In this document: in pieces, positions 1 to 64,000 of the stretch
How the letters are laid out: every line of letters begins with the position of its first letter
How positions within the stretch are numbered: the stretch's first letter is position 1
From: Sphingomicrobium nitratireducens
GTDB lineage: Bacteria > Pseudomonadota > Alphaproteobacteria > Sphingomonadales > Sphingomonadaceae
Assembly (NCBI RefSeq): GCF_026157035.1
Contig: NZ_JANJZA010000001.1
Coordinates: 165,001 to 229,000, forward strand
Direction: 5' to 3'
Length of the DNA stretch: 64,000 nt
Position numbers and translations under genes: made by a program
Notes under the pieces: generated by a model
What the model was told of the DNA's origin: nothing
Database searches by the model: none
What the model saw: only the letters and a program-made list of their open reading frames with translations

Positions 1-156
1 TCGATCCACCTCCTGATCGCCACCGCGATCGGGGTCGGCGGCACCGTGCTGCTCGGCACCGCGCTGATGACCCTCGCTTTCTTTTCCTCGAGCAGCGGCC
101 ACGACGCCGAGGCCGCAGCCACTCCCGATCCCCATCAAGACAAGGACCCCGCATGA
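1..156 (+). CDS. C-terminus of an unidentified membrane protein (5' truncated)
   Basis: The frame is open from base 1 to a TGA at 154-156 and encodes 51 residues. A hydrophobic stretch (LLIATAIGVGGTVLLGTALM, continuing to about residue 28) looks like one transmembrane helix. It is followed by a Ser-, Ala- and acid-rich tail with no recognisable motif. The stop overlaps the ATG of the thioesterase as ATGA, so the two genes are probably translationally coupled. The family cannot be named from this fragment. Confidence 0.6.
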   Translation, partial: SIHLLIATAIGVGGTVLLGTALMTLAFFSSSSGHDAEAAATPDPHQDKDPA

Positions 157-530
157 ACCTCGACGGCATGGAGCCCATCCTGCGCGTGATGCCACGCCCC
201 GCGGACATCAACGCCAACGGCCATATCTTCGGCGGGTGGGTCCTCTCGCAGATGGACATCGCGGGCGGCATCGTCGCCGCGCGCCGCGCGCAAGGGCCGG
301 TCGCCACCGTCGCGATCGACGCGATGGAGTTTATCGCGCCGATCCTGCTCCACGACCTCATCAGCGTCTATGCGCGGGTAGAGAAGGTCGGCCGCACCTC
401 GATGAAGATCCGCATCGAGGTGATCGCCACGCGCGACCGCGGCAAGACCGACGTCAAGGTGACCGAGGCGCTGTTCACCTTCGTCGCGATCGACGAACAG
501 GCGCGCCCGCGCCCCGTCGACCAGGCCTGA
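153..530 (+). CDS. Acyl-CoA thioesterase, YciA-like hotdog protein
   Basis: This 125-residue single hotdog-domain protein belongs to the YciA-like acyl-CoA thioesterases, which hydrolyse acyl-CoA to free acid plus CoA in the cytoplasm. Visible features are NANGHIFGGWVLSQMD at about residues 20-35, the hotdog helix carrying the family's catalytic Asp, and a beta-strand segment VATVAIDAMEFIAPI after it. The length is close to that of E. coli YciA. The start ATG overlaps the stop of the upstream membrane protein by four bases. A hairpin follows the stop and separates it from the convergent porin gene. The precise chain-length preference cannot be read from sequence. Confidence 0.85.
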   Translation: MNLDGMEPILRVMPRPADINANGHIFGGWVLSQMDIAGGIVAARRAQGPVATVAIDAMEFIAPILLHDLISVYARVEKVGRTSMKIRIEVIATRDRGKTDVKVTEALFTFVAIDEQARPRPVDQA

Positions 531-545
531 ACCTTCCCCAACAAA

Positions 546-573
546 GAAGGGGCCCGCTTCGCGCGGACCCCTT
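546..573. terminator. Hairpin between convergent thioesterase and porin genes
   Basis: GAAGGGG pairs with CCCCTTC, and an inner CCGC/GCGG continues the stem around a short loop. It lies between two convergent stop codons and probably acts in both directions. The flanking T-tract is weak. Confidence 0.6.
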
Positions 574-605
574 CCCGGTTGCAGTCAGATTCGAGAGCGG
601 TTTCC

Positions 606-1907
606 TTAGAAATCGACCTGGCTGCGAAGACCGATCATGTCGACGCCGTAACTCCCCTCGCCGTCGGCGAGGATCGCCGCATCGTCATATTCGATGTGCG
701 CGTAGTTGAGCCCGAACAGCACGTAGTCGACCGGCTTCCAGTTGAGCGACAGCTGGTAGGCGTTCTGGGTGCCGCCGACGACGCCCGCATCGTTGAGATC
801 GAGATGGTCCCAACGCGCGTTGAGCTGGAGCGAGCCGAACCCGCCTTCGCCGACCGGGCTGGCCGGCTTGACGCGGTCGAACTTGCCGCCCTTGTAGCCG
901 CGCGTGTCGCCCTTGGTCAGGAAGAAGCCCGCTTCGGCATAAGCGCCGAAGAAGGTCGGGTCGTCCATCTCGGGGCGCGAGACCTGCTGCCAGTAGCTTT
1001 CGCCGGCAACGTGGAAGCGACCGAAGATGCCCGCCGCTTCGAGGCCGTAGCCGGTTTCCGAGGTCGCACCGAGCGAGCCGGTGTCGATGAAGCGCGTGTC
1101 GGTGCTGTGGACGGCCGGGCGCTGGCGATAGCGAACGCCCGAGATGGCGTCGCCGAGCTTGCGGGTGTGGATCGAGCCGCCGAAGTGCAGCTGGTTGGCG
1201 CCCATCTTGGGGGCGAAGACGATGCGGCCGTCGGCACCACGGCTGTTATTCTCGTCGCCGATCCCGTTGAGGTCGCCGATGCTGTCGGTGAACAGGCCGG
1301 CCTGCGCGATGAGGTCGCCCGCCTTGTACTGGACCGAGGCGCCGACTCGGCGCTCGAACCCGAACGCGTCGGTAAACGCGGCGCGCTCGATGAAGCTGGT
1401 GTGCAGCGAGCTGGTCAGTTCCTCCAGCGACTGGAAGTTGTTGTGCTGGCCGACGATCACCTCGAGCCCGCCGTCCTCGTAGGACAGGTATGCGTCGGTG
1501 AATTCGGGCTCGCCCGGTGCGAAGTCGAGCTCGAGCTTGTAACCGAAGCCGCCCGGGATATCGCCCTCGACGCCGAGGCGCCCGCGGCGCAGTTCGTTCG
1601 AGAAGCCGAGGCCGGCATCGTCGATGGCGTCCGGCGCATCGACCGTCGCGACGTCGTACATCAGGCGGCCGCGCGGCTTAAAGCTCCAGCCCTCTTTCTT
1701 CTGCTCGAGCTGCGGCGCGCCCTTCCAGGCGACCGCGTTGGCACTCTTCGCCTCGGCGACATCGCCCTTCAGCTCGGCGACCTCGGCCTTGAGCGCCTCG
1801 ATCTCGGCGATCAGCGCGTCGATCCGCGCATCCTGGTCCTGCGCCATTGCCGGGGTTGCGGCAAGGCAGGCCGACGCCAGCAGGGCGCCACGAACAAACG
1901 ACTTCAT
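606..1907 (-). CDS. Outer-membrane porin of the OprO/OprP phosphate-selective family
   Basis: The predicted 433-residue precursor starts with a signal peptide ending ATPAMAQ. A short coiled-coil follows (heptad-like DALIAEIEALKAEVAEL, about residues 30-50). The 16-strand-type Porin_O_P barrel comes next and ends in a terminal Phe (RSQVDF), typical of outer-membrane barrels. The ATG at 1907 was chosen because GGAGAAGA precedes it and it begins the signal peptide; a longer frame to 2027 is open but has no such support. Family members take up phosphate or other anions, and the N-terminal coiled coil is common in them. TGTCA-like repeats upstream suggest PhoB control. Substrate specificity is inferred from family only. 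Confidence 0.85.
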   Translation of the reverse strand: MKSFVRGALLASACLAATPAMAQDQDARIDALIAEIEALKAEVAELKGDVAEAKSANAVAWKGAPQLEQKKEGWSFKPRGRLMYDVATVDAPDAIDDAGLGFSNELRRGRLGVEGDIPGGFGYKLELDFAPGEPEFTDAYLSYEDGGLEVIVGQHNNFQSLEELTSSLHTSFIERAAFTDAFGFERRVGASVQYKAGDLIAQAGLFTDSIGDLNGIGDENNSRGADGRIVFAPKMGANQLHFGGSIHTRKLGDAISGVRYRQRPAVHSTDTRFIDTGSLGATSETGYGLEAAGIFGRFHVAGESYWQQVSRPEMDDPTFFGAYAEAGFFLTKGDTRGYKGGKFDRVKPASPVGEGGFGSLQLNARWDHLDLNDAGVVGGTQNAYQLSLNWKPVDYVLFGLNYAHIEYDDAAILADGEGSYGVDMIGLRSQVDF

Positions 1908-1998
1908 CTCGTCTTCTCCATTTGCGGTTTGGCGCTCCCCCCGAAGGTGCACGCCTCGTTCCCGTTGGGATCCCGCTAGGGCTCGAATGTTACAGGCG

Positions 1999-2027
1999 AA
2001 TGACCGGATATGACGGCTCCGTGACAA
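1999..2027 (-). promoter_or_regulatory. Candidate PhoB box upstream of the porin
   Basis: On the minus strand, TTGTCAC, CCGTCAT and GGTCATT occur as 7-mers separated by 4 bases (at 2027-2021, 2016-2010 and 2005-1999). This gives the 11-base periodicity of Pho boxes (consensus CTGTCAT direct repeats). CTGTAAC follows at 1995-1989. The distance to the porin ATG is about 90 bases. Recognition is by eye only. Confidence 0.5.
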
Positions 2028-2028
2028 T

Positions 2029-2046
2029 GCGTCATGCGCCCGTCAC
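2029..2046 (+). promoter_or_regulatory. Candidate PhoB box facing the lipoprotein/receptor operon
   Basis: GCGTCAT at 2029-2035, four bases, then CCGTCAC at 2040-2046, on the plus strand with the same 7-4-7 geometry as the minus-strand repeats next to it. The lipoprotein ATG is about 165 bases downstream. Within the roughly 300-base gap at 1908-2211 these repeats are the main structure I see, apart from a small G-run/C-run hairpin near 2125-2142. Confidence 0.35.
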
Positions 2047-2211
2047 CGAAACGACGATTTTCCGTCAGCCCGTCCACATCAAGGCGTCACCTGCGGCTCC
2101 TATCCCACCCGTGAGTTCGGCGCACGGGGGGGAGCCGATTCCCCATCATGCCATTGGCTCGAAACCGAAATTTCAAGGCAGAGCCCGCTTTTCCTGGGCA
2201 CGGAGACTTCG

Positions 2212-3747
2212 ATGACCAAGTTCAAGACCTTCCAGAAAGTTCTGATGATGGGCGTTGCCGCAGGCGCGCTTTCGGCTTGCGGCGCGGACGATGTCGCATC
2301 GCCCGGCGACGGCGTGATCGTCGTTCCCGCTCCCGCCCCGGCCCCCGCACCGACCCCCAGCCCGACCCCGACGCCCACCCCGGGCGAAGCGGCGGCCTCG
2401 TGCCCGACGGGCACGGCCAATGTCGGCACGATCGAAGTCGGCGGCGCCGGCAGCGGCGACAATCGCCGCGTCTGCCAGGTGTCGGGCACGATCCGCGGCT
2501 CGCTTACCCTCGAGAACCTCGCGGGCACGATCTACTCCCTCAACGGCAAGGTCGAGGTCGGTGACGATCTCGGTCCCGACGCCGGCAGCCCGCTCGCCGG
2601 CACCGCCGGGACGCTGACCATCGAGGAAGGCGTCACCATCTTCGCCTCGGCGGTCCAGGACTTCCTCGTCGTCAATCGCGGCTCGCAGATCTTCGTCGAC
2701 GGCGCTGCCGATGCGCCGGTGGTCTTCACCGCCCGCAAGAACGTGCTCGGCACGGTCGGCGAATCGGAAGTCGGCCTGTGGGGCGGCATTGTCGTCCTCG
2801 GCCGCGCGCCGATCGGCGATTGCGATCTCCCGACCACCCCCTGCCAGGCGCAGGTCGAGGGTTCGGACGACATTTACGGTGGCACCAGCGCGTCGGACAA
2901 TTCGGGTCGCCTCGAATATCTCCAGGTCCGTTACGCGGGCTACGAAGTGCTGACCGACAACGAGCTGAACGGCATCACGCTGGGCGGCGTCGGCGACGGC
3001 ACGGTGGTCGACCACGTCCAGGTCCACAACAATCTCGACGACGGCATGGAATGGTTCGGCGGCACGGTGAACAACTACCACCTCGTCATGACCGGCAACG
3101 GCGACGAGATGCTCGACTATGACTCCGGCTACGACGGCGCCACGCAGTTCGTCATCGGCATCCAGTATGCCGGTCGCGGCGACAAGATCATCGAGGTCGA
3201 CTCCGACGACAAGCCGCGCGACGCCACGCCGCGCACCAATGTCGAGATCTCGAACGCGACCTTTTACACGCCGCTCGACGAGTACATGCACATCCGCGGC
3301 GAGGCCGACATCGCGATCTACAACACCGTGATCAACGCGGTGAACGACAAGGCCTGCTTCAACATCAACGAGGACAATACGGCTGGTGCCAATGGCGGCG
3401 CGCCTGACGAATTGGGCGAACCGCGCTTCAAGTCGGTCGTGCTCGACTGCGGCACCGATCCGATCCGCGATGACGGCGACGTCTCGGTCGCGACGATCCA
3501 GGCGCTGTTCGCAGGCAACAACAACAACCTGACGTTCACGAGCACGCTGACCGACATGTTCATCAACGGTGACAACGAGACCGCGGTGACCTTCTCGTCG
3601 ACCGCCGACCTCGAGAACGCGGATGCGTTCACCGACGTCACCTACATCGGCGCCGTGCCTCAGGACGGGTCGAACAACTGGTACGACGGTTGGACCTGCG
3701 GTCTGGTCGGCCAGGCCAGCTGTCTCGAAATCCCGGCCGCCGGCTAA
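2212..3747 (+). CDS. Beta-helix lipoprotein paired with a TonB-dependent receptor
   Basis: This 511-residue lipoprotein precursor has a signal peptide with lipobox LSAC at about residues 20-23. A Pro/Ala/Thr linker (residues about 38-60) follows, then a long domain rich in short beta-strand repeats (GTLTIEEGVTIFASA, GLWGGIVVLGRAPIG, DDGMEWFGGTVNNYH). This looks like a right-handed beta-helix. I recognise the same block pattern from uncharacterised secreted proteins of Bacteroidetes and gammaproteobacteria encoded next to TonB-dependent receptors; the function is unknown. GGAG lies 8 bases before the ATG. The receptor gene begins 83 bases downstream, and a candidate PhoB box lies upstream. Surface exposure and phosphate-compound binding are inferences. 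Confidence 0.75.
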   Translation: MTKFKTFQKVLMMGVAAGALSACGADDVASPGDGVIVVPAPAPAPAPTPSPTPTPTPGEAAASCPTGTANVGTIEVGGAGSGDNRRVCQVSGTIRGSLTLENLAGTIYSLNGKVEVGDDLGPDAGSPLAGTAGTLTIEEGVTIFASAVQDFLVVNRGSQIFVDGAADAPVVFTARKNVLGTVGESEVGLWGGIVVLGRAPIGDCDLPTTPCQAQVEGSDDIYGGTSASDNSGRLEYLQVRYAGYEVLTDNELNGITLGGVGDGTVVDHVQVHNNLDDGMEWFGGTVNNYHLVMTGNGDEMLDYDSGYDGATQFVIGIQYAGRGDKIIEVDSDDKPRDATPRTNVEISNATFYTPLDEYMHIRGEADIAIYNTVINAVNDKACFNINEDNTAGANGGAPDELGEPRFKSVVLDCGTDPIRDDGDVSVATIQALFAGNNNNLTFTSTLTDMFINGDNETAVTFSSTADLENADAFTDVTYIGAVPQDGSNNWYDGWTCGLVGQASCLEIPAAG

Positions 3748-3771
3748 GTCCGCCCTCCGGAGTGACAAGTG

Positions 3772-3800
3772 GGGAGCGGCGGCCAGTGGCTGCCGCTCCC
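3772..3800 (+). terminator. Strong hairpin between lipoprotein and receptor genes
   Basis: GGGAGCGGC pairs perfectly with GCCGCTCCC, and an inner GCCA/TGGC extends it. TTCTTCC follows. It lies inside what looks like one operon, so it may be a partial terminator or an mRNA-stabilising 3' end that lets the lipoprotein be made in excess over the receptor. Confidence 0.55.
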
Positions 3801-3830
3801 TTCTTCCAAGAAGAAAGCACGGAAACGACG

Positions 3831-6611
3831 ATGACCAAGCTGCACCCGATTGCCGCGCTGCTCGCCACCTCGGCGCTGCTCGCCCCGGCGACTGCCTTCG
3901 CGCAGGCCGCCCCGCCTTCCTCGCCCTCTGCCAGCCAGGTGGGCGATCCCGACGATCCCAACCAGCAGGAAGACACGGCGAACGCGGCCCAGCCAGGTGC
4001 CGCCGATGCCGAACCGGGACCGGGCGAAGTCGAGATCTCCGGCCCGGGAGCCGACCGCGATCTCGGCGAGATCGTCGTGCGTGGCCGCTATATTCCCAAC
4101 CCCGTTCGCGCGACGCCCGAAGTCGTCTCCGTACTGTCCGCAGAAGACATCGCGCGCACCGGTGACGGCGACATCGCCGGCGCCCTGACCCGCGTCACCG
4201 GCCTGTCGGTCGTGGGCGGCCGCTTCGTCTACGTGCGCGGCCTTGGCGAGCGCTACTCCTCGGCGCTCCTCAACGGCGCACCGCTGCCGAGCCCCGAGCC
4301 GCTGCGCCGCGTCGTTCCGCTCGATCTCTTCCCGACCTCGATCATCGCTTCTACCGTCGTCCAGAAGAGCTATTCGGCCAACTATCCGGGCGAGTTTGGC
4401 GGCGGCGTCATCAACCTCACGACCCGTTCGGCACCCGAAGAAGGCTTCTTCTCGGTCGGGATTGGCGGCGGCTGGGATAGCGAGACCACCAATCGCCTCG
4501 GCTACACCTATTACGGCAGCTCGACCGACTTCCTCGGCTATGACGACGGGAATCGCGATCCGCAGGGTGCTTTCGCGAGCGCACTCTCGAGCGGACTCCG
4601 CATCGTCGAGGGTCCCGACTTCGAGATCGACCAGATCAAGTCGATCACCCAGAGCCTCGACAACGCGTCGACCAACCTCATCCAGCGCAACGACAACCTG
4701 CCGGCCAACTGGTCGGGCGACATCGGCTTCGGCACGACCATCCCGGTCGGTGCTGCCGATCTCGGTATTATCGGCGTTGCGGGCATCTCGAACAGCTGGC
4801 GCACCCGCGCCGGCATCCAGCAGGCCGGTACGCGTGTCGGCTCGCTCGACGCCGATGACAGCTATCTCGATCCGTTCGAAAGCTACCGCTACGTCAGCAC
4901 CGAGAACCGCGTCGTCGTCAACGGCATGCTGAGCACCACGCTCAAGCTCGACGACCACAAGTTCCGCGTCACCGGCCTCTACATCCGCGATGCGCTCAAG
5001 GGCGCTGATGTGAAGATCGGCAACAGCTTCGACACGGTCGACGCTTCGCTGGTTCGCCCCGAGGACACGCTGCAAACCGGCGAGACCAGCTATTTCGAAC
5101 GCGAACTGTACGACGCGCAGGCGGTCGCCGAACTCGAATTCGGCGATCTCAGCCTCGACCTTCGCGGCAGCTATGCCAAGACGCGCCGCGACGCCCCCTA
5201 CGAGCGCGGTTACAGCTATTATTTCGACGACACGCTCGAAGATTATGTCAACGACCTGCGCTCTCCGGGCCAGGGCGCGACCGTCGCCTTCAGCGAACTG
5301 GACGACGAGCTCTGGTCAGGCGCGATCGACCTCAGCTACAAGCTGCCCACCGGCATGCCGATCACCGCGTCGGCTGGTTATGCCTATAGCGACAACACCC
5401 GTTCCGCGCTGCGCCGCTCGTTCGCCTTCCGACCGACCGGCACCCTGCCCAGCTACGTCGCGCAGGAGCGGATCGACTACCTCTTGAGCGATTTCAACGT
5501 CGCGACCTTCGACATCCTGCTGCAGGAGACCACCGGCGCGCTTGGTGCCGCGGCCTACGATGCAGGGCTTACGGTGCACGGCGCCTATGGAATGCTCGAG
5601 ATCGAGCCCACCAACGAGATCCTCGTCAATCTCGGCGTGCGTTACGAGGAAGGTACGCAGAACCTCACGCCGCAGGCCCTGTTCGGCAACACGCCGCTGC
5701 CGGAGACCACGCTCAAGAACGACTACTGGCTGCCTGCCGGTACCGTGACGTGGAATTTCGCGGACGACATGCAGCTGCGCCTGGGTGCCTCGAAGACCAT
5801 TGCCCGCCCGCAGTTCCGCGAACTCGCACCGCAACCTTTCCGCGATTACGAGAGCGCGCGCCTGTTCTACGGCAACCAGTACTTGGTCGACAGCGAGATC
5901 CTCAACGTCGACCTGCGCTACGAATATTATTTCGGGCGCGACCAGATCGTCTCGGCGGCCCTGTTCTACAAGGACATCGACAAGCCGATCGAAACCGTCG
6001 CGGCCAATGTCGGATCGTCGCAGATCACCAGCTTCATCAACGCCCCGAGCGCCCAGCTCTATGGTGCGGAGTTGGAACTGCGCAAATATCTGCCCTTCTA
6101 CGACCTTGGTGCGCAGGAAGGCTTCCTGTCTGCCCGTCGTCTCGTCTTCATCGGGAACTACACCTATACGAACTCCGAGTTGAAGGTGGCCGATGGCGAT
6201 ACGACGATCACGCTGACCAGCGCACCGTTCGAAACCGATGCGACGAACATCTTCCGGGACGGCGCCCGCCTGACCGGACAGTCGGAGCACCTGGTCAACC
6301 TGCAATTCGGTCTCGAGCACGAGGATCGCCTGTCGCAACAGACCTTCCTGCTGACCTATGCCAGCGATCGTGCCACCAACCGCGGCGCGAACCAGACACC
6401 CGATCTCATCGAGGAACCGGGCGTGATGCTCGACTTCATCTGGCGCGAAGGTTTCGAGCTGCTCGGCACCGAGCTCGAACTCAAGGGCGAGGTCCGCAAC
6501 ATCCTGGGGACCGACTACAAGGAAACCCAGTCGCTCAACGACAGCATGATCGTGATCCAGTCCTACGATCGCGGCACGCGCTTCAACCTGAGCGCGACGG
6601 TCAAGTTCTAG
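3831..6611 (+). CDS. TonB-dependent outer-membrane receptor
   Basis: The 926-residue precursor has a signal peptide ending ATAFAQ, an acidic low-complexity linker, a TonB-box-like EIVVRG near residue 80, and a plug domain (RVTGLSVVGGRFVYVRGLGE, then LLNGAPLPSPEP). The beta-barrel ends in SATVKF with the terminal Phe expected of outer-membrane barrels. The ATG at 3831 was chosen because it starts the signal peptide and has GGAAA upstream; the frame extends further 5' without support. Receptors with this plug wording commonly sit beside beta-helix lipoproteins like the one upstream. The substrate is unknown; a phosphorus compound is possible given the upstream PhoB-like repeats. Confidence 0.85.
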   Translation: MTKLHPIAALLATSALLAPATAFAQAAPPSSPSASQVGDPDDPNQQEDTANAAQPGAADAEPGPGEVEISGPGADRDLGEIVVRGRYIPNPVRATPEVVSVLSAEDIARTGDGDIAGALTRVTGLSVVGGRFVYVRGLGERYSSALLNGAPLPSPEPLRRVVPLDLFPTSIIASTVVQKSYSANYPGEFGGGVINLTTRSAPEEGFFSVGIGGGWDSETTNRLGYTYYGSSTDFLGYDDGNRDPQGAFASALSSGLRIVEGPDFEIDQIKSITQSLDNASTNLIQRNDNLPANWSGDIGFGTTIPVGAADLGIIGVAGISNSWRTRAGIQQAGTRVGSLDADDSYLDPFESYRYVSTENRVVVNGMLSTTLKLDDHKFRVTGLYIRDALKGADVKIGNSFDTVDASLVRPEDTLQTGETSYFERELYDAQAVAELEFGDLSLDLRGSYAKTRRDAPYERGYSYYFDDTLEDYVNDLRSPGQGATVAFSELDDELWSGAIDLSYKLPTGMPITASAGYAYSDNTRSALRRSFAFRPTGTLPSYVAQERIDYLLSDFNVATFDILLQETTGALGAAAYDAGLTVHGAYGMLEIEPTNEILVNLGVRYEEGTQNLTPQALFGNTPLPETTLKNDYWLPAGTVTWNFADDMQLRLGASKTIARPQFRELAPQPFRDYESARLFYGNQYLVDSEILNVDLRYEYYFGRDQIVSAALFYKDIDKPIETVAANVGSSQITSFINAPSAQLYGAELELRKYLPFYDLGAQEGFLSARRLVFIGNYTYTNSELKVADGDTTITLTSAPFETDATNIFRDGARLTGQSEHLVNLQFGLEHEDRLSQQTFLLTYASDRATNRGANQTPDLIEEPGVMLDFIWREGFELLGTELELKGEVRNILGTDYKETQSLNDSMIVIQSYDRGTRFNLSATVKF

Positions 6612-6622
6612 TGCAGCGTGGC

Positions 6623-6652
6623 AGCCGGTCGGGTCTTCGGACCCGGCCGGCT
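6623..6652 (+). terminator. Terminator hairpin after the receptor gene
   Basis: AGCCGG-T-CGGGTC, loop TTCG, then GACCCG-G-CCGGCT: a 13-bp stem with one G-T wobble and a stable UUCG tetraloop, 11 bases after the stop. There is no clear T-run, so termination efficiency is uncertain. It separates the receptor from the type II secretion operon. Confidence 0.7.
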
Positions 6653-6730
6653 AAGCCTGCCATTTAACTGTCAAAAAAGAGTCCCGACGCCTTCATTTTG
6701 GGCTACCAACACGGTTGAGGGAGGGCTCGC

Positions 6731-7525
6731 TTGGCCAGAATCATACCTATAGGCGACTGGTGGCGCGATCGACTGGCAGTGGCGCAGGCCCATCTGGTGT
6801 TGCGCGCACTGATGTTGGGCGCGGCCGCGCTGCTGGCGGCGCGTCTCGTCTGGGTGCTGCTGACCCCTCTCGGTCCGCTCAATGGCTGGCAGGCCCCCGT
6901 GCCCGTCGCGCCTCCGGCCGAAGCCCGCGCGATCCTGTTCGAGCGGTTCAACCCCTTCCCGCAGGCCAGTGCCGGCGGCGGCGACGTCACCACCGGGCTC
7001 GACCTCACGCTCTACGGGGTGCGCGAAAATCGCGGCGCGGGAACGGGCGGCGCCATCATCGGCCTGCCCGACGGCACGCAGGCCAGCTTCGGCGTGGGCG
7101 AGGAAATCCTGCCCGGCGCCATCCTCTCGGGCGTGGCGTTTGACCATGTCGTGATCGACCGCGGCGGGATCAGCGAGCGGCTCTACATGGAGGGCGCTTC
7201 CGACGCGCCTGTCGTCTCGCCCGCGCCCGGCCCTGCTGCCGGCCCCGCCAGCGGCCCGGCGGCGCGGCTGGTGGCCGAAAACGTCTTCCGCCCGCGGCTC
7301 CGCGGAGATGCCGTCACCGGCGTCATCGTGTCGCCCACCGCCGATGCGTCGCTGCTTGCGCAGGTAGGCCTGAAGCCCGGCGACGTCATCGTCGGCGTCA
7401 ACGGGGCGGCGATCCAGTCGGCCAAGGATGTCGAACAGCTCGCCGCTGCGCTAAGGCCCGGCATCAGTCTCAACCTCAGCGTCGAACGCGGCGCGGGGGT
7501 CATTCCCGTGGCGTTGAAATTGTGA
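6731..7525 (+). CDS. gspC: Type II secretion inner-membrane protein GspC
   Basis: 264 residues, starting at TTG with GAGGGAGG about 8 bases upstream. It has one N-terminal transmembrane helix (about residues 20-43), a periplasmic homology region, a Pro/Ala linker (about 158-177) and a C-terminal PDZ-like domain (GLKPGDVIVGVNGAAIQSAK). GspC links the inner-membrane platform to the GspD secretin and contributes to substrate recognition. It is the first gene of a thirteen-gene operon. Its stop lies 8 bases before the preferred gspD ATG. Confidence 0.88.
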   Translation: MARIIPIGDWWRDRLAVAQAHLVLRALMLGAAALLAARLVWVLLTPLGPLNGWQAPVPVAPPAEARAILFERFNPFPQASAGGGDVTTGLDLTLYGVRENRGAGTGGAIIGLPDGTQASFGVGEEILPGAILSGVAFDHVVIDRGGISERLYMEGASDAPVVSPAPGPAAGPASGPAARLVAENVFRPRLRGDAVTGVIVSPTADASLLAQVGLKPGDVIVGVNGAAIQSAKDVEQLAAALRPGISLNLSVERGAGVIPVALKL

Positions 7526-7533
7526 AGAGTCCC

Positions 7534-9653
7534 ATGAAGAAAATCATCCTCGCGCTGGCCGCCTTCTCGATGACCGCATCGCCGGTCGCGGTGCTTGCCC
7601 AGTACACGGTCAACATGCGCGACGTCGACGTGCGCGCGTTCGTCGACGATGCCGCGCGCGTTACCGGGCTGACTTTCGTGGTCGACGGTCGCGTCAACCA
7701 GAAGGTCTCGGTCGTCACCGAGCGCCCACTCTCGCGCAACGAATATTTCGAGGTGTTCCTCGCCACGCTGCGCGCCAACGGGCTGGTCGCGGTGCCGATG
7801 GCGGGCGGGTACCGCATCCAGCCGGTGCAGGGCGCCGCCTCGCAGCCGACCCGCGTCACCGCCGGCTCGACCGCGCGCAACCAGTTCGTGACCGAGATCT
7901 TCCGCCTCCAGACGATCGAGGCCGCCGGCGCGATCGAGACGCTGCGCCCGCTGATCAGCGCGGAAGGATCGATCACCGCCAACACCAACGCCAACAGCCT
8001 CATCGTCGCCGACTATGCCGACAATATCGCGCGCATTCGCCAGCTGGTTCGCCAGATCGACCGCGACAACGCGACCACCGAGGTCGTCTATCTCGAAAAT
8101 GCCGGCGCGCGCGAGATCGCCCAGTCGCTGACCCAGCTGTCGGGCGGGGCGGGCCGCATGCCGGTTTCGGTCACTTCGATCGACAGCGCCAATGCGCTCG
8201 CGCTGCGCGGCGATGCCGCCTCGGTCGCGCGCTTCGCCGGGATCGCGCGCGATCTCGACAGCCGCGCGTCGGCGGGCGCGGACATCCGCGTCTACTGGCT
8301 CGAACATGCCGACGCCGAACAGCTCCTGCCCGTGCTCCAGCAGTTGCTCGGCCAGCCGGTGACGCCGGGCGTGGGCGCCCCCAACTTCATCCGCACGCAG
8401 GAAGGCGAGGGGACGGGCGCGGGACCTGCCGACCCGGGCAGCGCCGCGGCCATGCCCGTCGGCGGGTCGGCAAGCGGCAACGGCATCGTGCGCTACGGGC
8501 CCTCGGTCGTCACCCGCTATGCCGGGACCAACGCCCTGATCGTCGCCGCCAATTCCGAGGTGCAGCGCCAGGTCGGCGAGGTCATCCGCCAGCTCGACAC
8601 GCGCCGCGAACAGGTACTGGTCGAGGCGATCATCGTCGAGATCGGCGACAATGCCGCGCGACAGCTGGGCGTCCAGTTCCTGCTCGCTGGAGAAAATGCG
8701 CCTTTCGCGGCGGCCAACTATTCCAACGCGCAGCCCAACATCCTCGCGGTCGGCGGCGCGATCGCCAATTACGAGCTCGGCCGCGAGAATTCGATCAGCG
8801 ACGAGGGCGTGGTCACCACCGGTATCGACAGCCCGCTCGGAGACGGCGTCACCGAAGCCGCGGTCCAGTCCGTCCTCAACGCCACCGGCGGCCTTGCCGG
8901 CGGCGTGATCGATGTGGGCCGCAACGCCCTGTTCGGCGCCATCATCAACGCCGTCCAGTCGGATACCGAGAGCAATATCCTCTCGACTCCCTCGATCATG
9001 ACGCTCGACAACCAGGAAGCGAAACTCCTGGTCGGGCAGGAAGTACCGATCACCACCGGCGAAGCGCTGTCGAGCAATTTCGACAATGCCTTCCGCACCG
9101 TCGAGCGGCAGAATGTCGGTATCCAGCTCGACGTGAAGCCGCAGGTCAATTCGTCGGGCTCGATCAAGCTCTTCCTCCGCCAGGAAGTGTCGAGCGTGGC
9201 GGGCCCCGTCACCAAGGGTTCGGCCGACCTCGTCATCAACAAGCGCGAGTTCAAGACGGTGCTGACGGTCGACGATGGCGAGATCCTCGCCATCGGCGGC
9301 CTGCTCGACGAGAACGAGCGCCGCACGATCGAGAAAATCCCGCTGCTCGGCGACATCCCGCTCATCGGCGAATTGTTCAAGTCGCGCAGTCGAGCCAAAT
9401 CGAAGACCAACCTCATGGTCTTCATCCGCCCGACAATCGTGCGCACCGTCGAGGAAGCGCGCGAGATGACCGCGCGGCGCTACGGCTACATCCGCGCCTC
9501 GCAATATGCCCGCAATCCCGAGGTCGAGCCAACCATCGATGCGCTGGTGCGCGATTACATGGGCGCGGTCCCGCCGGCCTACACGCCGCCGCCGTTGCAA
9601 CCCGGCGACCAGGTCTATGCGCCCCAACCGCAACTTCCTGCCGGAGACGCTCA

Positions 9654-9657
<4 letters not shown>
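7534..9657 (+). CDS. gspD: Type II secretion secretin GspD
   Basis: 707 residues: a signal peptide ending AVLAQ, N-terminal N0/N1-N3 ring domains (YTVNMRDVDVRAFVDDAARV onward; VRQIDRDN and IRQLDTRREQVLVEAII mark domain ends), then the secretin pore domain with VGQEVPITTG and a C-terminal LMVFIRPTIV. It forms the outer-membrane channel. The ATG at 7534 is preferred over a GTG at 7522 (which would overlap the gspC stop) because GAAGAG precedes it and it directly begins the signal peptide. The C-terminal Pro/Gln-rich tail is about 40 residues. No separate pilotin gene is visible nearby. Confidence 0.92.
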
Positions 9658-11226
<1,569 letters not shown>

Positions 11227-11237
<11 letters not shown>

Positions 11238-12450
11238 GTTTTCCTATCTCGCGATCGACCAGCAAGGCCGGGAAAAGCGCGGGCGGCTGCGCGCCGACAA
11301 TGATCAGGCGGCGCGCGCCAAGCTTGAAAAGCGCGGCCTTCTTCCCGTCGAGGTCGGCGAGGCGGACACCCCTTCGCTAGCCAACCGCGAGATCAAGCTG
11401 TTCACCCGCGCCGAGAAATTCTCGGCCAAGCAAAAGGTGCTGTTCACGCGCCAGCTTGCGACATTGATCCGCGTCTCCCCGCTCGAGGAGGCGCTCCGCA
11501 CCATCGCCCGCCAGAGCGAAAAGGAAGAACATCGCCGCATCACGAGTCACGTCGCCGACCGTGTGGTCGAGGGGCGCCGCCTGGCTGATGCGATGGCCGC
11601 CGAACCGCAAAGCTTCGACCCACTCTACCGCGCAATGATTTCCGCGGGTGAAAGCTCGGGCACGCTCGGGCCGCAGCTCGACCGCCTCGCCGCCCTTCTC
11701 GAACGCCAGGCGGCAACGCGCGGCAAATTGCTCTCGGCGCTCGCTTATCCTGCCGTGCTGACGGTGGTCGCGATCGGCGTGGTTGCGGCGCTCATGATCG
11801 CGGTCGTGCCGAAGGTGGTCGAGCAGTTCGAGGATGTCGGCCAGCAGCTTCCACTCGTCACCAGGGTCGTGATCGCGATTTCCGACGCGATGGCGAACTG
11901 GTGGTGGCTGATTGCCCTTCTTCTCGCCGCCGCTATCGCCGGCTTCCTCGTCGCGCTGCGTAACGAAGCCTTCCGCGAACGCTTCGATGCCGGCCTGCTG
12001 CGGGTGCCGTTTCTCGGGCGCCTCCTGCGCGATCTCCACGCCGCGCGCATGGCGCGCACGCTCGCGACCATGGTGGAATCGCGTCTGCCCCTGGTCGAGG
12101 GGCTGCGGCTCACCCGCCCGACCATCCACAACCGCGCGCTCCGCGCTGCCGTCGTCCGGATGGAAGAGGACATTCGCGGTGGCGGCAGCCTGTCGGGCGC
12201 GATGCGTCGCGCGGGCCTGTTCCCGCCGCTCCTCCTCCACATCGCAGCAAGCGGCGAGAGCGCGGGCCAGCTCGGCCCGATGCTCGGCCAGGCCGCCGAC
12301 TATCTCGAGCGAGAGTTCGACAATTTCACCGCCGCCGCGCTGGCCTTGCTCGAACCGCTCATCATCATCATCATGGGTGCCGTGGTGGCGACGATCGTGC
12401 TCGCCATCCTGCTGCCCATTCTCCAACTCCAGTCGCTGATCGGAGCCTGA
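11227..12450 (+). CDS. gspF: Type II secretion inner-membrane platform protein GspF
   Basis: 407 residues with the duplicated GspF domain and three hydrophobic segments (around residues 173-195, 225-245 and 375-400). It forms the polytopic core of the inner-membrane platform contacting GspE and GspL. The ATG at 11227 lies inside the 3' end of gspE and starts the characteristic FSYLAIDQQGREKRGRL N-terminus; the longer upstream open frame is gspE sequence in another frame and is not used. Confidence 0.92.
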
Positions 12451-12455
12451 CCGTC

Positions 12456-12902
12456 ATGAAGTGCCGCCCGTCCCCCCGCCGCCGCAAGAACGAGGAGGGT
12501 TTTACCCTCATCGAGCTGATGGTCGTGATCGTCATCATCGGACTGCTCGGCACGGTGGTGATGCTCAACGTGCTCCCGAGCCAGGACAAGGCGATGGTGA
12601 CGAAGGCAAAGGCAGACATCGCCACGCTCAACCAGGCGATGGAAATGTATCGCCTCGACAATTTCTCCTATCCCGGCGCCGCCGACGGGCTGGCCGCGCT
12701 CCAGTCGCCGCCGCCCGGACTTGCCGATGCGAGCCGCTACCGGCCGGGGGGCTATATCAAGAACCTGCCCAACGACCCGTGGGGCCGCCCCTACCAGCTG
12801 CAGGTGCCGGGACGCGACAACGCAGCCTTTTCCATCTTCACCTACGGCGCCGACGGCGCGCCGGGCGGCGAAGGCGAGAATGCGGACATCTTCGGCGACT
12901 GA
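12456..12902 (+). CDS. gspG: Major pseudopilin GspG
   Basis: 148 residues. A basic leader (MKCRPSPRRRKNEE) is followed by the prepilin peptidase site G-FTLIELMVV; cleavage is after Gly15, with Glu at mature position 5. The C-terminal domain contains YPGAADGLAAL and LPNDPWGRPYQL, which are characteristic of the calcium-binding GspG fold. It is the main subunit of the pseudopilus. It begins 5 bases after gspF, and gspH overlaps its 3' end. Confidence 0.93.
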   Translation: MKCRPSPRRRKNEEGFTLIELMVVIVIIGLLGTVVMLNVLPSQDKAMVTKAKADIATLNQAMEMYRLDNFSYPGAADGLAALQSPPPGLADASRYRPGGYIKNLPNDPWGRPYQLQVPGRDNAAFSIFTYGADGAPGGEGENADIFGD

Positions 12903-13344
12903 TCGCGGGCGCGAGGCAGGTTTCACCCTCGCCGAACTGCTCGTCGCGATCGCCATCATGGCGCTCGCCACGACGGTCGTCGTCCTCACCATGTCGCCGG
13001 GCGGCCATCCCGCGCGCGACGCGGCGGTGATGCTCGCGGGTAAGACGGCGGGGCTGCGCGACGAAGCTATCCTTCGCAACCGGCCGCTCGCGCTGTGGGT
13101 CGAACCGACAAGCTACGGCTTCGAGCGATGGGACGGAGAAGGCTGGCAGCCGTTCGACGAGCCTCCCTTCGCCGCCGCCGAGACGTTCGAGGACGGCGTT
13201 CGCGCCGAGCTCGGCGGGCGCAGCCGCATCCGCTTCGACGCGGTCGGCATGCCCGATGCCCCCGCGACGCTGCGCCTCGTCGACGAAAAGGATGGCCGCG
13301 CCACGCTCACCGTCTCCGCGCATGGCGAGGTCGGCGCGCTGTGA
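12880..13344 (+). CDS. gspH: Minor pseudopilin GspH
   Basis: 154 residues from an ATG at 12880 inside the end of gspG (23-base overlap), preceded by AAGGCGAG. The class III signal is REAG-FTLAELLVAIAIMAL. The remainder is a small beta-rich globular domain (KTAGLRDEAILRNRPLALWV, the GspH block). It is a minor pseudopilin incorporated into the pseudopilus. Longer open frames in the same register run through gspG and are rejected. Confidence 0.85.
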   Translation: MRTSSATDRGREAGFTLAELLVAIAIMALATTVVVLTMSPGGHPARDAAVMLAGKTAGLRDEAILRNRPLALWVEPTSYGFERWDGEGWQPFDEPPFAAAETFEDGVRAELGGRSRIRFDAVGMPDAPATLRLVDEKDGRATLTVSAHGEVGAL

Positions 13345-13697
13345 GGAAGACAGGCTTCACGCTGATCGAGATGCTGGTCGCGCTGTCGGTATTCGCGCTG
13401 GCCGCGCTCGCCCTCCTGAGGCTTGACAGCCTGTCGGTGCGCACCACCGCCGACCTACGCGACCGCTCGATGACCCGCCTCGTCGCGATGAACGCCGTCG
13501 CCGAGGTCGCCAGCGCCCCGCGCGCGCCCGAGATCGGAAGCGAGACCTTTACGGTTACCAATCACGGCCAGGCCTTCGCACTGGTCCGCGACACGCGTCG
13601 CCTGCCCGACGAGCGCGTGGTCGCGGTCACGATCCTCGCGCGCCCGCTCGAGGGCGGCGCAGCGCAGCGGCTGACACTGGTGAGGCCAGTCTCGTGA
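13341..13697 (+). CDS. gspI: Minor pseudopilin GspI
   Basis: 118 residues starting at GTG, overlapping the gspH stop as GTGA. The leader is only RKTG, then FTLIEMLVALSVFALAALALLRL. The rest matches the short GspI fold with the NAVAEVA segment. It is part of the GspI-J-K tip complex. The start was chosen because it is the only codon giving the short basic leader expected of pseudopilins. Confidence 0.88.
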   Translation: MRKTGFTLIEMLVALSVFALAALALLRLDSLSVRTTADLRDRSMTRLVAMNAVAEVASAPRAPEIGSETFTVTNHGQAFALVRDTRRLPDERVVAVTILARPLEGGAAQRLTLVRPVS

Positions 13698-14305
13698 AGC
13701 GAAACGGCTTCACCCTGATCGAAATGATCGTCGCGCTGGTCATCTTCGCCCTGATCGCAACCGCCGGCGTCGCGCTGCTTCGCGCCAGCGCCGATACCCA
13801 GCTCGCGGTCGAGGACGGACTGACCGAGCAGGCCGCGATCGAGCGCCTTTCGCTGCTGATCAACGCCGACCTGTCACAGGCGGCACTGCGTCCCACCCGG
13901 CGCGCCGATGGCGGATTTCGCCCGGCCTTCGTCGGGACCTCCGACAACATGATCTTCGTGCGCGACGGCATCGTTTCGACCGAGTCCAAGCCCTCGCCCA
14001 GCCTGCACCGCGTCGAATGGGCGGTGCGCGAAGGACGGCTCGAACGAACCGGCCACCGCCAACCCGACGGCGTCACGCTCGAGGATCCTGCTGCGATCCT
14101 GCTGCGCGACATGCGCGCTGCACGCTTCGAATATCGCGACGCGGCCGGCGGCTGGATATCGACCTGGCCCGACGGGAGCGGGCGCGCCTTGCCGCGCGCG
14201 GTGCGCCTGACCGTGACGGGCGCCGACTGGCCCGAGACGACGCTCGTCGTCGCGCTGCCCGATATCGAACCGCCCGCAGTGTCCGCCGCGGACGAGGACG
14301 CATGA
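13694..14305 (+). CDS. gspJ: Minor pseudopilin GspJ
   Basis: 203 residues starting at GTG, overlapping the gspI stop by four bases. The leader VKRNG is followed by FTLIEMIVALVIFALIATAG. The C-terminal globular domain includes RRADGGFRPAF and a VEWAVREGRLERTG strand pair typical of GspJ. It is a component of the pseudopilus tip together with GspI and GspK. Confidence 0.88.
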   Translation: MKRNGFTLIEMIVALVIFALIATAGVALLRASADTQLAVEDGLTEQAAIERLSLLINADLSQAALRPTRRADGGFRPAFVGTSDNMIFVRDGIVSTESKPSPSLHRVEWAVREGRLERTGHRQPDGVTLEDPAAILLRDMRAARFEYRDAAGGWISTWPDGSGRALPRAVRLTVTGADWPETTLVVALPDIEPPAVSAADEDA

Positions 14306-15261
14306 TCCCGCATCGCGAAAAGGGGACGGCACTGCTGTCGGTGCTGCTGCTGGTCGCGGTGATGGCCGTGGTCGCGGCGACCGCACTCGACCGGCTGGGC
14401 CTTGCGACCCGGCTCGCGCGCAACGCCTCGATTGCCGCCCAGTCGCGCCTGTGGCTCCAGACCGGGGAGCAGATCGCGCTAACCCGCCTTGCCGACGCCA
14501 ATGGCGCGGATGGTGCCGCGGTCGCCGCGCAGCTGGGCGTCGAGCGCAGCGTGACGCTTCCCGACGGGCAAGTCGCCCTGCTTCAGCTCGACGACGCCAC
14601 CAATTGCTTCAACCTCAACAGCCTCGCGCGCGAACGAGAGGACGGCACGCTGACCGCCTACCCGCGCGCCATTCGCCAGCTGCGCGAGCTGCTGCTCCTG
14701 CTCGGAATTTCGGAAGCCGATGCAATCGGCTTGTCGACCCGCGCCGTCGATGCCATCGACAGCGACAGCGCGGCACGTCCCGCCGGAAGCGAGATCGGCC
14801 AGGACGGCAAGCCGCTACCCAATCGCGCATTCGTCTCGGCGAGCGAGTTCACTCTCATCGAGGGCGTCGACGCGTCGCTGTGGCAGCGCCTGTCGCCCTA
14901 CCTGTGCGCGCTGCCTCGCCACGAACTGTCGCGGATCAACCTCGAGACGATCACGCTGGACAAAGCAGAACTCGTCGCGATGCTCGATCCCGACGGGCTG
15001 GCCCTGTCGGACGTGCGCGCCGCCATTGCCGCGCGGCCGCGCTCCGGATTCGGCGATGTCGACCGCTTTCTCGAACGCCCCGCCTTTGCCGACGCGGTCG
15101 TGCCGAGCACCGTGCGTGGCCAGCTTTCGACCGACACCGACTTCGTCTCGCTTCGCACCCGCATCACCCTCGACGGCTTGACGCTGGCGCAGCGCTCGTT
15201 GATCGAGAGAAGCGACAGTGGCCCGCGCTTGCGGGGCAGGCTATGGGGGGCGGATTTTTAA
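14302..15261 (+). CDS. gspK: Minor pseudopilin GspK
   Basis: 319 residues, ATG overlapping the gspJ stop (ATGA). The leader MIPHREKG precedes ALLSVLLLVAVMAVVAAT; like other GspK proteins it lacks the FTLIE wording and the Glu at position 5. The large alpha-helical domain contains NCFNLNSL, the conserved GspK block, and the SAM-like LLLLGISEADAI segment. It caps the pseudopilus tip. Confidence 0.9.
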   Translation: MIPHREKGTALLSVLLLVAVMAVVAATALDRLGLATRLARNASIAAQSRLWLQTGEQIALTRLADANGADGAAVAAQLGVERSVTLPDGQVALLQLDDATNCFNLNSLAREREDGTLTAYPRAIRQLRELLLLLGISEADAIGLSTRAVDAIDSDSAARPAGSEIGQDGKPLPNRAFVSASEFTLIEGVDASLWQRLSPYLCALPRHELSRINLETITLDKAELVAMLDPDGLALSDVRAAIAARPRSGFGDVDRFLERPAFADAVVPSTVRGQLSTDTDFVSLRTRITLDGLTLAQRSLIERSDSGPRLRGRLWGADF

Positions 15262-15271
15262 GCCGGGCGTC

Positions 15272-16357
15272 ATGCGAATCCTATTCGTCACCCTTCCCCG
15301 AAGGCCGAGCGAGGCCGAAGCCGTACGGCCCTGGTGGCTGGTAGCGGACGGCAGGCTCGTCGCCAGCGGAAACGACAGCGGCTGGCTCCCTCGCGCAGTC
15401 GAGCGCGGCGAGGCCGGTCCGACGTCGGTCGTCGGGATCGCCGATCCCGGAGCGGTCCGTCTCTCTCCCCTCGATGCCGAAGCAACGACGCCGCAGATGC
15501 GCGGCAAGGCGGCGATCGATGCGCGCCGCGAAGCTCTCGGCGGCCTCGAGGCCAACCATGCCGTGGCGGGCGGCACGCACGTCGCTGTCGTCGCGCGCGA
15601 TCGCATGCAGGACTGGCTCGACTGGGCCGCACGCTGCGGAGTCGGCCTCGACCATATCGTTCCTGCCGCTTCGCTCCTCCCACAGGACGGAACCTGGCGC
15701 GACCTCTCGCTCGGCGACTGGCAAATGAGCGCAAACGAGCACGTCGCCATATTGGACGAACCGGCTCTTGCGGCGACCCTTCGCGGCGACGCGCCGGTCG
15801 AGCGGCTCGACCAGGCCGCCGTAGATGCATTGATCGCAGGCTCCGCCTTCCCGCTTCCGCTCGACCTGCGCAGCGGACCGTTCGCGCGTCGCCGTAGCTG
15901 GCGTCCTGACCTCTCGCGCCTGCGTGAATTCGCGATCCTCGGCGGGGTGATTGTCCTGCTCGCGCTCGCCATTCCGATCGCGGAGATCGCCAAATGGTCG
16001 TTCGCGGCGGACGCGCTCGACGAGGAGGCGGCGGATATTGCATCTGCCTCGCTCGGACGCCCGGTCACTATCGACGAAGCCGAAGCGGCATTGCGCAGCG
16101 AAGGCGGCGCGCAGGCGGGCGGCCCCGCGCTGTTCGGTGCGCTCTACGCCGCGATGGAATCGGAGAATATCGTGCGCGCCAGCCAGCTGAGCTACGCCAA
16201 CGGCACTGTCTCCGCGCGCCTCACCGCGCCTGACATGGCCGCGATCCAGCGCCTTCTCGACCGGTTGCAACGCGATGGCTGGCAGGTTGCCGCGCGCCCC
16301 GGCCCCTCGAGCAACGGGCAGGCGAGCGTCGACCTCGACCTGGGAGCAATCCGATGA
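15272..16357 (+). CDS. gspL: Type II secretion inner-membrane protein GspL
   Basis: 361 residues from the ATG at 15272, 10 bases after gspK. It has a cytoplasmic actin-like N-terminal domain (residues about 1-220, shorter and more divergent than enteric GspL), one transmembrane helix (EFAILGGVIVLLALAIPIAEI, about 225-245), then a periplasmic ferredoxin-like domain. It recruits GspE to the membrane. An alternative GTG/ATG further upstream would overlap gspK heavily and has no Shine-Dalgarno support. Confidence 0.82.
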   Translation: MRILFVTLPRRPSEAEAVRPWWLVADGRLVASGNDSGWLPRAVERGEAGPTSVVGIADPGAVRLSPLDAEATTPQMRGKAAIDARREALGGLEANHAVAGGTHVAVVARDRMQDWLDWAARCGVGLDHIVPAASLLPQDGTWRDLSLGDWQMSANEHVAILDEPALAATLRGDAPVERLDQAAVDALIAGSAFPLPLDLRSGPFARRRSWRPDLSRLREFAILGGVIVLLALAIPIAEIAKWSFAADALDEEAADIASASLGRPVTIDEAEAALRSEGGAQAGGPALFGALYAAMESENIVRASQLSYANGTVSARLTAPDMAAIQRLLDRLQRDGWQVAARPGPSSNGQASVDLDLGAIR

Positions 16358-16830
16358 GTGCGGCGATCGACTGGTGGCGCGGCCGGAGCCGCCGCGAGCA
16401 GTGGATGCTCGGCATCCTGGCCGCGATCGCGCTTCCCGTCCTGGTCTGGCTGCTGGTCGTGCGCCCGCTCGACGCGGCCCACCGGGACGCGCTCGACGAC
16501 TATCGCATGGCGCTCGACCGGAACGGTCGGATTTCGGCCCTCGCCGCCGCGCGCGCGGGCGCTCCCGAGGGAAAGACACTGATCGTCGACGGGCCGCTGT
16601 CCGTGTACGTGGCCGACAGCGCCGCGCAGCGCGGCCTCGACCTTTCGCGCAATCTCGACGCCCCCTCGGGCGGGGTCGAGATCGCGGTCGACCAAGCCCG
16701 CCCCGAAGCCGCGCTTGCCTGGCTCGGCCAGCTCGAGCAGGACGGCCTTTCGGTCAGCTCGGTCAGCCTGTCGCCCGGCCCGGACGGGGGCGCGACCCTC
16801 ACCGCCACGCTCGAAAGCCGCGCGCGATGA
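16354..16830 (+). CDS. gspM: Type II secretion inner-membrane protein GspM
   Basis: 158 residues. A short cytoplasmic segment (IDWWRGRSRREQWM) is followed by one transmembrane helix (LGILAAIALPVLVWLLVV) and a periplasmic ferredoxin-like domain. This topology is standard for GspM, the partner of GspL. Its ATG overlaps the gspL stop and its stop overlaps the gspN start, both by four bases. Confidence 0.87.
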   Translation: MSAAIDWWRGRSRREQWMLGILAAIALPVLVWLLVVRPLDAAHRDALDDYRMALDRNGRISALAAARAGAPEGKTLIVDGPLSVYVADSAAQRGLDLSRNLDAPSGGVEIAVDQARPEAALAWLGQLEQDGLSVSSVSLSPGPDGGATLTATLESRAR

Positions 16831-17537
16831 CCCGGCGCTGGATCCTGTGGACGGCCGGCCTGTTCCTGCTCGGCCTTGTCCTCTTCTTCCCGCTCCGCCT
16901 CGCGCTCGACGCCGCGAGCGGACCGACCAGCGCGCTGAGCGCCCGCCAGGTCGGTGGAAGCGTGTGGGCCGGGCGCATCGGCGATGTCGCTCTGGGCGAC
17001 GAAGCCCTGGGCACGTTCGACGTCGCGCTCTCGCCGCTTCCGCTTCTCATCGGTCGCTTCGAACTCGGCGCAACCCGGCTCGAGGACTCCAACGGTCCGT
17101 TGTCGGGCCGACTGATCGTCGGCGGCGGGCGCGAAGGCGTCGCATCGCTTTCGGGCCGCATGGGCGTCGCGCGCCTGTTCGCACCGCTTCCGGTCGAGGC
17201 ACTGACGCTCGAGGAGGTCGACCTCCTGTTCAAGGACGGACGCTGCGCCGAAGCCAAGGGCCGCATCGTCGCGCTCCCGACGGCAGGCGTGTCGGCGATC
17301 CTCAACGGCCCGCTCGACGGCGAGCTTGCATGCGGCGAGGACGGCCGTGCGCTCGCCACCCTGTCGACCCCGCGCGGCGGTCACCATTTGCTGCTCGCCG
17401 CGACGGCGGAGGGTGACATCGAGGCCGAGATTGCGGTCGAGGGCGCCAGTCCCGCCATGGCGGTAACGCTCCAAGGCGCAGGCTTCGTGGAGGAAGGCGG
17501 CCGCTACGTGCTGCGGATGCGCCCGCCCGCGCGATGA
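16827..17537 (+). CDS. gspN: Type II secretion protein GspN
   Basis: 236 residues with an N-terminal membrane anchor (WILWTAGLFLLGLVLFFPLRL) and a beta-rich periplasmic domain. SARQVGGSVWAGRIGDVALG is the conserved GspN block. GspN is present in only some T2SS loci and its mechanistic role is not settled. It overlaps gspM and gspO by four bases on either side. Confidence 0.82.
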   Translation: MTRRWILWTAGLFLLGLVLFFPLRLALDAASGPTSALSARQVGGSVWAGRIGDVALGDEALGTFDVALSPLPLLIGRFELGATRLEDSNGPLSGRLIVGGGREGVASLSGRMGVARLFAPLPVEALTLEEVDLLFKDGRCAEAKGRIVALPTAGVSAILNGPLDGELACGEDGRALATLSTPRGGHHLLLAATAEGDIEAEIAVEGASPAMAVTLQGAGFVEEGGRYVLRMRPPAR

Positions 17538-18259
17538 TCGTTCTCGCGGGGCTCCTGCTCGGCGCGATCCTCGGCAGTTTTCTTGCCACCGTGACGCTCC
17601 GCTGGCCCGAGGGCCGCAGCGCGCTCGCCGGTCGCTCGGCCTGCGATGCATGCCAAAGGCCGCTCGGCCCCCTCGATCTCGTGCCGATCCTGAGTTTTGC
17701 CCTGTCCAGAGGGCGCTGCCGCCATTGCGGCGAGCCAATCGCGCGCGACCATTTGTGGATCGAACTGGCTGCCGCGTTCATCGGCGGCGCCGCCGCGCTT
17801 CTGGCGCCGCTTCCGCAGGCGCTTGCGCTGGCGACGATGGGTTGGCTGCTGATCCCGCTCGTCTGGCTCGACTTCAAGCATCTGTGGCTGCCCAACCGGC
17901 TCGTTGCGCTTCTCGCCGTCGCGGGGATGGCGCTGGGCGGTCTGGCCACAGGCGTATCGCTGGTGGATCGGCTGATCGGCGGCGCTGCGGGCTTTGCGGC
18001 GCTGTGGCTGCTCGCCGCCGCGTTCAAGCGGCTGCGCGGCAAGGACGGCATGGGCGCGGGCGATCCCAAACTGCTCGGTGCGCTCGGCCTATGGGTCGGC
18101 TGGTGGGCGTTGCCGCCGCTGCTGCTGGTCGCTGCCGGGACGAGCCTCGCCCTCGTCCTGCTGCTCGGCGATGCGAAGGATCGCGACCGGCCCTATCCGT
18201 TCGGCAGCGCGCTCGGCGCTGCCGGTCTCGTCATCGCATTCGGGCTGGCGCTGCCTTAG
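17534..18259 (+). CDS. gspO: Prepilin peptidase GspO
   Basis: 241 residues, multi-spanning aspartyl protease that cleaves and N-methylates the pseudopilins of this operon. Visible features are the N-terminal GSFLATVTLRWPEG, the cytoplasmic zinc loop CDAC...CRHC (about residues 36-59), and the catalytic motif GMGAGDPKLL, whose GxGD Asp pairs with an earlier Asp (WLDFKHLWLP). It ends the operon; its TAG overlaps the stop of the convergent DUF4167 gene by four bases (TTAG). Confidence 0.93.
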   Translation: MIVLAGLLLGAILGSFLATVTLRWPEGRSALAGRSACDACQRPLGPLDLVPILSFALSRGRCRHCGEPIARDHLWIELAAAFIGGAAALLAPLPQALALATMGWLLIPLVWLDFKHLWLPNRLVALLAVAGMALGGLATGVSLVDRLIGGAAGFAALWLLAAAFKRLRGKDGMGAGDPKLLGALGLWVGWWALPPLLLVAAGTSLALVLLLGDAKDRDRPYPFGSALGAAGLVIAFGLALP

Positions 18260-18777
18260 GCGGCAGCGCTTTCGCCATCGTCGTCGGCCTTGCGGCGGCG
18301 GCGGCGCGGCTTCTCGTCCGCATCGTCCCCGCCGATCGACGGCGGCAGCACGTCGGCAGCGATCGTCTCGCCGTCCGAACCGTTGGCCTTGCGGCGGCGC
18401 GGCTTGGCCTCGCCCTCGGGCTCGTCCGACTTCGTGCGGCGCTGGCGCTTGGGCTTCTCGTCCTGCTGGACCGCTTCGTCCATGCCGTCGTCGCCGTCCT
18501 CGTCGTCCTGGCGGCGCGACTTGTTCGGGCGCTGGCCCTGCTGGTCGTCCTGCTTGGAACGATGATCCTCGAGCACGCGGAAATAATGATCCGCGAACTG
18601 GAGATAATACTCGGCCTGGACGCGGTCGCCCGACATCTGGGCGTCGCGCGCGAGGCCCTTGTATTTTTCGAGAAGCTGCGCGGCATTCCCGCGCTGGCGG
18701 TTGTCCTGCCGGTTTCCACCGGGGCTCCGCTGTCCCCCACCACGGCCGCGACGGCGGCTCTGACGATTGTTGATCAA
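18256..18777 (-). CDS. DUF4167 domain protein, probable RNA-binding
   Basis: 173 residues with a TTG start at 18777, preceded by AAGGGA with 8-base spacing. This gives the expected N-terminus INNRQSRRRGRG of alphaproteobacterial DUF4167 proteins. An ATG six codons upstream (18795) is possible but lacks a Shine-Dalgarno sequence. The conserved domain is NAAQLLEKYKGLARDAQMSG to YYLQFADHYFRVL (about residues 32-70). The rest is highly charged and rich in Arg/Lys/Asp/Glu repeats, suggesting a disordered nucleic-acid-binding tail. Position after prmC is conserved in alphaproteobacteria. The frame stays open far upstream, but that sequence overlaps prmC in another frame. Confidence 0.75.
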   Translation of the reverse strand: MINNRQSRRRGRGGGQRSPGGNRQDNRQRGNAAQLLEKYKGLARDAQMSGDRVQAEYYLQFADHYFRVLEDHRSKQDDQQGQRPNKSRRQDDEDGDDGMDEAVQQDEKPKRQRRTKSDEPEGEAKPRRRKANGSDGETIAADVLPPSIGGDDADEKPRRRRRKADDDGESAAA

Positions 18778-19006
18778 AAATCCCGTCCCTTGCATGGACG
18801 CCGGCAACCAGCGTCGGACACGGCCGGGGCAAGGGGCCACCGGCCTCGCACACACTCCCTTCGGGGCCATGACACGCGCCGGGATGGGCGCCGCGTTCCT
18901 GCCTTCGATCGGGAGTTCGGAACCAGGGGCGTTCGCCGTTGCCCACGCCAATCGGCCCTGTTCCTGACGCCTGTGTAGCGATTGCAACCGGCGAATCCAA
19001 GCCTTT

Positions 19007-19824
19007 TCAACCGGATCGGCGGACCGAGAGGGCGCGAGGACGTCCGGCGAGGTCTTTGTGCAACACTGGGTCAAGCCCCTCTTTTCGCAGCAAATCCGCG
19101 ACGGATCGAGCCTGGTCGTGCCCGATTTCGAGGATCGCGACCCCATTTTGCGTCAACAATTCACGCAATTGCGGCACGATGATCCGGTAGTCGTCGAGCC
19201 CGTCCTTACCGGCGAACAGCGCGCCCGACGGTTCGAATTCGGCCACGCCGGGCCCGGTTTGCGCGTCCTCGGCGACGTACGGCGGATTGCACAGAACGAG
19301 GTCGAACCGCTCTGCGACCTCGCGCCCCCACTGCCCGATACGAAGCTCGGCGCGTTCGGCCATGCCCAAGCGCTCGGCGTTGCGCCTCGCGAAGGCGAGC
19401 GCGTCGGGCGAGCGATCGATCCCCAGCCCCGAGGCCGCGGGCCACTCGGCCAGGGCCGCGAGCAGCAATGTGCCCGGTCCCGTGCCGAGGTCCAGGATCC
19501 GCGTCGGCCCGTCACTTTCCCGGAACGCTGCCAGCGCTGCCTCGATCAGCGTCTCGCTGTCGGGACGGGGGATCAGCGCGCCCGGTCCGACCACGAGGTC
19601 GATCGTCCAGAAATCGCGGGTTCCCGTGATGTAGGCGAGCGGCTCGCCCGTGGCGCGTCGTTCGACCAGCGCCGCGAACCCGCCAGGCACCGCGGCGGGG
19701 GGAACAAGCAAGAGCCGTTCGCGAGTGATCCCCAGCGCATGCGCCATCAGCAGTTCGGCATCGAGCCGCGGCGTGTCGGAAACGCCTGCAAGCGCGGCCG
19801 CCGCCTCGGCGAGCGCGCGGGCGA

Positions 19825-19828
<4 letters not shown>
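19007..19828 (-). CDS. prmC: Release factor glutamine methyltransferase PrmC
   Basis: 273 residues. The N-terminal helical domain ([16 protein letters not shown]) is followed by the SAM-dependent methyltransferase core with [16 protein letters not shown] and the substrate motif NPPYV. It methylates the GGQ glutamine of release factors, matching the adjacent prfA. The start overlaps the prfA stop by four bases. Between its stop and DUF4167 there are about 230 bases without a gene; I see no other structure there. Confidence 0.95.
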
Positions 19829-20903
<1,075 letters not shown>

Positions 20904-20904
<1 letters not shown>

Positions 20905-22184
20905 CAGCTAACGCCCCCGAGATCGCGTTCGATGCGCTCGCCGACCAGTTCCATGAGCGGGCCGACCAGTTCGCGCGGCCCGAGCGCGCGCTGTTCGCCG
21001 CTGCCCAGTGCCTTGAACTGCACCTCGCCCTTCTCGACTTCCTCGTCGCCGATGATGATGGCCGCCAGCGCACCTGCCTCGTCGGCGCGCGCCATGCGCT
21101 TCTTCATCTTGCCCGAGCCGAGGATCTCGGTCGCAAAATGGGCGCGGCGTAGGTCGGCCGCGATCCCCGTCGCCATCGCCATCGCCGCCTCGCCCATCGG
21201 GATGATCGCCGCGTCGATCGCGTCGGGCACGGGCGTGTCGATCAGCATGCCGAGCCGTTCGATGCCGGCCGCCCAGCCGACCGCGGGCGTGTGCGATCCG
21301 CCGAGTGCCTCGATCAGCCCGTCATAGCGCCCGCCCGCCAGCACGGTGCCCTGCGCGCCGAGCCGGTCGGTGACGAATTCGAACGCCGTATGGCGGTAAT
21401 AGTCGAGCCCGCGCACGAGGTGCGGGTCGAGCTCGTAGGCGATCCCCGACGCATCGAGCCCGGCGCGGACCCGGCCGAAAAAGTCCTCGGCTTCGCCCGA
21501 CAGCTGCATTTTCGGCGCATCGGCGACGAACGCCTTGTCGCGTGGATCCTTTGAATCGAGAATGCGTAGCGGGTTCTTCTCGAGCCGTTCCCGGCTGTCC
21601 TCGCTGAGCTCGGCGCGGTGCGAGGAGAAATAGTCGACCAGCGCCGCGCGCCATTGTTCGCGGCTCTCGGGATCGCCGAGCGTGTTGAGCTTGAGCGTCA
21701 CGCCGCCGATGCCCAGTTCGTCGAGCAGCTGCGCCCCGAAGGCGAGCAGTTCGACATCGGCGAGCGGATCCGGCGACCCGATGATCTCGGCATCGAGCTG
21801 GTGGAACTGCCGGTAGCGACCCTTCTGGGGCCGCTCGTAGCGGAAGGCGGGGCCGTGCACCGCAACCTTCATCGGCGCGTGCATCTGCCAGCCTTCGGAC
21901 AGATAGGCGCGCGCGATGCCCGCGGTGAATTCGGGCCTGAGCGTGACCGAGCCTTCCGAGCGGCTCTCGAAGCTCCACATCTCCTTCGAGACGACGTCGG
22001 TGGTCTCGCCCATGGTGCGCGCGAACACCGCAGTCTGCTCGATCACCGGCACCTCGATCCGCTTGAAGCCGTAGAGACGGCGCACACGGTCGAACGCCTC
22101 GACCACCGCGTGGAAGCGGTCGGCTTCTTCGCCATACAGGCTCTGGGTGCCCTTGATGGACCGGATTTTGGCGGCTTTGCTCAT
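20904..22184 (-). CDS. hisS: Histidyl-tRNA synthetase
   Basis: 426 residues, class II synthetase. Motif 1 lies near the N-terminus ([15 protein letters not shown]), motif 2 is [16 protein letters not shown], the histidine-specific block is [15 protein letters not shown], and motif 3 is AAGIERL near residue 315. A C-terminal anticodon-binding domain follows. It is the first gene of hisS-prfA-prmC(-DUF4167). The 117-base gap to the divergent ppa must hold both promoters; I see no obvious operator. Confidence 0.95.
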
Positions 22185-22301
22185 GGTTCAACGGGGCGCT
22201 TAGCCAACCCTAGGCGGGCAATAAAGGGCTTTGTGTCGGCGCGCCCCCGGCACGATTAGGGCTTTTCGGTTGGCGTCCATGGGCTTAAGGGCCGCGCCAT
22301 C

Positions 22302-22835
22302 ATGAAACTCGACCTGATTCCTCCCGGCAAGAACCCGCCGGAAAGCCTGAACGTGTTCATCGAGGTGCCGATCGGCGGCGAGCCGGTCAAATACGAGTTC
22401 GACAAGGCGTCCGAGACGATCTTCGTCGACCGTATCCTCCACACGCCGATGCGTTATCCGTGCAATTACGGATTCATCCCGCAAACGCTGTGCGACGATG
22501 GCGATCCCTTGGACTGCCTCGTGATGAGCCGTTGGGCGCTGCTGCCCGGCACGGTCATCGCCGCGCGGCCCGTGGGCGTGCTCCATCTCGAGGACGAGGC
22601 GGGTGGCGACGAGAAGTTGCTCGCGGTGCCGGTGACCAAGGTCTCGCCCTATTACAAGGACGTCGAGGACTATACCGACCTTCCCCCGATCGTGGTCGAG
22701 CAGATCGAGCACTTCTTCACCCACTACAAGGATCTCGAGAAGGAGAAGTGGGTGCGGATCGGCCGCTGGGGCGGGCGCGAGGATGCCTACCAGGTCGTGC
22801 GCGACGCGATCGCGAAAGCCGACAAGAAGGCCTAG
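22302..22835 (+). CDS. ppa: Inorganic pyrophosphatase
   Basis: 177 residues, family I soluble pyrophosphatase, which hydrolyses PPi to two phosphates. Visible are EFDKASETIFVDRIL, YPCNYGFIPQT, the metal-binding signature DGDPLDCLV, and KDVEDYTDLP near the C-terminus. Length is standard. Its TAG overlaps the stop of the convergent receptor gene within a palindromic CTAG. Confidence 0.95.
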   Translation: MKLDLIPPGKNPPESLNVFIEVPIGGEPVKYEFDKASETIFVDRILHTPMRYPCNYGFIPQTLCDDGDPLDCLVMSRWALLPGTVIAARPVGVLHLEDEAGGDEKLLAVPVTKVSPYYKDVEDYTDLPPIVVEQIEHFFTHYKDLEKEKWVRIGRWGGREDAYQVVRDAIAKADKKA

Positions 22836-25450
22836 CTGCCGCCCTGCATCCGCTCGCGGCGCATGTCGCGGAAGAAGCTGCGCGGCACGAAGATCTTGCG
22901 GATCGAAATCGACACGGTGCGACCCGCCGGCTCGAGCAGGGCCGGCTGGTAGCCGAGCGGCACATCGCCGTCCGGCCCGGTCACCTTGGGCCGCTGGTCT
23001 AAGAGGTTGTCGACGGCAAGGCGCAGGCTGGTGCCCGCCAACCATGGCTTTTTCGACAGCGTGTCGAAGCGCTCGGTGAGGTTGAGCCAGGCACGCAGGT
23101 CGACCTTCGAATAGGATGAGAAATCGAGCGTGCCGTCGCCGCTGTCGACGCTCGTCGCGCTGCGCCAGTTGGCGGTAACGCGTAAGCCCAGCCCGTTATT
23201 GTAGCGCCCGCCCTGAACGGTCACTTCGTGCCGCGAACGCCCGCCGAAGCCGCTGAGCGCTTCGCCGCCGAGATAGTCGAGCCGCGGCAGTCCCGGTGCG
23301 ATGGTGACATCGTCCGCGAGCGTTACCGTATGGAAGACGCTGCCGAACAGCCGGCCTCCCTGTCCGCCACCGAAGCGCCCGCCGCCGCCGCGGCGCGGGC
23401 CGCGCTGGCCCTGCTGCCGTTCGGGCGGGGGCGTTTCGGACGCTGGCTGCTGGCCCTGCGGCGCCTGTTGCTGCTGCTCGCCATCGGGCGGGGGTGGCGC
23501 CTGCCCCTCGTCGCGGCGCTGGCGGAACCGCTCGCGAAAACGACCGATCGCCTCGGCGCTCGGTGGCTTGGTCTTGAGGCTCTTCGAAAAGTCTAGTCCC
23601 CAGCGCAACTGGTCGCGCCGCTGCGAATCGTAGTTGACGGGCGTCAGGTCGACCGCGACCAGGCGGCCCTCCCCATCGCGCACGAAGCGATCGGGAAACG
23701 CACTTTCGATCGCCTCGCTCGCGGCAGGGAAGCGCGCGACCGGGTTGGCGATGCGTTCGCGCACATATTCGACACGCAGCGAGAGGTCGTTCTTCGCCGG
23801 GATCGACCAGTTGGCAGCCAGCTTGGCGACGTCGCGCTCCTCGGCGCGGAGGTCCGGGTTGCCGCCGCTGATCGCGGTCAGCAGCACCGTCTCGCCGGTG
23901 GTGAAGTCGAAGAAGCGGGTGAGCGGTTCGGCGAGGCGCGGGTCTCCCAGCTGGGTCAGCGTCGGCGCGATTTCCTCGCGCCCCCAGCTGCCGATCAGGT
24001 CGAGCCGCTTGGTCGGGCCCCACGCGAAACCGCCGCCGAAACTGGTCAGTTCGCCGAAGTCGGACAGCGATTCGATCCCCGCATTGGCGTTGAGCGCGAG
24101 CTTGCCGACGCCCGAATCGCGCGACAACAGCGGGAGTTCGAGGCTCGAAGCCGCGTTCAGGCGGCGACGGAACAGGTCGGTATCGGGATCGCTCGCCCCG
24201 TCGCGGATCGATTTCGATCGGAAGTCGAGCATGCCCGCTTCGCCCTTCAGGGTCAGGGTGATCGCGCCGGCATCGGTATCGGCCAGCGTGCCGTTGACGA
24301 GCGCGTCGATCCCGGCGGTACGGGTCAGCGAATAACTTTCATCGACCGGGAGTGAAGGCGGCGCGCCGAAGTCGCCGAGCGGATCGGCTTCCGGGTCGAG
24401 CAGGTCGATCGCGTCCTGCAATGCCGAAAGGTCGGCGCCGCGGTCGCGGCGGCTGGTCGCATCGGCGATTCCCATGTTGGCGGTCATCGACCAGCGCCAG
24501 TCGCCCGGCTCACTGGTCAACGCGGCAGCGACCTGCGCCTCGCGCGAGCGCGAGCGGCGGCCGAGCGGGTCGGTGCCGACGAGGCGCAGCACGCTGGTTT
24601 CCGCGCCCGGCGGGTCCGCGAAGGGGCTGTCCGCAGGCAGGTCGAGCCCGACCACGGGCGCGCCGAACAGCGAGGCGGTATCGTTCTGCTCGAGCCCGAG
24701 ATTGACGCTCAGCCCCTTGTCGCCGAGCGGACGGCGATGGGTCGCGTTGAGGCGGTAACGCTCGCGGTTGGGGAGCAGCGAGCGATACGGCCGCGGGTCG
24801 GTGGCATCGGGAACGGTGCCGACCGGCACGAGCAGGATGTCGCGTTCGTCCTCGCGCAGCATGCCGTCATGCTCGGCGTCGAAGGCGATGCTTGTGCGCG
24901 TGCCGCCGCGCAGGATCAGCCGGTCGATGTCGATCTCGCCGCCCGCGCGCCCGCCGCGCGTCGCGCCGCGCCCCTCGAGCTGGAGCGTGGTCGAATTGAA
25001 CCGCTCGCGCAGCACGAAGTTCACCACGCGCTGGTCGGGCTTGTATCCGTATTGGAGCGCGACTTCCTCGGGCAGGATGTCGACCCGCTCGATCGCCTCG
25101 GGCGGAAGGTCGCGCAGTTCGCGCCAGCCCGACACGCGTCGACCCTCGATCAGGATGACCGGACGGCCCCCGCCGCCGCCGCGCACGCTGCCGATCTGGG
25201 GCGACAGCGCGTCGAGCAACTCCTCGATGCTGGTCGCGCCCGTCGCCATCACGTCGCGCGCGTCGAGGACGTATTCGGGCTCGATCTGGCCCGGCACCGA
25301 GCCGCGCGGGGCTTCGACGATGATCGTCTCCTCGCCCCCTTCGCGCTCCACGCGCACGCCGTCATCGGACTGCGCGGTTTGCGCCTGCACACTGCCGGCA
25401 AGGGCGATGGCGGCAAGGCTGGAGCAGCCGAGAAAGACGGAACTACGCAT
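22832..25450 (-). CDS. TonB-dependent receptor with Q/P/G/R-rich insert
   Basis: 872 residues: a signal peptide ending SVQAQ, a TonB-box-like ETIIVEAP, a plug (SIEELLDALSPQIGSVRGGGG, then RRVSGWRELRDLPPEAIERV) and a large barrel. Between about residues 625 and 705 it carries an unusual low-complexity segment rich in Gln, Pro, Gly and Arg (PPPPDGEQQQQ, RRGGGGRFGGGQGG). This is predicted to be a surface loop or disordered insertion. The substrate is unknown. The C-terminus (RERMQGGS) does not end in an aromatic residue, unlike a classical barrel, so the last strand is probably the preceding SISIRKIFV. Confidence 0.78.
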   Translation of the reverse strand: MRSSVFLGCSSLAAIALAGSVQAQTAQSDDGVRVEREGGEETIIVEAPRGSVPGQIEPEYVLDARDVMATGATSIEELLDALSPQIGSVRGGGGGRPVILIEGRRVSGWRELRDLPPEAIERVDILPEEVALQYGYKPDQRVVNFVLRERFNSTTLQLEGRGATRGGRAGGEIDIDRLILRGGTRTSIAFDAEHDGMLREDERDILLVPVGTVPDATDPRPYRSLLPNRERYRLNATHRRPLGDKGLSVNLGLEQNDTASLFGAPVVGLDLPADSPFADPPGAETSVLRLVGTDPLGRRSRSREAQVAAALTSEPGDWRWSMTANMGIADATSRRDRGADLSALQDAIDLLDPEADPLGDFGAPPSLPVDESYSLTRTAGIDALVNGTLADTDAGAITLTLKGEAGMLDFRSKSIRDGASDPDTDLFRRRLNAASSLELPLLSRDSGVGKLALNANAGIESLSDFGELTSFGGGFAWGPTKRLDLIGSWGREEIAPTLTQLGDPRLAEPLTRFFDFTTGETVLLTAISGGNPDLRAEERDVAKLAANWSIPAKNDLSLRVEYVRERIANPVARFPAASEAIESAFPDRFVRDGEGRLVAVDLTPVNYDSQRRDQLRWGLDFSKSLKTKPPSAEAIGRFRERFRQRRDEGQAPPPPDGEQQQQAPQGQQPASETPPPERQQGQRGPRRGGGGRFGGGQGGRLFGSVFHTVTLADDVTIAPGLPRLDYLGGEALSGFGGRSRHEVTVQGGRYNNGLGLRVTANWRSATSVDSGDGTLDFSSYSKVDLRAWLNLTERFDTLSKKPWLAGTSLRLAVDNLLDQRPKVTGPDGDVPLGYQPALLEPAGRTVSISIRKIFVPRSFFRDMRRERMQGGS

Positions 25451-25552
25451 CGAGAACCCCTGACATCGGACGAAATCGCCCTCACCGAACTGGCGCGACG
25501 CGCCTGAACCTGCAATGGCTGGACCATCGCAAACGATCTTGGGGGAACAACG

Positions 25553-27073
25553 ATGCGCCTTACCCTGTTTGCCGCCTTCCTGCTAGCGGGATGCGCCACC
25601 CAGCCGCTCGATGCCGCGCAGCACGCGCCCGGCAACGCCGAACGCGAAACCGCCGCCGCGCTGTCGCGCGCAGCCGCGATCGAACCCAGGATCAACGCCA
25701 TCATCGCGCTCGACCCGACCGCGATCGAGCAGGCCCGCGCCATCGACCGTTCGGGCGAGAGCGGCCCGCTGGTCGGCGTGCCGGTCCTGCTCAAGGACAA
25801 TATCGAAGCCAGGGGCCCGCTCCCGACGACCGCGGGCAGCCTCGCGCTCAAGGACAATGTGACCGATCGCGACAGCCCGCTGGTGGCGGGCCTGCGCGAT
25901 GCGGGCGCGGTGATCCTGGGCAAGACCAACCTGTCGGAATGGGCCAATTTCCGGTCCGAGAATTCGAACAGCGGCTGGAGCGCGGTGGGCGGCCAGACCT
26001 ACAATCCCCACGCGCTCGACCGTTCGCCCTGCGGCTCGTCGAGCGGCTCGGGCGCCGCGGTCGCCGCGGGAATCGTCGACGTCGCCATCGGCACCGAGAC
26101 CAACGGTTCGATCACCTGTCCCGCCGCGATGAACGGCATCGTCGGGTTCAAGCCCTCGGTCGGCATGGTCAGCCGCACTCACATCGTCCCGATCAGCGTC
26201 ACGCAGGACACGGCCGGCCCGATGACCAGGACCGTCTATCAGGCGGCGGCCGTGATGGATGCGATCGCGGGGAGCGACCCGGCCGACAAAGCAACGGTCG
26301 GAACCGACAAGTTTCGCGGCACCTTCGTCGCCGGGCTCGACGGCGCGAGCCTTAAGGGCGTGCGTCTCGGGGTGCTCGACTTCGCGACGGGCTTCGGCAC
26401 CGACGAGGCGTTCGCAGCCGCCAAGGCCCAGCTGGAGCGGCAGGGCGCGATCCTTGTGCCCATCGCCGAGATCGGCGCGGAGCCGCTTGCTGACGAGATC
26501 AGCTACAACATCCTTCTCGTCGAATTCCGCGACGGGCTGAACAAGTATCTCGCCTCGACGCCTTCAGCGGTGAAGACGCGCACGCTTGCCGACCTCATTG
26601 CCTTCAACAAGGCCGACCCTCGCGAGCTCGCCGTGTTCGACCAATCGATCTTCGAAAAGGCGGATAAGACCCGCATCGACGACCCCGACTATCTCGCCGG
26701 CCTCGAGAAGAATCTTGCCTGGTCGGGGCCGGACGGCATCGACCGGCTCCTCAAGGCCAACGGCGTCGAGGCCCTGATCTTCCCGACGACCGCGCCAGCA
26801 ATGCTGATCGATCATGTCCATGGCGACAGCTGGCATGGCGGCGGGGCGGGCTACATCGCGGCGTGGGCAGGCTATCCGCACCTCACCGTCCCGATGGGAA
26901 CGACCAAGGGCCTGCCGGTCGGCCTCAGCTTCATGGGCGCCAAGTGGACCGACGCGCGCATTCTCGCCCTCGGCCACGCCTACGAACAGGCGCGTCCCGC
27001 GCTGCCCACGCCGCAATTCTATCCCAGCGTGATGGCCAACCCGCTGTTCGTTCCGCTGCTGGCAAAGCCCTAG
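25553..27073 (+). CDS. Amidase-signature hydrolase, predicted lipoprotein
   Basis: 506 residues. The N-terminal signal peptide contains lipobox LAGC (about residues 12-15), so the enzyme should be exported and lipid-anchored. The amidase-signature catalytic triad is recognisable: Lys in VLLKDN, the cis-Ser in the glycine/serine-rich CGSSSGSGAA, and the nucleophile Ser in GTETNGSITCPAAMNG. It hydrolyses an amide, identity unknown. The C-terminal part (AGYPHLTVPMG, LPVGLSFMG) is complete. It shares CTAG stops with the convergent SMR gene. Confidence 0.85.
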   Translation: MRLTLFAAFLLAGCATQPLDAAQHAPGNAERETAAALSRAAAIEPRINAIIALDPTAIEQARAIDRSGESGPLVGVPVLLKDNIEARGPLPTTAGSLALKDNVTDRDSPLVAGLRDAGAVILGKTNLSEWANFRSENSNSGWSAVGGQTYNPHALDRSPCGSSSGSGAAVAAGIVDVAIGTETNGSITCPAAMNGIVGFKPSVGMVSRTHIVPISVTQDTAGPMTRTVYQAAAVMDAIAGSDPADKATVGTDKFRGTFVAGLDGASLKGVRLGVLDFATGFGTDEAFAAAKAQLERQGAILVPIAEIGAEPLADEISYNILLVEFRDGLNKYLASTPSAVKTRTLADLIAFNKADPRELAVFDQSIFEKADKTRIDDPDYLAGLEKNLAWSGPDGIDRLLKANGVEALIFPTTAPAMLIDHVHGDSWHGGGAGYIAAWAGYPHLTVPMGTTKGLPVGLSFMGAKWTDARILALGHAYEQARPALPTPQFYPSVMANPLFVPLLAKP

Positions 27074-27384
27074 GCGGTCAGCTTCAGCCCCGCGATGCAC
27101 GCGACGATGCCGAGGATGAGGAGCAACCGCACCGTCGTGCCCGGCTCGTCGTAGAAGGCGATGCCGACGACGACTGTGCCGATCGCACCGATCCCGCCCC
27201 ATACCGCGTAGGCGGTGCCCATCGGGATGGTCCGCGCCGCCCGCTCGAGCAGCGCCATGCTGAGCGCGACCGAGACCAGGAAGGCGAGCGTCCAAGGCAG
27301 GTTCCTGAACCCGTCGACATAGCGCAACGTGGTGGTGAACCCGACCTCGAACAGGCCGCCGAGCACAAGCAGGACCCAGGCCAT
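27070..27384 (-). CDS. Small multidrug resistance family exporter, SugE/Gdx-like
   Basis: 104 residues with four transmembrane helices and the essential Glu in LFEVG (residue 13). The third-helix wording IPMGTAYAVWGGIGAIGT resembles the guanidinium exporter (SugE/Gdx) branch more than EmrE. It is an inner-membrane proton-coupled antiporter. Its ATG overlaps the EamA stop (TGATG), so it is the last gene of a coupled minus-strand set. Substrate is inferred from motif only; no guanidine riboswitch is visible. Confidence 0.82.
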   Translation of the reverse strand: MAWVLLVLGGLFEVGFTTTLRYVDGFRNLPWTLAFLVSVALSMALLERAARTIPMGTAYAVWGGIGAIGTVVVGIAFYDEPGTTVRLLLILGIVACIAGLKLTA

Positions 27385-28277
27385 CACGCGGCTTCCATCG
27401 GGTGGTCGGCGGGTTCGGGCCGCGCCGCGATCCAGCATCCCACGACGATCGCCACCGCCCCCGCGACGGTCCACGGCGAAGGCACTTCGGAAAAGACCAG
27501 GAAACCGAACAAGGCGGCCCACAGGAACCCCGAATATTCGCTGGTCGAAAGGTAGCTCGCCTCGGCGCGTGCATAGGCCCAGGCCAGCCCGAGCATTCCC
27601 GCGATCGACAGGCCGGTCGCCACGAGTAGTGCCCGCACCGACGCGGCGGGAAAGGCGGGAACGCCCGCGACCAGCGAGACAAGCCAGAAACCTGCGCCCG
27701 CGATCGCGAAATAGTAGAAGGCGATCTCGATCGGCCCGGCGCGCTGGGACTGCTTGCGCATCAGCAGCATGTTGAACGCGTAGAGCGTCGCCGAGAGGAG
27801 GATCGACAGGCCGCCGAGCAGCGCCTCGCGCCCGAGATCTGCCTGCGTCTGGCCGAACAGGATGGTGGCAACGCCGAGGAAGGCGAGCCCGGACCCGCCG
27901 AGGATGCGCTTGCCGACCTGCTCGCCCAAGAGCGGGCCGGCGAGGATCGCGGCGAGCAGCGGCGCGATGAAGGCCAGCGCGATCGCCTGCGCCATCGGCA
28001 CGTAGGTCAGGCCCCAGAAGAAGGTGAAGCTCATCGGCACCATCATGATGCCGCGCACGAGATGGAGTCGCATGGTTGCGCGCTCGGGCCAGCCCTTGCG
28101 GGTCATGAGGTAGGCCGCGCCGACCAGCGGGATCGCGATGAGGGCGCGCCACGACAGGGCGGACAGGGCGCCCGCCTCGAGGCTGACCTCCTTCATTGCC
28201 GCGTCCATGGCCGACAGGAAGCCGATCGCGATGATGGCGCCCGAATAGGCGCGCAGCGGGGACTGGACCGCGCTCAC
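27384..28277 (-). CDS. EamA/DMT-family transporter
   Basis: 297 residues with ten predicted transmembrane segments in two EamA repeats. The first ends with PMAQAIALAFIAPLLAAILA and the second with FLWAALFGFLVFSEVPSPWTVAGA. It is an inner-membrane metabolite exporter of unknown substrate. Its start overlaps the monooxygenase stop by four bases, and it is coupled to the SMR exporter downstream. Confidence 0.85.
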   Translation of the reverse strand: MSAVQSPLRAYSGAIIAIGFLSAMDAAMKEVSLEAGALSALSWRALIAIPLVGAAYLMTRKGWPERATMRLHLVRGIMMVPMSFTFFWGLTYVPMAQAIALAFIAPLLAAILAGPLLGEQVGKRILGGSGLAFLGVATILFGQTQADLGREALLGGLSILLSATLYAFNMLLMRKQSQRAGPIEIAFYYFAIAGAGFWLVSLVAGVPAFPAASVRALLVATGLSIAGMLGLAWAYARAEASYLSTSEYSGFLWAALFGFLVFSEVPSPWTVAGAVAIVVGCWIAARPEPADHPMEAA

Positions 28278-29683
28278 GTCGTGGCCTGCACCAGTCGCAT
28301 CAGGTTGGCAAAGGCGGGCTTGGAGGCGGCACGCATCCGCTTGAGGATCGCCATCCGGGCCGTGTCGTCAGGTGCCACCGCCGCGACCGTCTTCGCAAAG
28401 CCGTCGAGCCGGGAGTCGACCAGGAAGCGCCCGATCTTCTCTTCCTCGTTCCAGGCCTTCTGGTTGAGCATGTTGACCATCGTCGCGAGGGCATACTGGT
28501 CGAGGCCATCGGGCAGCGGGATCGGACGTGCGAGCGCGTTCTTCTTCTCGTCCTCCGTGTAGTTGGCCTCGATGAAGGCGGTGAGTGCGGCGCTGAACGC
28601 GGGCTGGGGAATGCGGATCATCTGCAGCGTGATCCGGCCGTCCGCCCACAGCGGCACCGGCGGGCGGCGCGTGACGGCGGTTGCCGTGCAATCGATGAAC
28701 AAGGCGCCGTCCGGCACGGCGCTGTCACCATCGTCGAACGTCATCCGCCCCTTTCCGATTGAGCGGACGTGACCGCGGCGCACGACGTTCTCGACGGTGC
28801 GCGCGAGTGCCACTTCGGCGGGCGAGCTGGTCGCATAATGAAACATCGAGGGCCGATGATCGGGGTCGATCCGCAGCATGTAGTCGACCGCTTCCAGCCG
28901 TTCGAACAGGTCGTCCGGATCGCTGGCCGCCGCGATCGCCTCGAGCCAGTCGGCTTGGCCTTCGAATACCTGTTCGAAGAAGTCCATTCCCGGCTGCATC
29001 CTGGAACGATTGAACAACCAGCTGTCGCGGGGACGCACCCAGGTGATCGCCGGGGCTTCGACGCCCGACTGGAGGAGCCAGAGAACCGTGTCGATCGCGG
29101 TCTTGCCGCCCCCGAGGACGACGAAGGCGCGCGGCGCATTCTCGCCTTCCTTCCAGAGGTGAGGAAGCGCGTTGGGCGGCACCATGCGCGCCCCTTCTTC
29201 CACGTCGAACCGAGGCGTGTGGGTCGAAGGGACGGTGGTGCCGTAATAGGTGGAATCGACGAGGGCGCGCCGGACCGCGATGTCCTTCTCCTCGCCCGTC
29301 AGGATCGAACGGAAGCGCCCTTCGCCGAGCCATTCGTGGCTGGGGAAGTAGCGCACCCGCCCCGACGGCAGCAGGCGCCTCGTCATGACCTTCTCGAAAT
29401 AGACTGATACTTCTGATCCGGAAGCGAGACCGAGCAATCCCTTGTTGAGCCCGTCCCGATCCACTTCGCCGTCGCAGAGCTCGAGCGAATTGACACCGTA
29501 GAATGCCGACGGCTGGTGGAGCGTGACGAAGCTGTAGGCGTCGTTCCAATGTCCGCCGGGGCGCGCATGATTGTCGATGATGACGATGTCGGCGGCCGGG
29601 TCCTGCGCGAGCAGCGTGTCGGCAAAGGCGAGGCCCGAGGCCCCGGCCCCGATGATGCAATAGTCGGTTTGGAGCCCGGCCAA
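28274..29683 (-). CDS. FAD/NAD(P)-binding flavin monooxygenase-like oxidoreductase
   Basis: 469 residues. The N-terminal dinucleotide fold is YCIIGAGASGLAFADTLL, followed by VIIDNHARPGGHWNDAYSFVTLHQ, which matches the FAD-binding wording of flavin-containing monooxygenases. A second nucleotide-binding motif is VVLGGGKTAIDTVLWL (about residues 188-203). The start is a TTG two bases after the ispG TAG; no other start keeps the N-terminal FAD motif. Substrate unknown. Confidence 0.75.
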   Translation of the reverse strand: MAGLQTDYCIIGAGASGLAFADTLLAQDPAADIVIIDNHARPGGHWNDAYSFVTLHQPSAFYGVNSLELCDGEVDRDGLNKGLLGLASGSEVSVYFEKVMTRRLLPSGRVRYFPSHEWLGEGRFRSILTGEEKDIAVRRALVDSTYYGTTVPSTHTPRFDVEEGARMVPPNALPHLWKEGENAPRAFVVLGGGKTAIDTVLWLLQSGVEAPAITWVRPRDSWLFNRSRMQPGMDFFEQVFEGQADWLEAIAAASDPDDLFERLEAVDYMLRIDPDHRPSMFHYATSSPAEVALARTVENVVRRGHVRSIGKGRMTFDDGDSAVPDGALFIDCTATAVTRRPPVPLWADGRITLQMIRIPQPAFSAALTAFIEANYTEDEKKNALARPIPLPDGLDQYALATMVNMLNQKAWNEEEKIGRFLVDSRLDGFAKTVAAVAPDDTARMAILKRMRAASKPAFANLMRLVQATT

Positions 29684-30817
29684 CTACTCCGCCGCTTCCG
29701 GCGTGCCCGCGTCGGTCATCCCGGCCTCGATCTCGGCGGCCTTCTTTTCGACCAGCGCGACGATGTGATCGACCATGTCGGCGTCCTGCACGTGATGGTC
29801 GGTCAGTCCGGAGAGATAGACCATGTGCTTGCCGTTGCCGCCGCCGGTGATGCCGATATCGGTCTCGCGCGCTTCGCCCGGCCCGTTGACCACGCAGCCG
29901 AGCACCGAAAGGCTCATCGGCGTCTTGATGTGCTGGAGGCGCTCCTCGAGCGTCTGGACGGTGCGGATCACGTCGAAACCCTGGCGCGCGCAGCTCGGGC
30001 AGGAGACGACGCGCACCCCGCGCGAGCGAAGGCCCAGCGCCTTCAAAATCTCGAAGCCGACGCGGACTTCCTCTTCGGGCTCGGCCGACAGCGAGACGCG
30101 GATCGTGTCGCCGATACCCGCCCACAGCAGCGAGCCGATGCCGATCGCGCTCTTGACCGTCCCGCCGATCAGCCCGCCGGCCTCGGTGATGCCGAGATGC
30201 AGCGGGCAGTCGACCTGCGAGGCGAGGTCCGAATAGGCCGCGACCGCCATCATCAGGTCACTCGCCTTCACCGCGACCTTGAAGTCGTGGAAGTCGTGGT
30301 CCTGGAGAATGCGGATATGATCGAGCGCGCTTTCGACCAGCGCGTCGGGGCAGGGCTCGCCATATTTCTCGAGCAGGTCCTTCTCGAGGCTGCCCGCGTT
30401 GACCCCGATGCGGATCGCGCAGCCATTGGCCTTGGCCGCCGCGATGACTTCCTTCACCCGCTCGTCCGAGCCGATATTGCCGGGATTGATGCGCAGACAC
30501 GCAGCCCCCGCGTCAGCGGCTTCGAGCGCGCGCTTGTAGTGGAAATGGATGTCGGCGACGATCGGTACGTTCGCAGCACGCACGATCTCGGGCATCGCGG
30601 CGGTGCTGTCCGTGTCGGGGCAGGACACGCGGATGATGTCGGCGCCGGCTTCCTCGCAGCGGCGGATCTGGTCGATCGTCGCCTTTGCGTCCGAGGTCGG
30701 CGTGTTGGTCATCGTCTGCACGCTAATCGGCGCATCGCCTCCGACGGGAACGGAGCCGACCATGATCTGGCGGGATTGGCGGCGCTCGATGGTGCGCCAG
30801 GGGCGAATGTCCGACAT
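29684..30817 (-). CDS. ispG: 4-hydroxy-3-methylbut-2-enyl diphosphate synthase IspG
   Basis: 377 residues, the [4Fe-4S] enzyme converting MEcPP to HMBPP in the MEP isoprenoid pathway. Iron-sulfur ligands are visible in [15 protein letters not shown] and in [11 protein letters not shown]. The TIM-barrel start is [18 protein letters not shown]. The ATG at 30817 ([14 protein letters not shown]) is preferred over upstream starts because it gives the usual N-terminus. The gene is divergent from a short-chain dehydrogenase across 76 bases. Confidence 0.95.
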
Positions 30818-30893
30818 GGGCACCGATATAGGCGCGCTCGGTGACGAACTAAAGTCGCTGTCGATCATTGGGGGAGAAAGACAGGAGAGCCCC

Positions 30894-31559
30894 ATGCCCA
30901 GCATCGTCATCACCGGAGCCAGCCGCGGGATCGGGAAGGGGCTGGCCGAGGCCTATGCAGGCGAAGGCTGGGACGTGATCGCGACCGCACGAAGCGACGG
31001 GGACCTCGCGATGCTCTCGGCCATCGACGGGGTCGAGGCGCATCGGCTAGATGTGACCGACGAGGCTTCGCGGAGCGCCTTCGTGGACGCGGTCGGTGAC
31101 CGCCCGGTCGACGTCCTCCTCAACAATGCCGGCATTCTCGACGGCGGGCCACCTTCGGTCGAAGCGTGGCAGAGGAGTTTCCTCGTCAACACCATCGCGC
31201 CGACGCTGCTGAGCCAGGCCCTTGCCGACAATGTCGCGGCATCCGAGAGGAAGGTCATCGCCCTGATGTCATCCAAGGTCGGCTCGATCGACGACAATTC
31301 GGGCGGCGGGATCGTGATGTACCGGAGTTCCAAGACCGCCGCGAACATGGCGTTTAAATGCCTCGAGATCGAGCTGGCCCCGCGCGGCATCTCGACCGTG
31401 ATTCTCCATCCCGGCTGGGTCCAGACCGAAATGGGCGGCGAGAATGCGCTGATCGACGTCGCCACCAGCGTGGCCGGCCTGCGCGAACGGATCGCGGAGA
31501 CAAGCAGCGACAATAGCGGCCGTTTCGTCACCTATGACGGGCAGCCGATCGCCTGGTAG
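30894..31559 (+). CDS. Short-chain dehydrogenase, C-factor-like
   Basis: 221 residues. Rossmann motif [16 protein letters not shown] at the N-terminus, NNAG at about residue 80, and the catalytic Tyr-x3-Lys in [10 protein letters not shown]. The overall pattern ([14 protein letters not shown]) is close to C-factor/carbonyl-reductase-like SDRs. The ATG at 30894 is chosen because CAGGAGAG precedes it and the Rossmann motif follows within six residues. Substrate unknown. Confidence 0.88.
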
Positions 31560-31596
31560 GGCTGGCGCACCGCAAAAAGCGGGCTAGAGAAGCGCC

Positions 31597-32493
31597 ATGC
31601 CGAATCCGACCCGCCTGCTGGCGCTGCTCGCCGCCGCGTTCCTCGTCCTTGCCGCGCCCGCGCGCGCATACTGGGAATATGGTCACGAGACCGTCGCCGA
31701 GATCGCCTGGGCGACAATCCAGCCCGAAACGCGCGCCGAGCTTGCGCGCCTGATGAAGCGCGACGGGCTGCTCGAAACCCCGACCTGCAGCGCCTCGACG
31801 CTTGAGGAAGCCTCGGTCTGGCCCGATTGCGTCAAGCCGCTCGGCGACCGCTATGCCTACGCCTATTCGTGGCACTATCAGAATGTCGAAATCTGCGCGC
31901 CGTTCGACCTCGCAGCCCCCTGCAAGGACGGCAATTGCGTCGCCGCGCAGATCGAGCGCAACGCCCGCCTGCTCGCCGATCGCGACCTGCCCGACCGCGT
32001 CCGCCTCGAAGCGCTCGCCTTTCTCGTCCACTTCGTCGGCGACCTCCACCAGCCGCTCCACGCGAGCGACCATGGCGACCTTGGCGGCAACCGGGTGGCA
32101 GGCAATTACGGCCTGATCGGCGGGCGCACCAACCTGCACAGCATCTGGGACGGCTATCTCGCCGAACGCGCCATCTCGACCCCGCCGCGCGGCGTCGACG
32201 GGCTGCTGTCGGCGATTGGCGAGGTGGAACAGGAAGCGGTCGAGCCGGTCGATGTCGTCGCGTGGAGCCGCCAGATGTGGGAACAGGCGCGCACGACCGC
32301 CTATCCGAGCCTGCTCGGCCGCGACCCGTGCGAGGAGGTCGACGATGACAATCGTCCGACCTTGAGCGAGGAGGAGGTCCAGCGGCTGATCCCGGTGGCG
32401 CGCCTTAACGTGGCGCGCGGCGGCAAGCGTCTCGCACGCCTCCTCGACGACGCCATCCTCGAAGGCAAGGCGCCCGCCTACCGCCGCTTCTAG
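31597..32493 (+). CDS. Secreted S1/P1-type nuclease
   Basis: 298 residues. A signal peptide ends APARA, then the mature protein begins YWEYGHETVAEIA. Zinc ligands of the S1/P1 family are recognisable: His in YGHE, Asp in WPDCVK, His in YSWHY, the helix FLVHFVGDLHQPLHASDHGD, and NLHSIWD. It is a trinuclear zinc enzyme degrading single-stranded nucleic acid or 3'-nucleotides in the periplasm or outside. The mature N-terminal residue would be Tyr rather than the usual Trp. Its stop overlaps the CPBP gene stop in CTAG. Confidence 0.87.
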   Translation: MPNPTRLLALLAAAFLVLAAPARAYWEYGHETVAEIAWATIQPETRAELARLMKRDGLLETPTCSASTLEEASVWPDCVKPLGDRYAYAYSWHYQNVEICAPFDLAAPCKDGNCVAAQIERNARLLADRDLPDRVRLEALAFLVHFVGDLHQPLHASDHGDLGGNRVAGNYGLIGGRTNLHSIWDGYLAERAISTPPRGVDGLLSAIGEVEQEAVEPVDVVAWSRQMWEQARTTAYPSLLGRDPCEEVDDDNRPTLSEEEVQRLIPVARLNVARGGKRLARLLDDAILEGKAPAYRRF

Positions 32494-33239
32494 GCGAGGA
32501 GCAGCCCGGCGCCCCAGGCGAGGAAGTGCCCGCCCGCATGGGCGAGCATCGCCGCTTCGATCCCGCGCTTCCAGAACAGCCAGCCGAAGAGCGCGCCGGG
32601 AATGGCGTTACCGACCAGAACGGCGGCGACCAGCATCGGCGCGGCGTCGGGCTGGACGCTGTAGAGGAACGGCAGGTGGCCTGCTGCGAACAGCAAGGCC
32701 GCGCCGATAATGGCGATCCAGTAGAAGACCGGACGTATGCCGAGCCGGGTCAGCACCCAGGCGAGGATCGACATGACGCCCCAGCGCAGCAGGATTTCCT
32801 CGGTCATCCCGCCATAGAGCAGGCGTACGAGGAGGTTGGGCCCGGCGGTCCGGGCGACTTCCTCGGAGATGAGGCCCTGCGAGGCGGTAAAGGCGCCGTA
32901 GGCAATCATCACCACCGCCGTCGCGGCCGCGCCGAGCGCGGCGGGCCTTGCGATCGCGGGCAGGACCGGTCCCGGGTTCGCGCGCGCCAGGATCGAGGAG
33001 AGGAGCGGCGCCTCCAGCCCAGCCGCCCGCGCTGCCGGTGTGCCCAGCGCGACCGCCAGTGCGAGCAGGATGGTCGGGTTGACCAGCAGCAGCGCCTTGA
33101 ACAGCGCATCGCTCACCTTGAGCCCCTCGGGCTTGGCGATCGGCGCGGGCATGGTCAGCATCGAGAGGATGCCGAGCAGCCCCAGCGCGAACAGCAATGC
33201 GGCCAGCGCGAAGGGCGAAACCTGCCTGATATCGGTCAT
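32490..33239 (-). CDS. CPBP-family intramembrane metalloprotease
   Basis: 249 residues, about seven or eight hydrophobic segments. Motif 1 EEILLRWG (Glu-Glu...Arg) and motif 2 FAAGHLPF, plus a third His in LAHAGGHFLAW, match the CPBP/Abi family active site. The ATG at 33239 gives a short cytoplasmic start; a longer frame runs into the upstream gene. It is the last gene of the operon that begins with the SPFH protein. Members act as intramembrane proteases (Rce1/CAAX-like); the target here is unknown. Confidence 0.82.
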   Translation of the reverse strand: MTDIRQVSPFALAALLFALGLLGILSMLTMPAPIAKPEGLKVSDALFKALLLVNPTILLALAVALGTPAARAAGLEAPLLSSILARANPGPVLPAIARPAALGAAATAVVMIAYGAFTASQGLISEEVARTAGPNLLVRLLYGGMTEEILLRWGVMSILAWVLTRLGIRPVFYWIAIIGAALLFAAGHLPFLYSVQPDAAPMLVAAVLVGNAIPGALFGWLFWKRGIEAAMLAHAGGHFLAWGAGLLLA

Positions 33240-33484
33240 AGCGTGTCCTCGTCCTTGCCCATGCGCATTTTCCACCCGCCCTTGGTGGTGCGCCAGACGA
33301 TGAAGATGAAGGCGGGCACGACCATCGCGAGGATGGCGATGAAAAGCACCGGGCGCGTCTCGGCAAACAGCCAGGCCGAGCCGAACATGACGACTAGAAA
33401 GGCGATCAGCACCACCCAGCCCTGCCAGGCGCAAGGAAGGCTCGCACCCACCCCATATCGCTTCGCATAGAACCAGTCCGCCAT
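33236..33484 (-). CDS. Small two-helix membrane protein (82 aa), unknown
   Basis: 82 residues with two transmembrane helices (WVVLIAFLVVMFGSAWLF and VLFIAILAMVVPAFIFIVW) and a basic C-terminal tail. The N-terminus WFYAKRYGVGASLPCAWQGW resembles the widespread uncharacterised small proteins with a WF..K.YG.G..P...QGW pattern. Its stop overlaps the CPBP start by four bases and its start overlaps the previous small gene by one base. Its N-terminal pattern is repeated in that neighbour. Function unknown. Confidence 0.75.
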   Translation of the reverse strand: MADWFYAKRYGVGASLPCAWQGWVVLIAFLVVMFGSAWLFAETRPVLFIAILAMVVPAFIFIVWRTTKGGWKMRMGKDEDTL

Positions 33485-33693
33485 CAGCGACGCGTCTTGG
33501 CGATGACCAGCGAGAGAAAGCACAGGACGAGGACGACGCCGACCGCGATCGCCTTGCTCTGCGACTGCGGGAGCAGCAGCTGCTGCACCGCGACGAGGCC
33601 GCCGATCAGCGCGATCGACGCGAACCAGCCGGGGGCCGAAACGGGCCGCACGCCCATCCCGTATTTGCGCTTCTCGAACCAAGGAGCATTCAT
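33484..33693 (-). CDS. Small two-helix membrane protein (69 aa), paralogue-like
   Basis: 69 residues: N-terminal WFEKRKYGMGVRPVSAPGW, then two hydrophobic helices (FASIALIGGLVAVQQLLL and IAVGVVLVLCFLSLVIA). The first segment aligns with the N-terminus of the downstream 82-residue protein (WF..KR.YG.G..P....GW), suggesting duplication. AAGGAG lies just before the ATG. Function unknown. Confidence 0.72.
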   Translation of the reverse strand: MNAPWFEKRKYGMGVRPVSAPGWFASIALIGGLVAVQQLLLPQSQSKAIAVGVVLVLCFLSLVIAKTRR

Positions 33694-33711
33694 GGCCTTT
33701 CCCTCGCGGCC

Positions 33712-33831
33712 TTAGATCACGTAAGCGAAGAACAGCGCCAGCCCGAGCGTCAGGAGGCCGCCATAAATGGCGAACAGCAGGCGCTTCTTTTCGGGCGAGG
33801 CATTCTTCATCAGGTGGTGCATCAACATCAT
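33712..33831 (-). CDS. Tiny single-helix membrane protein (39 aa)
   Basis: A 39-residue frame from ATG at 33831 to TAA at 33712: MMLMHHLMKNASPEKKRLLF then a hydrophobic helix (AIYGGLLTLGLALFFAYVI) to the C-terminus. AGGAGGG sits 5 bases upstream of the start, inside the end of the ribbon-helix-helix gene, so translation coupling is likely. It has the standard shape of a small regulatory membrane protein. No family is recognised. Confidence 0.6.
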   Translation of the reverse strand: MMLMHHLMKNASPEKKRLLFAIYGGLLTLGLALFFAYVI

Positions 33832-33832
33832 C

Positions 33833-34030
33833 TCAACCCTCCTTCCTGGGCCGTCCGCGCTTGACCGGCGGACCCGGGGGATCGAGCTTGATCCCCCGCG
33901 CCTTCAGTGCCTCGCGCAGCAGGATTTCCACCTCGGCATTGGCCGAGCGGAGCTCGGTCGCCGCCAGCCGCTCGACCGCGGCCCACAGGCCGGGATCGAC
34001 GCGGAGTGGAAAGGCCTTGCGCTTGGTCAT
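33833..34030 (-). CDS. Ribbon-helix-helix (Arc/HicB-like) regulator with basic tail
   Basis: 65 residues. KAFPLRVDPGLWAAVERLA and ELRSANAEVEILLREAL are the beta-strand and two helices of an Arc/CopG-type ribbon-helix-helix domain; NAEVE is the typical turn wording. The C-terminus KRGRPRKEG resembles an AT-hook. It is encoded directly downstream of an SPFH gene in one operon. Its stop is two bases from the start of the 39-residue protein. It is the obvious candidate for binding the palindromes at 34969-34998. Confidence 0.82.
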   Translation of the reverse strand: MTKRKAFPLRVDPGLWAAVERLAATELRSANAEVEILLREALKARGIKLDPPGPPVKRGRPRKEG

Positions 34031-34052
34031 CGGCCGCTCGCCTACCGGCGCC

Positions 34053-34955
34053 TCAGTAGAGGCTGCCAGCGTTGACCACGGGCTGGGTGTCGCGCTCGCC
34101 GCACAGGACGACCATCAGGTTCGACACCATCGCCGCGCGGCGCTCGTCGTCAAGTTCGACGACATCCTTTTCGGACAGTTGCGACAACGCCATCTCGACC
34201 ATCCCGACCGCGCCCTCGACGAGGGTCTGGCGGGCCGCGACGACTGCCTGCGCCTGCTGGCGGCGGAGCATCGCGCCGGCGATTTCCTGCGCATAGGCGA
34301 GGTGGGTGAAGCCGCATTCGTCGACGGTGATTCCCGCGACCACGAGCCGCTCGCGCAGTTCCTTCAACAGCTCGACCCCGACTTCCTCGATATGGCCGCG
34401 AAGGGTCACGTCCTGATGCTCGAAGTCGTCATAGGGGTAGCGCGCGCCGATGGTGCGGATCGCTGCCTCAACCTGGACGCGGACGAACTCCTTGTAGTCG
34501 TCGACATCGAAGGTCGCCTGCGCGCTGTCCACCACGCGCCACACGATCTGTGCCGCCATCTCGATCGGGTTGCCGCGCAGGTCGTTCACCTTGATCTTGT
34601 CCGAGATGAAGTTGTGCGCGCGCACCGACAGCTTGTGGCGCATCAGCCAAGGCAATACCCAGCGCAGCCCGTCCTTGCGGTCAGTGCCCTTGTAGCTGCC
34701 GAACAGGGTGATCACCGCGGCCTGGTTGGGCTGCAGCATGTAGAAGCCGGCAGCCGCGAACAGGAACAGGATCGGGGTCACGATGACCGGCGCGACCGTC
34801 ACGAACGACGGCGCGACCGCATCGGTCGCCAGCCGGCTCACCAGCCAGAATTGAAGGACGCCCAGGAGCAGCAGCACCAAAAGCATCGGATAGCCGCTTC
34901 CCGTCGAGGCAGGGCGCTCGTTGCTCGCGTTGAGCATCACGGCATGGTCGGTCAT
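34053..34955 (-). CDS. SPFH/band 7 membrane protein (slipin/flotillin-like)
   Basis: 300 residues. Two hydrophobic segments (about residues 22-42 and 52-72) precede a band 7 domain starting [20 protein letters not shown] and including [19 protein letters not shown] and [26 protein letters not shown] proteins oligomerise on membranes and often partner proteases or organise microdomains. GGAGA precedes the ATG. It is first in an operon with an RHH regulator, three small membrane proteins and a CPBP protease. Function is not known. Confidence 0.85.
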
Positions 34956-34968
34956 TTCATGTCTCCTT

Positions 34969-35008
34969 ATCTGATATCAGATTAATATCGTTTCGATACG
35001 GGTGTCAA
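34969..35008 (-). promoter_or_regulatory. Promoter with two operator-like palindromes before the SPFH gene
   Basis: On the minus strand a perfect -35 hexamer TTGACA (35008-35003) is followed by the inverted repeat TATCG-AAA-CGATA (34998-34986) in the spacer. A perfect 14-base palindrome ATCTGATATCAGAT (34982-34969) lies just after the expected -10 region (TATTAA or TAATCT). The Shine-Dalgarno of the SPFH gene follows immediately. This arrangement suggests repression, most simply by the operon's own RHH protein. Confidence 0.6.
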
Positions 35009-35044
35009 CTGGATTCGGACGCGAAACGTCGCTACGGGCGGGTG

Positions 35045-35965
35045 ATGACCGGATGGACCCTGATGATTCACGGCGGCGCGGGATCGATGCGCCGCGGCAA
35101 GCTCGACCCCGCGCAGGAAGAGGCGGCGCGCACCGGGCTCGACGAAGCGCTCTCCGCAGGCGAGGCGATCCTGTCCCAAGGCGGCAGCGCGCTCGACGCG
35201 GTCGAGGCGGCGGCACGCGTGCTCGAAGAAGACCCTGCCTTCAACGCCGGGCGCGGCAGCGTGCTCGCGCATGACGGGCACGTCGAATGCGACGCCGCGA
35301 TCATGGAGGGCGAGAAGCGCCGCGCGGGCGCGGTCGCGGGGCTGCGCACCACGCGCGCCCCGATCACCGCTGCGCGGCGCGTGCTCGAAAACAGCCCGCA
35401 CGTGCTGATGGGGCGCGGCGGGGCGGAGGAATTCGCGCTCGAACAGGGACTCGAACAGGTCCCCAACACCTGGTTCGTCACCCCCGAGCGCCGCCGCCAG
35501 CTCGACGAACTGCTCGCCAGGGGCAGCGAGGCGTTCGATGCCGAAATCAAGTACGGGACGATCGGCGCGGTCGCGGTCGATGAAGCGGGCCATGTCGCCG
35601 CAGCCACCTCGACCGGCGGGCTGACCGCCAAGCGCTGGGGCCGGATCGGCGATTCGCCGCTGATCGGCGCGGGCACCTACGCCGACGACCGCGCGGCCGC
35701 GGTCTCCGCGACGGGTCTGGGCGAAATCTTCATCCGCACGGCCGCTGCACACGAGGTGTGCGCACGCCTTCGCTATTGCGGCGAAGGCTTGCAGCAAACG
35801 CTCGACGCCGTGCTGGCCGAAATTGCCGACATGGGCGGCTCGGGCGGCCTCATCGCGGTACGCCCCGGCGGCGAGGCGGCATGGAGTTTTACCACCCCGG
35901 CCATGTACCGCGCCGCGGTTGGCTCGACGCGCGCGCGTCAGGTCTCCGTGTTCGGCGACGAATAA
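35045..35965 (+). CDS. Isoaspartyl peptidase / L-asparaginase (Ntn hydrolase)
   Basis: 306 residues from ATG at 35045 (a GTG one codon earlier is also possible). MIHGGAGSMRRG and NAGRGSVLAHDGHVECDAAIMEG are typical of the plant-type asparaginase family. The autocleavage site is Gly-Thr in EIKYGTIGAVAVD; Thr172 would be the N-terminal nucleophile of the beta-subunit. It hydrolyses beta-aspartyl dipeptides and asparagine in the cytoplasm. The last 28 bases overlap the convergent acyltransferase gene. Confidence 0.92.
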   Translation: MTGWTLMIHGGAGSMRRGKLDPAQEEAARTGLDEALSAGEAILSQGGSALDAVEAAARVLEEDPAFNAGRGSVLAHDGHVECDAAIMEGEKRRAGAVAGLRTTRAPITAARRVLENSPHVLMGRGGAEEFALEQGLEQVPNTWFVTPERRRQLDELLARGSEAFDAEIKYGTIGAVAVDEAGHVAAATSTGGLTAKRWGRIGDSPLIGAGTYADDRAAAVSATGLGEIFIRTAAAHEVCARLRYCGEGLQQTLDAVLAEIADMGGSGGLIAVRPGGEAAWSFTTPAMYRAAVGSTRARQVSVFGDE

Positions 35966-37080
35966 GGGAGCATTCCCTCGTAATAGCGGGCTTCCTCCCG
36001 CACCGCGGCGCGCTCGCCCTCGAGAAATTTCGCGACGGCCTCCCGAAAGCCCGGATCGGGCAGGAAGTGCACCGAGCGGGTGATCACCGGCTCGTAGCCG
36101 CGCACGACTTTGTGCTCGCCCTGCGCGCCCGCCTGCACCGTCGCGATGCCATGCGCGATCGCCCAGTCGAGCGCGCGGTAATAGCTCAGCTCGAAATGGA
36201 GGAAGGGCCGCTCCTCGATGCAGCCCCAGTAGCGGCCGTAGAGCGTATCCTCGCCCACCACGTTGAGCGCGCCCGCAACGGGAATTCCCGCCTCGTCGCG
36301 TGCGAGGAACAGCAGCAGCCGGTCGCCCAGCGCCTCCACCATCCGCTCGAAGAAATCGCGGGTGAGGTAAGGCCTCCCCCACTTGCGGCTACCCGTGTCC
36401 TGATAAAAGGCCCACATCGCGTCCGCGGCCTGAGCGTCGATCTCGGCGCCGCGCAATGTCTCGACGCTCAGCCCGTCCATCGCCCGCGCGCGTTCCTTGC
36501 GGATCGTCTTGCGGCGGCGGCTGGTGAGTGAGGCGAGGAAGTCGTCGAAGTCGGCGTAGCCGCGGTTCTTCCAGTGGAATTGCAGCCCGTCTCGCACCAA
36601 CCAGCCGCGCGCCCTGGCGGCAGCGACATCCTCGGCTTCGACGAAGTTGAGATGCGCGCCCGACAGGCCGTTCTCGACGGTCACCGTCTCCATCGCGGCG
36701 AGCGTCATCGCCTTGTGCGCGCCCAACAGCCGCGGCCCCGGGCAGGGCGTGAAGGGGATCGCGCCCAACAACTTGGGGTAATAGCGCCCGCCCGCGCGCT
36801 CGAATGCGTCGGCCCAGCCGTGGTCGAACACATATTCGCCCTGGCTGTGGCTCTTGAGATAGGTCGGCACGGCGCCGATTGTCTTGCCGCCTTGCTCGAC
36901 GAGGATCGGCGCGCTCGACCAGCCGGTTCCCTCGCCGACGCTCCCAGAGGTCTCGAGCAGCGCGAGGAAGGCGTGGCTCGCGAACGGATCGCGCGGGCCG
37001 GCAAGCGCGTCCCACTGCGCCGCGTCGATGTCGGCGATGCCCGTCTCGATGCGGGCGCTAGGCGGGTCCTGGTCGGCCAT
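35938..37080 (-). CDS. GNAT/FemAB-like acyltransferase (DUF482 type)
   Basis: 380 residues. Wording such as YLKSHSQGEYVFDHGWADAF, LTSRRRKTIRKERARA and GRYWGCIEERPFLHFELSYY is typical of the bacterial DUF482 proteins, which have a GNAT/FemAB-like fold and are annotated as peptidogalycan biosynthesis; their reaction is not well defined. The ATG at 37080 is inside the GDPD gene (23-base overlap), so it is translationally coupled. It is last in a six-gene minus-strand operon. Confidence 0.8.
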   Translation of the reverse strand: MADQDPPSARIETGIADIDAAQWDALAGPRDPFASHAFLALLETSGSVGEGTGWSSAPILVEQGGKTIGAVPTYLKSHSQGEYVFDHGWADAFERAGGRYYPKLLGAIPFTPCPGPRLLGAHKAMTLAAMETVTVENGLSGAHLNFVEAEDVAAARARGWLVRDGLQFHWKNRGYADFDDFLASLTSRRRKTIRKERARAMDGLSVETLRGAEIDAQAADAMWAFYQDTGSRKWGRPYLTRDFFERMVEALGDRLLLFLARDEAGIPVAGALNVVGEDTLYGRYWGCIEERPFLHFELSYYRALDWAIAHGIATVQAGAQGEHKVVRGYEPVITRSVHFLPDPGFREAVAKFLEGERAAVREEARYYEGMLPYSSPNTET

Positions 37081-37783
37081 CGCCTTCCCATATGGGGGCA
37101 TCGGCGTAGCGTTCCACCTCGGCAAGATCCCCTGGCGAGCGCGCGGTCCAGCTGTAGACCGGCATCTCCTCGCGCAAGCGGTGCACCCAAGGCGCCGACA
37201 GGATGGCGACCTTGGCGGCGAGGAATTGCGGCTTCGCGCGCCGCACCTTGTCCCAGCGCCGCAGCGGGACGTCACGGTCGGACAGGACCAGTCCGCGCCG
37301 GACCTCGGGCGCCGCCTCGCGTACGAAGCGGATGGCGCGCGCCGAAAAACTCATCAGCCCGACCGGCCCGTCATAGCCGGCGATCGCGGCCAGCGTCGCC
37401 GCGGCGATGCGCTCGCCGTTGCGGTGCTCTTCCTTCAGCTCGAGCAGGATCGGGACGCGGCCGCCGACCATGTCGAGCATCGCGGCGAGCGTCGGCACGC
37501 GCTCCTCACCGCCCTTCAGTCGCCAGCGCCCGATCGTGCCGGCGTCGGCCTGTGCCACGCGCATCTTCTCGCCGCACAGGCGCAGCCCGTCGCGGTCGTG
37601 GAACACCATCGGCGTCCCGCATCCGGCAAGCTGGAGATCGCATTCGATCCCCGCGCCGAGCGCGATCGCGGCCTCGAACGCCGCCATGCTGTTTTCGGGA
37701 CGCGTGTCGTCGTGCAGGCCGCGGTGCGCAAAGCCCCACGGCCCGGGATCGAGGGGATCAGTCCCTGATCTTGACGATCGCAT
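37058..37783 (-). CDS. Glycerophosphodiester phosphodiesterase
   Basis: 241 residues, GDPD TIM-barrel. Active-site segments are FAHRGLHDDTRPENSMAAF (His-Arg and Glu-Asn), IECDLQLAGCGTPMVFHD (Glu-x-Asp and catalytic His), and LLELKEE. It cleaves glycerophosphodiesters to sn-glycerol 3-phosphate and an alcohol. There is no signal peptide, so it is cytoplasmic. It overlaps RidA upstream by 26 bases and the acyltransferase downstream by 23. Confidence 0.88.
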   Translation of the reverse strand: MRSSRSGTDPLDPGPWGFAHRGLHDDTRPENSMAAFEAAIALGAGIECDLQLAGCGTPMVFHDRDGLRLCGEKMRVAQADAGTIGRWRLKGGEERVPTLAAMLDMVGGRVPILLELKEEHRNGERIAAATLAAIAGYDGPVGLMSFSARAIRFVREAAPEVRRGLVLSDRDVPLRRWDKVRRAKPQFLAAKVAILSAPWVHRLREEMPVYSWTARSPGDLAEVERYADAPIWEGDGRPGPA

Positions 37784-38219
37784 CGACCTCGACCGCGACG
37801 CCGAGGGGGAGCGTGTTGACGCCGACCGCCGAGCGCGCGTGACGCCCGGCCTCGCCGAACGCCTCGAACATCAGGTCGGACGCGCCATTCACGACCTTGG
37901 GCTGGTCGGTGAAATCATCGGCCGAGTTGACGAAGCCGCCGAGCTTCACCACCCGCTCGACCCGGTCGAGCGAGCCGAGCGCGGCCTTCATCTGCGCGAG
38001 CAGCATGATGCCGCAGCGGCGCGCCGCCGCGATCCCCGCGTCGACGTCGAGATCCTCGCCGAGCGTGCCGGTGATGAGGCTCTTGTCCTCGCGCATCGAG
38101 ATCTGGCCCGAGATATGGAGGAAGCCCCCGGCCTCGACCGCGGGAAGGTAGGAGGCGACCGGCGCGGCGGCCACGGGAAGGGTGATGCCTTTTCCGGCAA
38201 GCTTTTCTTCGATGCTCAT
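37758..38219 (-). CDS. RidA-family protein (YjgF/YER057c/UK114)
   Basis: 153 residues. The RidA fold is seen in FLHISGQISMRED, CGIMLLAQMKAALGSLDRVERVVKLGGFVNSADDF and the C-terminal NTLPLGVAVEVDAIVKI. The subgroup with NTLPLGV lacks the Arg-x-Cys wording of canonical RidA deaminases, so its reaction may differ from 2-aminoacrylate hydrolysis. It lies between an SDR and the GDPD gene in the same operon. Confidence 0.88.
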   Translation of the reverse strand: MSIEEKLAGKGITLPVAAAPVASYLPAVEAGGFLHISGQISMREDKSLITGTLGEDLDVDAGIAAARRCGIMLLAQMKAALGSLDRVERVVKLGGFVNSADDFTDQPKVVNGASDLMFEAFGEAGRHARSAVGVNTLPLGVAVEVDAIVKIRD

Positions 38220-38234
38220 GGCGCGCCTCCTAGC

Positions 38235-38978
38235 CTAGTCGCGGTGGACCGAAAAGCCCGCGAAGCTCTGGCTGGTCGGCATCAGCTCGAGCCGGTTGAT
38301 GTTGAGATGGGCGGGCTGGGTCGCGACCCAGTGAATCGTGTTCGCGATATCCCCGGCCGTCATCGGGTTCATGTCGGCATAAAGTTGTTCGGACGCCTGG
38401 CGATTGCCCTCGGTGCGCACGATCGTGAACTCGGTCTCGACCATGCCCGGCTCGATCGAGGTGACGCGCACGCCGGTGCCGTGCAGGTCCGAGCGCAGCG
38501 AGAGCGAGAACTGGGTGAGGAACGCCTTGGTCGCGCCGTAGACCGCGCCGCCGCGGTAGGGATAGCTGCCCGCGACCGAGGCGAGATTGACGATCGCGCC
38601 CTTGCGCTCGATCAGCGTCGGCAGCAGGTGGCGCGTGATCGCGACCAGCCCGTCCATGTTGGTGCGCATCGCATTCAGCTGCTTGTCGAGATCGGCGTCC
38701 TGGAAATCGGTCATCGGCGGGGCGAGCCCGGCATTGTTGACGAGCAGGTCGATGCCCGCGAACGCGTCCGGAAGCTGCCGCACGATCCGCCCGAGATCCT
38801 CGATGTCGCGCATGTCCGAGACGATCGGCAGGAATTTTTCGCCGAGCTCCTGCGCCAGTGCATCGAGCCGGTCCTTGCGCCGCCCGGTCCCGACCACCTG
38901 CCAGCCGTCGGCGATGAATTTGCGCGCGCATGCCTCGCCGATCCCGGCGGTCGCGCCGGTGATGAATGCGGTCTTCAT
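38235..38978 (-). CDS. Short-chain dehydrogenase, YdfG-like
   Basis: 247 residues. TAFITGATAGIGEACARKF is the Rossmann NADP motif, NNAG is near residue 88, and the catalytic residues are in SVAGSYPYRGGAVYGATKAF (Ser, then Tyr-x3-Lys). The wording NINRLELMPTSQSFAGF near the C-terminus matches YdfG-type enzymes acting on 3-hydroxy acids such as serine or L-allo-threonine. The ATG at 38978 overlaps the stop of the HAD gene by four bases and gives the motif at residue 7. Confidence 0.88.
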   Translation of the reverse strand: MKTAFITGATAGIGEACARKFIADGWQVVGTGRRKDRLDALAQELGEKFLPIVSDMRDIEDLGRIVRQLPDAFAGIDLLVNNAGLAPPMTDFQDADLDKQLNAMRTNMDGLVAITRHLLPTLIERKGAIVNLASVAGSYPYRGGAVYGATKAFLTQFSLSLRSDLHGTGVRVTSIEPGMVETEFTIVRTEGNRQASEQLYADMNPMTAGDIANTIHWVATQPAHLNINRLELMPTSQSFAGFSVHRD

Positions 38979-39589
38979 TGGTCCTCCAGTCTTTCGAGCA
39001 ACCACGGCAGCGCTCGCTCCCAGTGATCGATCCGGGCGTGCGCATGTTCGGCATCGGCGACCGCCGGTGCAAGCCGCGGTTCGGCGACCATGTGCAGCCG
39101 CCAGGTCTCGGGGGCATGGTCCGCCACCGAACGATGGTGGACCGCCAGATCGTCGACGAACGCCGCGCGCGGGGCGCCGTAGCGAGCGATCAGTTCGGCA
39201 GCGGGCGGCCCCTTTCCGCCGCGATTGCACATCACCTCGTGGCGGATGCCGTGCCCGGCGAGTTGCGCCACCCGCCAGGGATGCGCGGCGTCGGGAATAT
39301 TGGTGAGGATGACAATGTCGGCGATCTCGCCGATCCGCCCGAGCGCCTCCAGCGCCCCGGGAACCAGCGTCTGGCGATGCATCTCCTGCTCGAAGAAGTC
39401 GCCGAGGAGCGGCATCACCTCCTCTTTGGGAACGGCATCACCCGACCCATGCCGGGTCATCGATCCGCCGAAGTCGCCGGTCTCGAAGGCGAAGTCGATG
39501 CCCTTGGCTTCGGCCAGCCACGCGTCGAAATGCGCCACCATGTGCAGCAGCACCTCGTCGCAGTCGGTTATGAGGAGCGGGCGGCTCAT
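38975..39589 (-). CDS. HAD-superfamily hydrolase
   Basis: 204 residues. The N-terminal motif LLITDCDEVLL contains the nucleophile Asp followed by Asp two residues on. DIVILTNIPD provides motif 2 Thr. A Lys in NRGGKGPPA and the acidic AAFVDDLAVH complete motifs 3 and 4. Small phosphatase-like, substrate unknown. Both flanking genes overlap it by four bases. Confidence 0.82.
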   Translation of the reverse strand: MSRPLLITDCDEVLLHMVAHFDAWLAEAKGIDFAFETGDFGGSMTRHGSGDAVPKEEVMPLLGDFFEQEMHRQTLVPGALEALGRIGEIADIVILTNIPDAAHPWRVAQLAGHGIRHEVMCNRGGKGPPAAELIARYGAPRAAFVDDLAVHHRSVADHAPETWRLHMVAEPRLAPAVADAEHAHARIDHWERALPWLLERLEDQ

Positions 39590-39852
39590 CGCTCGAGTGT
39601 CTCGCGCGCGGCGACCAGCGCCTCGGGCCGCTCGCCGATCGCGTCGGCGACGGCGAGCAGGTCTGGCTCGTGCGCTTCGAGGAAAGCCAGGCAGGCGGCC
39701 AGCATCGAAGGTTCGCCGGCCCTCGCGCGCAGCTCGTCCGGCGTGAGCCCGGTCAGCGTCAGCAACCGCTCGGCGCGGCGTTCGTCGGCCAGGGTTGCCG
39801 CCAGCGCCCTGAGCGCAAGCGATTCGGGTTCGATTGTATCGCGCGGGATCAT
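39586..39852 (-). CDS. DUF3572 protein
   Basis: 88 residues, helical, no cysteine beyond one. ESLALRALAATLADERRAERLLTLTGL is the typical DUF3572 opening, a small alphaproteobacterial family of unknown function usually encoded next to divK. It is first in the minus operon DUF3572-HAD-SDR-RidA-GDPD-acyltransferase and diverges from divK across 42 bases. Confidence 0.82.
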   Translation of the reverse strand: MIPRDTIEPESLALRALAATLADERRAERLLTLTGLTPDELRARAGEPSMLAACLAFLEAHEPDLLAVADAIGERPEALVAARETLER

Positions 39853-39894
39853 AGCCTATTGCCGGTTAGAGTGCCTCAAGGGGGAAATGCGTCA

Positions 39895-40392
39895 GTGGCC
39901 AGGATCATGGTTGTCGAGGACAATGCCCTCAACATCAAGCTGTTCTGCGACCTCTTGACGGCGCACGGTCACGACACGCGCCCCGTAGTGGACAGCCGCG
40001 AGGCGCTGGAGACGGCGCGCGAGTTCGCGCCCGACCTCGTCATCACCGATATCCAACTGCCCCATGTCGACGGGATGGAGCTGATGCGCCTCATCCGCGA
40101 GGACGCGGCGCCGCTCGCCCGCGTGCCGATCATGGCGGTCACCGCCTATGCGGGGGAGGGCGACGACGAGCGTATCCGCAACGCGGGTGCGCAGGCGTAC
40201 GTGTCAAAGCCGATCTCGGTGGTGCGCTTCGTCGAGACGGTCGACCGGCTGCTCGAGGACGGCCCGATCGAGGCCGACCGTCTTGAAGACGACGGACATG
40301 ACGAAAGCGGCCCCCGCGAGGGAGCCGCTTCATCGCAAGACCGGACGCCGGACGAGGGCCCGGCGGAAACGGACGAAGGTCCGCTTACTTGA
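39895..40392 (+). CDS. divK: DivK-like single-domain response regulator with extra C-terminal tail
   Basis: 165 residues from a GTG at 39895, preceded by AAGGGGGAA. The receiver domain (residues about 1-122) starts [20 protein letters not shown]. It carries the phosphoacceptor Asp in [13 protein letters not shown], Thr/Ala in [10 protein letters not shown] and Lys in AYVSKPIS. In Caulobacter, DivK controls cell-fate kinases; here that role is inferred. The last ~40 residues are acidic, low-complexity and atypical for DivK, and their DNA contains a terminator-like hairpin. The end overlaps rpmG by 8 bases on the opposite strand. Confidence 0.82.
40305..40330 (-). terminator. Probable rpmG terminator inside the divK 3' end
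   Basis: AAGCGGC pairs with GCCGCTT, with three more inner pairs and a GCGA tetraloop (plus-strand reading). Read on the minus strand it lies about 55 bases after the rpmG stop and is followed by TCGTC, a poor T-tract. It sits within the coding tail of the divK-like gene. Confidence 0.5.
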
Positions 40393-40552
40393 TCTTGGCT
40401 TCCTTGAACTCGACGTGCTTGCGCGCGACCGGGTCGTACTTGCGGAACGACATCTTCTCGGTCTGGTTACGCGGGTTCTTCTTCGTCACGTAGAAAAAGC
40501 CGGTGTCGGCGGTGCTGACGAGCTTGATCTTGACGGTTGCCGGCTTGGCCAT
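40385..40552 (-). CDS. rpmG: Ribosomal protein L33
   Basis: 55 residues, the normal length. [20 protein letters not shown] and [20 protein letters not shown] match bacterial L33 of the zinc-free (Cys-minus) type. It is a large-subunit ribosomal protein. The stop TAA at 40385 overlaps the end of the opposing divK-like ORF. Confidence 0.95.
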
Positions 40553-40723
40553 CTCTCACACTTCCCGAAAAATGAAATAGGGGCGGCGCACTCGGGCCCG
40601 CCCGGAAACCGCGGCTCCATGACCGCTGCCGCTGCCCTTGTCAAGGAAAGAGCGCCCATTGACGCCCTGTTAACCATTTTAGGCGAGAGATTTCAGCGTG
40701 TTGAGTCTAAGAGGCCGCCGGTC

Positions 40724-40864
40724 ATGAAACGCGAATCGATTGCCACCCTCACCCGCCGCATCGACCGGCATGTCGCGCGCCGCCAGCCGCGCGTCCTTGC
40801 CCGTCGCGAACGCGACGTCCCGCTGGCGATGGACCGCATCGCGCGCGCCCTCGAGACGGCCTGA
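40724..40864 (+). CDS. Small basic hypothetical protein (46 aa)
   Basis: 46 residues starting MKRESIATLTRRIDRHVARR, very rich in Arg, ending ARALETA. GAGG lies about 10 bases before the ATG and codon usage is like that of its neighbours. A small inverted repeat (CGGGTTT/AAACCCG, 40879-40899) follows the stop and could be its terminator. No family is recognised, and it may not be expressed. The preceding 40553-40723 shows no other feature. Confidence 0.4.
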   Translation: MKRESIATLTRRIDRHVARRQPRVLARRERDVPLAMDRIARALETA

Positions 40865-40891
40865 TCGTTCACTCTGATCGGGTTTTTGATC

Positions 40892-40916
40892 GAAACCCGC
40901 CCGCCCTGCCCGCGTT
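40892..40916 (+). promoter_or_regulatory. Possible EcfG-type stress promoter upstream of dps
   Basis: GAAAC at 40892-40896, 16 bases, then CGTT at 40913-40916. The alphaproteobacterial general-stress sigma consensus is GGAAC-N16/17-CGTT, so only one base differs. It ends 36 bases before the dps ATG. Confidence 0.4.
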
Positions 40917-40952
40917 GGATTTGCAGACAGCAATCCCACGGGAGGGAATCGA

Positions 40953-41447
40953 ATGACGACCGCCGAGAAACTCGCGACTCCGACCGACCTCAAGTCGAAC
41001 AAGACCAAGGACGTCGCGACCGCGCTCAACGGCATTCTTGCCGACAGCTACGCGCTCTATCTCAAGACCAAGAATTTCCACTGGCATGTCTCGGGCCCGC
41101 ATTTTCGCGACTATCACCTGATGTTCGACGAGCAGGCGACCGCGATCCTCGCCACGACCGACCTCATCGCCGAACGCGTGCGCAAGACGGGCAACACGAC
41201 GCTGCGCTCGATCGGCGACATCGCGCGCACCCAGTCGATCAAGGACAATGACGAGAAATTCGTGTCTGCCGCCGACATGCTCAAGCAGCTGCGCGACGAC
41301 AATCTCGCGCTCGTCGAGAGCTTGCGCGAATTGAAGGACCTTGCCGACGAGGCCAAGGACAATGCGACCAGCGCCATCGTCGACGAATGGACCGACGCCG
41401 CCGAGGAGCGCGCCTGGTTCCTGTTCGAAGCCGCGCAGAACGCCTGA
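40953..41447 (+). CDS. dps: Dps ferritin-like DNA-protection protein
   Basis: 164 residues. The ferroxidase ligands are in KNFHWHVSGPHFRDYHLMFDEQ (His, His, Asp, Glu). A helical ferritin-like core follows, and a short Lys-containing N-terminal tail could bind DNA. It oxidises iron with peroxide and protects DNA in stress. GGGAGGGAATCGA precedes the ATG. The upstream EcfG-like promoter would place it in the general stress response. Confidence 0.93.
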   Translation: MTTAEKLATPTDLKSNKTKDVATALNGILADSYALYLKTKNFHWHVSGPHFRDYHLMFDEQATAILATTDLIAERVRKTGNTTLRSIGDIARTQSIKDNDEKFVSAADMLKQLRDDNLALVESLRELKDLADEAKDNATSAIVDEWTDAAEERAWFLFEAAQNA

Positions 41448-41511
41448 CCCCAATCGGCTTGCGCCCTCGCTCGAGTGCCCTCTAGGATAGCGCAACCGAG
41501 AGGGGGCGCGT

Positions 41512-43506
41512 TTGGCCGATCTGTTCATTTCCTATGCCCGGCATGACAGGGACAGGATCGAACGGCTCGCCTGCGCGCTCGAAGACGCCGGATATTCGGT
41601 CTGGTGGGATCACCATATCGACGCCGGCGACGAATTCGTCCGCGACATCGAGCAGGAACTGGCCGCCGCGCGCGCGGTCCTCGTCTGCTGGTCCGATGCG
41701 GCGAGCGCCTCGCGCTGGGTGCGCGACGAAGCCGAGATGGCCGCGCGCGACGGCAAGCTCGTCTCGGTGTCGCTTGACGGCGACGAACCGCCACTGGGGT
41801 TCAAGCAGTATCACGCGCTTTCGCTCAAGGGCTGGCACGGCAAGCCGACCGCGCCCGAATTCGAGGCGCTGCTGCGGGCCCTCTCCACCCGCCTCTCGGA
41901 CGCGCCCAAGGCCCCGCTGGCCAGCCCCCGGCCGACATCCAACTGGCCCAAGCTCGTGTTGGCAGGTGCGTTCGCAATCGCCTTGCTGGCGGCGCTGTTC
42001 GCCTGGGCACCATGGAGCGACGGCGGCGACGACGTCGTATCCGCTCCCACCGAGATCGCGCGCGGTTCGGTCGCCGTGCTGCCCTTCCGCGACCTGTCGT
42101 CGGACGGGCAGGACCACTTCGCCGACGGCATCGCGGAGGAATTGCTCAACGTGCTCGCCCGCGTCGACGGGCTGCAGGTCACGCCGCGCGCCTCGGCCTT
42201 CCGCTTCCGCGACCGCGAGGATTTGTCCCCGGGCGCCATCGCCGCCGAACTGGGCGTGCGCCACGTCATTGACGGCAGCGTGCGCAGCGACGGCGAGCGC
42301 GTGCGCGTAACCGCCCAGCTGATCGACGCCGAGACCGACCGCCAGCTCTGGTCTCAGAGCTACGATCGCGACCTGTCGATGGATTCGCTGTTCAAGGTCG
42401 AGGACGAGATCGCCCGCGCGATCGTCGCCGCGCTCGGCGCGGAGATGGATCTTGGGCACGCCGAAACGCTCAAGTTCGCCGCCGCCGCCGAGACCGACGA
42501 TCTTGCGGCCTATGATGATTACCTGCGCGGCCAGTCGCTCTTCTACGCGCGCAACGGCTACAATTATCAATCGATGCTCGCCGCCTATCGTTCGGCGGTG
42601 CGCCGCGATTCCGATTTCGGCAGCGCCTGGCTGGGGCTGGCGGGTGCGCTCTCGGTGTCCCCGACCTACGTCTCGCCCGAAGAATTCCGGACGGGCGGTT
42701 ATGCCGACGAAGCACGCCAGGCGATCGGGCGAACGCTCGAACTCAAACCCGACCTGCCGATGGCGCACGGGATCGGCGCCAATATCGAACTGCTGGAAGG
42801 CTATGACGCCGACACCATGACGCGCGCGATGATGCGGTTCGACCGCGCGCTCGACCTCGACCCCGACGAACCGCTCGCGCTCAATTGGCGCGCGCAGCTC
42901 AAGGCGACAATCGGCGATTTCGACGGCGCGCGCCGCGATATCGAACGAACCATCGCGCTCGACCCCGACGACACGGTCGCCCACCAGCTGGCGGTTGCGC
43001 TGGGCCTCTTCGAAGCCGATCTCGACGCCGCCCTCGCCGCGCAGCGACGCGCGAAGCGCTATTTGCCGACCCTCACCGACGCCTTGGCGCTCGCCCTCGT
43101 GCAGGCGGATCGCGGCGAGGAGGCCGACGAGATGCTGGCGGTGATCGGCGGCGATGCCGCCGCCTACCGCGCCCTCCTCGACAAGATCGCCTCCCGCCGG
43201 ATCGAGCCGGACGATGCCTATCGCGAACTCGAGGCGCTGCTCCCGCGACTGGGCGAGGACGTGCCGGCGATCATGACCCCGTTTCGCAAGCACATGGTGC
43301 GACGCTTCGACCTGCTCGCCGACATCGCCGAGGGGAATTTCCCGGTCTACTGGATGCAGGGCTGGCCGAGCTATCTCGACCACCCCGCGCGGTACGCGTT
43401 GATGATGAAACGGGACCTCGGCGCCTATTGGCGCGCCAAGGGCTATCCGCCCCATTGCCGCCGCATCCCGGCGCTGGCCGATGGTCGAGACTTCGAGTGC
43501 CGTTGA
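41512..43506 (+). CDS. TIR-TM-TolB-like-TPR transmembrane protein 1
   Basis: 664 residues starting at TTG after GAGAGGGGG. The N-terminal TIR domain (about 1-125) opens LFISYARHDRDRIERL. WVRDE (Trp69, Glu73) places a Glu exactly where SARM1-type TIR NADases have their catalytic glutamate. A single transmembrane helix follows (about 147-165), with Lys/Arg on the N-side and Asp on the C-side, predicting a cytoplasmic TIR. Next come a TolB-like domain (VAVLPFRDLSSDGQDHFADG, about 181-300), TPR-like repeats (about 320-580) and a conserved C-terminal cap with two Cys. An adjacent paralogue follows. Function unknown; signalling or defence is inference. Confidence 0.8.
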   Translation: MADLFISYARHDRDRIERLACALEDAGYSVWWDHHIDAGDEFVRDIEQELAAARAVLVCWSDAASASRWVRDEAEMAARDGKLVSVSLDGDEPPLGFKQYHALSLKGWHGKPTAPEFEALLRALSTRLSDAPKAPLASPRPTSNWPKLVLAGAFAIALLAALFAWAPWSDGGDDVVSAPTEIARGSVAVLPFRDLSSDGQDHFADGIAEELLNVLARVDGLQVTPRASAFRFRDREDLSPGAIAAELGVRHVIDGSVRSDGERVRVTAQLIDAETDRQLWSQSYDRDLSMDSLFKVEDEIARAIVAALGAEMDLGHAETLKFAAAAETDDLAAYDDYLRGQSLFYARNGYNYQSMLAAYRSAVRRDSDFGSAWLGLAGALSVSPTYVSPEEFRTGGYADEARQAIGRTLELKPDLPMAHGIGANIELLEGYDADTMTRAMMRFDRALDLDPDEPLALNWRAQLKATIGDFDGARRDIERTIALDPDDTVAHQLAVALGLFEADLDAALAAQRRAKRYLPTLTDALALALVQADRGEEADEMLAVIGGDAAAYRALLDKIASRRIEPDDAYRELEALLPRLGEDVPAIMTPFRKHMVRRFDLLADIAEGNFPVYWMQGWPSYLDHPARYALMMKRDLGAYWRAKGYPPHCRRIPALADGRDFECR

Positions 43507-43569
43507 TCGAGCCGCCCTTGCAAGGGCTAACCTGGCGCAACATAAGGGCAGGGCGAGGAGGACCGATTT

Positions 43570-45588
43570 CTGGCGGAAGTCTTCATTTCCTATGCGCGTG
43601 ACGATCGCGCCCTTGTCGAGCGGCTCGCCGAGACGCTGGAGGCCGACGGCCTGACCGTCTGGTGGGACCGCCACATCGAGGCGGGTCACGAATTCGCCCG
43701 CGACATCGAGGCGGAACTCGAGGCCGCCAAGGCCGTCATCGTCTGCTGGTCGAAGAGCGGCAGCGCATCGCGCTGGGTCAAGGACGAAGCGGGAATTGCG
43801 GCGGAAAGCGACAAGCTCGTCGCGGTGTCCCTCGACGGAAGCCCGCCGCCGATCGGGTTCAAGCAATATCACGCCCTTCCGCTCGAAGACTGGAGCGGCA
43901 AGCCCGGCGATGACGAGATGGCCGCCTTGTTGAGCGCGGTGCGACACCGCATCGATCCCGAGGATAAATCGCCCGCCGCACCCGCAGCGCGGGACCGTGC
44001 CAGCAGCATCTCTCGCGGCGCGATCGCTGCCGGAGCGCTGTTCTTCGCACTCGTCGCGGCGGTCGTCTTCATCTGGCAGCCGTGGGACAGCAGTGTTCCC
44101 TTTCCCGCCCCGCCGACGACCGCGACGATGGCCGAGGAGCAGACCTCGATCGCCGTCCTCCCGTTCGAAGACCTGTCGCAGGCCGGAGACCAGCAATTCT
44201 TCGCCGACGGGATTTCCGAGGAGATCCTCAACGTGCTCGCGCGTGTCGACGGACTGCGTGTCGCCTCGCGCACGTCGGCGTTCCAGTATCGCGGCAACGA
44301 CAAGCCAGTGCGCACCATCGCCAACGAACTGGGCGTGCGCCACATCCTCGAAGGCAGCGTGCGCACCTCCGGCAACCGCATCCGCATCACCGCGCAGCTG
44401 ATCGACGCCAACACGGACGAACATCGCTGGTCGCAGACCTACGACCGCGATCTCACCACCAGCGACCTGTTCGAAATCCAGGACGAGATCGCCAAGGGAA
44501 TCGTCGCGGAGCTCGGGAAACAGCTCGACCTGGGCAGTGCGGAAGCGATCCGCTTCGCCGCCGCCGCGGACACCGACAATCTTGCCGCCTACCAGGCGTT
44601 CCTGCGCGGGCAGGCCCTTTTCAACGATCGATCGGCGATCGGTGACTATCACGATGTGCTGGTGGAATTGCGCCGCGCGGTCGACCTCGATCCGAATTTC
44701 GCGCGGGCCTGGATCGGCCTTGCCAGCGCCTACTCCGTCTCGGAATCCTACCTTTCGGGCGACGATTACGATGCTGGGGATTATCCGCGACTGGCGCGTG
44801 AAGCCGTCGACCGAGCAATCTCGCTGGAGCCCGACATGGCGGCCGCCTACACTGCCAAGTCGAACGTCGGGCTGATGGGACGCTATGACGCCGCCAAGAT
44901 CGCCCAAGCGTACGAAGATCTGAACCACGCGCTCGCGCTCGACCCGCGCGATTCGCTAGCGCTCAATTGGCGGGGACAGCTTCTCTACGCGCTCGGCGAC
45001 CTCGAGGGGGCCTATCGCGACGGTCGCGCAGCCCTTGCGCTCGATCCGTCCGATACGGTCGCGTGGCAGATGATCGTCATGCTCGACGTCGTCCATGGCC
45101 GGCTCGACGAGGCCGTGAAGGCGACCGAAGAAGCGGGTCGTCCGCTGGGCATTACGCCTTCGCTGCTCGCCATGGCCCTGATCCAGGCCAAACGCGAAAA
45201 GGACGCCCTCAAGGTCATTTCCCTCAACCCGAACGTCCCGTCCAAAAAGACCTTTGCCTTCGTAAAGGCGGCGGCGACCCGCCAACTCACCCCGGCAGAG
45301 GCCCTCAAGGAGATCGCAAAGCTCCGCGGCCAGCCTCGCGTTGATCCCCGCAACATCGATCCGTTCACGCTCTACATGATCCGCGACTTCGACAGCCTCT
45401 ATGAAGTCCAACATGGCGTCTTCCCGATCTACTGGATGAGAAACTGGAAGGAATGGCTGCAGCACCCGGCTCGCTATGCCGAGATCATGGACATGGGGAT
45501 CGACGACTATTGGCGCGAGCGCGGCTACCCGCCGCAATGCCGGCCGATCGCCCCGCGCCCCGACGGCCGCGACTTCGTTTGCGACTGA
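43570..45588 (+). CDS. TIR-TM-TolB-like-TPR transmembrane protein 2 (CTG start)
   Basis: 672 residues if translation starts at CTG 43570, which has AGGAGG with an 8-base spacer. No ATG, GTG or TTG occurs in frame between the upstream TAA (43543) and GTG 43825, and that later start would delete the TIR domain. From CTG the protein aligns without gaps to the first paralogue: AEVFISYARDDRALVERL, Trp69 and Glu73 in WVKDE. A transmembrane helix (about 155-175), a TolB-like domain (IAVLPFEDLSQAGDQQFFAD), TPRs and the GYPPQCRPI...GRDFVCD cap follow. The two genes are 63 bases apart. Confidence 0.78.
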   Translation: MAEVFISYARDDRALVERLAETLEADGLTVWWDRHIEAGHEFARDIEAELEAAKAVIVCWSKSGSASRWVKDEAGIAAESDKLVAVSLDGSPPPIGFKQYHALPLEDWSGKPGDDEMAALLSAVRHRIDPEDKSPAAPAARDRASSISRGAIAAGALFFALVAAVVFIWQPWDSSVPFPAPPTTATMAEEQTSIAVLPFEDLSQAGDQQFFADGISEEILNVLARVDGLRVASRTSAFQYRGNDKPVRTIANELGVRHILEGSVRTSGNRIRITAQLIDANTDEHRWSQTYDRDLTTSDLFEIQDEIAKGIVAELGKQLDLGSAEAIRFAAAADTDNLAAYQAFLRGQALFNDRSAIGDYHDVLVELRRAVDLDPNFARAWIGLASAYSVSESYLSGDDYDAGDYPRLAREAVDRAISLEPDMAAAYTAKSNVGLMGRYDAAKIAQAYEDLNHALALDPRDSLALNWRGQLLYALGDLEGAYRDGRAALALDPSDTVAWQMIVMLDVVHGRLDEAVKATEEAGRPLGITPSLLAMALIQAKREKDALKVISLNPNVPSKKTFAFVKAAATRQLTPAEALKEIAKLRGQPRVDPRNIDPFTLYMIRDFDSLYEVQHGVFPIYWMRNWKEWLQHPARYAEIMDMGIDDYWRERGYPPQCRPIAPRPDGRDFVCD

Positions 45589-45619
45589 ACCGACGCCCGC
45601 CTGACGGGTTGAGGCTTGC

Positions 45620-47206
45620 ATGCGCGCGTTCAGCCAGCTTCTCGACGACCTGACCTATACGCGCTCGCGCAATGCCAAGCTCAAGCTGATCGGCGACTTC
45701 CTCAAGGCGACCCCCGACCCGGATCGCGGCATCGCGCTGGGCGTGCTGACCGGCGAGGTCGACATTCCCGCCGTCAAGCCCGCCACCATCCGCGCATTGG
45801 CCGAGGAGAGGATCGACCCGGTCCTGTTCAAGATGAGCCGAGACTATGTCGGCGACACGGCCGAGACCGTCTCGCTGCTGTGGCCGACCGCGGCCGACGA
45901 CCGCCCGGAGATCGACGACGGCACGATCGGCATCGCCGAGATCGTCGAGCGCCTGTCGGCCGCCAGCCGCAGCGACGCACCCGCCATCCTCGCCGACCTG
46001 CTCGACCACCTCGACGCGAGCGGCCGCTACGCCCTCCTCAAGACAGCCACCGGCGCGCTGCGCATTGGCGTGTCCGCGCGGCTCGCCAAGCAGGCGCTCG
46101 CCGATGCGTTCGGGATCGATGTCGAGGCGGTCGAGGAAGTGTGGCACGCGCTGGCCCCGCCCTACGAGGAACTGTTCGCCTGGGGCGAGGGCCGCGCCGA
46201 GCCGCCCGACGTCGCCGAGATGCCGGTGTTCCGCCCGTTCATGCTCGCCCACCCGCTCGAGGACGACCAGAAGATCGACCTGTCCGACTATGTCGCCGAA
46301 TGGAAATGGGACGGGATCCGCGTCCAGCTGGTGCGCGCGGGCGGCGAGACCCGTCTCTACAGCCGCACCGGCGACGATATCGGCGCGAGCTTCCCCGACG
46401 TGCTCGCCGCCTACGACCAAGACGGCGTGGTTGACGGCGAACTGCTCGTGCGCGGCGAAGCGCAAGGCGGGGAAGCCGGCAGCTTCAACGCGCTCCAGCA
46501 GCGCCTCGGCCGCAAGACGGTCAGCAAGAAGATGCAGGCGGACTACCCGGCCTTCGTGCGGCTCTACGACCTCCTGATCGACGGCAAGGAGGACCTTCGC
46601 GGGCTCTCCTGGTCGCAGCGGCGCGCGCGTCTCGAAGCCTTCATCGAGTATCTCCCCGAAGACCGCTTCGACCTTTCCTCGATCGTCGAGGCCGACAGCC
46701 TCGACGCGCTCGATGCGCTGCGCGAGGAAGCGCGCGATACCGGGGTCGAAGGCCTAATGCTCAAGCGGCGCGACAGCCGTTACGTCGCCGGGCGGCGCGT
46801 CGGCCTGTGGTACAAGTGGAAGCGCGATCCGCTCAACGCCGACTGCGTGATGATGTACGCCCAGCGTGGGTCGGGCAAACGCTCGTCCTATTTCTCCGAC
46901 TACACGTTCGGCTGCTGGACCGAGGAGGGCGAGCTGCTGCCCGTGGGCAAGGCCTATTTCGGGTTCACCGACGAGGAGCTGAAGAAGCTCGACCGCTTCG
47001 TGCGGCAGAACACCATCGCCCGATTCGGTCCCGTCCGCGAGGTCGAGAAAAGCCTCGTCCTCGAAGTGGCGTTCGATTCGATCCATGCTTCGAGCCGCCA
47101 CAAGTCGGGGCTCGCGATGCGCTTTCCGCGCATCAGCCGCATCCGCGACGACAAGCCCGCAGAGGAAGCCGACCGCATCGAGACGCTGCGCGCAATGGCG
47201 ACCTAA
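45620..47206 (+). CDS. ATP-dependent DNA ligase (bacterial repair type)
   Basis: 528 residues. An N-terminal alpha-helical DNA-binding domain, then the nucleotidyltransferase core with motif I EWKWDGIRVQL (Lys229 adenylation), motif III SRTGDDI, motif IV DGELLV, motif V GLMLKRRDS and an OB-fold (YFSDYTFGCWTEEGELLPVG). This matches the bacterial ATP-dependent ligase family that is usually encoded with an MBL-fold exonuclease and a Lhr-like helicase. Neither partner is nearby, so it appears to be an orphan. It overlaps the convergent GNAT gene by four bases (CTAA). Confidence 0.9.
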   Translation: MRAFSQLLDDLTYTRSRNAKLKLIGDFLKATPDPDRGIALGVLTGEVDIPAVKPATIRALAEERIDPVLFKMSRDYVGDTAETVSLLWPTAADDRPEIDDGTIGIAEIVERLSAASRSDAPAILADLLDHLDASGRYALLKTATGALRIGVSARLAKQALADAFGIDVEAVEEVWHALAPPYEELFAWGEGRAEPPDVAEMPVFRPFMLAHPLEDDQKIDLSDYVAEWKWDGIRVQLVRAGGETRLYSRTGDDIGASFPDVLAAYDQDGVVDGELLVRGEAQGGEAGSFNALQQRLGRKTVSKKMQADYPAFVRLYDLLIDGKEDLRGLSWSQRRARLEAFIEYLPEDRFDLSSIVEADSLDALDALREEARDTGVEGLMLKRRDSRYVAGRRVGLWYKWKRDPLNADCVMMYAQRGSGKRSSYFSDYTFGCWTEEGELLPVGKAYFGFTDEELKKLDRFVRQNTIARFGPVREVEKSLVLEVAFDSIHASSRHKSGLAMRFPRISRIRDDKPAEEADRIETLRAMAT

Positions 47207-47715
47207 AGGCGCTTTTCGAGTACCGCGAATTCGAGGTCGTCGCGCTTGGGCAGCCCGTAACGCGGGTCGCCCGCCGGGAACGGCCGCGCCTCCCCGGTCG
47301 GCGTGTACCCGCGCCGTTCGTACCAGCCGATGAGGTCGGTGCGCTGGCGGATGACGGTCATCTCGATCCGCGTCCCGCCATGCTCGCGCACCCAGGCCTC
47401 GGCTTGGCCCAGCAGCCGCTTGCCGACCCCGCCCGCCTGCCGGGTCGGATCGACGGTCAGCATGCCGAGATAGAAGAGGCCGGACCCACGATCCTCCAGC
47501 GCGACGCAGGCAAGCAGGTCGGGGCCGTCCTCGATGACCAGCATCGACTGGCGGGGATCGCCAAGCTGCGTCTCGAGCATGGCGACATCGGTCCGCTGCC
47601 CGCCAAGCAGGTCCGATTCGTAGGTCCAGCCCCGCTTGGCGCTGTCGCCGCGATAGGCGGACTCGATCAGCGCGTGGAGCGCGGGAATATCGTTGCTCGT
47701 CGCAAGGCGTGCCAT
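47203..47715 (-). CDS. GNAT family N-acetyltransferase
   Basis: 170 residues. LFYLGMLTVDPTRQAGGVGKRLL carries motif A, with the acetyl-CoA-binding pattern QAGGVGK. IRQRTDLIGWYERRGYTPTGE is the motif B strand and Tyr. Acceptor substrate unknown. Between it and the cold-shock gene there is a strong terminator reading on the minus strand. Confidence 0.85.
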   Translation of the reverse strand: MARLATSNDIPALHALIESAYRGDSAKRGWTYESDLLGGQRTDVAMLETQLGDPRQSMLVIEDGPDLLACVALEDRGSGLFYLGMLTVDPTRQAGGVGKRLLGQAEAWVREHGGTRIEMTVIRQRTDLIGWYERRGYTPTGEARPFPAGDPRYGLPKRDDLEFAVLEKRL

Positions 47716-47750
47716 GCGGCGTCCTTGCGTGCGTCCCGCCCAAAAGAAAA

Positions 47751-47774
47751 GCCCGCCCGGTTTCCCGGACGGGC
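47751..47774 (-). terminator. Intrinsic terminator of the cold-shock gene
   Basis: GCCCG-C-CCGG pairs with CCGG-A-CGGGC around a TTTC loop; on the minus strand the hairpin is followed by TTTTCTTTT. It lies about 25 bases downstream of the csp stop and is the best intrinsic terminator in the window. Confidence 0.85.
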
Positions 47775-47797
47775 CTTTTCTCGAACCTGTCGGGCGA

Positions 47798-48598
47798 TCA
47801 GCTCGCCGGCTTGAGGTTCACCGCGGCATGCTTGCCGCGCGAATCGACCTCGATGTCGAATTCGAATCGGTCGCCCTCGTTGATCGAGGGGAGACCGGCA
47901 CGTTCGACGGCCGAGATGTGCACGAACGCATCGGGCTGGCCGTCGTCGCGCTGGATGAAACCAAAGCCCTTCATGGCGTTGAAGAACTTGACCACGCCGG
48001 TCGCCGTCTCGCCGGTCAGCTCGCGCTTGTTGAAGCCGCCGCGATCGCCGGCACCGGCGCCGCCGCCGCGTTCGACCGCCATCGGCTCGCCATCGATGAC
48101 GAGGTTGGTCGCCGAGACGCGCCCGCCACGATCCACCAGCGTGAATTCGAGCGGCTGGCCGTCGGCCAAATCGCTGAGGCCGGCCTGTTCGACAGCAGAG
48201 ATGTGGACGAACACGTCGTCGCCACCATCATCACGCACGATGAAGCCGAAGCCCTTCTGCGGATTGAAGAATTTGACGACGCCTTTGCCTTCGCCGACGA
48301 CCTGGGGGGGCATCCCGCCACCGCCGCGGAAGCCGCCGCCACCACCGCCGCCGCCGCGATAGCCACCGCCACCGCCGCCGCCACGATAGCCGCCGCCACC
48401 GCCGCCGCCGTAACCGCCGCGGTCTTCATAACCGCCGCCGCCACCGCCGCCGCCGAAGCGATCGCCGCCATAGCCGCCGCCGGCGCCACGGTCCTGGAAA
48501 CCGCTGCGCTCGCCAAACTGATCTTCGCCGAAGAAACCGTCCCGCTTGTCGCGTCCGCGGCCACCGCGGTCGCCCTTACGCCCTCTGTCGAAACCCAT
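47798..48598 (-). CDS. Double cold-shock-domain protein with Gly-rich N-terminus
   Basis: 266 residues. After a basic start (MGFDRGRKGDRGGRGR) comes a glycine-rich region (about 38-95) with RGG-like repeats. Cold-shock domain 1 follows (GKGVVKFFNPQKGFGFI, about 104-167), then domain 2 (TGVVKFFNAMKGFGFI, about 199-262). Both carry the RNP1 and RNP2 motifs (KGFGFI and VFVHI or AFVHI), so it should bind single-stranded nucleic acid. The ATG at 48598 is preferred; the frame extends upstream without a better start. A 210-base divergent gap separates it from rnd. Confidence 0.87.
   Translation of the reverse strand: MGFDRGRKGDRGGRGRDKRDGFFGEDQFGERSGFQDRGAGGGYGGDRFGGGGGGGGYEDRGGYGGGGGGGYRGGGGGGGYRGGGGGGGGFRGGGGMPPQVVGEGKGVVKFFNPQKGFGFIVRDDGGDDVFVHISAVEQAGLSDLADGQPLEFTLVDRGGRVSATNLVIDGEPMAVERGGGAGAGDRGGFNKRELTGETATGVVKFFNAMKGFGFIQRDDGQPDAFVHISAVERAGLPSINEGDRFEFDIEVDSRGKHAAVNLKPAS
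48315..48485 (-). repeat. Imperfect CCG/GCC triplet repeats encoding poly-Gly
   Basis: A run of GCC/CCG triplets interrupted by TAG/CGA-type units encodes repeating Gly6-7 with Tyr/Arg or Phe/Arg spacers (YRGGGGGGG occurs twice). It is prone to length variation by slippage, in frame. Confidence 0.7.
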
Positions 48599-48808
48599 GC
48601 CTATCCAAACTTTGTCAGCCCCCGAATTCACGACCGTGGACGCGGGGACTCGTCGCGTCATCGGCCATGCGCAGCCTGTTTCGGCATGCGCACAGTCGCG
48701 CTTCATACAGGAAAAACCGCGAACGTCCTAGTGATTCCCTCGGGTGCGGCTGGCATGGTAGGGACGAAGCGACTAAGAGCGGCCCGAACCAAGCGCGAGA
48801 AGGACACC

Positions 48809-49429
48809 ATGGCGATCCATTTCCACGAAGAAGACCTGCCCTCGGGCGACCTGTTCGCCGACGGCCCGATCGCGGTCGACACCGAGGCGATGGGGCTCCA
48901 GCCGGGTCGCGACCGATTGTGCCTGGTGCAGCTTTCCGACGGCAATGGCGACGAACATCTCGTCCGCTTCGGGCCCGACAGCGACTATGCCGCACCCAAC
49001 CTCAAGGCGCTGCTGTCCGACCCTGGCCGCCTTAAGCTCTACCATTTCGCGCGCTTCGATATCGCGATCATGCGCGCCTATCTCGGGATCATGGCCGCGC
49101 CGGTCTACTGCACCCGCACCGCCAGCCGCCTCGTGCGCACCTACACCGACCGCCATGGTCTCAAGGAACTGGTCAAGGAACTGCTCGGCTCGGACATTTC
49201 CAAGCAGCAGCAGTCGTCTGACTGGGGCGGGCCCAACCTGTCCGACGCGCAGCGCGACTATGCCGCGAGCGACGTGCGCTTTCTCCACCGCCTCAAGGAG
49301 GAACTCGATCGCCGCCTCGAGCGCGAGCATCGCACCGGCCTCGCCCAGGCCTGCTTCGACTTCCTCCCCGCCCGCGCGATGCTCGACCTCGCCGGCTGGG
49401 ACGAGGTCGACATTTTCGCGCACAGCTAG
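48809..49429 (+). CDS. rnd: Ribonuclease D-like DEDDy exonuclease
   Basis: 206 residues, one exonuclease domain only, without the HRDC domains of enteric RNase D. DEDDy residues are in IAVDTEAMGL, HFARFDIAIM and DYAASDVRFLH (Tyr-x3-Asp). It trims 3' ends of stable RNA. GAGAAGG precedes the ATG at 48809. It is the first gene of rnd-lptC-lptA-lptB-rpoN. Confidence 0.9.
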   Translation: MAIHFHEEDLPSGDLFADGPIAVDTEAMGLQPGRDRLCLVQLSDGNGDEHLVRFGPDSDYAAPNLKALLSDPGRLKLYHFARFDIAIMRAYLGIMAAPVYCTRTASRLVRTYTDRHGLKELVKELLGSDISKQQQSSDWGGPNLSDAQRDYAASDVRFLHRLKEELDRRLEREHRTGLAQACFDFLPARAMLDLAGWDEVDIFAHS

Positions 49430-49432
49430 TCG

Positions 49433-50071
49433 ATGAGCGAAGCCGCCCGCCGCGAACGCGCGATCAAGCGGCGCTGGGCGTTGCCCGGCAGCCGCCACGA
49501 TCGCGTCGTGCGGTGGACCAAGCTCGGCCTCCCGGTCGTCGGGGGCCTCGTTCTCCTGATCCTTCTGTTCGCCCCGTTCGGCAGCCGCGGGGACGTCAGC
49601 TTCATCCTCGATTCCAAGGACGTCGAGAAGGCGCCCGAGCGGATGCGGGTCGAAAAGGCGCGCTACATCGGCGAGGACAATAAGGGGCAGCGCTTCACCA
49701 TCGTCGCCAATCGCGCCTTGCAGCAGTCGAGCAAAGTGCCGGTGGTCGTCATCACCGGCATGGCCGCGCGGCTCGACATGGAGCGCGGGCCGCTGACCAT
49801 CGTCGCCGGCCGCGGGCGCTACGACATCGAGGACGAGACGGTGCGTATCGTCGGCGATCTCGATGTCGACGGACCCGACGGTTACAAGCTCGCCACGCGC
49901 GATGTGGTCGTCGACCTCGACGAGCGCACCCTCAAGAGCGATGGCCCCGTGTCGGGCGAAATGCGGCTCGGTTCGTTCAGCGCTGGCGGTCTTTCCGCCG
50001 ATCTTGGCGAGCGGACCATCGCACTAGAGGGTCGCGCAAGGTTGAAAATCGAGCAAGGTGCCGTCAGATGA
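49433..50071 (+). CDS. lptC: LPS transport protein LptC
   Basis: 212 residues. A basic cytoplasmic N-terminus and one transmembrane helix (LGLPVVGGLVLLILLFAPF, about 32-50) precede a periplasmic beta-jellyroll (FTIVANRALQQ, MERGPLTIVAGRGRYDI). It couples the LptB2FG extractor to LptA. It starts three bases after rnd and overlaps lptA by four bases. Confidence 0.9.
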   Translation: MSEAARRERAIKRRWALPGSRHDRVVRWTKLGLPVVGGLVLLILLFAPFGSRGDVSFILDSKDVEKAPERMRVEKARYIGEDNKGQRFTIVANRALQQSSKVPVVVITGMAARLDMERGPLTIVAGRGRYDIEDETVRIVGDLDVDGPDGYKLATRDVVVDLDERTLKSDGPVSGEMRLGSFSAGGLSADLGERTIALEGRARLKIEQGAVR

Positions 50072-50610
50072 GCAATATGCGTGCCAACCGCTTCATCCTC
50101 GCCGCGCTCGGCGCCCTCGCCCTGGGAGGCGCCGCCAGCTCGATGGCCAGCGCCCAGGCGCGCTCGTCGGCACTGCGCGGGCATGACATCAACGCCCCCG
50201 TCGACGTCGCCGCCGACCGCATCGAGGTTCAGGACCGCGCCGACCGCGCGCTGTTTATCGGCAATGTGGTCGTCAACCAGGCCGGGCTGAGCATGACTAC
50301 CGAGCGGCTGCGCATCGCCTACGTTTCGGGTGACGGGATCGCCATCAAGCGGCTCGACGCCTCGGGCGGGGTCACCGTCACCAGCGCCAGCGAGACCGCG
50401 CGCGGCGATTATGCGGTTTACGATCTCGACCGTTCGATCATCACCATGGTTGGCAATGTCCGGCTTGCGCAGGGGCCCAACGAGATTTTCGGTTCGCGCC
50501 TCATCATCGACCTCGACAGCGGTCGTGCGGTGATCGACGGCGGGCCGGCCGGCGTCGACCAGTCGGGCGGGCGCGTCACCGGCCGCTTCACCGTCCCGCG
50601 GCGCAACTAG
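50068..50610 (+). CDS. lptA: LPS transport periplasmic protein LptA
   Basis: 180 residues with a signal peptide ending SSMASAQA, then the OstA beta-jellyroll (VAADRIEVQDRADRALFIGNVV, TTERLRIAY). LptA oligomerises as the bridge carrying LPS across the periplasm. Its ATG overlaps the lptC stop by four bases; lptB starts 17 bases downstream. Confidence 0.92.
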   Translation: MSNMRANRFILAALGALALGGAASSMASAQARSSALRGHDINAPVDVAADRIEVQDRADRALFIGNVVVNQAGLSMTTERLRIAYVSGDGIAIKRLDASGGVTVTSASETARGDYAVYDLDRSIITMVGNVRLAQGPNEIFGSRLIIDLDSGRAVIDGGPAGVDQSGGRVTGRFTVPRRN

Positions 50611-50627
50611 GACGAGCGCGCTTTTCC

Positions 50628-51410
50628 ATGCACGACCTCACCGACCAGGCCCGCACCGACCTCTCGGAAGTCCCGAGCGAAGTCGAGGTACGCGGGCTGC
50701 AGGTGAAGTCGATCGCCAAGAGCTACGACAAGAAGGTCGTGCTCAAGGACGTCTCGATGGCGGTCGCGCGCGGCGAGGTGGTCGGGCTGCTCGGCCCCAA
50801 CGGTGCGGGCAAGACGACCAGCTTCTACTCGGTCATGGGGCTCGTGCGCCCCGACGCCGGGCGTATCATCCTCGACGGGGAGGACATTACCGACCTGCCG
50901 ATGTACCGCCGCGCGATCCTCGGCCTCGGCTACCTGCCGCAGGAGACCTCGATCTTTCGCGGGCTCACGGTCGAGCAGAACATCCTTGCCGTCCTCGAGG
51001 TCGCCGAGCCCGACCCGGACGCCCGCGAGGCCCGGCTCGAGACGCTGCTCGACGAATTCGGCCTCACCCGCCTGCGCACCAGCCCGGCGATGGCGCTATC
51101 CGGGGGCGAGCGCCGCCGCTGCGAAATCGCGCGCGCGCTCGCGGCCGACCCCTCCATCATGCTCCTCGACGAGCCGTTCGCGGGCATCGATCCCCTGTCG
51201 ATCAGCGACATTCGCGACCTCATCAAGGAATTGAAGAAGCGCGACATCGGGGTGCTGATCACCGACCACAACGTCCGTGAGACGCTCGACATCGTCGACC
51301 GCGCCTGCATCATCTACGACGGTCAGGTGCTGTTTCAGGGCACGCCCCAGGCGCTCGTCGCCGACGCCGAAGTGCGCCGCCTCTATCTCGGCGAGAGCTT
51401 CGCGCTCTAG
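50628..51410 (+). CDS. lptB: LPS export ABC transporter ATPase LptB
   Basis: 260 residues. Walker A GPNGAGKTTSFYSVMG, Q-loop LPQETSIFRGL, ABC signature LSGGERRRCEIA, Walker B SIMLLDEPFAGIDP and switch His ITDHNVRETL are all intact. It powers extraction of LPS with LptFG. An N-terminal extension of about 25 residues precedes the usual start. It leads directly into rpoN. Confidence 0.95.
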   Translation: MHDLTDQARTDLSEVPSEVEVRGLQVKSIAKSYDKKVVLKDVSMAVARGEVVGLLGPNGAGKTTSFYSVMGLVRPDAGRIILDGEDITDLPMYRRAILGLGYLPQETSIFRGLTVEQNILAVLEVAEPDPDAREARLETLLDEFGLTRLRTSPAMALSGGERRRCEIARALAADPSIMLLDEPFAGIDPLSISDIRDLIKELKKRDIGVLITDHNVRETLDIVDRACIIYDGQVLFQGTPQALVADAEVRRLYLGESFAL

Positions 51411-51424
51411 GGGGAGTGGTCCGC

Positions 51425-52879
51425 ATGGCCCTCGGCCCCCGTCTCGATATCCGCCAGACCCAGTCGCTGGTCATGACCCAGCAGCTGCAGCAGGCGATCA
51501 AGCTGCTGGCGCTCTCCAGCCTCGAGGTCGAGCAGGTCATCGCCGACGAGATCGCCAAGAACCCGCTGCTCGAAGTGCAGCGCGACGATCGCGGCGAAGA
51601 ACGCGCCGAAGACCGCGAGTATGACGAATATGCCGACGAGGCGGGCGATCCCGACAGCGCCGAACTGATGGGCGCGGGCGACGACGGGGCCGCGCTCGAC
51701 TATGACGACCGCGAGGCTGCGCGCGATACGGACAGCTATGCCGATCTCGGCATGCCCGCCGATCCCGACGCGGAGGCGTTCGATTTCGACCGGCTCGAAT
51801 ATCGCGAACATTCGCTCGCCGAACATCTTCTCGCCCAGCTTCACGGCGCGAGCGGGCCGATCGCCGAGGGCGCCGAAGCGATCATCCTGTCGCTCAAGGA
51901 CACCGGCTATCTCGAGCTGCCGCTCGGCATCGTGCTCGGCCACCTGCCGCTCGACGCGCGCGACCAGGAGAAAGCGCTCGAACTCGTCCAGTCACTGGAC
52001 CCGCCCGGCATCGGCGCGCGCGACCTTGCCGAGTGCCTCGCGCTCCAGGCCAAGGCAGCCGACCGCTTCGACCCGTGCATCGAGCGGCTGCTCCAGAATC
52101 TCGACCTCCTCGCCAAGGGGCGGATGAAGGACCTCAAGCGCATCTGCGACGTCGACGACGAGGACCTTGCCGACATGGTGCGCGAATTGCGCAGCTACGA
52201 TCCCAAGCCCGGCCTCGCTTATTCCGAGGCCCCCGCAGAGGCGATCACCCCCGACGTGATCGTGACCAAGGGGCGCGAGGGTTGGGAAGTCCGCCTCAAC
52301 CCCGACGCCCTGCCGCGCGTGCTGGTCAACAAGGAGTATCACGCGCAGCTCAGGCAAGGCCCGCAGGACAAGCATTCCAAGGCTTGGCTGAGCGAGAATC
52401 TCGCCAGCGCCAACTGGCTGGTGAAGGCGCTCGACCAGCGCGCGCAGACCATCACCAAGGTCGCCGCCGAGATCGTCAGGCAGCAGCAGGGCTTCTTCGA
52501 ACAGGGCGTCAGCGCCTTGAAGCCGATGACGCTGGCGAGGGTCGCCGAGGCGGTCGAAGTCCACGAATCCACCGTCAGCCGCGTGACCTCGAACAAGTAT
52601 CTGATCTGCGAACGCGGTACCTACGAGCTCAAATATTTCTTCGGCTCGGGGGTCGGCACGGCGGACAGCGAGGACGGCGCCTCGGCGCTCGCGGTCAAGG
52701 CGGCGATCAAGAAGCTGATCGACGAGGAGGACAAGATCCTTTCCGACGACACGCTGGTGACGCTGCTTGCCGACCAGGGGTTCGAACTCGCGCGGCGCAC
52801 GGTCGCGAAATATCGCGAGGCGATGGGGATCGGCAGTTCGGTCCAGCGCCGCCGCCAGCGCAAGATGGAAGGGCGCTAG
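51425..52879 (+). CDS. rpoN: RNA polymerase sigma-54 factor RpoN
   Basis: 484 residues. Region I is RLDIRQTQSLVMTQQLQQAI, followed by an acidic region II, the core-binding domain, the helix-turn-helix (LARVAEAVEVHESTVSRVTS) and the RpoN box ARRTVAKYREAMGI. It recognises -24/-12 promoters. The ATG at 51425 has GGGGGAG 8 bases upstream; a GTG at 51416 is the alternative. It ends the rnd-lpt-rpoN operon, three bases before the convergent EEP stop. Confidence 0.95.
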   Translation: MALGPRLDIRQTQSLVMTQQLQQAIKLLALSSLEVEQVIADEIAKNPLLEVQRDDRGEERAEDREYDEYADEAGDPDSAELMGAGDDGAALDYDDREAARDTDSYADLGMPADPDAEAFDFDRLEYREHSLAEHLLAQLHGASGPIAEGAEAIILSLKDTGYLELPLGIVLGHLPLDARDQEKALELVQSLDPPGIGARDLAECLALQAKAADRFDPCIERLLQNLDLLAKGRMKDLKRICDVDDEDLADMVRELRSYDPKPGLAYSEAPAEAITPDVIVTKGREGWEVRLNPDALPRVLVNKEYHAQLRQGPQDKHSKAWLSENLASANWLVKALDQRAQTITKVAAEIVRQQQGFFEQGVSALKPMTLARVAEAVEVHESTVSRVTSNKYLICERGTYELKYFFGSGVGTADSEDGASALAVKAAIKKLIDEEDKILSDDTLVTLLADQGFELARRTVAKYREAMGIGSSVQRRRQRKMEGR

Positions 52880-52882
52880 GCC

Positions 52883-53662
52883 CTACTTCCCGCGCTGGAA
52901 GCGCACCCGCGCCCAGACTGGCAGATGATCGCTCGCCTTGTGCGCGGCGGGGCTGCGGTGGACGCCTGCCGCCTCGATATGGAGCGCGTGGTCGACGAGG
53001 ATCTTGTCGAGCGCGGCGACGGGCTTGCGGCTGTGGAAGCTGGGCCCGCACGGTGCGGGGCGGAAGCGCGTCCCGAACGCCTCGATGCAGCCGGTCGCCT
53101 CGCGCCACTCGTTGGTGTCGCCCATGATGATCGTGGGCATGTGGCGATGACGCGCCTCGACATGGGCGAGAATTCGCCGCGCCTGGCGGCTGCGCCACAG
53201 GCCCGACAGGTCGAGATGCATGCCGATCACGCGCACTTCGCGCCCGCCGATGTCGAGCTCGGCCATCACCGCGCCGCGCGGCTCGAGCGTCGGCAGGTCG
53301 AGCGCGGCGCAGTCGAGCACCTTGGTCCCCTTGCGCACGAGGATCGCGTTGCCATGCCAGCCGAGATTGCGCGTATCCAGCCGCTCCATCAGGGGCTGGG
53401 TCAACGGATGGGCGGGCACGCGATCGAGCAGCTTGGGATGCGACACGTCGAAGTCGACCGCCTCGAATGCGCCATGGTCGTCGATCAGCGCGTGCGGCAC
53501 CGCCGCCCCGCGTGTGCCGACGCGCTTGTCGGCTTCCTGCAGCGCGACGATGTCGGGATCGATCTCCGCAAGAACGTCGAGCACCCGATCGGGCCGACGC
53601 CGCCGGTCGGTCCCGATCGCCTTGCGGATGTTGAAGGACGCGACGGTGAGCGAGCGGGTCAT
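52883..53662 (-). CDS. Endonuclease/exonuclease/phosphatase family protein
   Basis: 259 residues. EEP catalytic segments: ASFNIRKAIGTD, IVALQEAD (Glu metal ligand), NLGWHGNAILV, IGMHLDLSG, IIMGDTNEWRE (Asp-x-Asn) and KASDHLPVWARV (Asp-His). No signal peptide is seen. It could hydrolyse phosphodiesters of nucleic acid, lipid or sugar. It starts 34 bases after gyrB and may be cotranscribed with it. Confidence 0.87.
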   Translation of the reverse strand: MTRSLTVASFNIRKAIGTDRRRRPDRVLDVLAEIDPDIVALQEADKRVGTRGAAVPHALIDDHGAFEAVDFDVSHPKLLDRVPAHPLTQPLMERLDTRNLGWHGNAILVRKGTKVLDCAALDLPTLEPRGAVMAELDIGGREVRVIGMHLDLSGLWRSRQARRILAHVEARHRHMPTIIMGDTNEWREATGCIEAFGTRFRPAPCGPSFHSRKPVAALDKILVDHALHIEAAGVHRSPAAHKASDHLPVWARVRFQRGK

Positions 53663-53696
53663 CGCTTCGCCAACACGCGTCCCGCGCGCTCGTTCC

Positions 53697-56237
<2,541 letters not shown>

Positions 56238-56368
56238 TCATCCTGATTTTATGGCATTTTTGGCCTTCGAAACCAAGCGTTTTGGGCCCTTTTTTTGCCT
56301 CCTCGATCCCGCTGTTGCGGGCCCTTTCGGCAACTTGTCGCGTTGGGCGTCAGAGCGAAGGAGGAACG

Positions 56369-57634
56369 ATGCCCCACTGGCGCTGGATTTTGAGGGAATT
56401 GCTGTCGCGAATCTGGTTCCGCGCCGCGATGATCGCGTTCCTGTCGGTGTTGCTGGCCCTGTCCGCCGCGGCGCTCGCACCGATCATGCCTTACGACCTC
56501 AGCATCAAGATCGGTGCCAAGGCGACCGACAACATCCTCACCATTCTCGCCTCCTCGATGCTTGCGGTGACAACCTTCTCACTGACAGCAATGGTCACCG
56601 CCTTCTCGGGCGCGGCACAGCTCGGCACGCCGCGCGCCACCGAGTTGCTGATCGAAGACAAGACCGCGCAGAACGCGCTGTCGATCTTCCTCGGTGGCTT
56701 CCTGTTCGCGATCGTTGGCGTCATCGCGCTGTCGACCGGGCTCTACGGCGAACAGGGTCGCGCCATCCTGTTGATCGGCACGATCCTCATGATCGCATGG
56801 ATCGCGGTCACGCTGCTGCGCTGGATCGGACGGCTTGCCTATTTCGGTCGGCTCGGCGACACGATCGCGCGGGTCGAGAGAAAAAGTCGTGACCAGCTGG
56901 AGGCCTATCCGGGCGCCCGCATCTTTTCTGGGCGAGCAGCGATCGCGATGCCGCCAGACGCGATTGCGGTGCCTGCAGAAGGCGCGGGCTATATTGCCCA
57001 TGTCGACCGCCAGTCGCTCGCCGGGTTGGCGACCGAGGCAGGAGTCGAATTGGTCTTGTGCGCGCCGCCCGGCCAATTTGTGCGCAAGGGGTCGCCGCTG
57101 GCCTGGTCACGTCCCCCGGCGACAGGCCTCGACCATGAAAAGGTGCGCGCGCGTTTCACCGTCCACCGGTCCCGCGATCTCGACCAGGACCCGCGTTTCG
57201 GCATGGTAGTGTTATCGGAAATCGCTTCGCGCGCCTTGTCGCCCGCAGTCAACGACCCCGGCTCTGCTATCGCGGTGCTGGTGTCCGCGCAGCGTGTTCT
57301 TGAACGTTTTCTCGATGCGCCGAGCGCACCCGCTCCGTACCCCGGACTGCTCGACCACCCCCTTTCGCTCGAGGAAATGGTCGAGGACCTCGTCCTGCCG
57401 ATCGCGCGCGACGGCGCCCATCTTGTCGAGGTCGGTATCCAGCTCCAGAAGCTGCTCGGCGGATTGGCCGAGACATTTCCGGGTGCGGCCGGCGCGATGG
57501 CAAGGCTCGCGAGTGACGCGCGCGGTCGGGCGATGGACGCTCTGAGTGCGAAAACCGACCGCGAGCGGCTCGACCGCGCTCACGGCGCGGCCTTTCCGTC
57601 CGAGGTCTTGCGGGCTGGTCCGTCCGTATCTTAG
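56369..57634 (+). CDS. DUF2254 membrane protein
   Basis: 421 residues. Four hydrophobic segments in the first half (about 12-40, 55-80, 105-130, 140-160), then a soluble domain (IPAEGAGYIAHVDRQSLAGLA-like, LCAPPGQFVRKGSPLAW, SRALSPAVNDPGSAI). This is the DUF2254 family, uncharacterised predicted membrane proteins. AAGGAGGAACG precedes the ATG at 56369. Its TAG overlaps the stop of the convergent helicase by four bases (TTAG). Confidence 0.82.
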   Translation: MPHWRWILRELLSRIWFRAAMIAFLSVLLALSAAALAPIMPYDLSIKIGAKATDNILTILASSMLAVTTFSLTAMVTAFSGAAQLGTPRATELLIEDKTAQNALSIFLGGFLFAIVGVIALSTGLYGEQGRAILLIGTILMIAWIAVTLLRWIGRLAYFGRLGDTIARVERKSRDQLEAYPGARIFSGRAAIAMPPDAIAVPAEGAGYIAHVDRQSLAGLATEAGVELVLCAPPGQFVRKGSPLAWSRPPATGLDHEKVRARFTVHRSRDLDQDPRFGMVVLSEIASRALSPAVNDPGSAIAVLVSAQRVLERFLDAPSAPAPYPGLLDHPLSLEEMVEDLVLPIARDGAHLVEVGIQLQKLLGGLAETFPGAAGAMARLASDARGRAMDALSAKTDRERLDRAHGAAFPSEVLRAGPSVS

Positions 57635-58983
57635 CCGCGGGCGCGACGAGGACCGCGACGCGGCCCCTTGTTGCCCGGCTTCTTGGGCTTCGCGCCTCCC
57701 GGGCGATGGCCGGCCGGCTTGATCGCATGTGCGGCCTTCTTCTTGCCGTGGCGCGGCGGACCACGACGCGGACCGCGACGTTCACGCTGCTCCTCGTCGC
57801 GCATGTCCTCGCGCACTTCCGGCATTGCCTGGAGCGCCTGCACCGTGCCCATGAAATTGTCGGGCAGCGGCACCGCACCGATGCGCTGCTTGATCAGCTT
57901 CTCGATGTCCTTGAGGTAGGGCCGCTCGTCCTCGGCGCAGAAGCTGTAGGCGATGCCCTCGCGGCCCGCACGCGCGGTCCGACCGATGCGGTGGACATAC
58001 TGCTCGGGCACGTTGGGCAGGTCGAAATTGACGACGTGGCTGACGCCCGGAATGTCGATCCCGCGCGCCGCGATGTCGGTCGCGACGAGGATGCGGATGT
58101 CGCCGCGGCGGAAGGCCTCGAGCGCGCGCTCGCGCTGCGCCTGGCTCTTGTTGCCGTGGATCGCCACCGCTTCGATACCGGCTGCCTTGAGGCGCCGCAC
58201 GATCCGGTCGCAGCCATGCTTGGTGCGCGAGAAGACGAGGCTGAGGTCGATCGGCTCGTGCTGGAAGAACAGGGTCAGCAGCGCCTGCTTTTCCTTCTGG
58301 TTGACGAACGTCACTGCCTGGCTGACGCGCTCGGCGGTCGAGGACACCGGGGTCACCGAGATCTCGACCGCGTTGCGGCAGTAGCGATCGGCCAGCTGGC
58401 GGATCTGCTTGGGCATGGTCGCCGAGAAGAACAGCGTCTGGCGCTTCTCGGGAATGATGTTCACGATCCGCTTGAGGTCGTGGATGAAACCCAGGTCGAG
58501 CATCTGGTCGGCCTCGTCGAGGACGAGGATCTCAAGCGCGGAAAGATCGAGCACGCGCTGGTCGACGAGATCGAGCAGGCGGCCCGGGGTCGCGACGAGA
58601 ATGTCGAGACCGCGGCTGACTTCGCGGATCGAGCGCGGCACGGGAACGCCGCCGAAGATGACGCCGACGCGCACGTGCTGGCCCTGGGCATAGCCGCGCG
58701 CGGCAGTGGCGATCTGCGCCGCCAGCTCGCGCGTGGGCGCGAGGACGAGCATGCGCGCCCGCCCCGGCACGAGCCGCTGCGGCGCGCTGTCGACCAGCCG
58801 CTGGATGGTGGGCAACACGAAGGCTGCGGTCTTGCCGGTGCCCGTCTGGGCGATGCCGACGAGGTCCTTGCCCGCCAGCACGGGCGGAATCGCCTTCTGC
58901 TGGATCGGGGTCGGGTCGGAATAGTCGCGCGCTTCGAGCGCGGCGAGAATGGGCTGCGAAAGCCCGAGATCGGAGAATTTCAT
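57631..58983 (-). CDS. DEAD-box RNA helicase, RhlE-like
   Basis: 450 residues. Q motif FSDLGLSQPILAAL...PTPIQ, Walker A AQTGTGKT, Ia PTRELAAQI, DEAD in LVLDEADQMLDLGF, SAT, and motif VI HRIGRTARAGREG are all intact. The C-terminal tail is basic and rich in Arg, Pro, Gly and Lys, typical of RhlE group. It unwinds RNA in ribosome assembly or decay. The 190-base gap upstream holds a hairpin (GCTCCCC/GGGGAGC, 59093-59108) in its presumed leader or after recF. Confidence 0.92.
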   Translation of the reverse strand: MKFSDLGLSQPILAALEARDYSDPTPIQQKAIPPVLAGKDLVGIAQTGTGKTAAFVLPTIQRLVDSAPQRLVPGRARMLVLAPTRELAAQIATAARGYAQGQHVRVGVIFGGVPVPRSIREVSRGLDILVATPGRLLDLVDQRVLDLSALEILVLDEADQMLDLGFIHDLKRIVNIIPEKRQTLFFSATMPKQIRQLADRYCRNAVEISVTPVSSTAERVSQAVTFVNQKEKQALLTLFFQHEPIDLSLVFSRTKHGCDRIVRRLKAAGIEAVAIHGNKSQAQRERALEAFRRGDIRILVATDIAARGIDIPGVSHVVNFDLPNVPEQYVHRIGRTARAGREGIAYSFCAEDERPYLKDIEKLIKQRIGAVPLPDNFMGTVQALQAMPEVREDMRDEEQRERRGPRRGPPRHGKKKAAHAIKPAGHRPGGAKPKKPGNKGPRRGPRRARG

Positions 58984-59173
58984 GCGAATACCTTGTGTCG
59001 AGCGCGCGCGAAAAGCCGCGCGACGCTGAAATTTCAGGGGGTGGATACCCCGCGTGATGAGAGGGCCATTGGTTGGCGGTGGCGCGCAGGGCGCTCCCCT
59101 TGGGGAGCATCACGCCGCTGGTCGGCGCGCCGATGTTGCGGTGCGATATAGGGCAATCCGTCTGAATTACCAG

Positions 59174-60235
59174 TTAATTCGCTTCGACCCGTCCGTCGGC
59201 CACATGAAAGCGGGTCCCTTCGACGCCGTCGAACAGCGCGGCTTCGGTTCCCGTCATCCACACCTGCCCGCGCCCTTCGAGCCTTTCGTAAAGTGCCTCG
59301 CGCCGTCCCGGATCAAGGTGCGCAGCGACCTCGTCGAGAAGCAGGATCGGCGCCATGCCGCGCCGCGTCTCGACCAGTTCGCCATGCGCCAGGACGAGGC
59401 CCAGGAGCAGCGCCTTCTGCTCGCCGGTCGACGACAGGCTGGCGGGTTGGTTCTTCTCGAGATGGGAGACTTCGAGGTCCTGGCGGTGTGGGCCGACGAG
59501 CGTGCGCCCGGCCTGCCCATCGCGCGTGCGCGAGGTACGCAACTGTTGTCGCAGGTCGCCGCCGTCATAGCCGGTGAGCACGAGGCCGGCTTTCGGGAAA
59601 TTCCCTACGGGCGCACCCGCGACCGCCTCCGACAGTGACGCGACCGTTCTTTCGCGCGCCGCGTGAAGCGCCTCTCCATGCTCGGCCATACCGGCTTCGA
59701 GGCTGGACAACCAGTCGGGGTCGGCGCTCTCGGGTTCGGCGAGCAGCTTGTTGCGCGCGCGCATCGCGGCCTCGTAGCGGCTGGCATGGTGCCCGTGCCC
59801 CGGTTCGAGCGCAAGCGTCAGCCGGTCGAGGAAAGCGCGCCGCGCCGCCTTGCTGTCGGCGAACAGCCGGTCCATCGCGGGCGTCAGCCACAGGATGGCG
59901 AGCCGCTCGGCCAGTTGCGAGAGGGGGGCATTGGCCCCGTTGACTCTTAGCTGCCGCCGGTCGGGCGCGGCCGCGAGCGTGCCGGTACCAAGCTCGGTCC
60001 CGTCCTCCAGCCGCGCCGCCACGGAAAAGCCTCCGGGCCCGGCCTGCCGCGCCATGTCGCGCAGCGCCGCGCGCCGCAGTCCGCGGCCCGGCGCAAGCAT
60101 CGACACGGCTTCGAGAATGTTCGTCTTGCCCGCCCCGTTGTCGCCCGACAGCATCACGAACCCCGGCGCCAGCCCGAGCAGCGCATCGGCGTGATTGCGG
60201 AAATCGGTGAGAGAGAGGCGCGAAAGGGCGGTCAT
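59174..60235 (-). CDS. recF: DNA replication and repair protein RecF
   Basis: 353 residues, SMC-like ATPase. Walker [19 protein letters not shown], coiled-coil segment reduced as usual, signature [19 protein letters not shown] and Walker [15 protein letters not shown]. It loads RecA at gaps with RecOR. It lies downstream of dnaN, the common bacterial order. Confidence 0.94.
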
Positions 60236-60326
60236 GCCGCTTACTCGTAGCAGAACGGCGCGGGGCAGCCCGCGCCGTCAGACTGGATTGCTTCGCAACC
60301 CGCTGTCCGGTCTGCACCGTCTCTTC

Positions 60327-60364
60327 GCGTAGGCCTCACTCGCTTCGCTCCGCTTGGCCTACGC
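60327..60364. repeat. Inverted repeat between dnaN and recF
   Basis: GCGTAGGCC at 60327-60335 and its exact complement GGCCTACGC at 60356-60364 flank a 20-base loop made of TCGCTTCGCT-like units. It begins 8 bases after the dnaN stop (minus strand). It could be a terminator, an mRNA-processing hairpin or a REP-like element. Confidence 0.55.
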
Positions 60365-60372
60365 TCGGCGGT

Positions 60373-61476
60373 TTAGACACGCATCGGCATCAGCACGTAG
60401 AGCGCCTGGCTTTGGTCGTTCTCGCGCAGCAGGGTCGGCGCGGCGGCGTCCGCGAAGTGGACTTCGACCGTATCGCCTTCGATCTCATGGAGGATGTCCA
60501 TGAGATAGCGCGCGTTAAAGCCGATCTCGAGCCCGTCGCTACCATAGTCGGCCGGCACTTCCTCGACCGCGACGCCGTTCTCGGGGCTGGTCACCGACAG
60601 CGTCACCTTGTCCTTGCCCAGCGCCATCTTGACCGCGCGGGTCTTCTCGCTGGCGATGGTCGCAACGCGGTCGACGCCGTCCATGAAGCTCTTGGGGTCG
60701 ACCTTCATCAGCTTGTCGTTGCCGGTCGGGATGACGCGGTTGTAGTCGGGGAAGGTGCCGTCGATCAGCTTGCTAGTCAGGACCGCCGAACCCAGCCCGA
60801 AGCGGACCTTCGAGGCAGACAGCGAGATCTCGACCGTGCCCTCGACCTCGTCGAGCAGCTTGCGCAATTCGCCGACGCACTTCTTGGGGACGATGATGTC
60901 GGGCATGCCGTCGGCGCCCTCGGGCTTGTCCACGGTGACGCGCGCAAGGCGGTGACCGTCTGTCGCGGCGGCCTTCAGCTTGTCGTCGTCGACGTGAAAG
61001 AAGATGCCCATCAGGTAATAGCGCGTCTCTTCCGACGAGATGGCGAAGCGCGTCTTGTCGATGATCTGCCTGAGCGTCGCCGCAGGCAGTTCGAACCGGG
61101 TCGGCAGCTCGCCTTCCGCGATTACCGGGAAATCGTCGCGCGGCAGCGTCTGCAGATTGAAGCGCGCGCGGCCCGCGACGACCTGCATCTTTCCGTCGGC
61201 GGCGGTCAGTTCGACCTGCGCGCCCTCGGGCAGCTTGCGAACGATGTCGAAGAAGGTGTGCGCGGGCACGGTTGTCGCGCCGGCCTGCTCGACCTGGGCT
61301 GCGACCTTTTCGTCGACCTGGAGGTCGAGGTCGGTCGCCATCAGGCGCAGCGAGCCGTCGTCGCCCGCCTCGAGCATCACGTTGGAAAGGATCGGAATGG
61401 TATTGCGCCGCTCGACGACCGACTGGACATGGCCCAGGCTCTTGAGGAGCACCGCCCGTTCAAGTGTCGCTTTCAT
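60373..61476 (-). CDS. dnaN: DNA polymerase III beta sliding clamp
   Basis: 367 residues with the three-fold repeated clamp domain. MKATLERAVLLKSLGHVQSVVERRNTIPILSNVML is the first-domain start (only the ends are diagnostic: ERAVLLK and NTIPILSNV). The C-terminus ALYVLMPMRV is the conserved partner-binding pocket end. It tethers Pol III to DNA. There is no dnaA in the adjoining sequence; a sensor kinase gene sits upstream instead. Confidence 0.96.
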   Translation of the reverse strand: MKATLERAVLLKSLGHVQSVVERRNTIPILSNVMLEAGDDGSLRLMATDLDLQVDEKVAAQVEQAGATTVPAHTFFDIVRKLPEGAQVELTAADGKMQVVAGRARFNLQTLPRDDFPVIAEGELPTRFELPAATLRQIIDKTRFAISSEETRYYLMGIFFHVDDDKLKAAATDGHRLARVTVDKPEGADGMPDIIVPKKCVGELRKLLDEVEGTVEISLSASKVRFGLGSAVLTSKLIDGTFPDYNRVIPTGNDKLMKVDPKSFMDGVDRVATIASEKTRAVKMALGKDKVTLSVTSPENGVAVEEVPADYGSDGLEIGFNARYLMDILHEIEGDTVEVHFADAAAPTLLRENDQSQALYVLMPMRV

Positions 61477-61599
61477 TGCTGATCCTAGCCCCCGCGTTTG
61501 AGTGATTGGTCACTCGTTATAGCGCGGCAACGCGATGGTGCCAGCCAAAAGACGCCCCGTACGCACTCGGGCCGGGTCCGTCGCTGCAACGAGACCGAA

Positions 61600-64000
61600 T
61601 CAGGCTGTCCTTCGCGCCGATCGACCGCGTTTTCCCGCCTCGCCCTTGCCATCGTCCTCGCGTTGACGCAGCGCCGCGATCGCCTTTCGCGTGCGTGTCG
61701 CAGCCCCGTGAAGGGCCGCGAGGCATCGATGTGGGTCGGCGTCTTGCGCCTCGAACGCCTGCGCACAGCGCGCCAGCGCCTCGGCCCCTATACTGCTTGC
61801 AGCGCCCTTGAGGCTGTGCGCGATGCGCAGGACGGTCTCGCCCTCCCCCTCGGCGAGCGCCGCCTCGATGTCGCGCGGCCGCGCCTCGGCCTCGATGTCG
61901 AGCAGCCCGAGCAGGTTGTCGAGGCGCGCCTCTCCCAGCGCCGTGCGCAACTGCGCCAGCTGGTCGCGGTCGAACAAGGCGGGAGACGGCGGGAGCGGCG
62001 GCGCGGCCGATCGACGTTGCTCGTCTCCCTTGTCACCCGACGCCGCCAGCCCCGCGATCGCCGCCAACTGGTCGAGCAGCGCCGCTTGGTCGATCGGTTT
62101 GGTCAGAAAGGCGCTGAGGCCCGCACCGTCGTAGAAACGCCGCCGCTCCGGGCTAGCGTCGGCCGTGAGCGCAAGGATCGGGATCGCGGCGCACGGCCCG
62201 TCGGAGGCGCGGATCAGCCGCGTCGCGGCAAGTCCGTCCAGTTCGGGCATCTGCATGTCCATGATGATCGCGTCGTAGCGCTCCGCCCGGGCCGCCTCGA
62301 CCGCGAGCCGCCCGTTCTCGACGCAAGTCACCCGGTGCCCGGCCGCGCGCAGCATCGCGCCGATCAGCATCTGGTTGACCGGATTGTCCTCGGCCACGAG
62401 GATCGACAGGACGCGTGGCGAGCGGATCGCGCCTGCGTCGGGTCCTTGCGCCTCGGCGCGCGCCGGGTCGCCCTTTTCCAGCCCGAGGTCGATGCGAAAG
62501 GTCGATCCTCGACCGAGCGCGCTGTCGAAGCCGATCGTCCCGCCCATCGCGCCGACCAGTCGGTTGCAAATCGCCAGGCCGAGCCCCGTCCCGCCGAAGC
62601 GCCTCGATGTCGTCGCGTCGGCCTGGCTGAACGGTTGAAACAGGCGCTCGGCCGCCGCGGGGTCGATCCCGATCCCGGTGTCGGCGACCCGAAGCGACAG
62701 GTGCAACCCGTCCGCCTCCCGGCGCGATCGTGCGGTCACAGTGACCGACCCGGCAGGCGTGAACTTGATCGCGTTGGAGACGAGGTTGCCGAGCAGCTGG
62801 CGCAGGCGAACCGGGTCTCCCTTCACGAACGGGTCGCCCTCGATCCGGTTCTCGAAGACAAGGTCGATCCCCTTTTCGCTGGCCGACGGCTCGTACAGCG
62901 CAACGGCGTCGGCAAGCATCGGGGACAACGCGAAATCGCGCCGCTCGATCTTCACCTTGCCGCTCTCCAGACGCGAGAAATCGAGAATGTCGTCGAGCAC
63001 CGCCATCAGCAAGTCGGCGGACGTCTTGAGCATGCCGAGATAGCGTTCGCGGTCGGCCTGCCCAGGTTTGGCGAGCAATAGGTCGATCATTCCGAGCACA
63101 CCCGTCATCGGCGTGCGGATCTCGTGGCTCATCGTTGCGAGAAACTGCGACTTGGCCTCGGCCGCCGACCGCGCCCGGTCGCGCGATGCGGCCAATTCGC
63201 GGTGTGCATTGCGCTGGACCGTGACGTCCCGAACGACGCCGACATATCCCTGAACCTCGCCCGCCTCATCGCGATCGGCCTGCAGCACCACCCTGAGATG
63301 CCTGACTTCGCCTTGCGCCGTCGCCAGATCGACGCTGCATTCGCATGCCCGCTCCGCGCGGCGCGCGCGCGCCAGCGTCGAGAGCAGGGTGCCGCGATCC
63401 GCGGGAACGAGGCAGCGCAACGCACGCCGCGCCGAGATCGCGTCGTCGCGTTCGATTTGCGTGATCGCATTGACCTGATGCGAATAGTCGAAGCTGCGCG
63501 TCCTCAGGTCGAGCCGCCAGTGCCCCACCCCCGCAAGGTCCTCGGCGAGGCTGAGGACGCGGTTGCTTTCGCGCAGCTTGGCTGCGGATTCGGTCGCGAT
63601 CCTCTCCGCTTCGAAGCGGCGGTTGATGTCGCGCACGGTCGCGACCAGCTCGCGCGGATCCCCGGTTGCAGGGTCGTGAACCAGGCGAAAGCCCGCCTCG
63701 ACCCAAAGGTAACGCCCGTCGCGATGGCGCTGGCGATAGCGCATCTGCGGCGTCCCGCTTCCGACGAGCAGGTCGCTAAGGGCATGGACGAGCATTTCCT
63801 GATCGGACGGGTGAACGTAATCGGAGAGGCGGTGGCCGACCATTTCCTCGGGCGCGAGTCCGAGGACACGTTGGGACGCACTGGACACGTAATGTTGCAT
63901 CCCGTCGAGCCCGAGGCGGATCACGATGTCGCCGGCATTCTCGGTGACCAGTCGATAGAGTCCCTCGGATTCCACGAGCCGCTCTTCGGCGCGGCGACGC
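61600..64000 (-). CDS. Hybrid sensor histidine kinase with PAS, REC and Hpt (5' end outside window)
   Basis: The frame is open to base 64000. A GTG at 63975 would give 791 residues, but upstream codons (RRRAEERLVESEGLY) read like a linker continuing the protein, so I treat it as truncated. Numbered from that GTG: PAS domains about 5-120 and 140-260, HisKA with SHEIRTP (His284), HATPase (NLVSNAIKFT, ADTGIGI, GGTGLGLAI), REC (VAEDNPVNQML; Asp573 in MDMQMPELDG) and Hpt (AHSLKGAA, His720). Multistep phosphorelay kinase, no membrane span in this part. The target is unknown. Confidence 0.88.
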   Translation of the reverse strand, partial: RRRAEERLVESEGLYRLVTENAGDIVIRLGLDGMQHYVSSASQRVLGLAPEEMVGHRLSDYVHPSDQEMLVHALSDLLVGSGTPQMRYRQRHRDGRYLWVEAGFRLVHDPATGDPRELVATVRDINRRFEAERIATESAAKLRESNRVLSLAEDLAGVGHWRLDLRTRSFDYSHQVNAITQIERDDAISARRALRCLVPADRGTLLSTLARARRAERACECSVDLATAQGEVRHLRVVLQADRDEAGEVQGYVGVVRDVTVQRNAHRELAASRDRARSAAEAKSQFLATMSHEIRTPMTGVLGMIDLLLAKPGQADRERYLGMLKTSADLLMAVLDDILDFSRLESGKVKIERRDFALSPMLADAVALYEPSASEKGIDLVFENRIEGDPFVKGDPVRLRQLLGNLVSNAIKFTPAGSVTVTARSRREADGLHLSLRVADTGIGIDPAAAERLFQPFSQADATTSRRFGGTGLGLAICNRLVGAMGGTIGFDSALGRGSTFRIDLGLEKGDPARAEAQGPDAGAIRSPRVLSILVAEDNPVNQMLIGAMLRAAGHRVTCVENGRLAVEAARAERYDAIIMDMQMPELDGLAATRLIRASDGPCAAIPILALTADASPERRRFYDGAGLSAFLTKPIDQAALLDQLAAIAGLAASGDKGDEQRRSAAPPLPPSPALFDRDQLAQLRTALGEARLDNLLGLLDIEAEARPRDIEAALAEGEGETVLRIAHSLKGAASSIGAEALARCAQAFEAQDADPHRCLAALHGAATRTRKAIAALRQREDDGKGEAGKRGRSARRTA

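Follow-up and report, generated by a model that had tools for sequence, protein, structure and literature searches.

TIR-A and TIR-B, two adjoining genes in the 64,000-nucleotide stretch of Sphingomicrobium nitratireducens DNA analysed here (the window; contig NZ_JANJZA010000001.1, positions 165,001 to 229,000), encode what we consider to be, with fair probability, single-pass one-component receptors of the inner membrane, in which a signal at a periplasmic CadC-type sensor would cluster the TIR domains and lead to NAD+ cleavage. In the proposed mechanism, a cytoplasmic N-terminal TIR would take the place of the DNA-binding head of CadC. The periplasmic sensor could respond to a small molecule, to a partner in the periplasm, to an altered envelope or to the redox state of the tail cysteines, and the single helix would transmit the signal as altered packing or oligomerisation. 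The TIRs, once brought together, would form composite active sites cleaving NAD+ to ADP-ribose or a cyclic isomer, and this cleavage would arrest growth or supply a messenger. NAD+ cleavage, activation by clustering, the existence of a ligand and a function in defence or in the stress response are what we infer for TIR-A and TIR-B. To our knowledge, detection of infection by the bacterial TIR proteins characterised to date is intracellular. If the proposal is true, a TIR protein with a periplasmic sensor would allow bacteria to couple external information directly to NAD+ chemistry, in lineages whose genomes, at about 3 Mb or below, hold as many as 18 TIR genes. The family would also offer a bacterial parallel, open to test, to animal membrane receptors with TIR domains, together with a set of sensors for a ligand search.

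The first-pass annotation had described a tandem of proteins combining a TIR domain, one transmembrane helix, a TolB-like domain and TPRs in that order, and this architecture was recovered in both genes (Table 1). Pfam TIR_2 matched TIR-A (E 3.2e-23) and TIR-B (E 1.2e-22), Pfam TPR families matched both proteins, and each protein has a single hydrophobic segment C-terminal to its TIR; Pfam TolB_N gave a sub-threshold match (E 0.021) in TIR-B only. The two proteins are 48% identical over 675 columns. The TIR-B frame is open from just past the stop codon at 43543-43545, and its CTG lies 8 bases 3' of GAGGAGG at a position homologous to the TIR-A start codon; a CTG start is absent from standard start lists. 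The GTG at 43825, which the ORF list gives as the start, was rejected because it would remove most of the TIR. A 1148-aa minus-strand ORF (41482-44928) was taken as an antisense artefact in DNA of high G+C. Promoter and terminator scans of 40800-45800 found none, a result of low information value for a genome of this type.

Table 1. Coordinates, in the window, of the TIR-A/TIR-B gene pair, its parts and its flanking genes.
Feature	Coordinates	Strand	Remarks
dps/ferritin-like gene, left neighbour	40953..41447	+	insertion flank, outside the system
Purine-rich ribosome-binding-site-like stretch upstream of TIR-A	41498..41506	+	by eye
TIR-A gene	41512..43506	+	TTG start, 664 aa
TIR-A TIR domain, residues 1-106	41512..41829	+	profile and model
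TIR-A WxxxE motif, W69 to E73	41716..41730	+	motif role from PMC11374754
TIR-A predicted transmembrane helix, residues 148-166	41953..42009	+	mean hydropathy 2.44; low model confidence
TIR-A CadC-type sensor, alpha/beta (TolB-like) part and TPRs, residues 178-516 matched	42043..43059	+	model
TIR-A C-terminal cysteines C649 and C663	43456..43500	+	one in each of two short predicted strands
GAGGAGG upstream of TIR-B, ribosome-binding-site-like	43555..43561	+	by eye
TIR-B gene	43570..45588	+	CTG start, 672 codons
TIR-B TIR domain	43573..43890	+	profile and model
TIR-B WxxxE motif	43774..43788	+	
TIR-B predicted transmembrane helix, residues 149-167 (counted from Ala after CTG)	44017..44073	+	mean hydropathy 2.6; model helix 150-167
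TIR-B CadC-type sensor, residues 183-523 matched	44119..45141	+	model
TIR-B C-terminal cysteines C656 and C670 (numbered from Ala after CTG)	45538..45582	+	
ATP-dependent DNA ligase gene, right neighbour	45620..47206	+	insertion flank, outside the system

Structure prediction, suggested earlier as a check, gave models of both proteins whose closest solved structure, among those listed, was the periplasmic domain of E. coli CadC (TIR-A: Z 21.1, 302 aligned residues, rmsd 3.9; TIR-B: Z 20.9, 303 aligned residues, rmsd 4.2), with the next other fold nearly 4 Z lower. Foldseek alone likewise placed this domain first for TIR-A (E 8e-6). The CadC-type alpha/beta and TPR fold is found in both predicted models, and on these models the region annotated as a TolB/TPR sensor is better described as a CadC-type sensor. 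CadC likewise has an N-terminal output domain, one helix and the alpha/beta and TPR sensor fold (PMC9214523). Its output domain is a winged helix, whereas that of TIR-A and TIR-B is a TIR; Trans_reg_C had no match in either protein up to E 1, and the N-terminus is TIR_2. Identity to CadC in the structural alignments is 9-14%. A periplasmic disulfide takes part in the regulation of CadC (PMC3096576), and the cysteine pair lies at the far C-terminus in TIR-A and TIR-B, in contrast to C208/C272 in CadC. Among the ORFs collected, a two-cysteine tail motif occurred in 8 distinct proteins, of which 6 are TIR-headed, one is winged-helix-headed (L295) and one carries a multi-helix segment (L283).

Among the matches listed, the TIR and the TolB-like part occur together in 159 complete distinct proteins (TIR-A and TIR-B included), and given this recurrence the combination is not a chance one. 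A helix lies between the two parts in 128 of the 159. The search for relatives of the sensor module scored no more than a few candidates per genome, and its counts hold among the matches listed; the A2 alignment comprised TIR-A, TIR-B and a further 30 proteins out of 32 candidates, one of them without the helix. Other heads on the same sensor in the listed relatives were a winged helix, a nucleotide cyclase and a multi-helix membrane segment. Proteins headed by a class III cyclase or a winged helix share the sensor module by profile and differ in the head; we take them to be of the COG5616 type. One of them, L174, is encoded in the same genome and consists of a winged helix (Trans_reg_C, E 4.5e-13), a helix and a CadC-type sensor, and 8 of 13 cyclase-headed relatives had no stretch of hydropathy of at least 1.5 before the module.

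The family is large and often duplicated, and it appears to be a bacterial equivalent of immune receptors that span the membrane. Toll-like receptors resemble TIR-A and TIR-B, in their predicted orientation, in having an outer sensor, one helix and a cytoplasmic TIR (PMC7075850). They differ in the reverse order of these parts along the chain and in sensing by leucine-rich repeats rather than a CadC-type sensor: no LRR family was among the Pfam families listed for TIR-A and TIR-B, whose predicted outer part is CadC-type with TPRs. Nothing indicated that the receptors as wholes share an ancestor.

The host genome contains 14 TIR_2 genes, and 4 of the encoded proteins have no helix; across the genus sample, the number per genome ranged from 0 to 18, these genomes being about 3 Mb or smaller. 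TIR-A and TIR-B are mutually closer than to the other paralogues compared. They form one of several tandem groups among the 14 and are not a unique pair; the earlier idea of a special heteromeric pair found no support. Insertion of the pair at its site, with dps on one side and the DNA ligase gene on the other, is probable, because this site held no TIR gene in any of the 16 same-genus genomes examined and the two genes adjoin in 10 of them. No repeat of at least 14 bases linked the two junctions, among the 20 of 22 direct families and the 19 inverted pairs listed. Gene conversion between TIR-A and TIR-B was considered and rejected: silent sites were no closer in the TIR (20/42) than in the sensor (77/144).

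Across the family, the sensors diverge far more than the TIRs. In a five-gene array of Marinicaulis, two TIR pairs are 93-94% identical while their sensors are 38-50% identical over part of the length. In the best pair, silent sites were closer in the TIR (30/51) than in the sensor (20/68), a pattern which suggests sensor exchange or TIR homogenisation. Other signals were weak or mixed. Fisher tests on silent sites of three Marinicaulis pairs gave p values of 0.0015, 0.024 and 0.17. At equal sensor identity, TIR identity within and between genomes (39 proteins) was 0.484/0.422, 0.490/0.463, 0.574/0.517 and 0.556/0.568; within-genome TIRs were just slightly more alike, with one bin reversed. 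TIR and sensor partners were discordant in six helix-bearing proteins at the cut-offs chosen. One of these, encoded by gene G077 (L074:7900-9393), is a short protein of 498 aa whose end seems to be out of frame. We raise only tentatively the idea of a receptor repertoire with the logic of Toll-like receptors, in which many paralogues per genome, partly in tandem, would couple a conserved TIR and its NAD+-derived signal to CadC-type sensors that are rapidly diversified or exchanged, with gain and loss between close relatives.

AbTir, Thoeris ThsB and SPARTA TIR-APAZ are cytoplasmic proteins. Together with SpbK, these bacterial TIR NADases share with TIR-A and TIR-B the TIR fold and, according to PMC11374754, the WxxxE motif. 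The NADase of SpbK depends on self-association and composite sites, and its trigger within the cell is a phage portal protein (PMC12847820), whereas TIR-A and TIR-B carry a fused helix and CadC-type sensor. In agreement with the first-pass annotation, our searches of open-access literature brought up no characterised system with the layout of TIR, helix and CadC-type sensor. A role as abortive-infection receptors, which would sense phage attack at the envelope and bring about arrest or death by NAD+ loss, is possible but doubtful. Related TIR NADases do act against phages, namely SpbK (PMC12847820) and Thoeris; the patchy copy number, the excess of sensor over TIR divergence, the tandem arrays and the insertion also fit a fast-evolving role. 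Against this, PADLOC matches in the two proteins were confined to the TIR (41.4 bits at best), apart from a weak match at TIR-B residues 293-337, and 8 of 10 neighbour proteins had none. The other two were a histidine kinase matching SduA in its receiver part only, and a UvrD-type helicase beside another copy (L068) matching GajB models, as a housekeeping UvrD would too. CadC itself responds to pH and lysine-related cues (PMC3096576, PMC9214523). Thoeris thsA is absent beside TIR-A and TIR-B, the neighbours being dps and DNA ligase. An effector may still lie elsewhere, since a STALD search of the genome had no match but neither had its controls. NCBIfam gave nothing above its curated cut-offs (e.g. 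ThcB4, 26 of 220 bits), and the matches in PHROGs were partial and did not exceed 36.5 bits.

W69 and E73, which had been assigned to a SARM1-like catalytic position, are present in both proteins, TIR-B being numbered from its CTG. Conservation of the glutamate across relatives was upheld: among the matches listed, E73 was invariant in 114/114 TIRs collected without a Glu-containing search pattern, and W69 was present in 102 of them. These 114 distinct proteins came from two sources, the loci that the TIR_2, TIR-A and sensor searches gave in genus and family genomes and the stretches around listed TIR_2 matches, and were chosen with a custom TIR profile that has the Glu among its 107 positions. 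Another 80 loci were excluded from this set because their search pattern contains the motif; they are included in the 159 TIR-TolB proteins. The WxxxE motif is required for TIR NADases (PMC11374754), and TIR-A and TIR-B have both the TIR fold and this motif; the TIRs of two NADases, SPARTA and SARM1, matched their predicted TIR parts with Z scores of 14.5-16.5. TIR-A and TIR-B are putative NADases. The fold is no proof of enzyme activity, since receptor and adaptor TIRs score as highly (Hydra TRR-2, the top match, Z 17; MAL, Z 15-16). Nor is the Glu sufficient proof by itself, because its frequency among all TIRs exceeds 70% and it is not always paired with activity (PMC7075850). These points, the lack of W69 in 8 of 61 TIR-TM-TolB members, which we count against the NADase reading, and the 4 helix-less TIR proteins among the 14, which may be partners of the membrane-bound ones, speak for a non-catalytic scaffold that would recruit adaptors or other TIR proteins, with signalling through direct protein contact, for instance in tuning envelope or stress responses. 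We regard such a scaffold as unlikely: E73 is one of just four invariant positions among 108 in the 114 TIRs, a strictness which argues that it has a role.

The receptor proposal requires a TIR in the cytoplasm and a sensor in the periplasm, and several signals point to this N-in/C-out orientation. In 79 of 81 representatives, the part preceding the helix carried a higher net charge than the part following it (helix class, n=111 by hydropathy cut-offs and n=128 once linker length was added). Cysteines were scarce after the helix, at 0.45 per 100 aa versus 1.14 in helix-less relatives, while the TIR parts had 0.66 and 0.61, respectively. A Tat-like motif occurred in 62 of 128 membrane-bound relatives; among 85 representatives, 27 had it ahead of the helix, against a mean of 1.15 in shuffles. 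It is absent from both TIR-A and TIR-B, which we count against the receptor proposal. Because positive-inside charge, scarce cysteines, the Tat-like motif and the CadC match of both models agree, the orientation given earlier is the predicted one for TIR-A and TIR-B. An outside sensor is no general rule, since 26 of the 159 relatives have no helix and hence TIR and module on one side. That the sensor of TIR-A and TIR-B is not periplasmic, with the helix as a tether between a TIR and TPRs that are both cytoplasmic or with the hydrophobic stretch not inserted, is very improbable: these helix-less relatives, the cyclase-headed proteins described above and the low AlphaFold confidence at the helix in both models speak for it, whereas charge bias, scarce cysteines, the Tat-like motif and the CadC precedent favour export. 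Cysteine parity is a tendency and no rule: among the 68 representatives with any cysteine after the helix, the number was even in 53, which we count for the receptor proposal, and odd in 15, which we count against it, as we do the 1 and 3 cysteines of the two winged-helix relatives examined.

Two neighbouring genes, TIR-A and TIR-B, separated by 63 bases and 48% identical as proteins, both encode, in the same order, an N-terminal TIR, a single hydrophobic helix, a region resembling TolB and a set of TPRs. The two proteins matched the Pfam family TIR_2 with E-values of 3.2e-23 and 1.2e-22, respectively. Pfam, hydropathy and the open reading frames thereby confirmed that both genes of the first-pass annotation are present, and its overall picture was largely right but needed corrections. 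The CTG start of TIR-B occupies the position homologous to the TIR-A start codon, and GAGGAGG lies 8 bases before it. GTG 43825, taken from the start list, was rejected as the TIR-B start, since it falls within the TIR and the frame is open further upstream. Given the codons at the start position in relatives (ATG 36, TTG 31, GTG 18 and CTG 5 among the 12 commonest codons listed for 138 proteins), non-ATG starts look usual in this group.

Coordinates of the two TIR genes, of other features of the window and of TIR genes at loci fetched around matches (L-prefixed)
Feature	Location	Strand	Start codon	Remark
TIR-A gene	41512-43506	+	TTG	
TIR-B gene	43570-45588	+	CTG (43570)	
ORF of 1148 aa	41482-44928	-		antisense to both TIR genes; by its looks a high-G+C artefact
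Cold-shock-like protein	47798-48706	-		apparent two cold-shock parts flanking a long glycine-rich stretch (by eye)
L095 array	L095:1724-12134			five consecutive TIR genes; first four with helix, last without
L068 TIR gene	L068:6917-8863	-		helix; six cysteines after it
L068 TIR gene	L068:10282-12243	-		helix; eight cysteines after it
L069 TIR gene	L069:8563-9705	-		window's genome; FHA-like C-terminus (by eye)
L072 TIR-TolB gene	L072:9099-10817			helix-less; between infB and truB (both by Pfam)

AlphaFold models of TIR-A and TIR-B (mean pLDDT 83.0 and 85.1, respectively) were compared with solved structures. Four entries of the E. coli CadC periplasmic domain ranked at the top for both models (for TIR-A, Z 21.1 and rmsd 3.9 over 302 aligned residues; for TIR-B, Z 20.9 and rmsd 4.2 over 303), the next other fold was nearly 4 Z lower, and Foldseek alone also placed CadC first for TIR-A (E 8e-6). 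Since identity in these structural alignments was 9-14%, the likeness is one of fold. A passage of PMC9214523 describes the CadC sensor as an alpha/beta domain followed by TPRs. The parts of the sensor earlier described as TolB plus TPR are there; judged from the models and from the build of CadC, it is a CadC-type sensor and is better named so. TIR-A and TIR-B share the sensor fold and the likely topology of CadC, but they are not CadC members, because its DNA-binding head is absent from them. In both models, each tail cysteine sits in one of two short strands that may pair.

The A2 alignment (TIR-A, TIR-B and relatives) was searched against genomes of the class, and 70 of 289 gave an E-value of 1e-50 or below; the majority of the listed matches covered the sensor part alone. 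When 19 of the matched genes were inspected for head type, 13 carried a class III cyclase head (Pfam for 5, sequence motif only for 8), four a multi-helix membrane head (by motif), one a winged helix and one a TIR (both by Pfam). Three of the four multi-helix genes were scanned with Pfam, and none of the three showed a known head family. A multi-helix N-terminal segment precedes the sensor module at loci L283, L286, L287 and L290. One example is encoded at L174 in the genome of the window: its winged-helix head (Trans_reg_C, E 4.5e-13) is followed by a helix and then by the sensor module that TIR-A and TIR-B have. Across all ORFs compared, 8 different proteins had the two-cysteine tail motif (C649/C663 in TIR-A): six with TIR heads, one with a winged helix (L295) and one with a multi-helix head (L283). 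Heads are thus exchanged on the CadC-type sensor module.

The orientation of the proteins was assessed on 199 distinct TIR proteins, 159 of them complete and with a TolB-like part. By linker length and hydropathy, 128 of the 159 had a helix, 26 had none and 5 fell in neither class. Among 81 clear-helix representatives (60% identity clusters), net charge fell from the N-terminal to the C-terminal side of the helix in 79, stayed the same in 1 and rose in 1. Cysteines after the helix were scarce, at 0.45 per 100 aa (85 representatives) versus 1.14 in helix-less relatives (11), and the TIR parts of the two classes were about equal in cysteine content (0.66 and 0.61). The cysteine number after the helix was even in 53 of the 68 representatives having any, versus 6 of 11 helix-less relatives; two winged-helix relatives had odd counts, 1 and 3. 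Of the 128 proteins with a helix, 62 had a Tat-like motif immediately N-terminal to it, as had 27 of 85 representatives; shuffles of these sequence windows averaged 1.8 and 1.15. The motif is absent from both TIR-A and TIR-B. Helices with the motif were less hydrophobic (mean 1.69 vs 2.32), and Tat signals are typically less hydrophobic. Together, the charge bias, the scarce and even cysteines and the Tat-like motif support the predicted orientation, TIR inside and sensor outside, which the first-pass annotation had proposed, but 26 of the 159 relatives have no helix. The existence of this class, defined from sequence, shows that this sensor module can function in the cytoplasm as well. The data further suggest that in roughly half of the TIR relatives with a membrane helix a folded sensor may be exported through an internal Tat signal anchor. 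At L078, L216, L233 and other loci, a Tat-like twin-arginine motif immediately precedes a helix that is internal and weakly hydrophobic.

Conservation of the WxxxE motif (W69/E73) was evaluated on 114 TIRs collected without a search pattern holding the motif. E73 was Glu in 114/114, as had been anticipated across relatives, and W69 was Trp in 102/114; four of 108 positions (F5, S7, W31 and E73) were invariant. For TIR-TM-TolB members alone, the counts were 61/61 and 53/61, respectively. TIR-A and TIR-B share motif and fold with TIR NADases and are likely NADases, as suggested from sequence, although their activity is putative: according to PMC7075850, more than 70% of TIRs possess the Glu, which is not always paired with activity, and the best fold match of the TIR parts of both models was an animal receptor TIR. 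TIR NADases are described in a portion of PMC12847820, on SpbK, as active on TIR assembly, with composite sites.

The earlier remark that no characterised system is known to have this layout held in the open-access literature searched, where no paper was found to describe a fusion of a TIR with a periplasmic sensor of CadC or TolB type. Actinobacterial proteins that carry a TIR at the N-terminus and TPRs at the C-terminus are noted in PMC7075850. Automatic annotation of TIR/CadC-type sensor proteins very likely exists; they are a widespread class for which the open-access literature searched yielded no characterisation.

The surroundings of the pair, which lies between dps and an ATP-dependent DNA ligase gene, were compared with 16 same-genus stretches of 13-14 kb around the orthologous ligase gene. 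The pair was probably inserted there, because none of the 16 had a TIR-A/TIR-B match and dps and the ligase gene were adjacent in 10 (28-91 bases between tblastn ends); no dps match was found in the remaining 6. The most similar ligase among those listed (84%) is that of genome G240, where 44 bases lie between the tblastn ends of dps and the ligase gene. No pairing repeat was present at the junctions among the repeats listed. Full-length TIR-A relatives in named records came from Marinicaulis (two contigs) and from an alphaproteobacterial MAG (one contig), at 33-36% identity and with the same tail as TIR-A; G041, a genome of the same family, had a full-length profile match, 30% identical. Acquisition of the pair from outside the genus is plausible from these sequences. 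Pfam named six proteins encoded beside several of the TIR gene copies (dps/ferritin, DNA ligase, TruB, IF-2, PAS histidine kinase and Na+/H+ exchanger), and 8 of 10 neighbour proteins were without a PADLOC match. The histidine kinase matched SduA in its receiver part, and GajB was matched by a helicase of UvrD type, presumably a housekeeping one, next to the L068 copies. Among the neighbours scanned, nothing points to a defence island at this locus.

There are 14 TIR_2 genes in the 2.27 Mb genome of the window, 10 with a helix after the TIR and 4 without, and 11 match the TolB part of TIR-A or TIR-B by BLAST. That BLAST missed the sensors of the two L068 genes. Of the 61 genomes sampled in the genus, 52 had a TIR_2 match, and numbers per genome ranged from 0 to 18. 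The window's genome and the relatives fetched have TIR genes in tandem, in groups of at least two; among 80 loci from named records, 73 had no group larger than one, five lacked a complete TIR-TolB gene, one had two TIR genes and a contig of Marinicaulis (Parvularculaceae) had five in a row. Mean pairwise identity of eight paralogues of the window's genome was 56% for the TIR, 33% for the TolB part and 20% for the TPR/C-terminal part. In the Marinicaulis array, two TIR pairs were 94% and 93% identical, and their sensors matched at 38% over 199 residues in the first pair and at 50% over 187 in the second. Fourfold-degenerate sites of the best pair agreed at 30/51 in the TIR and 20/68 in the sensor (p 0.0015); the contrast was less clear in a second pair (p 0.024) and a third (p 0.17). 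The identity gap and the fourfold sites hint at sensor exchange or TIR homogenisation in this array. TIR-A and TIR-B had no such effect at fourfold-degenerate sites, and the wider within- versus between-genome comparison gave a slight effect only. In the L095 array, 2-3 bases separate the last codon of one gene from the next TIR start. The L069 gene adjoins apparent Ser/Thr kinase and PP2C phosphatase genes, and apparent rbfA and GNAT genes (by eye) also lie between infB and truB at L072.
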